Assembly: GCA_017535785.1 (NCBI GenBank)
Contig: JAFXTN010000012.1
Coordinates: forward strand, 1-49,102
Origin: Butyrivibrio sp.
GTDB taxonomy: Bacteria > Bacillota > Clostridia > Lachnospirales > Lachnospiraceae
Direction: 5' to 3'
DNA length: 49,102 nucleotides
Made by a program: the position numbers and the translations under genes. Under the pieces are notes generated by a model. It did no database searches and was not told where the DNA came from. It was given only the letters and a program-made list of their open reading frames with translations. Positions 1 through 49,102 of the stretch are shown here, piece by piece. Each line of letters starts with the position of its first letter. Position 1 is the first letter of the stretch.

Positions 1-819
1 GGATATTTTGAGCACTTTGAGGCCACAAGACTTCAGGTTATCGGTTTCGTTGAATACACATATATGGAGTCTCTTCCTTCAGAAAAGAAGGAAAAGATGT
101 ACAGGGAGTTCTTATCCTTTGACATTCCAGGCGTTGTATTCTGCAGAGACTTAACTCCTGATCCTTTATTTGTAAAGATCGCTGTTGAGGAGAAGGTTCC
201 GGTGCTTATCACCAAGAAGTCAACTTCTGCTTTCACAGCTGAGATCATCAGATGGCTTAACGTTAAGCTTGCTCCATGTATTTCTATTCATGGAGTTTTG
301 GTGGATGTCTACGGCGTCGGCGTTCTCATCACCGGTGAGAGCGGAATTGGTAAGTCAGAGACAGCCATAGAGCTTATCAAGAGAGGACATCGTCTTGTAT
401 CTGACGATGTAGTAGAGATCAGAAGAGTAAGTGAGGAGACGCTTATCGGTTCAGCTCCTGATATAACCAAGCACTTTATTGAGATGCGAGGCGTCGGAAT
501 CATTGATGTTAAGACCCTCTACGGTGTATCAAGTGTCAGAGAGACTCAGACCATCGATCTTGTTATCAAGCTTGAGGACTGGGATAAAGATAAAGAGTAT
601 GACAGACTCGGTCTTGAAGAAGAGTACACAGAGTATCTCGGAAATAAGATCGTGTGCCACCGCATTCCGATCCGTCCCGGACGAAATCTTGCAGTCATCT
701 GTGAGTCGGCAGCGGTTAACCACAGACAGAAGGCAATGGGATACAATGCGGCACAGGAGCTCTACAATAGAGTTCAGAATTCACTTGCAAAGAGACGTTC
801 TGAAGAGGACGACGATTAA
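1..819 (+). CDS. hprK: HPr kinase/phosphorylase, 5' truncated by the window edge
   Basis: Bifunctional enzyme that phosphorylates and dephosphorylates Ser46 of HPr/Crh in response to glycolytic state, the switch for carbon catabolite control in Firmicutes. The frame is open from base 1, so the true start lies upstream; 272 residues are visible against about 310 in the family. The Walker A loop GESGIGKSE is at visible residues 112-120, preceded by the conserved SIHGVLVDVYG block. The family signature MRGVGIIDVKTLYG follows near residue 162. It heads a run with a glucokinase, murB, rapZ, whiA and an HPr-like protein, so kinase and probable substrate lie in one cluster. Only the N-terminal part is missing; nothing seen suggests inactivation. 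Confidence 0.96.
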   Translation, partial: GYFEHFEATRLQVIGFVEYTYMESLPSEKKEKMYREFLSFDIPGVVFCRDLTPDPLFVKIAVEEKVPVLITKKSTSAFTAEIIRWLNVKLAPCISIHGVLVDVYGVGVLITGESGIGKSETAIELIKRGHRLVSDDVVEIRRVSEETLIGSAPDITKHFIEMRGVGIIDVKTLYGVSSVRETQTIDLVIKLEDWDKDKEYDRLGLEEEYTEYLGNKIVCHRIPIRPGRNLAVICESAAVNHRQKAMGYNAAQELYNRVQNSLAKRRSEEDDD

Positions 820-849
820 TATATTTTTAGATGGGAGAAATAGAGGTTT

Positions 850-1785
850 ATGAGTAGATATGTATTTGGCGTAGATATCGGAGGAACTACGGTTAAGATC
901 GGACTTCTCACAGAAGGCGGTGAGAAGATCGAGGTTTGGGAGATCCCTACAAGAACCGAGAATCACGGAGAGAATATCCTTCCCGATGTAGCACAGTCGA
1001 TCAGAGCCAAGATGAATGAAAAGGGTATAGATGATTCCGAAGTTATCGGTGCAGGCGTAGGCGTTCCAGGTGCGGTCAACGTTGACGGTGTTTGCCACCA
1101 GGCGGTTAACCTCGGATGGGAGAAAGTGAATGTTGTTAATGAACTTCATTCAAGACTTAAGCTTCCCGTTAAGGCAGGAAACGATGCTAACGTAGCAGCT
1201 CTCGGTGAGCAGTGGAAGGGCGGCGGACAGGGTTATCCCAACATGCTCCTTGTAACACTCGGAACCGGTGTTGGCGGCGGTATCATCAACGAAGGCAAGA
1301 TCCTTACAGGTTCAAGAGGATCAGGCGGAGAGATCGGCCACATTCATCTTGTGGATGATGAGCCCGATGCATGCGGATGCGGAAACCACGGCTGCTTTGA
1401 GCAGTTTGCGAGCGCAACAGGTGCAGTAAGAATTGCCAAAAGAGTTCTCGCCGAGTACGACGATGACAGCGTTCTTCGCGGCGGAGAGTTTGCTTGTAAA
1501 GATATTTTTGATGCTGCTAAGAAGGGCGATAAGATTGCTACTATCTGCGCTGAGAAGTACGGATACTATCTCGGAAAAGGTATCGCAGCTGTTGCTACAG
1601 TTGTTAACCCTGAGATCATCGTTATCGGTGGTGGTGTTTCAAAAGCAGGAGAGATGCTTTTCGATCTTTTAATGCCCAGCTTTAAGAAGTATGTATTTTC
1701 AGGTTGTGCAGATGCTAAGTTTGCTCTTGCAAAGCTTGGAAATGATGCCGGAGTATTCGGCGCAGCCAAGATGCTTCTCTACTGA
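850..1785 (+). CDS. glcK: ROK-family glucokinase
   Basis: ATP-dependent cytoplasmic sugar kinase of the ROK family, most likely glucokinase feeding glycolysis. The N-terminal phosphate-binding motif DIGGTTVKIG is at residues 9-18. The ROK zinc motif CGCGNHGC spans residues 175-182, with an upstream EIGHIHL stretch supplying the conserved Glu and His. No helix-turn-helix precedes the kinase domain, so this is an enzyme and not a ROK repressor. At 311 residues it has the usual length. The start ATG has GAGGT a few bases upstream and lies 30 bases after hprK, so the two are probably cotranscribed. Specificity for glucose over another hexose is inferred from family and context. Confidence 0.9.
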   Translation: MSRYVFGVDIGGTTVKIGLLTEGGEKIEVWEIPTRTENHGENILPDVAQSIRAKMNEKGIDDSEVIGAGVGVPGAVNVDGVCHQAVNLGWEKVNVVNELHSRLKLPVKAGNDANVAALGEQWKGGGQGYPNMLLVTLGTGVGGGIINEGKILTGSRGSGGEIGHIHLVDDEPDACGCGNHGCFEQFASATGAVRIAKRVLAEYDDDSVLRGGEFACKDIFDAAKKGDKIATICAEKYGYYLGKGIAAVATVVNPEIIVIGGGVSKAGEMLFDLLMPSFKKYVFSGCADAKFALAKLGNDAGVFGAAKMLLY

Positions 1786-1838
1786 TAAGCTTTGGCAGGA
1801 TAGATTTTAGTCAAACGTTTATAGAGGTGAAAGTTTTT

Positions 1839-2750
1839 TTGAACAAAGAAGTAGTTGAGTATATGAGACAGATCGTCTCATCGGAAAATGTAATAGAGAA
1901 TGAAGATATGAGCAGGCACACAACGTTTAAAACGGGTGGGCCTGCGAGCTTATTTATAAGTCCGGAAGATACCGAGCAGCTTATAAAGGTTATCGAGGTA
2001 CTTAAAAAGATTTCCGGAGATTATTTTATCCTCGGAAACGGAAGTAATATCTTAGTGTCTGACAAGGGCTTTGACGGCGCAGTCATCTCACTTAAGAAGT
2101 TTTCGGGAATAGAACTTAAGGGTGATGATACGATCGTTGCTGGAGCCGGTGCACTTAATTCAGCCATAGCATCTTTTGCCCGGGATAATTCACTTACGGG
2201 CTTTGAGTTTGCTGCGGGGATCCCCGGAACCATAGGCGGAGCGATGATCATGAACGCGGGAGCTTATGACGGAGAGATGAAGCAGGTGACCAAAGAGGTT
2301 ACGGTGCTATCACCTGCAGGCGAGATCATGGTACTTGATAATCAGACCATGGAATTCGGATACAGGACAAGTGCTATCAAGGGACGCGGATATATCGTTC
2401 TTTCTGTAGAGCTTAAGCTTGAAAAGGGTGATCAGGGAGCTATTTCCGAAAAGATGGCAGAGCTTGCCGCAAGGCGAAGAGACAAGCAGCCGCTTGAGTT
2501 CCCGAGCGCGGGTTCTACGTTTAAGAGACCGGAAGGATTTTTTGCCGGAAAGCTTATAGAGGATGCCGGACTTCGCGGATACAGCATCGGAGGAGCGGCG
2601 GTTTCCGATAAGCACTGTGGATTTGTTATCAACAAGGGCGGAGCGACTTCGTCCGATATATATAGACTAATAACTGAAGTAAAAGCAAAAGTAATGGAGA
2701 CATCGGGAGTGGAACTGGAACCTGAAGTGATCATGCTTGGGGATTTCTAA
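1839..2750 (+). CDS. murB: UDP-N-acetylenolpyruvoylglucosamine reductase
   Basis: FAD- and NADPH-dependent enzyme that reduces UDP-GlcNAc-enolpyruvate to UDP-MurNAc in peptidoglycan precursor synthesis. FAD-binding blocks are visible: HTTFKTGGPA, GNGSNILVSD, and AAGIPGTIGGAMIMNAGAYD. The catalytic-serine region SAGSTFKRPEG and the C-terminal ELEPEVIMLGDF are intact. The start chosen is TTG at 1839, because GAGGTGA at 1824-1830 is at proper spacing from it. An in-frame GTG at 1827 would add four residues but has no ribosome binding site. It lies between glucokinase and rapZ, the usual order in Lachnospiraceae and relatives. Confidence 0.93.
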   Translation: MNKEVVEYMRQIVSSENVIENEDMSRHTTFKTGGPASLFISPEDTEQLIKVIEVLKKISGDYFILGNGSNILVSDKGFDGAVISLKKFSGIELKGDDTIVAGAGALNSAIASFARDNSLTGFEFAAGIPGTIGGAMIMNAGAYDGEMKQVTKEVTVLSPAGEIMVLDNQTMEFGYRTSAIKGRGYIVLSVELKLEKGDQGAISEKMAELAARRRDKQPLEFPSAGSTFKRPEGFFAGKLIEDAGLRGYSIGGAAVSDKHCGFVINKGGATSSDIYRLITEVKAKVMETSGVELEPEVIMLGDF

Positions 2751-2802
2751 GTTCTGTAAATGGTTGTTTTTGTTGTAGACGAGTATACAGGAAGGGTTGT
2801 TT

Positions 2803-3678
2803 ATGAGGTTCGTTATTGTGACCGGAATGAACGGCGGCGGAAAAGCCACCGCAATACATATGCTTGAGGATGCGGGATTTTACTGCGTTGATAATCTCCC
2901 CGTCTCTCTTATTGAGAAGTTTGCGGAGCTTATAACTCTACCCGAGAACGAGATCGACAAGGCGGTTCTTGGAATTGACGCAAGAGCCGGTGAGCGATTT
3001 GATCAGGTTGCGGGTATGATAGATTCCCTCAAAGAGAGAGGGATACCTGTTGAAGTTCTTTTCATGGATGCGAGCGATCAGGTGCTCATAAAGAGATACA
3101 AAGAGACAAGACGTGTTCATCCCATGAACGTTAATTCCGCAGGCAAGCGTATAGAAGAGGGAATAGCTAAAGAGAGAGAGGTTCTTGCCGAGGTTAAGAA
3201 GCGCGCAGATTATGTCATCGATTCGTCCCAGCTTCTTACAAGAGAACTAAGGGAAGAACTCGACAGGATCTTCGTTAAGAATGAAGATTATAATTCACTT
3301 ATGGTAACGATCCTTTCGTTTGGCTTTAAGTACGGTATTCCTTCGGACGCCGATCTGGTCTTTGATGTGAGGTTTTTACCCAATCCTTTCTATATAGATG
3401 AGCTTAAGCCTCAGACGGGGAATGATAAGCCGGTTCAGGATTACGTAAAGAGCTTCCCGGCGTGCGGAGAGTTCCTGGACAAACTTACGGATATGCTTAA
3501 ATTCCTTATTCCGGGATATGTTCAGGAAGGAAAGTATCAATTGGTTGTTGCGATAGGCTGTACCGGTGGTCAGCACAGAAGTGTTACCATCGCCAATGAG
3601 CTTTATGACAGGCTCAAGGCGTCGGGCGGAAACTTCGGACTTAAGCTGGCGCATAGGGATGTTAAACAGGCAAGGTGA
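2803..3678 (+). CDS. rapZ: RapZ/YvcJ-family nucleotide-binding protein
   Basis: Member of the RapZ family: an RNA-binding adaptor for GlmZ decay in E. coli, and YvcJ, an NTP hydrolase, in Bacillus. The body matches well: EDAGFYCVDNLP, KRYKETRRVHP, SFGFKYGIPSDADLVFDVRF, and the C-terminal AIGCTGGQHRSV. The P-loop reads GMNGGGKATA where relatives have GMSGAGK followed by Ser or Thr. The Lys is kept but the Mg-coordinating Ser/Thr is Ala. The start is ATG 2803 with AGGAAGGG at 2789-2796; a TTG two codons earlier is less likely. It is followed after 3 bases by whiA. The YvcK gene often found between rapZ and whiA is absent. Confidence 0.92.
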   Translation: MRFVIVTGMNGGGKATAIHMLEDAGFYCVDNLPVSLIEKFAELITLPENEIDKAVLGIDARAGERFDQVAGMIDSLKERGIPVEVLFMDASDQVLIKRYKETRRVHPMNVNSAGKRIEEGIAKEREVLAEVKKRADYVIDSSQLLTRELREELDRIFVKNEDYNSLMVTILSFGFKYGIPSDADLVFDVRFLPNPFYIDELKPQTGNDKPVQDYVKSFPACGEFLDKLTDMLKFLIPGYVQEGKYQLVVAIGCTGGQHRSVTIANELYDRLKASGGNFGLKLAHRDVKQAR

Positions 3679-3681
3679 GAT

Positions 3682-4623
3682 ATGTCTTTTTCATCGGATG
3701 TAAAAGAAGAACTTGTAGGGCATGTCGGTACTTCAAGACATTGTCAACTGGCTGAGATAGCGGCCATAATATCTGCCATCGGATACGTAGAAGTGAGCAG
3801 TGACGGGCAAAAGAAGCTGTTTCTTCAGACCGACAATGAACAGATAGTCAGAAAGTTCTTTACATTATTAAGAAAAGCATTTAATATAGGAACTAGCATT
3901 TTGGAGAAAGATGCTGATATCAAGGCGAATGGGCGTATTTACAGGCCTGTGCCGATCGAAGAGTCTGTTCTTGAGGCTTGTCTAAGGGCGGTTAAGCTCG
4001 TTACTCCCGAAGGAGAGCTTAAGGACATACGCGAAGGCATCAGTCCGATGGTCACCAAGAATTCATGTTGTAAGAGAGCTTTTATAAGAGACTCTTTTCT
4101 GTGTCTTGGATCCATCAGCGATCCCAACAAGGGATATCATCTCGAGTTTGTCTGTGATCATGAGGTTCAGGCAATGCGATTACAAGAGATGATCGAGAGT
4201 TTTGATATCGAGGCCCGCATAGTTAAACGCAAAAAGTATTATGTGCTCTACGTGAAGGAGGGCTCGGGAATAGTTGATCTTCTCAATATCATGGAAGCTC
4301 ATGTGAGCCTGATGAATCTTGAGAATCTCAGGATAGTCAAGGAGATGAGGAATTCCATCAACAGGAGAGTCAACTGTGAGGTTGCCAATATTACCAAGAC
4401 GGTAAATGCAGCCACCAAGCAGATAGAGGACATAACGTATATAAGAGACCATTACGGTTTCGACAACCTGCAGGACAGCCTTAGAGAAATGGCAGAAGTA
4501 AGGCTTGAGCATCCGGACGCAACACTTCTAGAGCTTGGAAGTTACCTGGAGCCGCCTGTTGGGAAATCCGGTGTTAATCATCGGCTTAGAAAGTTAAGTG
4601 AGCTCGCTGAAAAGCTGAGGTGA
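3682..4623 (+). CDS. whiA: DNA-binding protein WhiA
   Basis: Conserved Gram-positive protein with an N-terminal LAGLIDADG-like fold and a C-terminal helix-turn-helix. It is a sporulation transcription factor in Streptomyces and linked to cell division and chromosome segregation in Bacillus. Conserved stretches include the N-terminal SSDVKEEL, KNSCCKRAFIRDSFLCLGSI, and the C-terminal LGSYLEPPVGKSGVNHRLRK. At 313 residues it is full length. It starts 3 bases after rapZ, so translation is probably coupled. Its DNA targets here cannot be judged from the sequence. Confidence 0.95.
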   Translation: MSFSSDVKEELVGHVGTSRHCQLAEIAAIISAIGYVEVSSDGQKKLFLQTDNEQIVRKFFTLLRKAFNIGTSILEKDADIKANGRIYRPVPIEESVLEACLRAVKLVTPEGELKDIREGISPMVTKNSCCKRAFIRDSFLCLGSISDPNKGYHLEFVCDHEVQAMRLQEMIESFDIEARIVKRKKYYVLYVKEGSGIVDLLNIMEAHVSLMNLENLRIVKEMRNSINRRVNCEVANITKTVNAATKQIEDITYIRDHYGFDNLQDSLREMAEVRLEHPDATLLELGSYLEPPVGKSGVNHRLRKLSELAEKLR

Positions 4624-4636
4624 GGAGGAAAAATCT

Positions 4637-4900
4637 ATGTTAACAAAATCTGTTGAGATCAAGTTGCCCAGAGGGCTTGAGGCTAGACCCGTTGCTGAAC
4701 TTGTTCAGCTTGCGAGCAAGTACGAGAGCACAGTGCATATCGAAGCGCAGTCCAAGAAGGTAAACGCTAAGAGTATCATGGGAATGATGACACTCAATCT
4801 CAATTCCGGTGAGGCAGTTACAGTTATCGCAGAGGGTACAGACGAAGCTTCTGCAGTTGCCGATATGGAAAGCTTTCTTCTTGGAAACGGACAGAAATAA
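4637..4900 (+). CDS. HPr-like protein with Glu at position 15 (Crh-type regulator)
   Basis: An 87-residue HPr-fold protein. In HPr, His15 in GLHARP carries phosphate between PTS enzyme I and EIIA. Here the same position is Glu (GLEARP, residues 13-18), so it cannot act as a PTS phosphocarrier. Ser46 is exactly conserved in NAKSIMGMM, the site phosphorylated by HprK for catabolite repression. This matches the logic of Bacillus Crh (Gln15, Ser46), which also lies downstream of whiA. GGAGG at 4624-4628 precedes the ATG, 13 bases after whiA. The inferred role is a regulatory target of the hprK product. It is not a sign of an active PTS, and a canonical ptsH may exist elsewhere. Confidence 0.9.
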   Translation: MLTKSVEIKLPRGLEARPVAELVQLASKYESTVHIEAQSKKVNAKSIMGMMTLNLNSGEAVTVIAEGTDEASAVADMESFLLGNGQK

Positions 4901-4922
4901 AAAAAGACCCTAAAAAGGGAGG

Positions 4923-4950
4923 ATGCCAGGTAAGCTAACTTACCTGGCAT
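4923..4950 (+). terminator. Perfect 12-bp hairpin after the hprK-whiA-HPr cluster
   Basis: Arms at 4923-4934 and 4939-4950 are perfectly complementary with the tetraloop CTAA. It lies 22 bases after the HPr stop. The following bases are A/T-rich but without an immediate T run, so it may be a weak or processed 3' end and not a strong intrinsic terminator. Confidence 0.55.
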
Positions 4951-5078
4951 ATTATGAAAAAGTTTTATTTGGTATTGTCTTAACTCATCTGACAATATTA
5001 TATTAACAAGTGAGTATGTACAAAAGATGATTTGAGGTAACCATTCTTTTAATTAATTGTAAATAAATTATGAACACG

Positions 5079-5108
5079 AGGATTCCTGTCGGAATCCTTT
5101 TTCTTTTA
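5079..5108 (+). terminator. Intrinsic terminator upstream of the GNAT gene
   Basis: An 8-bp stem (5079-5086 with 5091-5098) with loop TGTC is followed directly by a T-rich tract. The 4901-5180 gap otherwise holds the 4923 hairpin, a weak ATTGTC/GACAAT pairing near 4975-4996 and a TATAAT at 5132-5137 that may serve the next gene. No further gene was seen in it. Confidence 0.7.
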
Positions 5109-5180
5109 TATAAGACACGGTAAATAGCGTGTATAATAGAAGAGACATGATGATAAGGCATAAGATAATAGGAGAGTGAA

Positions 5181-6131
5181 GTGCTTAAAAAGATTTTATT
5201 TTATATAGATAAAAAGAATAGAGAAAATCCCGAAGTTGTGACGAACATAAATGAAGCGGCGGAGTACGTAAAGAGCTGCGGATTTGAAGTTGCGATCAAG
5301 ATCGCCGGAGGGGTAAGTGATGAGAAGGAATCTCAAGGTGACTCCGGAATGAGCGGAGCATCGGCGCTTGGCGATTCACTTTTTTTGACCGATTCCGGAC
5401 TTGCGGCAAAGCTGCTTACGGAAACCGGGGCTTATGTTGTCGGCATATCTCACAAGCTAAACGGAAGTGAGGATTTTGCCGGACTTAAATATGTATTTAC
5501 GGATATCCAGGACGTTGACATCGATTCGTATATAAAGGCATATCAGAGATATGCGCATCTTCCTTGGGAAGTGATAAAGACTCCTAGGCTTCTTATAAGA
5601 GAGACCACGCTCGATGATGTCGACAAGTTCTATGAACTTTATAAAGATCCCGAGATGACCAAGTATATGGAAGGCCTCTTTGAAAATCCCGAAGATGAGA
5701 AGCGCTATCAGAAAGATTATATTGAGAAAGTTTACGGCCTTATGGGCTTTGGAATATGGACAGTAGTAAAAAGAGATGACAACACCGTCATCGGAAGAGC
5801 AGGCTATTCCGTAAGAAACGGCTTTGATGATATCGAGCTTGGCTTTCTTATTGGTAAAGATTATCAGGGACAAGGCTACGCCTACGAAGCCTGCGATGCG
5901 ATCTTGCAATACGGAAAGGAGATTCTTCTTTTTGAAAAAGTCCAGACACTTGTAAAAGAAGAAAACACCGTATCGATCAACCTATGCAAAAAGCTTGGAT
6001 TTACGGAGCTTGATACCGTAGAAGTTGAAGAGAATATCTACGGCGAAGAGTATAATACCGTGAAAACGGGAGGTGCCAAGCAACCAAACGCCGCAAGAGG
6101 CAAGTATGTAAGATTGATGAAACAGCTATAA
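5181..6131 (+). CDS. GNAT-family acetyltransferase with N-terminal extension
   Basis: The C-terminal half (about residues 135-316) is a RimJ/RimL-type GNAT domain: it opens with TPRLLIRETTLDDVDKFYELY and has the acetyl-CoA region IGKDYQGQGYAYEA plus the typical late motif SINLCKKLGFTE. Such enzymes transfer acetyl groups to an amine of a protein or small molecule; the substrate here is unknown. Residues 1-130 form a separate part I cannot assign with certainty. It contains a TDSG stretch and reads like a small alpha/beta fold, perhaps HAD-like. The start is GTG 5181 with GGAGAG at 5171-5176. It is a single gene between two terminator-like hairpins. Confidence 0.8.
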   Translation: MLKKILFYIDKKNRENPEVVTNINEAAEYVKSCGFEVAIKIAGGVSDEKESQGDSGMSGASALGDSLFLTDSGLAAKLLTETGAYVVGISHKLNGSEDFAGLKYVFTDIQDVDIDSYIKAYQRYAHLPWEVIKTPRLLIRETTLDDVDKFYELYKDPEMTKYMEGLFENPEDEKRYQKDYIEKVYGLMGFGIWTVVKRDDNTVIGRAGYSVRNGFDDIELGFLIGKDYQGQGYAYEACDAILQYGKEILLFEKVQTLVKEENTVSINLCKKLGFTELDTVEVEENIYGEEYNTVKTGGAKQPNAARGKYVRLMKQL

Positions 6132-6136
6132 TATCA

Positions 6137-6190
6137 GATGCCGGAGAACAAGCCAAGAACGCAGTGTTTTTCGGCATCCTTTAATTTAAG
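6137..6190 (+). terminator. Probable terminator after the GNAT gene
   Basis: A 7-bp stem (6137-6143 with 6172-6178) with a possible inner AACA/TGTT pairing is followed by CTTTAATTT. It sits just after the GNAT stop codon. The loop is long, so this is a moderate call. Confidence 0.45.
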
Positions 6191-6297
6191 GTGGCTTTTT
6201 TCCTCTACATCCTTTAATATATATGTGTAACAGAAGGATTATATTTTGATAGGTACGAAGAGTGAAGCTCTTAATGATGAGTGCCTATGGAGGGAAA

Positions 6298-8091
6298 ATG
6301 GACCCAAAAGAATTATTTACTTTGATAGCAGGACTTATAGGTGGTCTTGCAATGTTCCTTTACGGAATGAATGTTATGAGCGGAGGCCTTACAAAGGCCG
6401 CAGGAGGAAGGCTTGAAAGCGTACTGGCTAAAGTCACCAAGCATCCTATAATCGCTTATTTATTTGGTGTAGGAGTTACTGCACTTGTTCAATCATCATC
6501 CGCATCTACCGTAATGGTAGTCGGTCTCGTTAACTCAGGAATCATGACTCTTAAGCAGGCAGTAAATGTTATCCTCGGTGCCAATCTCGGTACAACGTTT
6601 ACGGCTTGGCTTCTTTCACTTAACGGTATCAGCAGTGAGAATTTCTTTGTAAGCTTACTTAAACCCAAGTCATTTACACCTTTCCTTGCAATGATAGGTA
6701 TAGCTCTATACATGTTCTCCAAGAACGACAAGAAGAAAAACATCGGAACAGTTCTTCTCGGATTTTCTGTTCTTATGTTTGGAATGAGCAACATGTCGGA
6801 TGCCATGGCTCCCCTTAAGACCAATGAGGAGTTCAAGCAGCTTCTTACAACATTCAGCAATCCCATTATCGGATTCATGGTCGGAATCATTTTCACAATG
6901 GTTATCCAGAGCTCGGCCGGTACTATCGGTGTGCTCCAGGCAATCGCAAGAGACGTTCCCGTATTATACAGCGTCGCTATTCCTGTTGTTGTGGGAGCTG
7001 AGGTCGGTACCTGTATCACAGCCATTCTTTCATCGTTCGGTGCCAACAAGAACGGTAAGAGAACTGCTCTTATGCACCTTTACTTCAACCTTATCAAGGC
7101 CCTTTCATTCATGATCATCTTCTATATAGTAAACAGCATTGTTCATTTTTCTTTTATGGGCAACAGGATCGGAATGGCAGGAATCGCCGGAATTCATACG
7201 CTTATTAACTTAGTCGCAACGCCGCTCATGCTTCCTTTTGCGGGATTACTTGTAAACCTTGCGCTTAAGACAATTCCTATAGATGAAAAAGAGAAGAAGG
7301 AACAGGAGGAACAGCAGGGAATCCGTACACTCGATCCCCGCTTCCTTTCAAACCCGCCCTTTGCTCTTGAACAGGCAAGACAGGCAGCCATTGATATGGC
7401 TAACATGGCAAAAGATTCCTTGTACAAGGCTGTAGACCTTATTACCGATTTCAAGGAAGAGACAGCGGAAGAGGTTGATTATCTTGAGAGAAAGGTCGAT
7501 CAGTACGAAGACCAGCTCGGAACTTATCTTATGAAGATAAACAACCATCATCTTTCACCTGAGGATAGCCATACACTTTCAGTGCTTCTGCACTGTATCA
7601 CAGACTATGAGAGAATAAGCGATCATGCACTTAATATCATGCAGAAGGCAAGAGGAATGTCCGAAAACAAGAGAAGCTTCTCTCCTAAGGCGCAGAGCGA
7701 GATGGATATCTTTTCATCTGCGGTAAAAGAGATCGTGGATATGTCTATCAATGCACTTCAGACGCAGGATCCCGAAGTTGCCAAGGGCATAGAGCCGTTG
7801 GAAGAGGCGATTGACGGAATCCACAAAGAGGTTAAGCGTCGTCATGTAAGAAGACTTCGTAAAGGTAAATGTACGATCGAGCAGGGCTTCGATCTTAGTG
7901 ATATCGGAACGGATTACGAGCGTATCGCCGATCACTGCAGTAACATAGCTGTCGGGATCATTGAGGTTAACGAGGACGCATACGATGCTCACGGATATCT
8001 TGAGGCTCTTAAGGCTGACAGAAGAGACGGCTTCGAGCAGGCGGTTGACTTCTATGAGCGCAAGTACGAGCTTCCTTCAGTAAAGTTCTAA
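6298..8091 (+). CDS. Na/Pi-cotransporter family protein with C-terminal PhoU domain
   Basis: Membrane protein of the NptA/YjbB type, thought to move phosphate with sodium. The two inverted Na_Pi_cotrans repeats show the paired signature: QSSSAST at about residue 65 and QSSAGT at about residue 204. Each lies among hydrophobic helices up to about residue 325. The C-terminal part (about 365-590) is soluble and helical, with two PhoU-like halves (ISDHALNIMQ and DYERIADHCSNIA). The start is ATG 6298, since GGAGGG at 6289-6294 is well placed; an in-frame GTG at 6262 lacks such a site. The direction of phosphate transport cannot be read from the sequence. Confidence 0.88.
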   Translation: MDPKELFTLIAGLIGGLAMFLYGMNVMSGGLTKAAGGRLESVLAKVTKHPIIAYLFGVGVTALVQSSSASTVMVVGLVNSGIMTLKQAVNVILGANLGTTFTAWLLSLNGISSENFFVSLLKPKSFTPFLAMIGIALYMFSKNDKKKNIGTVLLGFSVLMFGMSNMSDAMAPLKTNEEFKQLLTTFSNPIIGFMVGIIFTMVIQSSAGTIGVLQAIARDVPVLYSVAIPVVVGAEVGTCITAILSSFGANKNGKRTALMHLYFNLIKALSFMIIFYIVNSIVHFSFMGNRIGMAGIAGIHTLINLVATPLMLPFAGLLVNLALKTIPIDEKEKKEQEEQQGIRTLDPRFLSNPPFALEQARQAAIDMANMAKDSLYKAVDLITDFKEETAEEVDYLERKVDQYEDQLGTYLMKINNHHLSPEDSHTLSVLLHCITDYERISDHALNIMQKARGMSENKRSFSPKAQSEMDIFSSAVKEIVDMSINALQTQDPEVAKGIEPLEEAIDGIHKEVKRRHVRRLRKGKCTIEQGFDLSDIGTDYERIADHCSNIAVGIIEVNEDAYDAHGYLEALKADRRDGFEQAVDFYERKYELPSVKF

Positions 8092-8104
8092 CAGGGTAAT
8101 AATT

Positions 8105-8665
8105 ATGGATTTTCAGTATTTGGAAAAGAGAGAGCAGGGTGAGTTCATAACCCGTTACAACCTGCACTATAAAACAGTAGACAACAAGGATAAGACTTAC
8201 GAGATCATCAGCAGAAACCCCGATCTCAAAGGTTTTGATGATATTAAGAATAAGAAAGTCGATGCCGTCGTACTGATCATGCACGACGAGACCGGTGAGA
8301 AAATTCTTATAAACAAAGAGTTCAGAATGGCAGCAGGCGCATGGGTTTACAATTTCCCCGCGGGTCTTATCGATCCCGGTGAAGTTCCCGAGGAGAGTGC
8401 CAGAAGAGAACTCAAGGAAGAGACAGGGCTTGATATCATTGCCATAGATGACTGGATCGGTGAGAGCTACAGCGCTGTCGGATTCTCCAATGAAAAGAAT
8501 GTATGCTGCGTCGGAAGAGCAGCGGGAACATTTGCAAAGAGCAGTTCAACTCTTGAGGAGATCCAGCCCGGCTGGTACACCAAAGAAGAAGTGAGGGAGC
8601 TTCTAAAAAAAGAGCCTTTTGCCGCAAGGACACAGGCTTACTGCTACGCATGGTCACACAGATAA
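8105..8665 (+). CDS. NUDIX hydrolase, ADP-ribose pyrophosphatase-like
   Basis: The Nudix box is complete (residues about 88-110): Gly-x5-Glu-x7-RELKEETGL, with the Glu residues that bind Mg. The preceding stretch WVYNFPAGLIDPGE is typical of ADP-ribose pyrophosphatases. The enzyme would cleave a nucleoside diphosphate derivative into a nucleoside monophosphate and phosphate ester. At 186 residues it is a normal length. It lies 13 bases after the Na/Pi transporter gene and is probably cotranscribed. The exact substrate is not determined by the motif. Confidence 0.85.
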   Translation: MDFQYLEKREQGEFITRYNLHYKTVDNKDKTYEIISRNPDLKGFDDIKNKKVDAVVLIMHDETGEKILINKEFRMAAGAWVYNFPAGLIDPGEVPEESARRELKEETGLDIIAIDDWIGESYSAVGFSNEKNVCCVGRAAGTFAKSSSTLEEIQPGWYTKEEVRELLKKEPFAARTQAYCYAWSHR

Positions 8666-8673
8666 GGTGACAC

Positions 8674-8697
8674 AAAGTGACGAGCAAAGTGCGAAGT
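8674..8697 (+). repeat. Short nested palindrome, possible dispersed element
   Basis: Nested pairings TGAC/GTCA and GCA/TGC enclose the core CGAGCAAAG. The same core with similar nested architecture recurs at 16955-17030. Two degenerate copies are too few to define a family from this window alone. Confidence 0.3.
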
Positions 8698-8725
8698 CAT
8701 TGTAATTGTTTTATTCGGTATTTGT

Positions 8726-9490
8726 ATGAGTGAAAAGAAAGATCAGAAAAACAAAGGAATATATCAGGCACCGAAGCATGAAGAAGAGCTGAAAAAAGGT
8801 ATCATGGGTCTTAAGATATGTGAGGACTGCGGAGGCCTTTGCACAGAGAGCGTGCCCATTATGGAAGGGCTCCCCGTAAATGCTCAGGTTAGTCTTATGG
8901 AGCATTCTGTGCATGAGACGCTCAAGAAGAACAGCTATCTGTTCAGAGAAGGTGAGCCTGTTGATTCCATATGTATAATCAGAAAAGGCAGAGTAAAGCT
9001 CTGTAGATATGATTCTCTCGGAAGAGAGCAGATCATCACCATTCTTGCAGATCATGATATCATCTGGGAAGGTATGTTCCTGGATGGCAGCATCTATCCG
9101 TATTCTGCGGTATGTCTAACCAATGCTTCGATATGTACTATACACAGGGATGATTTCATCAAAGTAGTTGATAATCCGACTGCGGCAATGAATATAATCA
9201 TTCTTTTGAGTAAAAAACTTCACGACGCCAATGAGCGTAACATGCTGCTTTCTACAAAAGATCCGATGGCTAGACTTGCAGGCTTTTTGATGTACAGAGT
9301 AGACAGAAGTGTGGAAGATGATATAGTATTAAAACTCGATGACATCGCTGCCAGCGTTAACCTTAGAACAGAGACTGTCAGCAGGAAGCTGCGCGAGATG
9401 GAAAAAGAGGGGCTGATAGAGAGACTTGGCCATGCGAGGATCAAGGTGCTTGACAGAGATGCCCTAAGGGATATATATATTTATCAATAA
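8726..9490 (+). CDS. FNR-type transcriptional regulator with [4Fe-4S]-style cysteines
   Basis: Crp/Fnr-family regulator of 254 residues: N-terminal cysteine segment, cyclic-nucleotide-binding-fold sensor (about 48-165) and a C-terminal winged helix. Cys32, Cys35 and Cys39 form C-x2-C-x3-C ahead of the sensor. Cys137 in LTNASICTIH aligns with Cys122 of E. coli FNR, so all four cluster ligands have counterparts. The recognition helix has ETVSR (E216, S219, R220), matching the E. coli FNR residues that read TTGAT. A perfect TTGAT-N4-ATCAA site lies upstream of pflB. It is inferred to be an oxygen- or redox-sensing regulator of the adjacent pfl genes. No clear ribosome binding site precedes ATG 8726; an in-frame ATG at 8804 has a weak one and would keep the cysteines. 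Confidence 0.88.
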   Translation: MSEKKDQKNKGIYQAPKHEEELKKGIMGLKICEDCGGLCTESVPIMEGLPVNAQVSLMEHSVHETLKKNSYLFREGEPVDSICIIRKGRVKLCRYDSLGREQIITILADHDIIWEGMFLDGSIYPYSAVCLTNASICTIHRDDFIKVVDNPTAAMNIIILLSKKLHDANERNMLLSTKDPMARLAGFLMYRVDRSVEDDIVLKLDDIAASVNLRTETVSRKLREMEKEGLIERLGHARIKVLDRDALRDIYIYQ

Positions 9491-9528
9491 GTCTGAAAGT
9501 GATTTTCGATTTCAGACTTATTATTTTC
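9486..9528 (+). terminator. Terminator overlapping the fnr-like stop codon
   Basis: A perfect 13-bp inverted repeat (9486-9498 with 9510-9522) with an 11-base loop is followed by ATTTTC. The left arm includes the TAA stop of the regulator. It should separate transcription of the regulator from pflA. Confidence 0.75.
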
Positions 9529-9547
9529 TACAAGAAACGGAGTAACT

Positions 9548-10279
9548 ATGATTAAAGGCGCAATTCATTCAATAGAGACCTTTGGTTCCGTGGACGGACC
9601 GGGGATCAGATTTATTGTTTTTTTAAAGGGATGCAATCTTAGATGCAAGTATTGTCACAATGCGGATACATGGGATCCCAAGTCTGAGGATATGAGAACT
9701 GCCGATGAGCTTCTCGATTTTGCGGAGAGATACAGAAGCTACTGGGGCGAAGAAGGTGGGATCACAGTAAGCGGAGGTGAGCCGCTGCTTCAGATAGACT
9801 TCCTGATCGAGCTTTTTACAAAGGCCAAAGAGCGCGGCATCAATACCTGTATAGACACGGCGCTTCAGCCTTTTACAAGAGAGGAACCCTTCTTTTCCAA
9901 GTTTAAGAAGCTTGTGGAAGTAACTGATCTGATGCTCGTTGACATCAAGCATATAGACAACGAAGAGCACAAGAAGCTCACAGGACTTCCCAATGAGAAC
10001 ATACTTGACGGAATGCAGTATTTATCTGAGATCGGACAACCTATCTGGATAAGACACGTACTTGTTCCGGACATCACGGATAACGACGAATATCTCAGAA
10101 AAACCAGGGCGTTTATTGAGAATCTTTCTAACGTTAAAAAGATAGAAGTTCTCCCCTACCATTCTTTGGGGCAGCATAAATTCGAGGCTCTCGGGATTCC
10201 ATACCAGTTAGATGGCGTAAAATCGCCATCTAAGGAGCGTGTAGACAACGCAACCCAGATCCTACGCGGGGAAAAGTAA
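9548..10279 (+). CDS. pflA: Pyruvate formate-lyase activating enzyme
   Basis: Radical SAM enzyme that installs the glycyl radical on pyruvate formate-lyase. The cluster motif C-x3-C-x2-C is at Cys29, Cys33 and Cys36 (GCNLRCKYCHN). The GGEP-type SAM motif (TVSGGEPLLQ) follows near residue 76. The first residues IHSIETFGSVDGPGIRF are typical of PflA. At 243 residues it is standard length. GGAG at 9539-9542 precedes the ATG. Its substrate gene pflB follows, but the two are separated by a strong terminator, so they are separate units. A perfect 10-bp palindrome lies inside the coding sequence at 10208-10233. Confidence 0.96.
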   Translation: MIKGAIHSIETFGSVDGPGIRFIVFLKGCNLRCKYCHNADTWDPKSEDMRTADELLDFAERYRSYWGEEGGITVSGGEPLLQIDFLIELFTKAKERGINTCIDTALQPFTREEPFFSKFKKLVEVTDLMLVDIKHIDNEEHKKLTGLPNENILDGMQYLSEIGQPIWIRHVLVPDITDNDEYLRKTRAFIENLSNVKKIEVLPYHSLGQHKFEALGIPYQLDGVKSPSKERVDNATQILRGEK

Positions 10280-10290
10280 ATAGACATTGT

Positions 10291-10323
10291 GAAAAGACAG
10301 CAAAAAAGCGCTGTCTTTTTTTT
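10291..10323 (+). terminator. Intrinsic terminator after pflA
   Basis: A 10-bp stem (10292-10301 with 10310-10319) with an A-rich 8-base loop runs into a T8 tract. It cleanly separates pflA from the pflB promoter. Confidence 0.9.
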
Positions 10324-10341
10324 AACAATATTTTTCAAAAC

Positions 10342-10355
10342 TTGATTCTAATCAA
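10342..10355 (+). promoter_or_regulatory. FNR box upstream of pflB
   Basis: The sequence reads TTGAT, four bases, ATCAA: a perfect match to the FNR consensus palindrome. It lies 26 bases upstream of a TATAAT element and about 90 bases before the pflB start. An FNR-type regulator with the matching ETVSR recognition helix is encoded about 850 bases upstream. Confidence 0.85.
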
Positions 10356-10357
10356 TG

Positions 10358-10386
10358 TTTGGCAAAATCCTTAATGGTAATATAAT
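10358..10386 (+). promoter_or_regulatory. Candidate pflB promoter
   Basis: A perfect TATAAT at 10381-10386 has only a poor -35 (TTTGGC at 10358-10363) at 17 bp. A transcript would start near 10393, placing the FNR box centre (10348.5) near -44. This is close to the class II activator position, consistent with a promoter that depends on FNR. Confidence 0.65.
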
Positions 10387-10444
10387 TCTCGGTCAGTATA
10401 AGTGATAATTATTTAACAATACTGCTTTGAAAGGAGTTTATGAT

Positions 10445-12709
10445 ATGAACGAAGCATGGAGAGGTTTTAAAGGAACCCACTGGCTGGATGATGTTAACGT
10501 AAGAGATTTCATCCAGAACAACTATACACCTTATGATGGAGACGAGAGCTTTTTAGCAGCACCCACAGATGCAACAGATAAGCTTTGGGGCAAGCTTCAG
10601 GAGCTTCAGAAGCAGGAGCGTGAAAAGGGCGGCGTTCTTGAGTGTGAGACAGAGGTTGTTTCAAGTCTTACAGCATACGGCCCCGGATACATTGACGAGT
10701 CTATGAAGGATCTTGAGAAGGTAGTTGGTCTCCAGACAGACAAGCCTCTTAAGAGAGCATTCATGCCTTTCGGTGGAATCAAGATGGCTGAGGAAGCTGC
10801 TGAGACATACGGATACAAGGTTAACGAGAAGTTCCACAAGATCTTCACAGAGTATCACAAGACTCACAACCAGGCAGTATTTGATGCTTACACACCTGAG
10901 ATGAGAGCAGTTAGACACAGCCACATCGTAACAGGACTTCCTGATACATACGGCCGTGGACGTATCGTAGGCGACTACAGAAGAGTAGCTCTTTACGGTA
11001 TCGACTACCTCATCGAGAAGAAGATGGAAGATTATAACAACTGCGGTGACGGAACAATGCTTGATCACATCATCCGTCAGAGAGAAGAGATCTCAGAGCA
11101 GGTTAGAGCTCTTAAGGGAATGAAGGAGATGGCTAAGGTTTACGGCTATGACATCTCAGCTCCCGCTAAGAATGCTAAAGAGGCTGTTCAGTGGCTCTAC
11201 TTCGGTTACCTTGCAGCTATCAAGACTCAGAACGGTGCTGCTATGTCAGTTGGACGTGTATCTACATTCCTTGACATCTACATCGAGAGAGATATTAAAG
11301 AGGGAACACTTACAGAGAGCGAGGCTCAGGAGCTCATCGACCACATGACAATGAAGTTCAGAATGGTTAAGTTCGCTCGTATCCCTTCATACAACAACCT
11401 TTTCTCAGGCGATCCCGTTTGGGCAACACTTGAGGTTGGTGGACTTGGTATGGACGGTCGTCACATGGTTACAAAGAACGACTTCCGTTTCCTCCACACA
11501 CTTGAGAACATGGGACCTTCACCCGAGCCTAACCTTACAGTACTTTACACATCAAAGCTTCCTGAGACATTCAAGAAGTATGCTGCTAAGATCTCAGTTA
11601 CAACATCTTCAATCCAGTACGAGAACGACGATGTTATGCGTCCTATCTGGGGCGATGATTACAGCATCTGCTGCTGCGTATCAGCTACACAGACAGGTAA
11701 AGAGATGCAGTTCTTCGGAGCAAGAGCTAACCTTGCTAAGTGCCTTCTTTACGCTATCAACGGTGGTAAGGATGAGAAGTTCCTTACAAAGGACGGCAAG
11801 CACATGCAGATCGGACCTGAAATGGCTCCTATCACAGGCGACGTTCTTGAGTATGACGAAGTTATGCGTAAGTATGACATCATGATGGATTGGCTTGCAG
11901 GACTCTATGTAAACATCCTCAACCTTATCCAGTACATGCACGACAAGTACTACTACGAAGCAGCTGAGATGGCTCTTATCGATACAAACGTAAGACGTAC
12001 ATTCGCTACAGGTATCGCTGGATTCTCACACGTTGTTGATTCACTTTCAGCTATCAAGTACGCTAAGGTTTCAACTGTTCGTGACGAGTCAGGTCTTGTT
12101 GTAGATTACAAGATCGAGGGAGACTTCCCCAGATACGGTAACGATGATGAGAGAGCAGACGAGATCGCTGTATGGCTCCTTAAGACATTCATGAAGAAGA
12201 TCGAGAAGCACCACACATATCGTGATTCTGAGCCTACAACATCTATCCTTACTATCACATCTAACGTTGTTTATGGTAAGGCTACAGGTGCTACACCTGA
12301 CGGAAGACCTGCATTCGCTTCATTTGCACCCGGAGCATCACCTTCATACGGTGCAGAGAAGGCCGGACTTCTTGCTTCACTTAACTCTGTTGCTAAGATT
12401 CCTTACGAGTACGCTCTTGACGGAATTTCTAACACACAGACAATGAACCCTAACGCTCTTGGCCACGACGACGAAGAGAGATCAAACAAGCTCGTTAACG
12501 TTCTTGACGGATACTTCAACCAGGGTGCTCATCACCTCAACGTTAACGTATTCGGTAAGGAGAAGCTCATCGATGCTATGGAGCATCCTGAGAAGCCTGA
12601 GTACGCTAACTTCACAATCCGTGTATCAGGATACGCTGTTAAGTTCATCAACCTTACTAAGGAACAGCAGCTCGACGTTATCGCTCGTACATGCCACGAG
12701 GCACTTTGA
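10445..12709 (+). CDS. pflB: Formate C-acetyltransferase (pyruvate formate-lyase)
   Basis: Glycyl radical enzyme that converts pyruvate and CoA to acetyl-CoA and formate, central to mixed-acid and butyrate fermentation. The catalytic cysteine pair is Cys410-Cys411, within three consecutive Cys (409-411) followed by [19 protein letters not shown]. The radical glycine is Gly729 in RVSGYAVKF, 25 residues from the C terminus as expected. Start ATG 10445 has AAAGGAG at 10430-10436; an upstream in-frame TTG overlaps that site and is rejected. At 754 residues it is full length. Codon choice is strongly biased, as expected for a very highly expressed gene. It has its own FNR box, promoter and terminator. 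Confidence 0.98.
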
Positions 12710-12740
12710 TAATCGTTCATATTTAATGATATATATAAAG

Positions 12741-12770
12741 AAGACAGTCCTTTTTGGACTGTCTTTTTTT
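12741..12770 (+). terminator. Strong intrinsic terminator after pflB
   Basis: A perfect 10-bp stem (12741-12750 with 12756-12765), loop TTTTT, is followed by more T. It is the end of the pflB transcript. Confidence 0.93.
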
Positions 12771-12899
12771 GCTGTTTTTTGGCGTGTTTTGGCGGTTCAT
12801 TATTTTAGATAAATATAATAAATTAAACTATTTTATTTTGCACTAAACAATGATAGAGTGAAGTCATACACAATTTCTTTTTTTCATATGAGGCTTTTT

Positions 12900-14252
12900 A
12901 TGAACAAAAAATATGTCACTGATATGACTGAGGGAAGTGAACTGCCGCTTCTCATCAAATTCACCATCCCAATGCTCTTGGGAAATCTTTTCCAGCAATT
13001 CTACAATATGGCGGACACCGTTATAGTAGGTCACTATGGGGGAAAGTACGGAATGCCGGCTATAGGAGCTGTCGGTAGCGTGAACTTTCTCTTTTTCTCA
13101 CTTTGTATGGGAATGGGAGCCGGAGTCGGCATTATGATCTCGCAGCATTTCGGCGCGGGAAAAGATGATTATGTTAGGAAGATAGTGGGTAATTCTATTT
13201 ACATCACGCTTGTGGCCGGCATTCTCATGAGTGTTATAAGTGTGGCATTTGCAAAGCCTATCCTTAATATAATGAAGATACCGGAAGAATGTATGCCTGA
13301 TGCGCTTACATATATGAGAGTTGTCTGTGGCGCGACATTTCTTGTTGCCGGATACAATATGATCTCTTCTATATTAAGAGCGCTCGGAGATTCAAGGACT
13401 CCTCTGATCTTCCTTATAACCGCATGTATCATCAATATAATACTTGATCTTATTACGGTTAAATGGCTCGGTATGGGTGTTATGGGAGCGGCACTTTCGA
13501 CTGTGATCTCACAGACGATCGCCATGATAGGATCGATAGTAGTGGGTATCAGGATCAATCCGTATCTTCAAATAGAAAAAAGACATCGCGAAGTCGATAC
13601 GGATATCATAGATAATGCAATAAGACTTGGCGTTCCGCTTGCTCTTCAGAATGCGCTGATCGCTTTCTCATGCGTTGCACTTCAGACTGTAGTAAACAGC
13701 TTTAAGAGCGATGTAATGACGGCGTATACCGCAACAGGAAGGATCGAACAGCTTGTTCAGCAGCCGCTCGGATCACTCGGAACAGCGATCTCTACATTTA
13801 CAGGTCAGAACACGGGCGCTAGAAAGCTCGACAGAGTTAAGAGCGGATGCATTAAAAGTGTTGTACTTGTAGCGGCATTCAGCCTTCTGATGGTAGTTGT
13901 GATGTTTACGCAGGGGGAGAATATAATAAGATTGTTTACACCCAATGAAAATGCCATTGAGATAGGCGCACAGGGACTTAAGATAACGAGTATATTCTAT
14001 TTCTTCCTAGGACTTATCTATGTGTTCAGAGGAACGCTAAACGGCGTAGGAGATGCTGCTTTTGCCCTTATAAACGGAATCCTCGAAGTTGTAGGAAGAC
14101 TGGGCTTTGCAGCGATACTGGTATCCATATCCGGTATAGGAATGTGGGGCTGTTGGTATACCAACGGTCTTACATGGGCCATAACCGGAATAGGATGTGT
14201 TATCAGATATATGAGAGGCGGATGGAGGAAAAAGATCTTTAGCGGAGCGTGA
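12900..14252 (+). CDS. MATE-family multidrug efflux transporter
   Basis: Twelve-helix cation-coupled exporter of the MATE family. The N terminus reads TEGSELPLLIKFTIPMLLGN followed by LFQQFYNMADTVIVG, a hallmark of the Clostridia MATE group. The start chosen is ATG 12900, with GAGG at 12890-12893. In-frame GTG 12858 and ATG 12888 would add residues with no better ribosome site. The protein is 450 residues, normal for the family. The exported compound is unknown. It is convergent with the XRE gene, leaving 2 bases between stop codons and no room for a separate terminator. Confidence 0.9.
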   Translation: MNKKYVTDMTEGSELPLLIKFTIPMLLGNLFQQFYNMADTVIVGHYGGKYGMPAIGAVGSVNFLFFSLCMGMGAGVGIMISQHFGAGKDDYVRKIVGNSIYITLVAGILMSVISVAFAKPILNIMKIPEECMPDALTYMRVVCGATFLVAGYNMISSILRALGDSRTPLIFLITACIINIILDLITVKWLGMGVMGAALSTVISQTIAMIGSIVVGIRINPYLQIEKRHREVDTDIIDNAIRLGVPLALQNALIAFSCVALQTVVNSFKSDVMTAYTATGRIEQLVQQPLGSLGTAISTFTGQNTGARKLDRVKSGCIKSVVLVAAFSLLMVVVMFTQGENIIRLFTPNENAIEIGAQGLKITSIFYFFLGLIYVFRGTLNGVGDAAFALINGILEVVGRLGFAAILVSISGIGMWGCWYTNGLTWAITGIGCVIRYMRGGWRKKIFSGA

Positions 14253-14254
14253 GA

Positions 14255-14761
14255 TTATCCTCGATACTCCTTGAGCTTCTTGGCATTGATCTTTCCTTCG
14301 GAGATCATGTTGGCCATCCAGATCTTAAGGGATTCAACCGTCATATCTATATTGTCGAGTTGCTTTTGTATTTCAACAAAATCTTTGAGCTCATCGTCAG
14401 AAATAACGCCGTCGGCGGTAATCTCGATGAGCTTTGTTTTTTGATTGTCGAGTGAATTGAGAGCGGAAAGCATGCCAAGTACGATCTCGGATAAAGAAGA
14501 GACCTTAACTTCGGGAACAGTATCTTTTCCTATACGACATTCATGCGTGCAGTAGTAGTTGCACAGTTCGGGGCGCTTGTATGCATTGGCCATATCAACG
14601 ACATCTTCGGGATGGACAAGAGTCTTTTCCGTCTCAAGCTTCTCAAGGCGGCTCTCGCTTATGGTGCCTATAAGCTCGCTTGCCTGAGCTCTTGTAAGCC
14701 CGAGTGATTCTCTGCTTTCAAAGTATATATTTTTATTTTCTCTGATGGATTTCTTGCCCAT
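14255..14761 (-). CDS. XRE-type helix-turn-helix protein with Cys motif
   Basis: A 168-residue protein. Residues about 13-60 resemble a Cro/CI-type helix-turn-helix (RESLGLTRAQASELIG, then SRLEKLETEK). A compact Cys segment follows, LCNYYCTHECRIGKD, with three cysteines spaced C-x3-C-x3-C, perhaps a metal site. The C-terminal 80 residues are acidic and helical, likely for dimerisation. It reads as a regulator, but I cannot name a target. AGGAG precedes its ATG at proper distance. It is divergent from the amt leader and a possible, unproven, candidate for the operator seen there. Confidence 0.7.
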   Translation of the reverse strand: MGKKSIRENKNIYFESRESLGLTRAQASELIGTISESRLEKLETEKTLVHPEDVVDMANAYKRPELCNYYCTHECRIGKDTVPEVKVSSLSEIVLGMLSALNSLDNQKTKLIEITADGVISDDELKDFVEIQKQLDNIDMTVESLKIWMANMISEGKINAKKLKEYRG

Positions 14762-14874
14762 TATGATCTCCTAAATAGTATTCTGTTAGATAGTGTCTTC
14801 GTTATTATACAGCAGCGTTGGGGTGAAGGAACAGGGGCTTAAAAAATAAATTGAAAAAAATTTTAAAAACATAC

Positions 14875-14904
14875 TTGACAACGATTGTATACCGAAGTAC
14901 AATC
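14875..14904 (+). promoter_or_regulatory. Sigma-A promoter with embedded dyad operator
   Basis: TTGACA (14875-14880), 17 bases, TACAAT (14898-14903): a near-consensus promoter. A perfect 7-bp inverted repeat GATTGTA-N8-TACAATC (14883-14904) fills the spacer and covers the -10, so a bound protein would block polymerase. It does not fit the Bacillus GlnR consensus. Confidence 0.8.
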
Positions 14905-14922
14905 TTAAACAATAAGGCAAGG

Positions 14923-14963
14923 GCGTCTTAGAGATTACTCTCTAAGGCGCTTTCTGTGTTTTT
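14923..14963 (+). terminator. Promoter-proximal terminator-like hairpin in the amt leader
   Basis: A 12-bp stem (14923-14934 with 14939-14950, one G-U) with loop TTAC is followed by a T-rich tract. It begins about 13 bases after the predicted transcript start, so termination here would give an RNA of only about 50 bases. Confidence 0.65.
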
Positions 14964-15071
14964 GGATACAAATCCGCGGAAGTATACTTTTAATTGTATA
15001 CAAGTATTCATACACCGGGCTTACCTTATGACAAGAACGGTTTTACACCGGCAATAATTATTAAACATGAA

Positions 15072-15135
15072 AGAACGACACAATGGGGTGTCATGCTACT
15101 TGAACGTGTAGCGTGCCTATCGTGTCGTTTTTTAT
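15072..15135 (+). terminator. Second terminator/attenuator in the amt leader
   Basis: Outer arms AACGACAC (15074-15081) and GTGTCGTT (15122-15129) pair perfectly and run into a T tract. An inner hairpin (15092-15099 with 15108-15115) closes the middle. The left arm can instead form GACAC-AATGGG-GTGTC (15077-15092), which excludes the terminator stem. This is the geometry expected of an antiterminator. Confidence 0.7.
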
Positions 15136-15140
15136 TATTT

Positions 15141-15163
15141 CGAAGATTACAAAGTAGTCTTCG
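15141..15163 (+). other. 10-bp hairpin ahead of the amt ribosome site
   Basis: Arms 15141-15150 and 15154-15163 pair with one G-U and a three-base loop AAA. There is no T tract after it. It ends 7 bases before the GGAGG of amt and may shield or expose that site, or stabilise the mRNA 5' end. Confidence 0.5.
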
Positions 15164-15184
15164 GGTCATCGGAGGAAAAATGGT

Positions 15185-16954
15185 ATGAGCGAAGAAATCT
15201 TAAGTGCGGTTAACGGCCAGGTCTTCAGTGTCTGGTTCCTGATCGGCGCAGCATTGGTATTCTGGATGCAAGCCGGATTTGCTATGTGTGAGGCAGGTTT
15301 TACAAGAGCCAAGAACACCGGAAATATCATAATGAAGAATCTTATGGATTTCTGTATCGGTACTGTAGTATTCATCTTAATTGGTTTTGGTTTATTACTT
15401 GGTGAAGATATCGTAGGAATCATCGGTAGACCCGGATTTGACATCTTCACAAATTATGCAAATTTTGATTGGTCCAACTTTGTATTCAACCTTGTGTTCT
15501 GTGCAACAACAGCAACAATCGTTTCAGGATCAATGGCTGAGAGAACAAAGTTCTTATCATATTGTGTGTACTCGGCAGTTATTTCAGCAGTGATCTACCC
15601 CATCGAAGCACATTGGGTATGGGGCGGCGGATTCCTGGCACAGATGGGATTCCACGATTTTGCAGGTTCAACATGTATCCACATGGTTGGTGGTATCTCA
15701 GCTCTCATCGGAGCAGCTATCTTAGGACCCCGTATCGGTAAGTTCGAAAGAAATAAGGAAGGCAAAGTTACCAAGGTAAATGCTTTTCCCGGACACAACC
15801 TCGTTGCAGCATCACTTGGTGTATTCATTCTTTGGCTTGGATGGTACGGATTCAACGGTGCAGCTTGTACTTCAGTAGAGCAGCTCGGATCCGTATTCGT
15901 AACAACAACAATCGCTCCTGCACTTGCAACTGTAACATGTATGATCTTCACATGGCTCAGATATGGTAAGCCCGATGTTTCAATGTGTCTCAACGCTTCA
16001 CTCGCTGGTCTTGTAGCTATCACAGCTCCTTGTGATGTAACAGATGCATTCGGTGCTATCGTTATCGGAATCGTAGCAGGTCTCCTTGTTTGCTTCGGAG
16101 TATGGTTCCTTGATTACAAGCTTCACGTTGACGATCCCGTTGGTGCCGTTGCGGTTCACTGCTTGAACGGTATCTGGGGAACAATTGCAGTTGGTCTTTT
16201 CGCAACAAACACAGCGCCCGGTTATTCAATCGCTGATGCACAGGGCAACGAGCTCGTAGGTCTTTTCTACGGCGGAGGTTTCAAGCTTCTTGGCCTTCAG
16301 ATTACAGGATTCTTAGCCGTAGCAGCTTGGACAGTAGTTACTATTACAATCACATTCTTTGCAATTAAGAAAATACTTGGACTTAGAGTTACAGAAGAGG
16401 AAGAGATCCTCGGACTTGATTCAACAGAGCACGGACTTGCTTCTGCATATTCAGGATTCGCTATCATGGATGTCTCAAACACTCTCAACATGGATGTCAA
16501 CGACAACACAGATCTTGGTCAGAGCGATTATGTATATGCCTCACAGGTTCAGAAGGATGCAGCGGTTCCCGTTGTTGCAGCTCCTGTTCATACAGAGTCT
16601 GCTATTCATAAAGTAGTTATCATCGCAAAGCTCTCTCGTTACGACAAGCTTCGTAAGGCAATGAACGATCTCGGTGTAACGGGCATGACAGTAACTCAGG
16701 TAATGGGCTGCGGAGTTCAGAAGGGTTCCGGCGAAATGTACCGTGGAGTTGAGATGGATGCAACACTTCTTCCCAAGGTCAAGGTTGAGGTTGTTGTAAG
16801 TAAGATCCCTGTAGAGAGCGTTATCGAAGCAGCTAAGAAGACATTGTACACCGGCCACATCGGCGACGGTAAGATCTTCGTTTACAGCGTAGACAAGGTA
16901 GTAAAGATCAGAACAGGTGAGGAAGATCTTGAAGCTCTTGCAGACGTTGAATAA
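15185..16954 (+). CDS. amt: Ammonium transporter fused to a C-terminal P-II domain
   Basis: Residues 1 to about 410 are an Amt/Mep ammonium channel: WMQAGFAMCEAGF at the N terminus and the pore histidines in STCIHMVGG and VAVHCLNGIWG. Residues about 474-585 are a P-II (GlnB/GlnK) domain: TGMTVTQVMGCGVQKG, MYRGVEM, and HIGDGKIFV, RIRTGEE-like end (KIRTGEED). P-II proteins normally bind ATP/ADP and 2-oxoglutarate and plug the Amt pore through the T-loop. Here sensor and channel are one chain. The T-loop keeps Tyr519 (E. coli Tyr46), but the uridylylated Tyr51 is Met524. A linker of about 60 residues joins the domains. It is the first gene of the nitrogen operon, with the long leader above. Confidence 0.93.
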   Translation: MSEEILSAVNGQVFSVWFLIGAALVFWMQAGFAMCEAGFTRAKNTGNIIMKNLMDFCIGTVVFILIGFGLLLGEDIVGIIGRPGFDIFTNYANFDWSNFVFNLVFCATTATIVSGSMAERTKFLSYCVYSAVISAVIYPIEAHWVWGGGFLAQMGFHDFAGSTCIHMVGGISALIGAAILGPRIGKFERNKEGKVTKVNAFPGHNLVAASLGVFILWLGWYGFNGAACTSVEQLGSVFVTTTIAPALATVTCMIFTWLRYGKPDVSMCLNASLAGLVAITAPCDVTDAFGAIVIGIVAGLLVCFGVWFLDYKLHVDDPVGAVAVHCLNGIWGTIAVGLFATNTAPGYSIADAQGNELVGLFYGGGFKLLGLQITGFLAVAAWTVVTITITFFAIKKILGLRVTEEEEILGLDSTEHGLASAYSGFAIMDVSNTLNMDVNDNTDLGQSDYVYASQVQKDAAVPVVAAPVHTESAIHKVVIIAKLSRYDKLRKAMNDLGVTGMTVTQVMGCGVQKGSGEMYRGVEMDATLLPKVKVEVVVSKIPVESVIEAAKKTLYTGHIGDGKIFVYSVDKVVKIRTGEEDLEALADVE

Positions 16955-17046
16955 TTGTGAGCACTTGGCGAGGTTCTTTCGAGCCCGGTGCGAACGCCTT
17001 ACGTCGAGCAAAGCTGGGGCGTAAGTTCATTATAAAAGAATAACTA
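16955..17046 (+). other. Structured spacer between amt and asnB
   Basis: Two hairpins can form: one closed by GCAC/GTGC with inner GGC/GCC (16961-16991), and one closed by CTTACG/CGTAAG with inner AGC-AAA-GCT (about 16998-17025). No T tract follows, so this is unlikely to stop transcription. It may be a processing or mRNA stability element inside the operon, or a copy of a dispersed palindrome (compare 8674-8697). Confidence 0.4.
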
Positions 17047-17058
17047 GGAGGATGGAGT

Positions 17059-18642
17059 ATGTGCGCAATACTGACATACGAAGGTGATGACATATCCGAG
17101 CAGGAGTTTCAAACTCTTTTGCAAAGAACAAGCCTTAGAGGCCCGGATATGTCCAGGTACAAAAAGGTAGAAAAAGGATATATAGGTTTTAATCGTCTCT
17201 CGATAATGGGACTAAATGAAGAAGGAATGCAACCCTTCTACCTTAATGATAATGCAGTAATTTGTAACGGAGAGTTATATGGATTCAGAGCACTGCGAGA
17301 GTACCTGGTATCCCTCGGATACAGCTTTAGAAGTGACAGTGATTGCGAGATACTCCTCCCTTTGTATGAGAAACTCGGAACCAAGATGTTCGATATTCTC
17401 GATGCGGAATTTGCCTGCGTCATATATGACGGTGAAAAGAAAAAGTTCATAGCCGCAAGAGATCCGATAGGAATCAGACCTCTTTACTATGGATACGATA
17501 AAAAAGGAAATATAATCTTCGCATCGGAGCCCAAGAACATGGTTGGTGTGGCAGACAAGATAATGCCTTTCCCTCCCGGGCATTACTACGAGGACGGCAA
17601 GTTCATCTGCTACAGAGATATGACTAAGGTAAAAGAAGTAAAGTTTGACGAAGTAAACGTGATTGCGGAAAAGATCCACGACAAGCTTCTTAAAGGAATT
17701 GAAAAGAGACTTTCAGCCGATGCGCCGATAGGATTTCTTTTATCGGGTGGCCTTGATTCATCACTTGTATGCGGAGCCGCAGCAAAGATGCTTGGCAAGA
17801 AGATAAGAACCTTCGCGATCGGAATGGACATAGACGCGATCGACCTTAAGTACGCAAGAGAAGTTGCGGATTATATAGGAAGCGAACACACAGAAGTGAT
17901 CATTTCCAAAAAAGATGTTATCGAGGCGGTCGAGCCTGTTATAGAAGCTCTCGGAACATATGACATTACGACAATACGAGCATCTATCGGAATGTATCTT
18001 CTGTGCAAATGGATTCACGAAAACACAGATATCAAGGTAATCCTAACAGGAGAGATATCCGACGAGCTCTTTGGATATAAATATACAGACTTTGCACCAA
18101 GCGCGGATGAGTTCCAGAAAGAAGCGCAAAAGAGAATTCATGAGATACACATGTATGACGTGCTAAGAGCAGACAGATGTATAAGCGTAAATTCTCTTGA
18201 AGCGAGAGTTCCTTTCGGAGATCTTGATTTTGTAGAGTACGTAATGAGCATAGACCCGCAGAAGAAGATGAACACCTACGGCATTGGAAAATATCTTTTG
18301 CGACATGCGTTTGAAAAAGATGAACTGATACCGAGGACGATCCTCATGAGAGAGAAAGCTGCTTTCTCAGACGCGGTAGGACATTCACTTCGAGATGACC
18401 TTATAGAGTGTGCGGATAGCTTATACACCTATGCAGATTATGAGACCAAGAAAAAGAAATACACTCACGCAACTCCTTTCACAAAGGAATCGCTTTGGTA
18501 CAGAGAGATTTTTGAAAAGTATTATCCCGGCCAGTCAGATATGGTTGTGGACTTCTGGATGCCCAACAAGAACTGGGAAGGCTGCAATGTAAACGACCCT
18601 TCCGCGAGAGTTCTTTCAAACTACGGAGCATCTGCTAAATAA
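17059..18642 (+). CDS. asnB: Asparagine synthase (glutamine-hydrolysing)
   Basis: Makes asparagine from aspartate, ATP and glutamine. Cys2 (MCAILTYEG) is the N-terminal glutaminase nucleophile, which fixes the start; AGGAGG precedes it. Glutaminase motifs LRGPDMS and ICNGELYG are present. The synthetase P-loop FLLSGGLDSS is near residue 230, and the C-terminal half follows E. coli AsnB closely (TTIRAS, HMYDVLRAD, SLEARVPF). One conserved loop differs: E. coli SGEGSDE is TGEISDE here. At 527 residues it is slightly shorter than E. coli AsnB (554). Its place between amt and glnA puts amide storage under the same control as ammonium uptake. Confidence 0.93.
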   Translation: MCAILTYEGDDISEQEFQTLLQRTSLRGPDMSRYKKVEKGYIGFNRLSIMGLNEEGMQPFYLNDNAVICNGELYGFRALREYLVSLGYSFRSDSDCEILLPLYEKLGTKMFDILDAEFACVIYDGEKKKFIAARDPIGIRPLYYGYDKKGNIIFASEPKNMVGVADKIMPFPPGHYYEDGKFICYRDMTKVKEVKFDEVNVIAEKIHDKLLKGIEKRLSADAPIGFLLSGGLDSSLVCGAAAKMLGKKIRTFAIGMDIDAIDLKYAREVADYIGSEHTEVIISKKDVIEAVEPVIEALGTYDITTIRASIGMYLLCKWIHENTDIKVILTGEISDELFGYKYTDFAPSADEFQKEAQKRIHEIHMYDVLRADRCISVNSLEARVPFGDLDFVEYVMSIDPQKKMNTYGIGKYLLRHAFEKDELIPRTILMREKAAFSDAVGHSLRDDLIECADSLYTYADYETKKKKYTHATPFTKESLWYREIFEKYYPGQSDMVVDFWMPNKNWEGCNVNDPSARVLSNYGASAK

Positions 18643-18669
18643 AAGAGTATTTATATGGAGGATAAAAAG

Positions 18670-20778
18670 ATGATCGATGCATCAAAACTTACAGAACAAT
18701 TCGGAAGTCTGGTATTTAGCGACAAGATTATGAAAGAGCGCTTGCCCAAGGACATTTACAAGGCAGTGCACAAGACAATAGAAAAAGGAACACACCTTGA
18801 GCTCGACGTTGCCAATACAGTCGCAGCAGTAATGAAAGAGTGGGCTATCGAAAACGGTGCAACACATTTCACACATTGGTTCCAGCCTATGACAGGTCTT
18901 ACAGCAGAGAAGCACGACAGCTTCATTTCACCTACAGGCAACGGACAGATCCTCATGGAGTTCTCGGGAAAAGAGCTTGTTAAGGGCGAACCTGATGCAT
19001 CAAGCTTCCCTTCAGGAGGACTCAGAGCAACATTCGAGGCAAGAGGATACACAGCATGGGATCCTTCATCACCTGCATTTATCAAGGACGGATCACTTTA
19101 CATTCCTACAGCATTCTGCTCATACGGCGGAGAAGCACTTGATAAAAAGACTCCTCTTTTAAGATCAATGGATGCTCTTTCAAAAGAAGCAGTTAAGGTC
19201 CTTAACCTTCTCGGATATAAGGACGTTGCAAGAGTAGATACTACGATCGGTTCCGAGCAGGAATACTTCCTTATCGACAAGGACTTCTATAAGCAGAGAA
19301 AAGACCTTCTCTTCATAGGAAGAACTCTTATCGGTGCTCCCGCATCAAAGGGACAGGAGATGGAAGATCACTATTTTGGTGTTATCAAGCCCAAGGTATC
19401 CGCATATATGCACGATCTTGACGAGGAACTCTGGAAACTCGGAATTCCCGCTAAGACCAAGCACAATGAGGTTGCTCCTTCACAGCACGAGCTTGCTCCC
19501 GTATTCGAGACAGCTAACGTAGCCGTAGATCATAACCAGCTCACAATGGAAGTTATGAAGAAGGTTGCTGACAAGCACAATTACGCTTGCCTCCTTCATG
19601 AGAAGCCTTTCGAAGGAATCAACGGATCAGGTAAGCACAACAACTGGTCAGTATGCACAGATACAGGAATGAACCTTCTCGATCCCGGAAAGACACCGGC
19701 AGAGAACATTCCTTTCCTCGTATTCTTAACAGCAGTGATCGCAGCAGTTGATGAGTATGCACCAATCCTTCGTCTCTCTGTTGCATCTGCAGGAAACGAT
19801 CACAGACTCGGCGGAAACGAGGCACCTCCGGCAATCGTATCTATCTTCGTTGGAGATGAGCTTGCACAGGTTATCAAGAGTGTTGAAGAAGGCACAGCAT
19901 ATCACGGAGCAGCTAAAGTTCAGATGGGTATGGGTGCGGATGTACTTCCTCACTTTACAAAGGACAACACAGACAGAAACAGAACATCACCTTTCGCATT
20001 CACAGGAAACAAGTTTGAGTTCCGTATGCCCGGTTCTGCAGTGTCTGTAGCAAACGCAAACATCGTTCTTAATACAGCAGTTGCTGAGATACTTACAAGA
20101 CTTTACGAGAAGCTTTCAAAGTTCAGCGAAGCTGAGATGAAAGAAAAGGTTCTTGAGGTCCTTCAGGAAGAACTTAAAGAACATAAGAGAGTTCTTTTCA
20201 ACGGAAACGGATACTCAGATGAGTGGGTTGCCGAGGCTGAAAAGAGAGGCCTTCCTAACCTCAAGTCACTTCCCGAGGCAATGCCTTACTGGATCAAGGA
20301 CGAGTCGATCAGTCTCTTCACAAAGCACAAGATCTTCACAGAAGAAGAGATCAGATCAAGATATGACATTCTCCTTGAGAACTACTCAAAGTCAATTCAT
20401 ATCGAGGCTCTCACAATGGAAGAGATGGTCAGAAAAGATCTTACGGAAGGAATCATTTCTTATGAGAAAGATCTTACAAGTGAGATCCTTCAGAAGAAGA
20501 GTGTTCTTGAAGGCGTAGGCGGAAAGCTTGAGAGCGGAATCCTCAAAGAGCTTGATGAAGCATCCGAGAAGATGGGACAGGCTCTTGCAAAGCTTACAGA
20601 AGATACAAAGGCAGCAGAAGAAAAGGCTGATCTTTTGGAGCAGGCAAGCTACTACAAAGAGCAGATCCTTACAGATATGGATGAGGTCAGAAAATACGCG
20701 GATAAGGCAGAAGCTCTGGTACCCGATAAGTACCTCAGCTATCCGACATACGGTCAGATGTTATTTTCACTTAGATAA
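18670..20778 (+). CDS. glnN: Glutamine synthetase type III
   Basis: ATP-dependent ligation of ammonia to glutamate. The length (702 residues) and sequence are those of the GSIII family, not the 450-residue [57 protein letters not shown] and GSGKHNNWS are all present. ATG 18670 is chosen because GGAGG at 18657-18661 sits 8 bases upstream; ATG 18655 overlaps that site. It follows asnB by 27 bases and precedes gltB, giving a complete GS-GOGAT route. GSIII lacks the adenylylation site of GSI, so control is probably transcriptional or by effectors. Confidence 0.95.
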
Positions 20779-20842
20779 TAGCGGAGCAATTCGTGTTATC
20801 GGCTAGAAATAAGATTTAAGAAAAAGGATAAGGATAATAAGG

Positions 20843-23800
20843 ATGGAGATGTGGAAAGAAGAACATGATGCCTGCGGAATAGGTGCAGTCATCAATATAG
20901 ACGGAACCCCGGACAATAAAGTACTTGGCGATGCGCTCTCGATCGTAGAGAAGCTTGAGCACAGAGCCGGTAAAGATGCTTCCGGAAAAGTTGGCGATGG
21001 CGTTGGAATATTGGTGCAGATATCGCACTCATTTTTCTCAAAAGAAGCCAAGAAAATTGGAATGAAATTAGGAGGAGCCGGAGATTACGGAATCGGTATG
21101 TTCTTTTTTCCGCAGGACTCCATGAAGCGTATGTTTGCAAAACGTATGCTTGAAGTTATTGCAGAAAAGCAGGATCTTAAGGTTCTGGGATGGAGAGATG
21201 TAGAGATCCATCCCGAGATCCTTGGTGAAGCAGCGCTTGTATGTATGCCGCATATCAGCCAGTGCTTTATCGAAAGACCCAAGGATGTCAAAAAAGGCAT
21301 CGACTTTGACAGAAAATTATATTGCTTAAGAAGAGAGTATGAGAAGAGCTCAGACGATACTTATATCTGCTCTTTCTCATCAAGGACCATTGTTTATAAG
21401 GGAATGTTCCTTGTAGGACAGCTTAGAAATTTCTATGAGGATCTTCTTTCACCTGATTACAAGACTGCTATCGCTATGGTTCACTCAAGATTCTCAACCA
21501 ACACAACGCCTTCATGGCATAGAGCACACCCTTACAGGATGATCGCTCATAACGGTGAGATCAACACCATCAGAGGTAACAGCGACAGAATGCTTGCCCG
21601 TGAAGAGACAATGGCATCAAGCATTCTTGAAAAAGATCTCGGCAAGGTTTATCCCGTTATCGCAGCATCCGGATCGGATTCCGCGATGCTTGATAATACG
21701 CTCGAATTCCTTTACATGAACGGAATGGAGCTTCCTCTTGCAATGATGATCACTATTCCTGAACCATGGAAGCACAATGATTTCATGAAGCAGGACAGAA
21801 AAGATTTCTATCATTACTATGCAACAATGATGGAGCCTTGGGATGGCCCCGCTGCGGTTCTTTTTACAGACGGAGAACTGTTCGGTGCAACTCTCGACAG
21901 AAACGGACTTCGTCCTTCAAGATATTATGTTACCAAGGACGGAAGACTTATACTTGCATCCGAAGTCGGAGTGCTTGATATCCCCGAGGAAAATATTGAG
22001 AAGAAATCCAGACTTTCACCGGGACACATGCTCCTTGTAAATACCAAGGAAGGCAGGATCATTTCCGATGAAGAGTGTAAGGAGAGATATTCAAAGACAA
22101 GCCCTTACGGTGAGTGGCTTGACAGATCTCTTTTGCACCTTAACAAGCTCAATATACCCAATAAGAAAATCCCTACGCACACTCAGGAAATGCGTGACAA
22201 ATTATATAAAGTATTCGGATATTCATACGAAGACGTCAAGGATCAGATCATGCCCATGGCAACTAATGGCATTGAGCCTACTGTATCCATGGGAACAGAC
22301 GTCCCGCTCGCATTTATATCCAAGCACCACCAGCCCTTGTTCTGCTATTTTAAGCAGCTCTTTGCGCAGGTTACCAATCCGCCTATCGACTCTTTGAGAG
22401 AGAAGGTGGTTACGGATACAACCGTTTACATCGGTTCCGACGGTAATCTTCTTCAGGAAAAGAGCGACAACTGCCGCGTGCTTGAGGTCAACAACCCTAT
22501 CCTTACGGGTGTAGACCTAATGAAGATTGAGTCCTTGGATCAGGACGGCTTCCATGCCAAAAAGATCTCACTCTTATATTATAAAAACACTTCTGTAGAA
22601 AGAGCTTTGGATCAGCTAGACGTTGCGGTGGACAGAGCAGTTTCGGAAGGTGCGAACATCATCATCCTTTCTGACCGTGGAGTTGATGAGAACCACATGC
22701 CGATCCCTTCTCTTTTGGCAGTTTCATCTGTTGAGCAGCATCTGGTAAGAACAAAGAGACGTACAGCCGTTTCTCTCATCCTTGAGAGCGGTGAGCCTCG
22801 CGACGTTCATCAGATCGCGTGTCTGCTTGGTTACGGTGCAAGAGCCATCCATCCTTATCTTGCGCACGAATGTATAGCAGAACTCATAGATAACGGAATC
22901 CTTGATAAGGATTACCACACAGCGATAGATGATTATAACAAAGCTCTTCTCGGAGGTGTTGTAAAGATTGCGGCTAAGATGGGTATCTCAACGCTGCAGT
23001 CCTATCAGTCGGCAAGAATTTTCGAGGCTATAGGTCTCTCCGACGAAGTTGTAAATAAGTACTTCACCGGCACTACAAACAGAGTCGGCGGAGTTGGTAT
23101 AGATCAGATCGGTGAAGACGTGGAGATCAGGCACAACAGAGCCTTCGATCCTCTCGGACTTCCCGCAGATACAAGTCTTGATTCACTCGGCTTCCACAGC
23201 CTCAGAAGCGGCGATGACAAAGAGGATCACATGTATTCTCCCAAGACCATCGTTACTTTGCAGCGCTCTGTAAGAGAGGGTGACTATGAGAGATTCAAGG
23301 AATACTCTCAGATGGTGGACGACGAGAACAGAATGCATACTTTGAGAGCTCTTTTGTCCTTCGTTCCTACAGGAAAAAAAGTGCCCCTCGAAGAGGTTGA
23401 GAGTGAAGACGAGATCGTAAAGAGATTCCAGACGGGAGCTATGTCATACGGCTCACTCTCTCAGGAAGCTCACGAGACGATCGCTATCGCAATGAACAGA
23501 CTCGGCGGAAAATCCAATACCGGTGAGGGCGGCGAAGCGATAGAAAGATTCGGAACAGAAAAGAACAGTGCCGTTAAGCAGGTAGCTTCAGGTAGATTTG
23601 GTGTTACCGGAAGATATCTTTTAAGCGGACAGGAAATACAGATCAAGATGGCGCAGGGTGCTAAGCCCGGTGAAGGTGGACATCTTCCCGGAGCAAAGGT
23701 ATATCCTTGGGTTGCAAGAACACGTTTTTCAACTCCCGGTGTAACTCTTATTTCACCTCCACCTCACCACGATATTTATTCGATCGAGGATCTGGCGCAG

Positions 23801-25252
23801 CTCATCTATGATCTTAAGAATGCTAATGACAAGGCTAGGATATCGGTTAAGCTCGTTTCCGAAGCTGGTGTCGGAACGATCGCATCAGGTGTTGCAAAGG
23901 CAGGTGCGCAGGTTATCCTCGTATCCGGCTATGACGGAGGAACTGGTGCTGCTCCTTCATCATCAGTTCACCATGCGGGACTTCCTTGGGAGCTCGGCGT
24001 AAGCGAAGCCCATCAGGCACTTCTTGATAGCGGACTTAGAAGCAGAGTTGTTCTTGAGACCGACGGTAAGCTTATGACAGGTAGAGACGTTGCTATCGCA
24101 GCGCTCCTTGGTGCGGAAGAATTCGGTTTTGCTACAGCGCCTCTTGTAACTCTCGGTTGTATGATGATGCGTGTCTGCAACAAGGATACATGTCCTGTCG
24201 GAATCGCTACTCAGAACGAAGAGCTCAGAAAGAGATTTGCAGGAAAGCCCGAGCACCTTATGAACTTCATGCATTTCATCGCAAGAGAGCTTCGTGAGAT
24301 CATGAGCGAGCTTGGCTTTAAGACTGTTGAAGAGATGGTCGGAAGAACCGATTGCCTCAAGATGAGAGATGTTCCTTCTCTTCGTTGCAGGGGTGCGGTC
24401 AATCTCGGAAGGATCATTGATTCTTCATATGCAAAGAGAAAAGACAGCCATTTCAACCCCAAGCATGTTTATAACTTTGAGCTTGAAAAGACTATCGATG
24501 CCAAGGTTCTTGTGCCTGCATACGAGAAGTTCAAGAAAGGTGGCAATAAGCCTGCCACTGTAAAAGTAGATATATCAAGTACCGACAGAAGCTTCGGTAC
24601 ACTCCTGGGAAGTAGGGTTACTGCCGACTTTACAGATACCCTTCCCGATGATTCGTTTACTGTTGTTGCAAACGGCGGAGGCGGACAGTCCTTTGGTGCG
24701 TTCATTCCAAACGGACTTACACTTCGTCTCTACGGTGATGCCAACGACGGTTTCGGAAAGGGATTGTCAGGCGGAAAGCTTATAGTAACACCTTCCAAGA
24801 ATGCCACATACAAGGCTCACGAAAATATCGTTATCGGTAACGTTGCGCTTTACGGAGCAACATCAGGTAAGGCATACGTATGCGGTATCGCAGGTGAGCG
24901 TTTCTGTGTAAGAAATTCAGGTGCCATTGCTGTCGCTGAAGGCTGCGGTGATCACGGATTGGAATATATGACAGGCGGAAAGGCAGTCATTCTCGGAATG
25001 ACAGGTAAAAACTTCGCTGCCGGAATGAGCGGCGGAATCGCCTACGTTCTTGATAAGGAGCACACTCTTTATCTTAGAATGAACAAAGACATGGTTTCAT
25101 TGACGGAACTTACTGACAAGGCTGATATTGCCGATCTTAAGGCTATCCTCAAGAACTATGCAAAAGAGACGGAATCAGAGTATGCAAAAGAGATTCTGGC
25201 TCACTTTGATGAATATATTCCTAACTTTAAAAAGATCGTACCGAATAAGTGA
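20843..25252 (+). CDS. gltB: Glutamate synthase large (alpha) subunit
   Basis: Transfers the amide of glutamine to 2-oxoglutarate, giving two glutamates. The class II glutaminase domain begins at Cys11 (HDACGIGAV), with a short 10-residue propeptide normally removed. The FMN synthase domain follows (TGEGGEAIERFG, GQEIQIKMAQGAKPGEGG, VSGYDGGTGA). The 3Fe-4S ligands are Cys1106, Cys1112 and Cys1117. The C-terminal beta-helix with Gly-rich repeats (NGGGGQSFGAF, GDANDGFGKGLSGG) is complete. It has 1469 residues. AAGGATAAGGA lies upstream of ATG 20843; ATG 20849 is a possible alternative. It pairs with gltD directly downstream. Confidence 0.97.
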   Translation: MEMWKEEHDACGIGAVINIDGTPDNKVLGDALSIVEKLEHRAGKDASGKVGDGVGILVQISHSFFSKEAKKIGMKLGGAGDYGIGMFFFPQDSMKRMFAKRMLEVIAEKQDLKVLGWRDVEIHPEILGEAALVCMPHISQCFIERPKDVKKGIDFDRKLYCLRREYEKSSDDTYICSFSSRTIVYKGMFLVGQLRNFYEDLLSPDYKTAIAMVHSRFSTNTTPSWHRAHPYRMIAHNGEINTIRGNSDRMLAREETMASSILEKDLGKVYPVIAASGSDSAMLDNTLEFLYMNGMELPLAMMITIPEPWKHNDFMKQDRKDFYHYYATMMEPWDGPAAVLFTDGELFGATLDRNGLRPSRYYVTKDGRLILASEVGVLDIPEENIEKKSRLSPGHMLLVNTKEGRIISDEECKERYSKTSPYGEWLDRSLLHLNKLNIPNKKIPTHTQEMRDKLYKVFGYSYEDVKDQIMPMATNGIEPTVSMGTDVPLAFISKHHQPLFCYFKQLFAQVTNPPIDSLREKVVTDTTVYIGSDGNLLQEKSDNCRVLEVNNPILTGVDLMKIESLDQDGFHAKKISLLYYKNTSVERALDQLDVAVDRAVSEGANIIILSDRGVDENHMPIPSLLAVSSVEQHLVRTKRRTAVSLILESGEPRDVHQIACLLGYGARAIHPYLAHECIAELIDNGILDKDYHTAIDDYNKALLGGVVKIAAKMGISTLQSYQSARIFEAIGLSDEVVNKYFTGTTNRVGGVGIDQIGEDVEIRHNRAFDPLGLPADTSLDSLGFHSLRSGDDKEDHMYSPKTIVTLQRSVREGDYERFKEYSQMVDDENRMHTLRALLSFVPTGKKVPLEEVESEDEIVKRFQTGAMSYGSLSQEAHETIAIAMNRLGGKSNTGEGGEAIERFGTEKNSAVKQVASGRFGVTGRYLLSGQEIQIKMAQGAKPGEGGHLPGAKVYPWVARTRFSTPGVTLISPPPHHDIYSIEDLAQLIYDLKNANDKARISVKLVSEAGVGTIASGVAKAGAQVILVSGYDGGTGAAPSSSVHHAGLPWELGVSEAHQALLDSGLRSRVVLETDGKLMTGRDVAIAALLGAEEFGFATAPLVTLGCMMMRVCNKDTCPVGIATQNEELRKRFAGKPEHLMNFMHFIARELREIMSELGFKTVEEMVGRTDCLKMRDVPSLRCRGAVNLGRIIDSSYAKRKDSHFNPKHVYNFELEKTIDAKVLVPAYEKFKKGGNKPATVKVDISSTDRSFGTLLGSRVTADFTDTLPDDSFTVVANGGGGQSFGAFIPNGLTLRLYGDANDGFGKGLSGGKLIVTPSKNATYKAHENIVIGNVALYGATSGKAYVCGIAGERFCVRNSGAIAVAEGCGDHGLEYMTGGKAVILGMTGKNFAAGMSGGIAYVLDKEHTLYLRMNKDMVSLTELTDKADIADLKAILKNYAKETESEYAKEILAHFDEYIPNFKKIVPNK

Positions 25253-25265
25253 TAGGAGGCAGAAA

Positions 25266-26753
25266 ATGGGTAAAGTAACAGGATTTCTTGAATATAAAAG
25301 AACAACCAATGGAGATGTGCCTCCAAAGGAAAGATTATGTAACTTCAAAGAGTTTCACACATATCTCGACAGGGATAAAAGAGCGGAGCAGGCAGCCAGA
25401 TGTATGAACTGCGGCGTTCCGTTCTGCCAGTCGGCAATAAGTCTTGGCGGAATGGTAACGGGATGCCCTCTGCATAACCTCATCCCCGAGTGGAACGATC
25501 AGATATATGCAGGACACGAGGAGCACGCATACAGCAGGCTCCACAAGACAAGTAACTTCCCCGAGTTCACGGGAAGGGTTTGTCCCGCGCTTTGTGAGAA
25601 AGCTTGCATGTGCGGACAGAACGGCGAAGCGGTTACCGTTCATGACAACGAGCTCTATCTTATAGAGACCGCGTTTAAAAAAGGCTATGTAAAGCCCATG
25701 ATCCCCGCTATAAGAAGCGGTAAGAGAGTAGCCGTTGTAGGAAGCGGTCCTTCTGGACTTGCTACAGCCGATGAGCTCAATCACAGAGGACATATTGTTG
25801 ATGTGTACGAAAGAGACGATCGCATAGGCGGACTTCTCATGTACGGCATCCCCAACATGAAGCTTGATAAAAAAGTCATCGAGAGACGTCGCAAGCTCAT
25901 GGAGGAAGAGGGAGTAACATTCCATACAGGAGTTAATGTAGATAAAAAAGAAGCTCAGAAGCTGTTAAAAGAGTATGACGCCGTTGTACTTTGCTGCGGA
26001 GCTAAAAAGGCCAGACCACTTCCTGTGGCTGATCCCGAGAAGATCAAAGGAGTGTATAACGCTGTCGATTTCCTTACAAGGACGACGAAAGCTCTTTTGG
26101 AATCTGAGGACAGATCTGTAGAGGCATTAAAAGCACACGGCGGATATATCGATGCGGAAGGCAAGCACGTAGTCATCGTAGGTGGTGGCGATACGGGTAA
26201 TGACTGTATCGGAACTGTTTTAAGACACGGCGCAAAGAGCGTTACCGCACTTGAGATGATGCCCAAGCCTCCCGTAGAGAGAGCAGCAAACAATCCTTGG
26301 CCCGAGTGGCCGAAGGTCCTTAAGACCGACTACGGTCACGAGGAAGCAATAAGCGTATTCGGAGAGGACCCAAGAGTCTACGAGACAACAGTTAAGAGTG
26401 TCACCACAGACAAAAAGGGTTCCATTAAAGAGATAGAAACCGTAAAGGTTGCATTTATGGACGGTAAGCTTACAGAAGTAGCAGGAACCGAAAAGAAATT
26501 GAAATGTGACCTGCTCCTTATAGCAGCGGGCTTCATCGGATGTGAAGATTATTCCGCTGATGCTTTCGGAGCAAAGAGAAGTCAGAGAGGAACTGTGGTT
26601 ACCGGAGAGGGAACCTACAGGATCGATGACACCAAGATATTCTCCGCAGGAGACATGCGCAGAGGACAGTCACTTGTAGTCTGGGCGATCGCGGAAGGCC
26701 GCGCCTGTGCCGGAGAAGTTGATAGATATTTGATGGGTTACTCTAACCTGTGA
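25266..26753 (+). CDS. gltD: Glutamate synthase small (beta) subunit
   Basis: NADPH-dependent FAD subunit that feeds electrons to GltB. The N-terminal 4Fe-4S region has CMNCGVPFC and later GCPLHN, VCPALCEKAC. The FAD dinucleotide fold VAVVGSGPSGLATADEL starts near residue 155, and the NADPH fold VVIVGGGDTGNDC near residue 305. ATG 25266 follows AGGAGG 6 bases upstream; the frame stays open further left but that part overlaps gltB and is not coding. It has 495 residues, normal for the family. It closes the nitrogen operon and is followed by a terminator. Confidence 0.96.
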   Translation: MGKVTGFLEYKRTTNGDVPPKERLCNFKEFHTYLDRDKRAEQAARCMNCGVPFCQSAISLGGMVTGCPLHNLIPEWNDQIYAGHEEHAYSRLHKTSNFPEFTGRVCPALCEKACMCGQNGEAVTVHDNELYLIETAFKKGYVKPMIPAIRSGKRVAVVGSGPSGLATADELNHRGHIVDVYERDDRIGGLLMYGIPNMKLDKKVIERRRKLMEEEGVTFHTGVNVDKKEAQKLLKEYDAVVLCCGAKKARPLPVADPEKIKGVYNAVDFLTRTTKALLESEDRSVEALKAHGGYIDAEGKHVVIVGGGDTGNDCIGTVLRHGAKSVTALEMMPKPPVERAANNPWPEWPKVLKTDYGHEEAISVFGEDPRVYETTVKSVTTDKKGSIKEIETVKVAFMDGKLTEVAGTEKKLKCDLLLIAAGFIGCEDYSADAFGAKRSQRGTVVTGEGTYRIDDTKIFSAGDMRRGQSLVVWAIAEGRACAGEVDRYLMGYSNL

Positions 26754-26781
26754 TCAAATATATTTGCCTTTTTTACATTAC

Positions 26782-26822
26782 AAAATCCCGAGTTGGTCAT
26801 TGGCCGGCTCGGGATTTTAGTT
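26782..26822 (+). terminator. Terminator between gltD and the convergent gene
   Basis: A perfect 11-bp stem (26782-26792 with 26808-26818) carries T at its 3' end and A at its 5' end. It lies between two convergent genes, so it may serve both strands. Confidence 0.85.
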
Positions 26823-26827
26823 ATTCA

Positions 26828-28726
26828 TCATTCTTTTGTATCAAGCAGTCTCATGTACATTGCCATGATCATAGGCATAAGATAAAAGATTGCCCATGAG
26901 TATCTTGGCTGATCAACGATCATAGGTGCAAGGATAATAAATATAAGCGACAACCATAACGGCGCTAAAGCCGGTTTATAGCTTGATAGGTTCTTTCTTT
27001 TCATGAAAAGAGATATCGCAAACAAAATAAAAACGAATATGCAAAGATTGTTTAGCGTAGAAAAGATCGGCACTCTGTTCAAGAATCTATACATGCTGCA
27101 GATCACGATCGGGAATCCCTGGATCGCATCGGGAACATGGATATCAAGATATTCCATTATTCCGGGAGCAGCGATCGCATTGCCGACATTGCAGCTTTCG
27201 TTATAAACAATGTTATCGAAGTCAGGCATAAAGATATAATAGTTTTGATTCCAAGTAGCCTCTATATAGCAGAGCGGATGCTTAAAGAACATCAAAAACC
27301 ATACCTTAAAGTACCTGATAAGCTGTGCTGTATTTTCAGCGTGATATTCCATTTTTACATTGTCGGAGCATTCCGGCTGATAATGTTCATATAAAAGATC
27401 GAAGTCCAGAACATCACCGATCGCTTCTCTTTCTTCTTCTGTGAGTTCATCGCCGTAATCATGATAGTATCTTGCGGTCTGCTGGAAAGGAAGTGAAAAA
27501 GCATCCTTCTGTGCGATCTCAGTTACATTAAAGCCTTTTATGATGCTCTTTTCGATCCCGACTGATAATACTATCGGGATAAGGAAAAGAATCAGCATTG
27601 AAAGAATCTTTTTTGATCTTGATCTTATCAGTACAAATCCAAGATACAGGAGCGAAGCGATGACATAGATATGTAGTCCGTTCTTTCTGTAAGATGACAT
27701 CAAGACCGCTCCGACGATCCAGAGGATGATAAGCTTTCGATCTTCTTTAAATGAAAAAAAGCTCTTTTTATCCATTACTATTCGTGTAAAGCATATTCCC
27801 CAAAGAACATAACCGATCATATGCGGATAGTCTTTGATCGCCCATGCGGCATTTCCTGCAAAGTAAGGAGTGCAGGTATATAGGAACATGACGATCAATC
27901 TAAACCATGAAGGAAGCTTCCATTCTTTAAACAGATCCAGAGTCATGGCGAGTGCAAAAGACATGGCAGCAGCCTGGATCAGAACGTAAATAAACAGACC
28001 AAGGTTTGCACTTCCGAATACTTTAAGTCCAAAATTTACGAACACACCAACCGTCATCGTATGCACTATCGGCTGGTTTGTCTGAAGCGGTGTATAACCG
28101 AAAAACTGATTGAGCTGGTCCCAGTTATCGGTGCTGAGAGCGCCCGGAAATCTGAAGATCAAATGAGGAAGCCACATTATAAAAATAAATAAAAACGTAT
28201 ATATAAAACTGTGCTTATCCAAATACTTTAGAAGCTTAGATTCCGGCAAGATTATCTCATTTCTTTTTTCAAACAACAGATATAAAAGACGTGTTGCTGC
28301 GAGATAAATGTAATAAAAGCCGATGATAAGTATCGCCGTCTTTATGAGATTGAACTTCGGAGACCAAAGGCTTGATAAGGAATCGTTGAACCTAAAGGCT
28401 TTTCCACCGGTATACATGATCGCAAAAAAAGCAGAGAGAAGCTTTTCGCCTTTGACAGGGATCGATCTTAGCTTGGAATTTGATTCTCCGAATACGGCGA
28501 AATAACCCAGATACAGTGCGATACCTGCCACAAACATCTTAAATCCGTTTGCGGCGAACATATCCGCTGCCTGTTCAAACAGTTCAAATACAGCATTCAC
28601 GATAGAACTGTAAATATGTGATTCATAAGGCTCTGTGGTTTCAAGATTTACGAATAAAGCTAGCGCTGAGAATATGGCAGCTAAAAGACACTTCTTTTTT
28701 GTAAACAATACTTTTTCAGATCTCAT
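26828..28726 (-). CDS. Large multi-pass membrane protein, GT-C-like (DUF6020-like)
   Basis: A 632-residue integral membrane protein with about twelve or more hydrophobic helices. It has an extended non-membrane stretch at about residues 425-530. The conserved-looking segment PHLIFRFPGALSTDNWDQL, with acidic residues after a membrane helix, resembles glycosyltransferase-C-fold proteins. Firmicute relatives are, as far as I recall, grouped as DUF6020. A role in moving or adding sugars at the cell surface is inference only. GGGAGT precedes its ATG. It lies upstream of no same-strand partner; the next minus-strand gene, an amidase, has its own terminator. Confidence 0.6.
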   Translation of the reverse strand: MRSEKVLFTKKKCLLAAIFSALALFVNLETTEPYESHIYSSIVNAVFELFEQAADMFAANGFKMFVAGIALYLGYFAVFGESNSKLRSIPVKGEKLLSAFFAIMYTGGKAFRFNDSLSSLWSPKFNLIKTAILIIGFYYIYLAATRLLYLLFEKRNEIILPESKLLKYLDKHSFIYTFLFIFIMWLPHLIFRFPGALSTDNWDQLNQFFGYTPLQTNQPIVHTMTVGVFVNFGLKVFGSANLGLFIYVLIQAAAMSFALAMTLDLFKEWKLPSWFRLIVMFLYTCTPYFAGNAAWAIKDYPHMIGYVLWGICFTRIVMDKKSFFSFKEDRKLIILWIVGAVLMSSYRKNGLHIYVIASLLYLGFVLIRSRSKKILSMLILFLIPIVLSVGIEKSIIKGFNVTEIAQKDAFSLPFQQTARYYHDYGDELTEEEREAIGDVLDFDLLYEHYQPECSDNVKMEYHAENTAQLIRYFKVWFLMFFKHPLCYIEATWNQNYYIFMPDFDNIVYNESCNVGNAIAAPGIMEYLDIHVPDAIQGFPIVICSMYRFLNRVPIFSTLNNLCIFVFILFAISLFMKRKNLSSYKPALAPLWLSLIFIILAPMIVDQPRYSWAIFYLMPMIMAMYMRLLDTKE

Positions 28727-28843
28727 TAAGACTACTCCCTATAATATATCCCCATAATAATACAGCGGAGCGACACTTCACTCCGCCGTCACTAAAGCCA
28801 TTATACTATATGAAAAGGCATTTATATATTTTTTTTGTAGATC

Positions 28844-28877
28844 AAAAGCCCAAGCAATATATGATCGCTTGGGCTTT
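28844..28877 (-). terminator. Terminator of the amidase gene
   Basis: A perfect 11-bp stem (28845-28855 with 28867-28877). Read on the minus strand it ends in TTTT. It lies about 30 bases past the amidase stop codon. Confidence 0.75.
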
Positions 28878-28906
28878 AATCCATTTAGAGGGAGGGATAT
28901 TTAGCA

Positions 28907-30166
28907 TTATTTAGATTTGAGGTCTTCTTTGAACTGCTCCCATGCATCGGGATGCTGTACAAAATATCTTGGACACTCTTTTCCGGTGACATCGTAGTGC
29001 CTGATGACATGGTCGGTGTCAAGGTTATATTCTTCCATCAACCACTGAACCAGCTTGATAAGTGATTCATAAGAAGCATCGGTAAACTTTCCGTCTGCTT
29101 CCGGATGGCAAACCTCAATTGATATAGTGTCGTTATTTCTGTGGTTGGTTGCAGATGAGCGCTCTTCCATAGGAATGCACATTATGGCTTCTCCTTCCAT
29201 TCCGATAACGAAATGAGAGCTTACATCTGAATCATAATTGTTATAGAAATTTCTTGTCTGTGCAGCTGTTGTGCCGGGGTTTCCGGTGTAATGAACAGCT
29301 ATATCAACAACGCCGTCAAGAGGAAGACCCGTTCTGGAAGGATTGCCTTCATCTACAAGGTTTACCTGAACCCAGGAAGGGGGTTGCTTACCGGTCGACT
29401 TATTGCTGTCTACGGTTTGCTCGTTGTTCTGAGTTATATCGAAGGACTCCAAACCTCCGTCTATAGGAAGGTTTTTTACTATGAAAAAGAGAATTCCCGC
29501 AAGAGCAAGGAGCTCAACAACAAGGAGAGAGAAGCTTCCGAAGAGCTTATTCTTTCTGCGCTTTCCGGGTCTTATAGCAAACTCGTCTCTGTTTACGGTT
29601 TCTGGTCTGCGAGCGGCAGGCCTGTTATTCTCATATCTTCTGGGTTCCGGCTTACGAGGTGCGGGTCTTCTTACGCCTGACCTGTCTTCGTCAAATCTGC
29701 GAACGGTCGAGTTGGCGGTATTAGGTCTGCGACCTGCGGCATCCGGGTTGGCTCTGCGAGCGTCTGATCCGGCATCGGTCTGGCGAGGATTCTGTAAGCG
29801 CTCACCTGTCATCGGATCGTATCTGCGGACATGAGGTCTGACATCCTCGTTGGCACGAGCATCAGGCCTGCGTGAATCTGTGATACGCTCACCTGTCAAA
29901 GGATCAAATCTGCGAACACCGGGAGTGGGAACATTATTGCTGCGCGGAGCGGGTCTTCTGGATGCAATCCTATCGTCCTCGCGTCTGCGCGGAGCCGGTC
30001 TTCTATTATCGTCTCTGTCATTGCCGTAATTGTATATCTCAACCCTGCGGCCTGAGGGCTTGTCATCGCGGTATCTGCTTGATTCCGCTCTGCGTGTGCC
30101 TGCGCCGCTGGCTTTTCTCATATCATTTTTACTGTTGTAATAAATACTATCTATCTCTGACTTCAA
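28907..30166 (-). CDS. Membrane-anchored N-acetylmuramoyl-L-alanine amidase with Arg/Pro-rich N-terminal half
   Basis: The C-terminal domain (about 265-415) is an Amidase_2/PGRP fold that cuts the MurNAc-L-Ala bond. Expected zinc ligands are His292 (AVHYTG), His390 (RHYDV) and Cys398 (KECPR), with a probable catalytic Glu351. One membrane helix spans about 211-231. Residues 1-205 are of low complexity, very rich in Arg, Pro and Asp, and by the positive-inside rule cytoplasmic. They contain RRPAPR units and two copies of VRRxDPxTGER (84-94, 113-123). The start is TTG 30166 with GAGG 7 bases upstream; ATG at residue 16 is an alternative. The inferred role is wall turnover with the tail as a cytoplasmic anchor or interaction arm. 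Confidence 0.85.
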   Translation of the reverse strand: MKSEIDSIYYNSKNDMRKASGAGTRRAESSRYRDDKPSGRRVEIYNYGNDRDDNRRPAPRRREDDRIASRRPAPRSNNVPTPGVRRFDPLTGERITDSRRPDARANEDVRPHVRRYDPMTGERLQNPRQTDAGSDARRANPDAAGRRPNTANSTVRRFDEDRSGVRRPAPRKPEPRRYENNRPAARRPETVNRDEFAIRPGKRRKNKLFGSFSLLVVELLALAGILFFIVKNLPIDGGLESFDITQNNEQTVDSNKSTGKQPPSWVQVNLVDEGNPSRTGLPLDGVVDIAVHYTGNPGTTAAQTRNFYNNYDSDVSSHFVIGMEGEAIMCIPMEERSSATNHRNNDTISIEVCHPEADGKFTDASYESLIKLVQWLMEEYNLDTDHVIRHYDVTGKECPRYFVQHPDAWEQFKEDLKSK

Positions 30167-30408
30167 AATAGTGCCTCTTTCCTAATAAAAACGTACGTGT
30201 ACCACGAACTGTACTATCAGTACTAATACACTATAACACCACCGAATTATCTTTGCAATACATAATTTAAACTTTTTTTGCAAAACAATTAATTTTTGGG
30301 TGAGAGAACGATTTAATAGATATTTAATTCACTTAATATCGATTGTGCGCTATCATTTTATTATAGGTTCCTGTATTTTGTTTTTGGCATTGCAGAGAGG
30401 AGTCTCGC

Positions 30409-32118
30409 ATGAAAGTACGTAAGATGAGTATAACCAAAAAGGTAATTATGGGAGTAATAGCACTTTTCCTTGTAGCAGATATTATCCTGGCAATAGTTAT
30501 CTATAACAAGGCGAGTGATATATTGAACCTTGAGATCAGAAGAAATACTGAGGCTATTTCATCCTCAACGGCGGCGGTCATTGATGGTTCGATCGTTGCG
30601 TCGGTTCAGCCGGGGGAAGAGGAGACGGAAGACTATCTTAAGGTCAGCAATGTGCTTACAGACATTCTGAATGCTTCCGGGGTTGAGTTTCTCTACACTG
30701 TGAGATACTCTGCAGACAATAAATTGGAGTATGCAATAGATGCACAGATCGAAGATATGTCATATATCGGAGATGAGTTTACGGATGATGAAGTCATCCC
30801 GGCTCTTAATGGGCAGATCGTATCAAGTAAAGAACCTTATACAGATGAGTGGGGTACACATATCACATCCTACTGTCCAATCTATGTTGACGGAAAAGTT
30901 GTAGGTGCGGTTGGTGCCGATGTCAGTATGGATTGGGTAAAAGAGCAGACAAGCGCACTGATAAAAAATATAGTTATCACCTGTCTGATCGTACTTATCA
31001 TAGGCTGCATCATACTTATTATCTTGAGCAAGGCTCTCAGCAAAAAGTTCAAACTGCTTAATGACAAGATTGTCGATCTCTCAATGGGAGACGGCGATCT
31101 GACCAAGAATATAGAAATTGATTCCGGAGATGAGTTTGAGGTTATCGGACAGAATATCAACAAGCTTATTTCTTTTATCCGAGAGATGCTTCTTTCTATC
31201 AATGCCGATTCCGACCGGCTCAGTAAAGCATCGGGACACATCGCGGATAACGTTAAGGATGTACGCAATAATTCTGAGGCTATATCCGCTACGATTACCG
31301 ATATGAGTTCGGTAATGCAGAATACTTCAAGTTCGCTCAATGAGATGACAGAGCACATGAATGAGATCACAAGCTCGTTCAAGGATATTGTATCCGAGAT
31401 TGAAGTGGGACGTGATTTCTCTAAAGAGGTTAAAAACTCCGCATCAGAAACAGGTAAAAATGCCGAAGAGGAACGAAGCAACGCAGAAGAAAAAGTTTCC
31501 GATATGGCGGAATCTGTATCTGATAAGATTGAGCGCTCAAAAGCAGTAACCAGAATTGAAGACCTTACAGGAAACATCATCGCGATCTCAAACCAGACCA
31601 ACCTGCTTGCTCTCAATGCTTCAATTGAGGCGGCCAGAGCGGGCGATGCCGGAAGAGGCTTCGCGGTTGTTGCTGCGGAGATCGGTGAACTTGCAAGCAA
31701 TTCACAGAAGGCGGCAAGCGAGATCCAGACAGTATCTTCTGAGGTTGTAACGGCAGTTAATGAGCTTGCTACGGAAGCACAGGATCTTTTGGACTTTGTA
31801 AAAGAGACTACTATAGACGGCTTTGATAAGCTCGTTAAGATAAGTGATGATTATCTGAATTCCGCAGAGAAGATCGATGAGATGATGGAGCGCTTTGCTG
31901 AAGCATCTGAGCAGATACAGAGCAATGTAAATCTCATTCAGGAATCTACCGGATCGATAAACAGTGCTGTTGAAGATGCAACGAAGCACGTTCAGAGCAC
32001 TGCGGAGAAATCTGTTGAGATGAGTGAGAACATGCTTAAGATCGATGAGGATGCATCGGCCAGCAGTGAGCTTTCCGGAAAACTCCGGACCGAAGTTGGA
32101 AAATTTAAGCTTGAGTAA
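30409..32118 (+). CDS. Methyl-accepting chemotaxis protein
   Basis: Transmembrane chemoreceptor of 569 residues: helix 1 at about 10-32, an extracellular Cache-like sensor (about 33-183), helix 2 at about 187-209, a HAMP domain, then the cytoplasmic coiled-coil signalling domain. The hairpin tip that binds CheA/CheW is intact: [20 protein letters not shown] and [11 protein letters not shown]. No C-terminal CheR-binding pentapeptide is seen. AGAGGAG precedes the ATG. The 242-base gap upstream (30167-30408) is A/T-rich, divergent with the amidase gene, and shows no clear sigma-28 promoter. The ligand is unknown. Confidence 0.93.
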
Positions 32119-32127
32119 GATATATAG

Positions 32128-32163
32128 AAAAAAGAAGCGGCCGTGTAGGTCGCTTCCTTTTTG
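32128..32163. terminator. Bidirectional terminator between the chemoreceptor and AraC genes
   Basis: A 9-bp stem (32134-32142 with 32148-32156, one G-U) with loop GTGTA has CTTTTT on its right and AAAAAA on its left. Both convergent genes can therefore terminate here. Confidence 0.85.
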
Positions 32164-32178
32164 TTTATGTGGATTGGT

Positions 32179-33177
32179 TCAATTAATTTTTTCGATAGCC
32201 GCTTTTTTCCATTTTCCGGGAAGAATTCCGACTGTGTCCTTAAAGGCGCTGGAAAATTTGCTGGCGTTGGCGTATCCGCACAGTCCGGAGACTTCTGTTA
32301 CAGATAATTCATTTCTAAGCAGTAAGTTTTTGGCTTCCTGCATGCGGACATGTTTTCTGTAGTCGTGAATAGTTACTCCGTAGATCTCTTTGAATATTTT
32401 TTGAAGCGTGGTGCGGTTAAGCCCCACTCTGATCGAAAGATCTTTTATGGAAATGTCCGTATCCAGATTTTTGCTTAATATTTTTCTGGCTTTATGAACC
32501 TTCTCGCAACTGTCTCCACTGAAATAAATGTCGTTGTATTTTCTTTTGTTCTTAAGGTCGTTAAGCATGACAATTGCTTGAAGCGAAAGGAGCTTTCTGT
32601 GATAAGCGCCGTGCTCTGAGGGAAGAGCCATCATATCGTTAAAGATATTTTCAAGGCGCTCATTTGCCTGAACACAGATGCAGCTTCCGGCTTCTCTGGC
32701 TTCTTTGTAGAAATTATCTACAGTAAACTCATTTGTTTCAAAGAACTCATTGAGGTATTGCACCGCAAGGTCTACAAAGACAATAAGGCTGATGCATATC
32801 ATGCCTTCGGGTCCGATATGACATTTTTTTACTCCGATATTACTGCTGAAAATGATAACGTCACCCTTATCCGCGGAGGCACATCTTCTGTTCTCCATCT
32901 CAAAGTCTGCATGACCTTCGACCATGTACATGATCTCGAGGTAATTCACAAGCTTTTTCTGCTCGCTGATGAGCGGGGAATAGGATTCTATTTCCGAATA
33001 AACATAATCAATGCCATTTGTTATGGCATATCTATGCATGATCCCTTCGCCCATAGGCGTTTTCATCCTATACAGGATATCAGATTCCTGCTTGCTTATA
33101 AGGTGCATGTATTCCTTAAAAAGCTTTTCCGAGTTTATGACCGGTTTGTCTTTTTTCTTTGAAATAACTTTATTCAT
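32179..33177 (-). CDS. AraC-family transcriptional regulator
   Basis: The C-terminal 100 residues hold the paired helix-turn-helix of AraC/XylS proteins: DISIKDLSIRVGLNRTTLQKIFKE and LSVTEVSGLCGYANASKFSSAFKD. The N-terminal 220 residues are likely a cupin-like effector domain, with no recognisable ligand motif. The start chosen is ATG 33177 (332 residues), with GGTGGGAG upstream. The frame stays open to 33249, but that start would overlap the upstream MATE gene. It lies 25 bases after the MATE stop on the same strand, so it probably regulates that exporter. Confidence 0.87.
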   Translation of the reverse strand: MNKVISKKKDKPVINSEKLFKEYMHLISKQESDILYRMKTPMGEGIMHRYAITNGIDYVYSEIESYSPLISEQKKLVNYLEIMYMVEGHADFEMENRRCASADKGDVIIFSSNIGVKKCHIGPEGMICISLIVFVDLAVQYLNEFFETNEFTVDNFYKEAREAGSCICVQANERLENIFNDMMALPSEHGAYHRKLLSLQAIVMLNDLKNKRKYNDIYFSGDSCEKVHKARKILSKNLDTDISIKDLSIRVGLNRTTLQKIFKEIYGVTIHDYRKHVRMQEAKNLLLRNELSVTEVSGLCGYANASKFSSAFKDTVGILPGKWKKAAIEKIN

Positions 33178-33202
33178 GTAGGTCTCCCACCTTAAAATGA
33201 GT

Positions 33203-34582
33203 TTACGCAGCCTTTGACAACTGTCTTTCTTCTTTTCTGATACTTCCAAATTCTTTAGACATCATGATAAGAGAGATTGCAAGGACAACCAGATCGGTAA
33301 CGAGCTGTGCATAGAAAACTCCCTCAACATTTCTTTCGTAGAATCTTGGAAGGATAATAACTAAAGGAACAAATAACAAAAACTGTCTTAGTAGTGCGAT
33401 CGCTGCAGCAGCGCCACCTTTCCCGACTGCTTGGAAAAGAGTTATTGAAAGGATCAAAACTCCGTATGAAATATAACTTGTGAAAAGAACTCTAAGCATA
33501 CCGGCACCCTGCGAAGCGATAGCGGTTTCTTTGATGAACATAGAAAGCATTGTACCCGGCGCAAACATGATCGGAATATAAAATACAAGTGCAAGTACGG
33601 TCGCTGCGATCATGAATACCCTGGTAAACTGCCTTACTCTGCCAAATTGCTTTGCTCCGTAGTTGGTTCCTACGGCAGGCTGGAAGCCCTGTGATATGCC
33701 CCAAAGAGGGATAAATGCAAAAGCCTGAAGGCTTAAGGATGCACCGAGAATTGTCTGCCATTCTCCGCCACCCCATTTTGCAGCCGTGTTATACATAACG
33801 GTCTGCTGAACCATGGACATAACTTGCATGAGCATTGCGGATACGCCGACGCTGAGAACCGGACCGAGAATAGTTGTATCGATCCTGATTCTTCCAAGCT
33901 TGACATTGTCGCTCTTTTTCTTGAAATACCAAAGAGTGTAAGTTGCCTGACAGAACTGGGCGATAACTGTTGCAAGAGCTGCGCCCAGAACACCGTTTTC
34001 TTTTCCCATTACTGTGATGAGAATGGGGTCTAAAATGATGTTGAGGATAGCACCTGCGCCCATGATAGTCATTGCGATCTTAAGCTTTCCTTCTCCTCTC
34101 ATGACCATGTTAGCGGACTGAGAGAAGTTAACAAATAATGATCCACAGAAGACAAGCCTTAAGTATCTGGTGGCTTCCGCGAGGATATCATCCTGTGCTC
34201 CGGACAACGTGAGAAGCTGCGGAGCGAATGTGATCCCGAATACGGTGACGATAATTGAGAGAAGCAGCACAACTGCAGTAAGGTTTCCCATTATCCTGTT
34301 GACCGTGTCCTGATCTTTTTTACCGATTGCTCTTGAGAGCACCGATGCCGAGCCTGTTCCTATAAGGGTTGCTATTCCGCTATTAATGAGTGTAAAAGGG
34401 TAAGACACTTTAACTGCGGTCATAGCCTGCGACGTGACCATTTGTCCGACGAAAACGGCGTCCATGAAATTGTAGAGGCCGATAACGACCATCCCGAGGA
34501 TTGCGGGTATGCTCAGAGACAACATGGTCTTAAATACACTTCCCGTAAGAAGAGTATTCGTTGTGTCATTTGAGTTTTTCAT
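33203..34582 (-). CDS. MATE-family efflux transporter (second copy)
   Basis: A 459-residue MATE exporter, distinct in sequence from the one at 12900. The N terminus LLTGSVFKTMLSLSIPAILG followed by LYNFMDAVFVGQ is typical of the MepA-like group. Twelve membrane segments are evident. AAAGGA precedes its ATG. It is cotranscribed with the AraC regulator downstream. A promoter-linked dyad lies just upstream (34606-34634). The substrate is unknown. Confidence 0.9.
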   Translation of the reverse strand: MKNSNDTTNTLLTGSVFKTMLSLSIPAILGMVVIGLYNFMDAVFVGQMVTSQAMTAVKVSYPFTLINSGIATLIGTGSASVLSRAIGKKDQDTVNRIMGNLTAVVLLLSIIVTVFGITFAPQLLTLSGAQDDILAEATRYLRLVFCGSLFVNFSQSANMVMRGEGKLKIAMTIMGAGAILNIILDPILITVMGKENGVLGAALATVIAQFCQATYTLWYFKKKSDNVKLGRIRIDTTILGPVLSVGVSAMLMQVMSMVQQTVMYNTAAKWGGGEWQTILGASLSLQAFAFIPLWGISQGFQPAVGTNYGAKQFGRVRQFTRVFMIAATVLALVFYIPIMFAPGTMLSMFIKETAIASQGAGMLRVLFTSYISYGVLILSITLFQAVGKGGAAAAIALLRQFLLFVPLVIILPRFYERNVEGVFYAQLVTDLVVLAISLIMMSKEFGSIRKEERQLSKAA

Positions 34583-34605
34583 TTTCTTCGTCCTTTCTAT
34601 ATATT

Positions 34606-34634
34606 ACACCAAGTTAGTTATTGCTAACAGGTGT
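34606..34634 (-). promoter_or_regulatory. Operator-like dyad at the MATE/araC promoter
   Basis: Composite inverted repeat: ACACC, AA, GTTAG, six bases, CTAAC, A, GGTGT. On the minus strand it directly follows a TATACT element that has TAGACG 17 bases upstream, so it covers the predicted transcript start. It could be a repressor site or an RNA hairpin in the 5' leader. Confidence 0.55.
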
Positions 34635-34811
34635 AGTATAATTTTGCACCTTTTTTGCGTCTACTCCGTTTTGCAATTATCATCCCGTTTAGCAATTGAA
34701 TTTTTATTTGCCTGAATACCTACACAACAAAGGCGTTTTGTGGTACAGTAAATGTGCTTGTTAATCTAAAGCAATTCGCATCCCCATGGGGAAATCTCCG
34801 AAGGAAAGGTG

Positions 34812-34885
34812 GTGGTTTTTATGAAGAAGGATTCACATAAATGTGGCAGCGATCCCGCTCCCGGTCGAAGTACCATAAAAACCGC
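34812..34885 (+). promoter_or_regulatory. Long-range stem in the mgtE 5' leader
   Basis: Positions 34812-34823 pair with 34874-34885 over 12 bp (one G-U). The left arm contains the leader ATG; the right arm ends 7 bases before the mgtE ribosome site (AAAAGGAG, 34892-34899). Smaller hairpins (CACA-TAAA-TGTG, GATC/GGTC) fit in the loop. Ribosomes on the leader would open this stem. Confidence 0.5.
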
Positions 34886-34937
34886 ACATAGAAAAGGAGA
34901 TTACCATGGAATTACAAGAAGAGAAGACAATCGTTGA
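34821..34937 (+). CDS. Candidate mgtE leader peptide, 38 residues
   Basis: Open frame from ATG 34821 to TGA 34935-34937, preceded by a purine-rich AAGGAAAGG (34801-34809). It overlaps the first 32 bases of mgtE in another frame. The peptide begins MKKDSHKCGSDPAPGRS and is rich in Lys, Arg and His. The Asp-Pro-Ala-Pro motif recalls the Glu-Pro-Asp-Pro of E. coli MgtL, whose translation destabilises ribosomes when Mg is low and so controls mgtA. The leader start codon lies inside a 12-bp RNA stem whose other arm ends just before the mgtE ribosome site. Translation of this frame is inferred, not shown. Confidence 0.5.
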   Translation: MKKDSHKCGSDPAPGRSTIKTAHRKGDYHGITRREDNR

Positions 34938-36270
34938 AATCTTAAAAGAGCTTCTTGAATCTAGGCAATACACCAAGCTTCGCCAGACAATCTCAGAGAT
35001 GAATACAGTAGATATCGCTGCTGCAATGGGAGAGATGGAGGATGAGGATTCCCTCAAGATGTTCAGGATCCTCCCCAAGGACATGGCTGCCGACGTATTT
35101 GCCGATCTGGAGCTGGATGATCAGCAATATATCATCCGTTCACTGTCAGATCGAGAGGCTTCCACAATCGTAGACAATCTAATGGCCGATGATGCTACCG
35201 ACCTTTTGGAGGAAATGCCGGCCAGTGTAGTTAAGCGCATACTTGCCAATGCAAGTCCCGAGACACGCGCTGATATCAATCACCTTCTGCAGTATCCTGA
35301 GGATTCCGCCGGAAGTATCATGACCGTGGAGTATGTCGATCTGCGTGAAGATATGTCCGTTACGGATGCTATCAACAGAATACGGCAAAAGGGTGTTGAT
35401 TCCGAGACCATCAATATCTGCTACGTTGTAACCAAGCAAAAGATATTGGTTGGAACCGTTGCGCTCAGATACCTGCTCATCATGAAACCCGATGATGTTA
35501 TCGGAGATATCATGAATACCAATGTCATCAGTATCAATACGATGACCGACCAGGAAGAAGCGGCCAGACTTTTCCAGAAGTACGGCTTCACCGCGATGCC
35601 CGTTGTTGATAACGAATCACGTATGGTTGGTATCATCACCATCGATGACGTTGTGGACATCATGGAAGAAGAGGCTACCGAGGATATCGAGAAGATGGCA
35701 GCTATCGTGCCGTCCGACAAGCCATATCCCAAGGTTGGAATATTTGAGACCTACAAGAGCAGAATGCCGTGGCTGTTGTTCCTCATGGTCAGCGCAACCT
35801 TTACGGGCGCGATCATAACCAAGTTTGAGGACGCGCTTTCCGCATATGTGATACTTACCGCATATATTCCGATGCTCATGGATACCGGCGGTAATGCGGG
35901 TTCGCAGGCCAGCGTTTCGATCATTCGTAGTCTTTCGTTAAAAGAGATCGAGTTTTCGAATCTTCTTAAGATCATATGGAAAGAGATAAGAGTTGCAGTG
36001 CTTTGCGGACTTACGCTGGCAGCAGCCAATTTCATAAAACTGATATTTATCGACAGACTCACCGTTTCGGTTGCGGCAGTTATTTGTTTGACACTTCTTA
36101 TGGTCGTTATCATTGCTAAGCTTATAGGTTGCTGTTTGCCGATGATCACTTCCAAGCTTGGATTTGACCCTGCTGTTATGGCGAGTCCCATGATCACAAC
36201 TATTGTTGATGCACTATCACTTCTTGCGTATTTTAACATCGCAACAAGATTGCTGCATCTGACGATATAG
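34906..36270 (+). CDS. mgtE: Magnesium transporter MgtE
   Basis: Mg-gated magnesium channel. The N-terminal helical domain has the MgtE repeats (DSLKMFRILPKDMAADVFADL, DDATDLLEEMPASVVKRIL). A CBS pair at about 135-255 is visible (MTVEYVDLREDMSVTDAI, GFTAMPVVDNESRMVGIITIDDVVD). Five C-terminal helices carry the pore, with PMLMDTGGNAGSQAS and the late DPAVMASPMITT. At 454 residues it is standard length. Its own Mg-sensing domain controls gating, while the leader suggests a second level of control on expression. AAAAGGAG precedes the ATG by 6 bases. Confidence 0.95.
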   Translation: MELQEEKTIVEILKELLESRQYTKLRQTISEMNTVDIAAAMGEMEDEDSLKMFRILPKDMAADVFADLELDDQQYIIRSLSDREASTIVDNLMADDATDLLEEMPASVVKRILANASPETRADINHLLQYPEDSAGSIMTVEYVDLREDMSVTDAINRIRQKGVDSETINICYVVTKQKILVGTVALRYLLIMKPDDVIGDIMNTNVISINTMTDQEEAARLFQKYGFTAMPVVDNESRMVGIITIDDVVDIMEEEATEDIEKMAAIVPSDKPYPKVGIFETYKSRMPWLLFLMVSATFTGAIITKFEDALSAYVILTAYIPMLMDTGGNAGSQASVSIIRSLSLKEIEFSNLLKIIWKEIRVAVLCGLTLAAANFIKLIFIDRLTVSVAAVICLTLLMVVIIAKLIGCCLPMITSKLGFDPAVMASPMITTIVDALSLLAYFNIATRLLHLTI

Positions 36271-36316
36271 AGGCAACTGTAAAACGCTAGATTAAAAGGG
36301 AAGGGGAAAAGTTTAA

Positions 36317-38167
36317 ATGAGAAAATTTACAACCGGTGTTATTGCGTTATGTACTGCCTTACTCCTTGCTACAGGATGCGGAGCGGGAAATGCTCCGAGT
36401 GCTGCTGACAATGGAGCGGCAAAGGCTTCCGATGCGGCATCTGTGGATGCAAGCACAGAAAAGACAGAAACGGATTCGGAGGCTAAGACACTCCGAATAA
36501 TCGGAACAAGCGATCTTCACGGTAAGTTCCTGCCTTGGGATTATGCTCTTAACGCAGAAGACACCTCAGGAAGTATGGCCCAGCTTTCAACAGCATTAAA
36601 AGAGTATCGCACGGATGATACCTTGCTTTTTGATGCAGGAGATACCATACAGGACAATTATGCCGATATCTTTGTCGGAGAGGATGAAGTACATCCTATG
36701 ATACAGGCGATAAACGCTCTTAAATATGATGCGTGGACGATCGGAAACCATGAGTTTAACTATGGCATGGATGTTGTAAAAAAGACCATCGGTGATCTTG
36801 AATGCAAGCCGCTTGTCGGAAATGTTTATGACGAAAACGGAGAGCCTATCGCTGACGGATACACCATCATTGATAAGAATGGCATCAGAGTAGCCGTTAT
36901 CGGAATGGTCACTCCCAACATTACCCGTTGGGACAGCGTTAACCTGGCTGATTGCGAGGTTACAGATCCGCTTGAAGAGACACGTAAGATAATCGACAGT
37001 ATAAAAGGACAATATGATGTTCTCGTCGGAGTTTTCCATATGGGAATCGAAGACGAATACGATGTTCCGAATTCCGGAGTTGAGGATATATTAAAAGAGT
37101 GTCCTGAATTTGATGTCATGCTGGCTTCTCATGCGCATTCACTTGTTGAAGGCGAGACGATAAACGGAGTTCTTGTTGTTATGAATACAGAGATGGCCAA
37201 GACCTTCTCTGTTATTGACCTTACACTTGAAAAGGACGGGGACGGCTATAAGGTTGCCGATAAGACATCCAAGAGTGTAGAGACCAAAGAATATGAAGCT
37301 GATCCTGAAATAATAAACCTTCTCGGAAAATATGATGAGCAGGCCAAGAGTGATGCAAACAGTGTTATAGGAAAGCTCGTTGGAGACCAGCTTGCTCCGG
37401 CCAATGAAATAGATGAGATCCCTACAGCACAGATAGAAGATACAGCTCTTATCGATCTTATAAATGATGTTCAGCTTCACTATACAGGTGCTAAAGTGTC
37501 TGCAGCAGCGCTGTTTACAGCCGGTGCAAATATGTATCCCGGTGATATAAAGAAGTGCGATACAGCGCTTATTTACAAATATACCAATACGCTCTACAAG
37601 CTTCACATGACAGGCGCACAGCTCAAGAAATATATGGAGTGGTCCGCATCGTATTTCAATACGTTTAAACCCGGCGACCTCACGATTTCTTTTAACCCCG
37701 ATATACGTGCTTACAACTTCGATATGTTCGCGGGTGTAAACTACGATATCAATATTTCCAAAGAGCCCGGAAGCAGAATTGAAAACCTTACATGGCCTGA
37801 CGGAAAGCCTGTTAGCGATGATGATGAGTTTGATATCGCCGTAAATAACTACAGAGCATCTTCACATCTGCTCACACCCGGTGAGGTCTATGATGAAGGC
37901 GAGGAACTTCCGCAGCTTGTGGAAATCGATGTCAGAGGAGACATCGGCGGTGTCCGTGAGATAATCGGTGACTATATAACCAATGTAAAGAAGGGCGAGA
38001 TCAAGCCCGAGTGCGATCATAACTGGAAGATCACAGGTTATGAGTGGGACGAGAGCTTAAGAGAGAAAGCAGTAACTCAGCTTAAGAACGATGAAATTGA
38101 AATCCCCAGCTCCGAGGACGGCAGAACACCTAACGTAAAGTCGATCACGGAAAAAGATCTTAAATAA
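36317..38167 (+). CDS. Lipoprotein 5'-nucleotidase / cyclic phosphodiesterase
   Basis: Surface-anchored metallophosphoesterase of the UshA/YfkN type that frees nucleosides and phosphate from nucleotides. A lipoprotein signal peptide ends in LLATGC, with Cys21 as the lipidated residue, followed by an Ala/Ser/Asp-rich linker. Metal-binding motifs are in order: GTSDLHG, DAGDT, GNHEFNYG and SHAHS. The C-terminal nucleotidase domain (about 345-560) shows NDVQLHYTGAKVSAAALFTAGA and FDIAVNNYRA. AGGGG precedes the ATG. It lies 46 bases after mgtE. The nucleotide preferred cannot be told. Confidence 0.9.
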   Translation: MRKFTTGVIALCTALLLATGCGAGNAPSAADNGAAKASDAASVDASTEKTETDSEAKTLRIIGTSDLHGKFLPWDYALNAEDTSGSMAQLSTALKEYRTDDTLLFDAGDTIQDNYADIFVGEDEVHPMIQAINALKYDAWTIGNHEFNYGMDVVKKTIGDLECKPLVGNVYDENGEPIADGYTIIDKNGIRVAVIGMVTPNITRWDSVNLADCEVTDPLEETRKIIDSIKGQYDVLVGVFHMGIEDEYDVPNSGVEDILKECPEFDVMLASHAHSLVEGETINGVLVVMNTEMAKTFSVIDLTLEKDGDGYKVADKTSKSVETKEYEADPEIINLLGKYDEQAKSDANSVIGKLVGDQLAPANEIDEIPTAQIEDTALIDLINDVQLHYTGAKVSAAALFTAGANMYPGDIKKCDTALIYKYTNTLYKLHMTGAQLKKYMEWSASYFNTFKPGDLTISFNPDIRAYNFDMFAGVNYDINISKEPGSRIENLTWPDGKPVSDDDEFDIAVNNYRASSHLLTPGEVYDEGEELPQLVEIDVRGDIGGVREIIGDYITNVKKGEIKPECDHNWKITGYEWDESLREKAVTQLKNDEIEIPSSEDGRTPNVKSITEKDLK

Positions 38168-38183
38168 AAAATAAACGAAATTC

Positions 38184-38220
38184 ATGCCCCTTACCTGATC
38201 TTCAGGCGAGGGGCATTTCT
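38184..38220 (+). terminator. Terminator after the 5'-nucleotidase
   Basis: ATGCCCCT (38184-38191) pairs with AGGGGCAT (38209-38216), with an inner CCTGA-TCT-TCAGG hairpin, followed by TTTCTATA. Confidence 0.8.
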
Positions 38221-38241
38221 ATAGATTGTGATATAATTTTC

Positions 38242-38272
38242 TTGACCTTAACGTAACGTCATGCTTTAAACT
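38242..38272 (+). promoter_or_regulatory. MerR-type promoter and operator
   Basis: TTGACC (38242-38247) and TAAACT (38267-38272) are 19 bp apart, the stretched spacing typical of MerR-controlled promoters. A dyad GAC-N-TTA-N3-TAA-N-GTC (38244-38260) starts in the -35 and runs into the spacer. It lies directly upstream of the merR gene, pointing to autoregulation. Confidence 0.78.
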
Positions 38273-38294
38273 GGCTCTAAAAGGAGGCTAAACC

Positions 38295-39149
38295 ATGAAG
38301 ACAGTAAAAGAAGTTGCAAAAATATCAGGGCTTACCGAAAGAGCCATCAGACACTATGATGATATCGGGGTGCTTGTCCCCAAGAAAAGAAGCGAATCAG
38401 GCTATAGATTATATGATGAAGATGATCTTAAGAGGTTGCGCGCGATAGTCTTTTTGAGAGAGATGGGTATCCCTCTTTCCGAGATAAAAGAAATCCTGGA
38501 TTCCGGAAACTGTGATTACAACAGCATCCTCAAAGGGCAAAGAGAAAAGCTTGTGCTTAAGGTAAATAAGCTGCAAGGCTTGATCCGTGTGATCGACGGG
38601 CTTGATTCGGAGGGAAAAAATATAAGCTTTGAACCTTTCACTTCCGATGAAGCCAAGACTGTGTCAGATATCTTGATAAAAGAGGCTAAAGAAAAAGAAG
38701 CTGAGATCAAGAAGGTTACAAGTAAGCCTGTAAAAAAAGAAGATATTGCAGAGATGAAAAAGACTGTGGAGACCAATCTCACGCAAGGAGAGATCGGGGA
38801 AGATATTCTTCGAATGTACGGAAGTAAAGAAAACTACTTGAAAGCCCTTAAAGAAATAGATTCCATGACGCCCGAGGAACATAAGGCATTGGAAGAAGAG
38901 CTTAAGGATATCTATCACTCTTTTGCCAAACTTCCGAAGGATCAGACAAAGCGCCATAAACTTGTGCAGAGACTTGAGGATAACACGAACAAAATGTATC
39001 ACATGAGTAATGCACGCTCCATGCTGATTGCGGGCGCAAGATCATATATAAGTGATGCTAAAGTCGCGGGAGTTATAGATTCGCTCTATGGCGAAGGCGT
39101 CGCACGAAATGTAGGAAAAGCTGTGTTAGAATATTACGGGGAAAGTTAA
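38295..39149 (+). CDS. MerR-family regulator with TipAS-like C-terminal domain
   Basis: N-terminal winged helix of the MerR family: KTVKEVAKISGLTERAIRHYDD, then SGYRLYDEDDLKRLRAIVFLR and a dimerisation coiled coil (about 75-115). Residues about 145-284 form a helical domain resembling the TipAS antibiotic-binding domain, which in TipA-type proteins captures hydrophobic ligands. AGGAGG precedes the ATG. The promoter carries a stretched spacer with a matching dyad. It is followed after 31 bases by a small membrane protein, a likely co-regulated partner. Confidence 0.87.
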   Translation: MKTVKEVAKISGLTERAIRHYDDIGVLVPKKRSESGYRLYDEDDLKRLRAIVFLREMGIPLSEIKEILDSGNCDYNSILKGQREKLVLKVNKLQGLIRVIDGLDSEGKNISFEPFTSDEAKTVSDILIKEAKEKEAEIKKVTSKPVKKEDIAEMKKTVETNLTQGEIGEDILRMYGSKENYLKALKEIDSMTPEEHKALEEELKDIYHSFAKLPKDQTKRHKLVQRLEDNTNKMYHMSNARSMLIAGARSYISDAKVAGVIDSLYGEGVARNVGKAVLEYYGES

Positions 39150-39180
39150 ACGCGAATATAAGGACAGGAGGATAAAAAAT

Positions 39181-39348
39181 ATGAAGATTATACGTATAAT
39201 TGGGATTGTGGACGCAGTGTTACTGATAGTTACAGGCGTTTTATATTTTTTAAATATCCGTTTTTCACTTTATGTTTTTCCTTTGCTATTATTGATCTTG
39301 ATAATATGTGCAGGCTTACTTAAACACCTCGAACACCGCGAAAAATAA
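39181..39348 (+). CDS. Small two-helix membrane protein, 55 residues
   Basis: Open frame with AGGAGG well placed before its ATG, starting 31 bases after merR. The 55 residues are almost all hydrophobic. Helix 1 is about residues 4-24 (IRIIGIVDAVLLIVTGVLYF), a short NIRF turn follows, and helix 2 is about residues 29-47. The C-terminal tail is charged (KHLEHREK). I recognise no family. Its place in the merR unit suggests a membrane partner or target of that regulator, which is an inference from position only. Confidence 0.7.
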   Translation: MKIIRIIGIVDAVLLIVTGVLYFLNIRFSLYVFPLLLLILIICAGLLKHLEHREK

Positions 39349-39381
39349 GCTGTCCGTTTTATGACCCACCCAAAAATTTAT

Positions 39382-39428
39382 GCTTGTGTTGTAAGGTAGA
39401 TAACTACCCGGCAACACAAGCTTTTTTT
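39382..39428 (+). terminator. Terminator abutting the LysM-gene ribosome site
   Basis: A perfect 10-bp stem (39382-39391 with 39412-39421) encloses a GGTAG-ATAA-CTACC hairpin and runs into T7. The next bases are GGAGG and the ATG at 39440. There is no space for a promoter between the T tract and the gene, so it may be an attenuator as well as the end of the merR transcript. Confidence 0.88.
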
Positions 39429-39439
39429 GGAGGTGTGAT

Positions 39440-39859
39440 ATGACAAGAGCGCTTATGACTGCGGCAACTTTATATAACGATCAGAGATTTTTATCAAAGA
39501 GTGAGCTTAGGATCTACAAGAACAAATTAAGGAGGCAGAAAATTGTAAGAAGACAGCGCTTTGTGCTGGGACTTATCGCAGCGCTTCTGGTTTTTGCAGT
39601 GATCTTTTTTGCCTTTACAATGACACTCAACGCTAAGGTGGACGGAAGCGACATTCTCTACAAGTATTACAAACAGATTTCTGTAGATGCCGGTGATTCG
39701 CTCTGGAGCATAGCATCAGCCAATATCTCATACGAGAAGTATGACAGCATAGATGACTATATTTCCGAAGTCTGCAGCATCAATCATATAGAGGATGGAG
39801 GCGCGGTCATGGCCGGAGAAGACATAATAATTCCTTACTACTCCAAAGAATTCAGATAA
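39440..39859 (+). CDS. YneA-like membrane protein with LysM domain
   Basis: A 139-residue protein: basic cytoplasmic N terminus (residues 24-41), one membrane helix (about 42-63) and an extracellular LysM domain (about 80-136) with ISVDAGDSLWSIA and the closing AGEDIIIPYY. LysM binds peptidoglycan. The architecture matches YneA, which delays division during the SOS response in Bacillus. No LexA-type box (GAAC-N4-GTTC) was found upstream, so SOS control is not supported here. Its ribosome site directly follows a strong terminator. Confidence 0.8.
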   Translation: MTRALMTAATLYNDQRFLSKSELRIYKNKLRRQKIVRRQRFVLGLIAALLVFAVIFFAFTMTLNAKVDGSDILYKYYKQISVDAGDSLWSIASANISYEKYDSIDDYISEVCSINHIEDGGAVMAGEDIIIPYYSKEFR

Positions 39860-40017
39860 ATTGTTAGATTTTAATAAAAATTCTTGCAATTCACTCAAGA
39901 TCGGCTATCTTTTTGACGATAATAAGTATATAATTATGGTGTGGGAGTTTCCCCGTGAACTAAGGTAATGTGTGAGATGCACATTCATAGATCGGACGGA
40001 AGAACGGAGGTGGGCTT

Positions 40018-40683
40018 ATGAAAACAAAGAGTTTTATAGTAATTCTTGCTGCGTGTCTTGCGCTATGCTGCGTAGGATACTGTTTTGGTGGGCATAATAA
40101 ATGCACCGAAGCTAAAATTGAAGAATCCGGACTCGATCTTAAGCCTGTTATCTATCTTTATCCCGAAGAGGACGGAACAGAAGTTGAGGTAAGCCTAAAC
40201 TATGACGGTAATCTCAACGAGTTGATCCCTGAGTTTAGTTCCGAGAACAAGTGGGAAGTGGTTGCCGATAAGGACGGAACCATCACTTATGACGGACAGA
40301 CTTATGATTATCTTTTCTGGGAGGGAGATCCCAATTACGATTATGACTTTTACTCAGGCTTCTGCGTTAAAGGCTCCGATACGGAGAGCTTCCTTAATGC
40401 CAAGCTCCATGAGATGGGACTTAACGATTCAGAGACCGCGGAATTTATAGAGTTCTGGCTTCCCAGAATGGAAGGAAACGAGTTCAACATGATCAGCTTC
40501 CAGGGTGATACATACAAAAAGGGCGCGAAGCTCAGTGTTTCTCCTCAGCCCGACAATATCATCCGTGTATTCATGGCTTGGTATCCGACCGATAGATATG
40601 TGAAGATCAATCCGCAGTCCATTCCCGAGGGCAATAGAGACGGATTCACCGTTGTAGAATGGGGTGGCAACCAGGTTAAATAA
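40018..40683 (+). CDS. Exported protein of unknown function with KPVIYLYP motif
   Basis: A 221-residue protein with an N-terminal hydrophobic signal or anchor (residues 5-24) and several cysteines near it. No convincing lipobox is present. The mature part opens with LKPVIYLYPEEDGTEVEVSL, a stretch I recall from uncharacterised secreted Firmicute proteins. It is acidic and rich in Tyr, Trp and Asp, and looks like a beta-rich extracellular domain. GGAGG precedes the ATG. The 158-base gap upstream has a GGGA-GTT-TCCC hairpin and an AATGTG/CACATT hairpin, which may form a structured leader. I cannot assign a function. Confidence 0.7.
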   Translation: MKTKSFIVILAACLALCCVGYCFGGHNKCTEAKIEESGLDLKPVIYLYPEEDGTEVEVSLNYDGNLNELIPEFSSENKWEVVADKDGTITYDGQTYDYLFWEGDPNYDYDFYSGFCVKGSDTESFLNAKLHEMGLNDSETAEFIEFWLPRMEGNEFNMISFQGDTYKKGAKLSVSPQPDNIIRVFMAWYPTDRYVKINPQSIPEGNRDGFTVVEWGGNQVK

Positions 40684-40732
40684 TAATAAGGTAAATACAC
40701 TTGCAACTAATGCAATGATGTTCTAAAATGTT

Positions 40733-40777
40733 GTGCGTGGTATTGGTATTTTTCCGATACTACGCACTTATTTTTTT
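40733..40777 (+). terminator. Strong intrinsic terminator before aspS
   Basis: A 14-bp stem (40733-40746 with 40754-40767, two G-U) with loop TATTTTT is followed by TTATTTTTTT. Confidence 0.93.
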
Positions 40778-40823
40778 CAGTCATTTTCGTTGACATATTT
40801 TAATCAGAAATGGAGTAATACAC

Positions 40824-42638
40824 ATGATGCAATCACGTACACATAACTGTGGTGAGCTTCGTATCGGCGATGCCGGCAAGAGCGTAACACTTGTCGGATG
40901 GCTTGAGAATATGAGAGAAGTAGGAAGCGGACTCGGATTCGTAGTGCTTCGTGACTTCTACGGCACAACACAGATCGTTCTTGAGACCGAGGAGATGGTT
41001 AAGACAGCCAAGGCTATCAATAAGGAGTCTACTATTTCCGTAAAGGGTGTAGTAAGAGAGCGTAGCTCTAAGAACCCCAAGCAGGAGACGGGTGATATCG
41101 AGGTCGTTCCCGAGTCTATCGAGATCCTCGGACGCTGCAGATACAACGAGCTTCCTTTTGAGATCAATCACTCAAGAGAGGCTGATGAGACAGCACGTCT
41201 TAAGTACAGATATCTTGACCTTCGTAATCCCGAGGTAAAGAAGAACATCATCCTTAGATGTAACGTAATTGCAGCTCTTCGTCAGTCTATGACGGAGCAT
41301 GGTTTCCTTGAGATAACAACACCTATACTTACAGCATCATCTCCCGAGGGTGCGAGAGACTATCTTGTTCCTGCAAGAAAGCATCCCGGTAAGTTCTATG
41401 CTCTTCCTCAGGCGCCTCAGCAGTTCAAGCAGCTTCTCATGACAGCAGGCTTTGACCGCTACTTCCAGATCGCGCCTTGCTTCCGTGATGAGGACGCAAG
41501 AGGTGACAGAAGTCCCGGAGAGTTCTATCAGCTTGATATGGAGATGGCATTTGCTTCACAGGAAGATGTATTTGAGGTATTGGAGGACGTGCTTCCTCCC
41601 ATCTTTGCTAAGTACGGCACATATAACAAGGCTTCAGGTGCTCCTTTCATGCGTATCCCTTACCTTGAGGCAATGGAGAAATACGGAACGGATAAGCCTG
41701 ATCTCAGAATCGATCTTACAGTACAGGATGTCACAGAACAGCTTGCAGACTGCGGCTTCGGACCTTTTGCAAAGACCGCAGAGGACGGAAGTGCTACAGA
41801 CGTAAGGATCAAGGCTGTAGTTGTATCTGATTTCAAAGAGAGCAGAAAGTTTATCGATAAGACAATAGGCGATGTTGAGGTTCAGTCAGGAAACAAGGCT
41901 TATTGGTTCAGAATAGATGAGAACAACGAGCTTGTAGGCGGTATTTCCAAGTTTGTTGCTCCTATCAAGGACGCTGTTGTATCAGCACTTAATCTTAAGG
42001 CAGGAGATCTTGTCGTTCTTTCAAGCGGCAAGCTTGGCGCAGCGCAGAAGACAGCCGGAGTTATAGTTAAGACATTCGGTGCGGCAGTTCCCGGACATAT
42101 GGACAAAGAGCAGTACACATTCTGCTGGATCGTAGATTTCCCTATGTACGAGATCGGTGAGGAGTCAGGCGAGCTTGAGTTCTGCCACAATCCTTTCTCA
42201 ATGCCAAGCGGCGGTCTTGAGACACTTCTTAAGGCTGAGAGAGGCGAGATCGATCCTCTTTCTATCACTGCAGACCAGTACGACCTTGTATGTAACGGCG
42301 TAGAACTTTCATCAGGTGCTGTTCGTAACCACGATCCTGAGATCATGATCAAGGCTTTCGAGATGGTAAGACTTGGCGAGGAAGACGTTAAGGCTAAGTT
42401 CCCCGCTATGTACAACGCATTCTGCTACGGAGCACCTCCGCACGCAGGTATTGCGCCCGGTGTAGACCGTATGGTAATGCTCCTTGCAGGAGAGGACTCT
42501 ATCAGAGAGATCATTCCTTTCCCTATGAACAAGAATGCTCAGGACGTTATGATGGGTGCACCCGGATACGTTACAGACAAGCAGCTTGAGGAGCTCCACA
42601 TAAAGACTACAGCTGTGGAGAACGAGCAGGAAGACTAA
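40824..42638 (+). CDS. aspS: Aspartyl-tRNA synthetase
   Basis: Charges tRNA-Asp with aspartate. It has bacterial-type architecture: N-terminal anticodon-binding OB fold (about 1-105), class II core, and the bacterial insertion domain (about 290-420). Class II motif 2 is FRDEDARGDRSPGEFYQLD, and motif 3 is GIAPGVDRMVMLLAGEDSIRE. It has 604 residues. GGAG at 40812-40815 precedes ATG 40824; ATG 40827 is nearly equivalent. It stands alone between two strong terminators. No T-box leader was seen upstream. Confidence 0.97.
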   Translation: MMQSRTHNCGELRIGDAGKSVTLVGWLENMREVGSGLGFVVLRDFYGTTQIVLETEEMVKTAKAINKESTISVKGVVRERSSKNPKQETGDIEVVPESIEILGRCRYNELPFEINHSREADETARLKYRYLDLRNPEVKKNIILRCNVIAALRQSMTEHGFLEITTPILTASSPEGARDYLVPARKHPGKFYALPQAPQQFKQLLMTAGFDRYFQIAPCFRDEDARGDRSPGEFYQLDMEMAFASQEDVFEVLEDVLPPIFAKYGTYNKASGAPFMRIPYLEAMEKYGTDKPDLRIDLTVQDVTEQLADCGFGPFAKTAEDGSATDVRIKAVVVSDFKESRKFIDKTIGDVEVQSGNKAYWFRIDENNELVGGISKFVAPIKDAVVSALNLKAGDLVVLSSGKLGAAQKTAGVIVKTFGAAVPGHMDKEQYTFCWIVDFPMYEIGEESGELEFCHNPFSMPSGGLETLLKAERGEIDPLSITADQYDLVCNGVELSSGAVRNHDPEIMIKAFEMVRLGEEDVKAKFPAMYNAFCYGAPPHAGIAPGVDRMVMLLAGEDSIREIIPFPMNKNAQDVMMGAPGYVTDKQLEELHIKTTAVENEQED

Positions 42639-42670
42639 AGAAAAATTTTGTAAAATATATATAAACAACA

Positions 42671-42719
42671 AAGTCGAGTGTTGCAAAACCCAGTGTTTAT
42701 GCGGCATTCGGCTTTTTTT
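42671..42719 (+). terminator. Terminator after aspS
   Basis: A roughly 13-bp stem with several G-U pairs (42672-42684 with 42701-42713) and a 16-base loop is followed by T7. Confidence 0.8.
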
Positions 42720-42757
42720 ATTAAACTGTGCAAAAATTGCGATAACTGCTCGTTTTA

Positions 42758-42786
42758 TTGTGAAATGAGCGTAAATAAGTTAAGAT
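42758..42786 (+). promoter_or_regulatory. Candidate promoter of the ATP synthase operon
   Basis: TTGTGA (42758-42763), 17 bases, TAAGAT (42781-42786). It lies between the aspS terminator and the first gene of the atp run. Confidence 0.5.
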
Positions 42787-42840
42787 ATAAGGTAGGATTG
42801 TATCGAATTTTACAGAAGAAGGAGCGTAGACAGAATTTAG

Positions 42841-43116
42841 ATGCAAATGAAGCGAATGTCTGAAATATTTGGTCAATTAGCTATGGTCGGGCAGTTGGGA
42901 CTATCCCTCCTAATGCCGCTTCTGATGTGTCTGTTTGCGTGTTATCTATTATGCTCCAAGCTATCAGTGGGAGCGTGGGTTTATATACCGGGATTTATAT
43001 TGGGGCTTGGAGGTTCTATGACGACTGCCTATAAGGTTTATCTGACAGTTCTTCACAAAGAATCAAAAAAGAAATCAAGAAACGAAAACGAAATATCTTT
43101 TAATAAGCATATTTGA
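42841..43116 (+). CDS. AtpZ/AtpI-like small membrane protein of the ATP synthase operon
   Basis: A 91-residue protein with two membrane helices (about 15-37 and 43-67) and a charged C terminus. The pattern and place, first in the atp operon, fit the AtpZ family, which aids Mg/Ca handling or c-ring assembly. A stop codon abuts ATG 42841, so it cannot begin earlier. The nearest GGAG is 16 bases upstream, unusually far, so it may be poorly translated. Confidence 0.65.
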   Translation: MQMKRMSEIFGQLAMVGQLGLSLLMPLLMCLFACYLLCSKLSVGAWVYIPGFILGLGGSMTTAYKVYLTVLHKESKKKSRNENEISFNKHI

Positions 43117-43151
43117 ATTTGAACAAGGACTAAAGACAGGGGAGAATCGAC

Positions 43152-43562
43152 ATGAAGTTACAGTCTGCGGTAAAAAAAGAGACGGGGATAGTTGCGGCAT
43201 GGACGGCAGCAGGTATTCTCATCATGATTTTGGCGTTTTTTGTTTTGCACATGGTCATGCCCGATTGGGCGCCATTTGATATAAAAGTTATCCTTGGAGC
43301 GATCGGCGGTTTTGCCGTTGCGGTTGGAAATTTTTTTTGGATGGCAGTAACAGTGCAAAAGGTGGCATCAATCAGTGATGATGCGAAGGCTAGGAGCACG
43401 ATGGGTGTGAGCTACAGATACAGGACTCTGCTTCAGTTTCTGTGGATCATTCTGGCAATAGTGATTCCGGTGATAAATCCGGTATCGGGGATCATTCCCC
43501 TTTTCATTCCTAGCTTGATGATAAAACTACGCGGTATTTTATCTGCGGGGAAAGGAGGTTGA
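43152..43562 (+). CDS. atpI: ATP synthase subunit I-like protein
   Basis: A 136-residue protein with four hydrophobic helices (about 13-35, 43-66, 90-107, 110-126), matching the ATP synthase I/AtpI family that helps assemble the c-ring. GGGGAG at 43138-43143 precedes the ATG. It sits between the AtpZ-like gene and atpB, as in many Firmicutes. Sequence conservation in this family is low, so the call leans on position and topology. Confidence 0.75.
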   Translation: MKLQSAVKKETGIVAAWTAAGILIMILAFFVLHMVMPDWAPFDIKVILGAIGGFAVAVGNFFWMAVTVQKVASISDDAKARSTMGVSYRYRTLLQFLWIILAIVIPVINPVSGIIPLFIPSLMIKLRGILSAGKGG

Positions 43563-43572
43563 AGACGAAGAT

Positions 43573-44343
43573 ATGAGTAATGATTTCTCGGTTGTCGGCC
43601 CCAAGATATATGCGACGATACACACCGGCATACCAATTCTCGGAGATATCAATATTACCGAGACCCTGGTTGTGAGCTGGATCGTAATGGCTATAATCAC
43701 AGGCCTGTGCATATTCCTTACAAGGGATCTTAAGACTGAGAACATATCAAAGAAGCAGGCATTTGCAGAAATGCTTGTTGAGATGGGTAACAACTTCGTT
43801 CGTAACAACACCGGCGGAAATAAGTTTGATAAGCTGATCCCATTTGTTTCGGCACTGTTTGCCACAAGTGTGATCTCCAATCTTATAAGTCTTATCGGAC
43901 TTCGAAGCCCCACGGCGGATTTGTCGACAGAAGCAGCTTGGGCAGTGGTCGTATTCATAATGATCACATCCACCAAGATCAAAGCGAACGGTGTCGGCGG
44001 ATATTTAAAGGGATTCACTACACCTATTGCGGTCATGACGCCCTTTAATATTCTTTCGGAGCTTGCGACACCTGTCAGCATGGCTTGCCGTCATTTCGGA
44101 AATATCCTTTCCGGCGTAGTTATTGATGGCCTTATCTATTGGGCATTGGGACTTGCATCGGCAGCGCTTTTCGGATTGCTTCCGGGAGCTGTTGGTAAAT
44201 TCCTTTCCAATATCCCTATTTTAGGAGTGGGAATTCCGGCCATCACGGGCGTGTACTTTGATTGGTTCTCAGGATGTATGCAGGCATTCATCTTCTGTAT
44301 GTTGACGGTAATGTATATCGCCAATGCAGCGGAGGAAGGCTAA
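43573..44343 (+). CDS. atpB: ATP synthase F0 subunit a
   Basis: Membrane stator subunit forming the ion half-channels. The essential arginine is in the conserved helix (MACRHFGN, matching E. coli Arg210 in RLFGN). Five to six helices and the late GVYFDWFSGCMQAFIFCMLT helix are present. It has 256 residues. AGGAGG at about 43555-43560 is somewhat far from ATG 43573. It is paired with a c subunit of sodium type, so it is inferred to conduct sodium. Confidence 0.93.
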   Translation: MSNDFSVVGPKIYATIHTGIPILGDINITETLVVSWIVMAIITGLCIFLTRDLKTENISKKQAFAEMLVEMGNNFVRNNTGGNKFDKLIPFVSALFATSVISNLISLIGLRSPTADLSTEAAWAVVVFIMITSTKIKANGVGGYLKGFTTPIAVMTPFNILSELATPVSMACRHFGNILSGVVIDGLIYWALGLASAALFGLLPGAVGKFLSNIPILGVGIPAITGVYFDWFSGCMQAFIFCMLTVMYIANAAEEG

Positions 44344-44366
44344 GAAAAATTAAATATTAAAAATAA

Positions 44367-44690
<324 letters not shown>

Positions 44691-44723
44691 TAAGGGATTC
44701 AAGTCTATATAAGGAGAGTACAT

Positions 44724-45260
44724 ATGCAATTACAGGCTCTTATGATGTTCGCTGCGGACGCCGAAAAGACGCAGGAACTTGTAACACTGGTTCCCTGGAC
44801 CTTTATTTTGCAGATAATAAATCTTTTCATACAGATGTATCTGATAAAGAGATTTCTTTTCAAACCTATCAACAACATACTTGAGAAGAGAAAAGAACTT
44901 GCTGATAAAGAGATCAGGGAAGCAAGAGAGGCCAAGGAAGAAGCAGATTCTCTTAAAGACCAATATGAGAGCAGCTTGACTAATGCACATGCCGAAGCGG
45001 CACAGATAGTTTCCGAAGCACAGAAGGAAGCTCAGTCAAAGGCAGATGCGTTGGTAAAAGAAGCTCAGCAGGAAGCTACGGATATCAAGGCCAGAGCTGC
45101 TGCGGATATTGAGCAGGAGAAGAAGAAAGCTATCAACGAGGCCAAAGATGAAATCGGCGGACTTGCAATGGATATTGCAGGTAAGGTTGTTGAAAAAGAG
45201 ATTAACGAAGCAGACCACAAGAAGCTTATCGAAGATTTCATAAGCAAGGTGGGCGCTTAA
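44724..45260 (+). CDS. atpF: ATP synthase F0 subunit b
   Basis: Peripheral stalk subunit: one N-terminal membrane helix (about 22-42, PWTFILQIINLFIQMYLI), then a long charged coiled coil rich in Ala, Glu and Lys up to residue 178. It links subunit a to the F1 head through delta. AAGGAGAG precedes the ATG. Length is normal. Confidence 0.95.
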   Translation: MQLQALMMFAADAEKTQELVTLVPWTFILQIINLFIQMYLIKRFLFKPINNILEKRKELADKEIREAREAKEEADSLKDQYESSLTNAHAEAAQIVSEAQKEAQSKADALVKEAQQEATDIKARAAADIEQEKKKAINEAKDEIGGLAMDIAGKVVEKEINEADHKKLIEDFISKVGA

Positions 45261-45278
45261 TTAAGAAAAGAGGTAATC

Positions 45279-45818
45279 ATGAGTAAAGCTGGAGATCTTT
45301 ATGGGCAGAGCCTATATGATCTGGCAGCCGAAGAGAACCTTACGGATGAAATACTGGGAGAAATGGGGATCATAAGGGATATTTTCAAAGAAAATCCCGA
45401 TTATATCACTCTCCTCTCGGAACCTTCCGTTCCCAAGAAAGAAAGATTGCAGCTTGTGGATGAAGCCTTTAAAGAAGGATGTCAGGAATACCTTCTTAAC
45501 TTCATCAAGATCCTTATAGAAAAAGATCTTTTGCGTGAGTTTTCTGCTTGTCAGAAAAGATTCAGAAGAAGCTACAATGAGGAACACGGTATCGCAGATG
45601 CCCTTGTTACCACAGCAGTGGCACTTGATAACACGCAGCTTGAGCAGTTGAGGAACAAGCTCGAGAACATAAGCGGCAAGAAGGTGCTTCTTTCACAGAA
45701 GGTTGACCCCGGAGTTCTTGGAGGAGTCCGCGTCGATCTTGAAGGACAGCTCTTTGACGGAACGGTCAAAGGCAGGTTATCCGAGATACAGAGACGTGTC
45801 GACGAGACAGTTATATAA
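45279..45818 (+). CDS. atpH: ATP synthase F1 subunit delta
   Basis: Connects the b stalk to the alpha subunits. The N-terminal helical domain (YGQSLYDLAAEE) and the C-terminal GVRVDLEGQLFDGTVKGRLSEI block are typical. It has 179 residues. It begins 18 bases after atpF in the standard order. Confidence 0.94.
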   Translation: MSKAGDLYGQSLYDLAAEENLTDEILGEMGIIRDIFKENPDYITLLSEPSVPKKERLQLVDEAFKEGCQEYLLNFIKILIEKDLLREFSACQKRFRRSYNEEHGIADALVTTAVALDNTQLEQLRNKLENISGKKVLLSQKVDPGVLGGVRVDLEGQLFDGTVKGRLSEIQRRVDETVI

Positions 45819-45843
45819 AGAAAAATAAACGTCGGAGGATAAT

Positions 45844-47376
45844 ATGGAACTGAAACCAGAAAAAATATCCGAGGTCATTCGAAGCCAGATAAAGAATTAT
45901 CAGAATGCAATAATCCAGAACGAGACCGGAACGGTTCTCACAGTCGGTGACGGTATTGCCAGAGTCAGCGGCCTTTTGAACTGTATGTCCGGAGAGCTTT
46001 TGGAGTTTGAAAACGGTACATTCGGAATGGCCCAGAACCTCGAAGAAACAGTAGTATCTGCGGTTTTGTTCGGAGAAGATGTAGGAATCAGCGAAGGACA
46101 GACCGTTAAGCGTACAGGAAGAGTCGTATCCGTTCCTGTAGGCGAGAAGATGATCGGACGTGTCGTTAATGCTATCGGACAGCCTATCGACGGCGCAGGC
46201 CCGATCGAATCATCGGAATACAGACCTGTGGAGTCACCCGCTCCCGGTATCATTGCAAGACAGCCCGTTAAAGAGCCTCTTCAGACAGGTATCAAGGCTA
46301 TCGATTCAATGATCCCCATCGGAAGAGGTCAGCGTGAGCTTATCATCGGTGACAGACAGACAGGTAAAACAACAATAGCTATAGATACTATCCTTAACCA
46401 GAAGGGCAAGGATGTTATCTGTATTTACGTTGCCATCGGACAGAAGCGCTCGACAGTAACGGCGCTGGTTGAGGACCTTAAGAAGGGTGGCGCAATGGAC
46501 TACACGATCGTAGTTGCCGCTACAGCTTCTGAGCCCAGCCCGCTGCAGTACATTTCACCTTACACAGGTTGTGCAATGGGTGAGTACTTTATGAACAAAG
46601 GTAAGCACGTACTTTGTATCTACGATGACCTTTCAAAGCACGCCGTAGCATACCGTGCACTTTCACTTTTGATCAGAAGGCCCCCCGGACGTGAGGCTTA
46701 TCCCGGAGACGTTTTCTACCTCCACTCAAGACTTCTTGAGAGAGCTGCCAAGCTTTCCGATGAGAACGGAGGAGGATCACTTACCGCACTTCCCATCATC
46801 GAGACACAGGCGGGCGACGTTTCGGCGTACATCCCGACCAACGTTATCTCAATCACAGATGGACAGATATTCCTTGAGACAGAGCTTTTCCACTCAGGAA
46901 TCATGCCGGCCGTTAACCCCGGTATTTCAGTATCCCGAGTTGGTGGTAACGCTCAGATCAAGGCAATGAAGAAGGTTGCGGGTACACTTAAACTCGTATA
47001 TTCACAGTATCGAGAACTTCAGAGCTTTGCTCAGTTCGGTTCCGACCTTGACGAAGACACCAAGGCGCGTCTTGCACAAGGTGAGCGTATCGTTGAAGTA
47101 CTCAAGCAGGACAAGAACAAACCCGTTCCCGTTGAGAAGCAGGTTGCTATCCTCTACGCCGTTGTAAACAACATCCTTATTAAGGTTGAGGCAACGGACG
47201 TTGCAGAGTACGAGGAAGGCCTTTACGAATTCCTTGACAACGATCCTTCCGGAATCGCAGCTATGCGCGACATCCGCGAGACAGGTAAGCTCGAGGAAGA
47301 AACAGAGAAAAAGTTAAAAGACGCATTGAACGCATACACAGACAACTTCTTAAAGAAAAAAGCAAGTTCGAATTAA
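45844..47376 (+). CDS. atpA: ATP synthase F1 subunit alpha
   Basis: Non-catalytic nucleotide-binding subunit of the F1 head. The Walker A motif GDRQTGKT lies near residue 170, and the arginine-finger region [16 protein letters not shown] is intact. The N-terminal beta-barrel is recognisable ([21 protein letters not shown]). It has 510 residues, full length. CGGAGG precedes the ATG. Confidence 0.97.
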
Positions 47377-47390
47377 TAGGAGGATAAAAA

Positions 47391-48251
47391 ATGGCCGGAA
47401 GTATGAAAGCTGTTAAACTCCGAATCAAGAGCGTTCAAAGCACTATGCAGATAACCAAGGCGATGCAGCTCGTCGCTGCATCAAAACTCCGCAAGGCAAA
47501 AGAAAAGGCTGATCTATCCAAGCCTTATCTTGAGACCACACTTGCAACGCTGACAGATATCGCAAACGGTAATACTGATTTCAGATCACCGTATACCCAG
47601 AGCGGTAAGAGCGATAAATGGCTGTACGTTGTGATCGCCGGTGACAGAGGACTTGCGGGAGGATACAACTCCAACTTATTTAAGTTCATGGAGGCGGAGA
47701 CCAAGGACAGAGGTGAATACACCGTCCTTCCCATCGGTAAGAAATCCGTTGAATATTTCAAGCACAGAAAAGTGTCTCTATTCACGGAAGAATACGCCGA
47801 GGTAGCCAAGATAACAATCTCCGATTGTTTCCAGATAGCCAAGCTTATCTGTGACGCATACAAAAGCGGTGAGTTCGGACATATCTATCTGTGCTACACC
47901 GATTTTGTATCGATGCTTTCTCAGGTTCCTACCGCATCATCGCTTCTTCCTCTTTCCGATCTTAAGTCGGAAGAAAAGGTAGACGATGGCAAGGCAAAAG
48001 ATCTGATACTGTATGAACCGGACAGTGAGACTGTGTTCAACGCAATTGTTCCGGAATATCTGGCGGGAATCATGTATTCCAGTATCAGCATTTCTTATGC
48101 TAGTGAGCTTGCAGCCAGAAGAACAGCGATGGAAGCCGCTACAGATAACGCAGAAGAAATGATAGATACATTGAGTCTGTACTATAACAGAGCACGTCAG
48201 GCAAGCATCACGCAAGAGATCACGGAGATCGTTGCGGGAGCAGAAAGCTGA
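47391..48251 (+). CDS. atpG: ATP synthase F1 subunit gamma
   Basis: Central rotor shaft. The N-terminal helix (LRIKSVQSTMQITKAMQLVAASKLRKA) and C-terminal helix (RRTAMEAATDNAEEMIDTL, YNRARQASITQEITEIVAGA) that form the coiled coil are both present, with the VIAGDRGLAGGYN strand between. It has 286 residues. AGGAGG precedes the ATG. Confidence 0.96.
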   Translation: MAGSMKAVKLRIKSVQSTMQITKAMQLVAASKLRKAKEKADLSKPYLETTLATLTDIANGNTDFRSPYTQSGKSDKWLYVVIAGDRGLAGGYNSNLFKFMEAETKDRGEYTVLPIGKKSVEYFKHRKVSLFTEEYAEVAKITISDCFQIAKLICDAYKSGEFGHIYLCYTDFVSMLSQVPTASSLLPLSDLKSEEKVDDGKAKDLILYEPDSETVFNAIVPEYLAGIMYSSISISYASELAARRTAMEAATDNAEEMIDTLSLYYNRARQASITQEITEIVAGAES

Positions 48252-48263
48252 CCGCTTCAATAA

Positions 48264-49102
<839 letters not shown>

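Follow-up and report, generated by a model that had tools for sequence, protein, structure and literature searches.

A conserved acidic-proline leader peptide running into mgtE in Butyrivibrio and its relatives, a candidate ribosome-mediated translational attenuator

How is the Mg2+ channel gene mgtE controlled in Butyrivibrio, and what is the role of the short open reading frame that runs into its start codon? The window (the whole stretch of 49,102 nucleotides of Butyrivibrio sp. DNA that was analyzed) contains a single copy of this gene, the product of which carries the Pfam domains MgtE_N, CBS, and MgtE and is thus a genuine MgtE. It is the only MgtE found in this genome, in which a CorA was likewise not found (assembly 90.8% complete). 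The original prediction described a 38-codon frame with its own ribosome site, starting 85 nt before mgtE, overlapping it by 32 nt, and carrying Asp-Pro-Ala-Pro at residues 11–14, and it proposed that this leader controls mgtE in the manner of MgtL. All of these elements are present in the sequence: the leader ATG (34821) lies 85 nt 5′ of the mgtE ATG (34906), the 32-nt overlap is read in the +1 frame with the leader stop (34937) inside mgtE, and the four residues occupy the expected positions.

The leader lies in an intergenic region that mgtE has in common with a divergent MATE-family transporter gene (33203–34582, − strand), and a MerR-family regulator with a TipAS antibiotic-recognition domain is encoded further downstream (38295–39149, + strand). 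A putative extended −10 promoter was read by eye upstream of the leader; TGTGnTAAAGT occurs at the matching position in several relatives, the site is absent from the list produced by the consensus scan, and transcription might start near 34756–34758. No intrinsic terminator between the leader and mgtE was listed in the scan of the window.

Table 1. Features of the mgtE leader region, in window coordinates
Feature	Position	Strand	Description and basis
Putative extended −10 promoter	34741..34749	+	TGGTACAGT; read by eye, tentative
P1 outer part, 5′ arm	34784..34789	+	CCATGG, predicted to pair with 34904–34909 over the mgtE start codon; MFE fold
P1 5′ arm (anti-ribosome-site of mgtE)	34793..34799	+	AATCTCC, pairs with 34896–34902; fold, partner swap, pair tally
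Leader ribosome-binding site	34803..34812	+	GGAAAGGTGG; sequence, conserved in leader alignment
P2 5′ arm	34809..34823	+	includes the leader start codon; folds, partner swap, consensus
Leader peptide ORF	34821..34937	+	38 codons, MKKDSHKCGSDPAPGRSTIKTAHRKGDYHGITRREDNR; sequence and comparison
Core codons SDPAPGRS, residues 10–17	34848..34871	+	acidic-proline motif, then Arg (CGA) and Ser
P2 3′ arm	34874..34889	+	folds, partner swap, consensus
mgtE ribosome-binding site	34893..34902	+	AAAGGAGATT; includes P1 3′ arm 34896–34902
mgtE	34906..36270	+	454-residue MgtE-family Mg2+ channel

The original prediction had recognized no M-box core. In agreement with this, the window gave no Rfam match at gathering score and no significant match locally; the sole local match at low threshold, to RAGATH-9 (E 5.8), was taken as chance. 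Nothing except tRNAs reached gathering score in 40 mgtE loci. Half of these 40 had a main or variant leader; the other 20 lacked the main layout, two of them (L063 and L066) turning out to have variant leaders. The M-box (RF00380) was found in none of the 37 genomes of the genus under strict filters, whereas among 24 members of the order outside the genus two (G037 and G056) have it upstream of mgtE, so the leader element may replace the M-box in the genus. A uORF associated with an M-box has been described in Mycobacterium, according to the portions of the source consulted (PMC12810186). A literature search on mgtE leaders, uORFs, and structured RNAs in Butyrivibrio, Lachnospiraceae, and Clostridia, with preprints and most subscription journals outside its scope, turned up no entry identifiable as this element.

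Homologues of mgtE were collected from 61 related genomes, of which 52 gave a match, and from the best 80 of 529 named-contig loci, the two sources sharing some genomes. The leader frame, whose conservation the original prediction had left to be checked in relatives, is kept in 30 of the 35 genus genomes that have mgtE (37 genomes in all), the five lacking it being L028, L029, L166, L167, and L168. Among the best 80 of the 529 named loci, classed by eye, 49 show the main layout, 7 carry variant leaders (L063, L066, L071, L092, L097, L098, and L099), and 24 have no such leader, including L048, L049, and L053, which are named as Butyrivibrio. Counting identical upstream regions once across both sources left 63 leaders in the main layout.

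A covariance model (R1) derived from 29 leaders matched 16 of 295 genomes in an order sample (E ≤ 1e-3; 15 upstream of mgtE), 35 of 397 in a family sample (E ≤ 0.01; 31 upstream of mgtE), and 7 of 391 in a class sample (E ≤ 1e-4), one of the last seven falling in another family (f66) and also upstream of mgtE; these counts are lower bounds because stricter filters were applied. At E ≤ 1e-4 the order and family samples together yielded 39 distinct loci, every one of them upstream of mgtE; 30 were new relative to the 63-leader set and the rest match partly by construction. The weaker matches L153, L154, and L159 are also located upstream of mgtE. Matches in front of other genes (L113, L128, L157, L158, L160, L161, and L162; E 7.9e-4 to 0.29) were judged to be chance. 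With the new model matches added to the 63 leaders, the set comprises 95 elements with 91 distinct peptides. As judged by sequence comparison, a conserved, translated short ORF thus lies directly 5′ of a Mg2+ transporter gene.

Several loci carry related or altered arrangements. L092 (Eisenbergiella tayi) and L098 have a 69-residue leader with the core SDVPVPGRS, and its overlap with mgtE is nevertheless 35 nt. In L107, L108, and L111, a similar-looking leader (DSHSQN, with a proline-rich stretch ending HPA) is found 150–200 nt upstream of mgtE without the P2 layout. In L103, the leader and both 5′ arms are apparently deleted, joining the promoter to the P2 3′ arm and mgtE, which might be a naturally constitutive form or an error of assembly. 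L127 (G008:C8) and L159 (G549:C47) have variant leaders that end before mgtE and include extra hairpins; in L127, CGGACAAA has two predicted alternative partners, the leader 5′ arm and a second copy of that arm just 5′ of the mgtE ribosome site, a choice of pairing that is possibly attenuator-like.

Stop codons and substitutions both bear on whether the leader frame is read. Of 63 distinct leaders, none has a stop before the mgtE ATG in the leader frame, compared with 59 of 63 in either other frame, and within the final 45 nt stops are present in 0, 56, and 40 of 63, by frame. The mean probability of an open frame in shuffled sequences was 0.40 for this set, which carries a mild bias in that at least 20 open codons had been demanded. 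Synonymous change inside the frame, which had been proposed as a test, was observed: with kinship ignored throughout, pN/pS was 0.30 in frame against 0.76 and 2.17 in the shifted frames for 22 distinct Butyrivibrio leaders, 0.39 against 1.16 and 1.09 for 10 PPHE leaders, and 0.60 against 1.26 and 1.75 for 43 D-x-P-x-P cores.

The relation of the leader to mgtE points in the same direction. In 93 of the 95 elements the leader runs across the mgtE start in a different frame (+1 in 52, +2 in 41), the overlap being 16–92 nt with a median of 32, and these 93 leaders are 31–57 residues long. Of the remaining two, the leader of L127 ends 54 nt before mgtE and that of L147 (G516:C30) is fused in frame to mgtE, the sole such case among the 95; full translation in L147 would yield an MgtE with an N-terminal extension. 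The rarity of the in-frame case fits genuine translation of the leader frame. The position of the leader stop varies and openness as far as the mgtE start is conserved, with the overlap itself apparently dispensable, since two leaders (L127 and L159) stop short of mgtE and a third (L147) is joined to it in frame.

The peptide has a recognizable core. An acidic residue followed by Pro 0–3 residues on, within residues 5–24, is present in all 95 elements compared with 32% of shuffled peptides, and acidic and proline residues accordingly lie inside the first 30 residues in every element. The median positions are residue 11 for the acidic residue and 14 for the last core Pro (93 elements). The motif as first proposed, DPxP, therefore survives as an acidic residue with a nearby proline and not as a literal conserved core: D/E-x-P-x-P is found in 45 of 95 elements (46 by pattern count, where L154 matches solely past residue 24), with examples such as SDPAPGRS, SDSAPGRS, SDNPLPRS, TDIPPHERS, SDVPLPSRS, and SDSDNPRSR. 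The core typically has a single acidic residue and mostly one or two prolines, which are adjacent in PPHE leaders and seldom elsewhere, and Arg-Ser occurs within residues 10–22 in 66 of 95. Arginine in codons 2–22 of the 95 leaders is encoded by CGA in 89 of 140 cases, whereas CGA makes up 99 of 1753 Arg codons in the 95 mgtE genes; the CGA codon of the window is at 34866–34868, and slow decoding of CGA could aid pausing. Taken together, these comparisons support translation of the leader frame and selection on its acid-proline motif.

The leader RNA is predicted to fold into a single long hairpin with two stems, P2 inside and P1 outside. The 12-bp stem originally predicted to hold the leader ATG is the core of P2 (34812–34823 with 34874–34885), which three more pairs extend to 34809/34889. 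That part of the structural claim stands, while P1, which would cover the mgtE ribosome site, had been overlooked. The outer part of P1 is missing from the predicted fold of the nearest relative (L003). Stability was moderately unusual for a 191-nt segment (z −2.45; 4 of 200 shuffles equally good) and less so for 115 nt (z −1.54; 18 of 200), and the case for P1 and P2 comes from comparison and not from single-sequence stability.

For this comparison, 93 elements (L127 and L147 were excluded from the arm and distance tests) were clustered into 71 representatives with under 80% similarity across their first 70 nt, and each arm was paired with its own or a foreign partner. P1 arms paired with their own partners at −12.19 kcal/mol against −8.17 kcal/mol with foreign ones, and P2 arms at −14.03 against −11.30 kcal/mol, with 0 of 10,000 permutations reaching these differences in either case; own partners did better than the average foreign one in 64 of the 71 representatives, both for P1 and for P2. 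At 10 of 23 tallied positions of P1 (positions 5–14 from the start of GGAG), AT, TA, GC, and CG pairs all occur, a tally that is biased toward pairing because each helix register was chosen by energy; the swap test, in which foreign pairings were optimized identically to own pairings, serves as its control. RNAalifold on a plain MAFFT alignment recovered P2 alone, with two of its pairs changed on both sides, and misses P1 because the P1 5′ arms cannot be aligned by sequence, which is why P1 was tested by partner swaps. Some folds show a small hairpin within the P2 loop, which is absent from the consensus, and no competing alternative stem appears in the MFE folds of the window.

The predicted effect of P1 on the mgtE ribosome site is large in the window, where the probability of the site being unpaired is 0.001 for the complete RNA and climbs to 0.746 once the P1 5′ arm is deleted. 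Among the 71 representatives, predicted accessibility is lower with the own 5′ arm than with a shuffled arm in 56, and the medians are 0.223 with the own arm, 0.539 with a shuffled arm, and 0.468 without the 5′ arm. Accessibility falls below 0.2 in only 28 of 71 elements, and in 15 of 71 the 5′ arm gives no drop. The comparison thus shows two co-varying stems, and modeling places the mgtE ribosome site hidden within them.

The frame is kept in most close relatives with synonymous change inside it, and no significant M-box match was found, so that the prediction withstood these two of the refuting conditions set for it, and a leader in the style of MgtL or MgtQ controlling mgtE is well supported; of the original proposal of MgtL-type control, the leader peptide holds, and the literal DPxP motif, as well as a structure without P1, does not. 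The likeliest reading, which we consider probable, is that the element is a ribosome-mediated translational attenuator of mgtE. In a leader free of ribosomes, P1 and P2 would form the one long hairpin, hiding the mgtE ribosome site and holding the leader start, and a ribosome initiating on the leader would open P2 and P1. It could then pause or fall off at the acid-proline motif, with about 14 residues in the tunnel. The front of a ribosome lies ∼16 nt ahead of its P site, and the last core Pro codon is a median of 14 nt from the P2 3′ arm (IQR 13–16) and 46 nt from the mgtE ATG (IQR 44–49). A ribosome whose P site holds that codon would therefore touch the P2 3′ arm with its leading edge, and because this leaves ∼46 nt to the mgtE ATG a second ribosome could start on mgtE. 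During smooth translation, the leader ribosome would instead cross the mgtE ribosome site and start codon out of frame, covering both, and the hairpin would reform behind it. This order of events on the mRNA is drawn from distances.

Mg2+ would be the signal by analogy with MgtL and MgtQ, and mgtE would rise at Mg2+ shortage because low Mg2+ favors ribosome loss at such motifs in MgtL. The sections of PMC11282234 consulted describe pausing or destabilization of E. coli ribosomes by early acidic residues and drop-off at the EPDP of MgtL at low Mg2+. They also state that acidic residues matter within the first 30 residues, not in every protein, and that the known destabilizing sequences are EPDP or acidic repeats, acidic pairs alone being sometimes insufficient (PMC11282234). 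The usually single acidic residue of the present core accordingly weighs against the attenuator reading, as do the relatives that carry no such leader, the elements in which the 5′ arm gives no drop in accessibility, the leaders without an out-of-frame overlap, and the recovery of P2 alone by RNAalifold.

The overlapping frames and the hidden downstream ribosome site are also the classical layout of translational coupling, in which full translation of the leader would unwind P1 and enable mgtE, loss of the ribosome would be the off state, and the signal would perhaps not be Mg2+. This appears rather unlikely, as a leader stop 16–92 nt (median 32) inside the downstream gene is far for reinitiation, loss at low Mg2+ would reduce an importer just when it is needed, and a conserved drop-off-type motif near codon 11 would serve no purpose.

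A sensor of slow decoding, responding to proline or EF-P supply or to scarce CGA, could likewise free mgtE by means of a parked ribosome. The excess of CGA among the leader arginines would suit it, as would the response of Salmonella mgtP to charged tRNA-Pro described in part of PMC8092293. We regard such a sensor as improbable given that the core prolines are few and seldom adjacent outside the PPHE leaders and that the element is found only with a Mg2+ channel.

The co-variation of the P1 and P2 arms could also reflect a switch made of RNA only, a hairpin that binds or is stabilized by Mg2+ with the frame as a passenger, and Mg2+ stabilizes helices in general. Purifying selection confined to the leader frame, the stop counts (0 of 63 against 59 of 63 in each other frame), and the lack of a conserved fold in the loop between the P2 arms make this very hard to sustain. 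A chance frame upstream of mgtE, which short length only would favor, is refuted in effect by the stop counts and pN/pS and by conservation across many genera and at least one further family (f66).

Ribosome-based Mg2+ sensing has been described for enterobacteria in the studies cited here, and a conserved mgtE leader across Lachnospiraceae would mean that such sensing arose repeatedly or is old, and that a leader element can substitute for the M-box that precedes mgtE elsewhere in the order. The 95 natural leaders are a ready-made mutational scan of ribosome-destabilizing nascent peptides, and in common rumen and gut bacteria the element is a candidate for the control of a Mg2+ channel.

Known systems resemble the element to differing degrees. 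The M-box (ykoK, RF00380) shares its place before mgtE in two members of the order and has no match in the window. In the Thioalkalivibrio mgtE motif, the ribosome site and start codon of a gene annotated as mgtE form part of a stem; in the portions of the source consulted the motif is reported only from there, as a riboswitch candidate and not a uORF, and is set apart from the present element by this description (PMC11109978). CorL, the uORF of corA, likewise precedes a Mg2+ channel gene and responds to Mg2+, with corL and corA inversely expressed, whereas it is described in part of PMC11552253 as enterobacterial, acting by Rho termination, and having few acidic or proline residues.

MgtQ, the ORF between mgtC and mgtB of Salmonella, likewise acts at the level of translation: it is a short ORF with acidic residues, accompanied by a stem in which the ribosome site of the transporter gene is concealed, and Asp and Glu lower translation of the ORF and raise mgtB by freeing that site, as set out in part of PMC8092293. 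The same arrangement is predicted here for P1 and the mgtE ribosome site. MgtQ has 8 residues, whereas the leaders of the overlapping set have 31–57 and cross the mgtE start, and the alternative stems described for MgtQ in the same portions of the source (1:2/3:4 versus 2:3; PMC8092293) have no counterpart in the MFE folds of the window.

MgtL, which precedes mgtA in E. coli and Salmonella, shows a striking resemblance in its peptide: it is likewise a short translated leader in which acidic and proline residues come early, and its D...PLPR matches the SDNPLPRS core. In mgtL of E. coli K-12, PLPRR is encoded by CCT CTC CCT CGA CGG, the first Arg codon being CGA, and the PLPR codons of L085 (CCT CTC CCT CGA) are identical. 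MgtL-type sensing also involves loss of ribosomes at the motif, which low Mg2+ aggravates and bL31 alleviates. The two differ in that MgtL acts through Rho-dependent transcription termination, according to part of PMC11282234, whereas the present element hides a ribosome site; mgtL ends 140 nt before mgtA, whereas the leader here overlaps mgtE; and the target of MgtL is a P-type ATPase as opposed to a channel of another family. The resemblance amounts to a short PLPR/CGA string and may reflect convergence, with no ancestry claimed. It appears conceivable, and we propose this with somewhat less confidence than attenuation as such, that Firmicutes independently evolved a ribosome-read Mg2+ gauge on MgtE, which converged with MgtL on an acidic residue, PLPR, and CGA, and in which failure of the ribosome at low Mg2+ switches the channel gene on, whereas smooth out-of-frame translation across the mgtE start is the off state.
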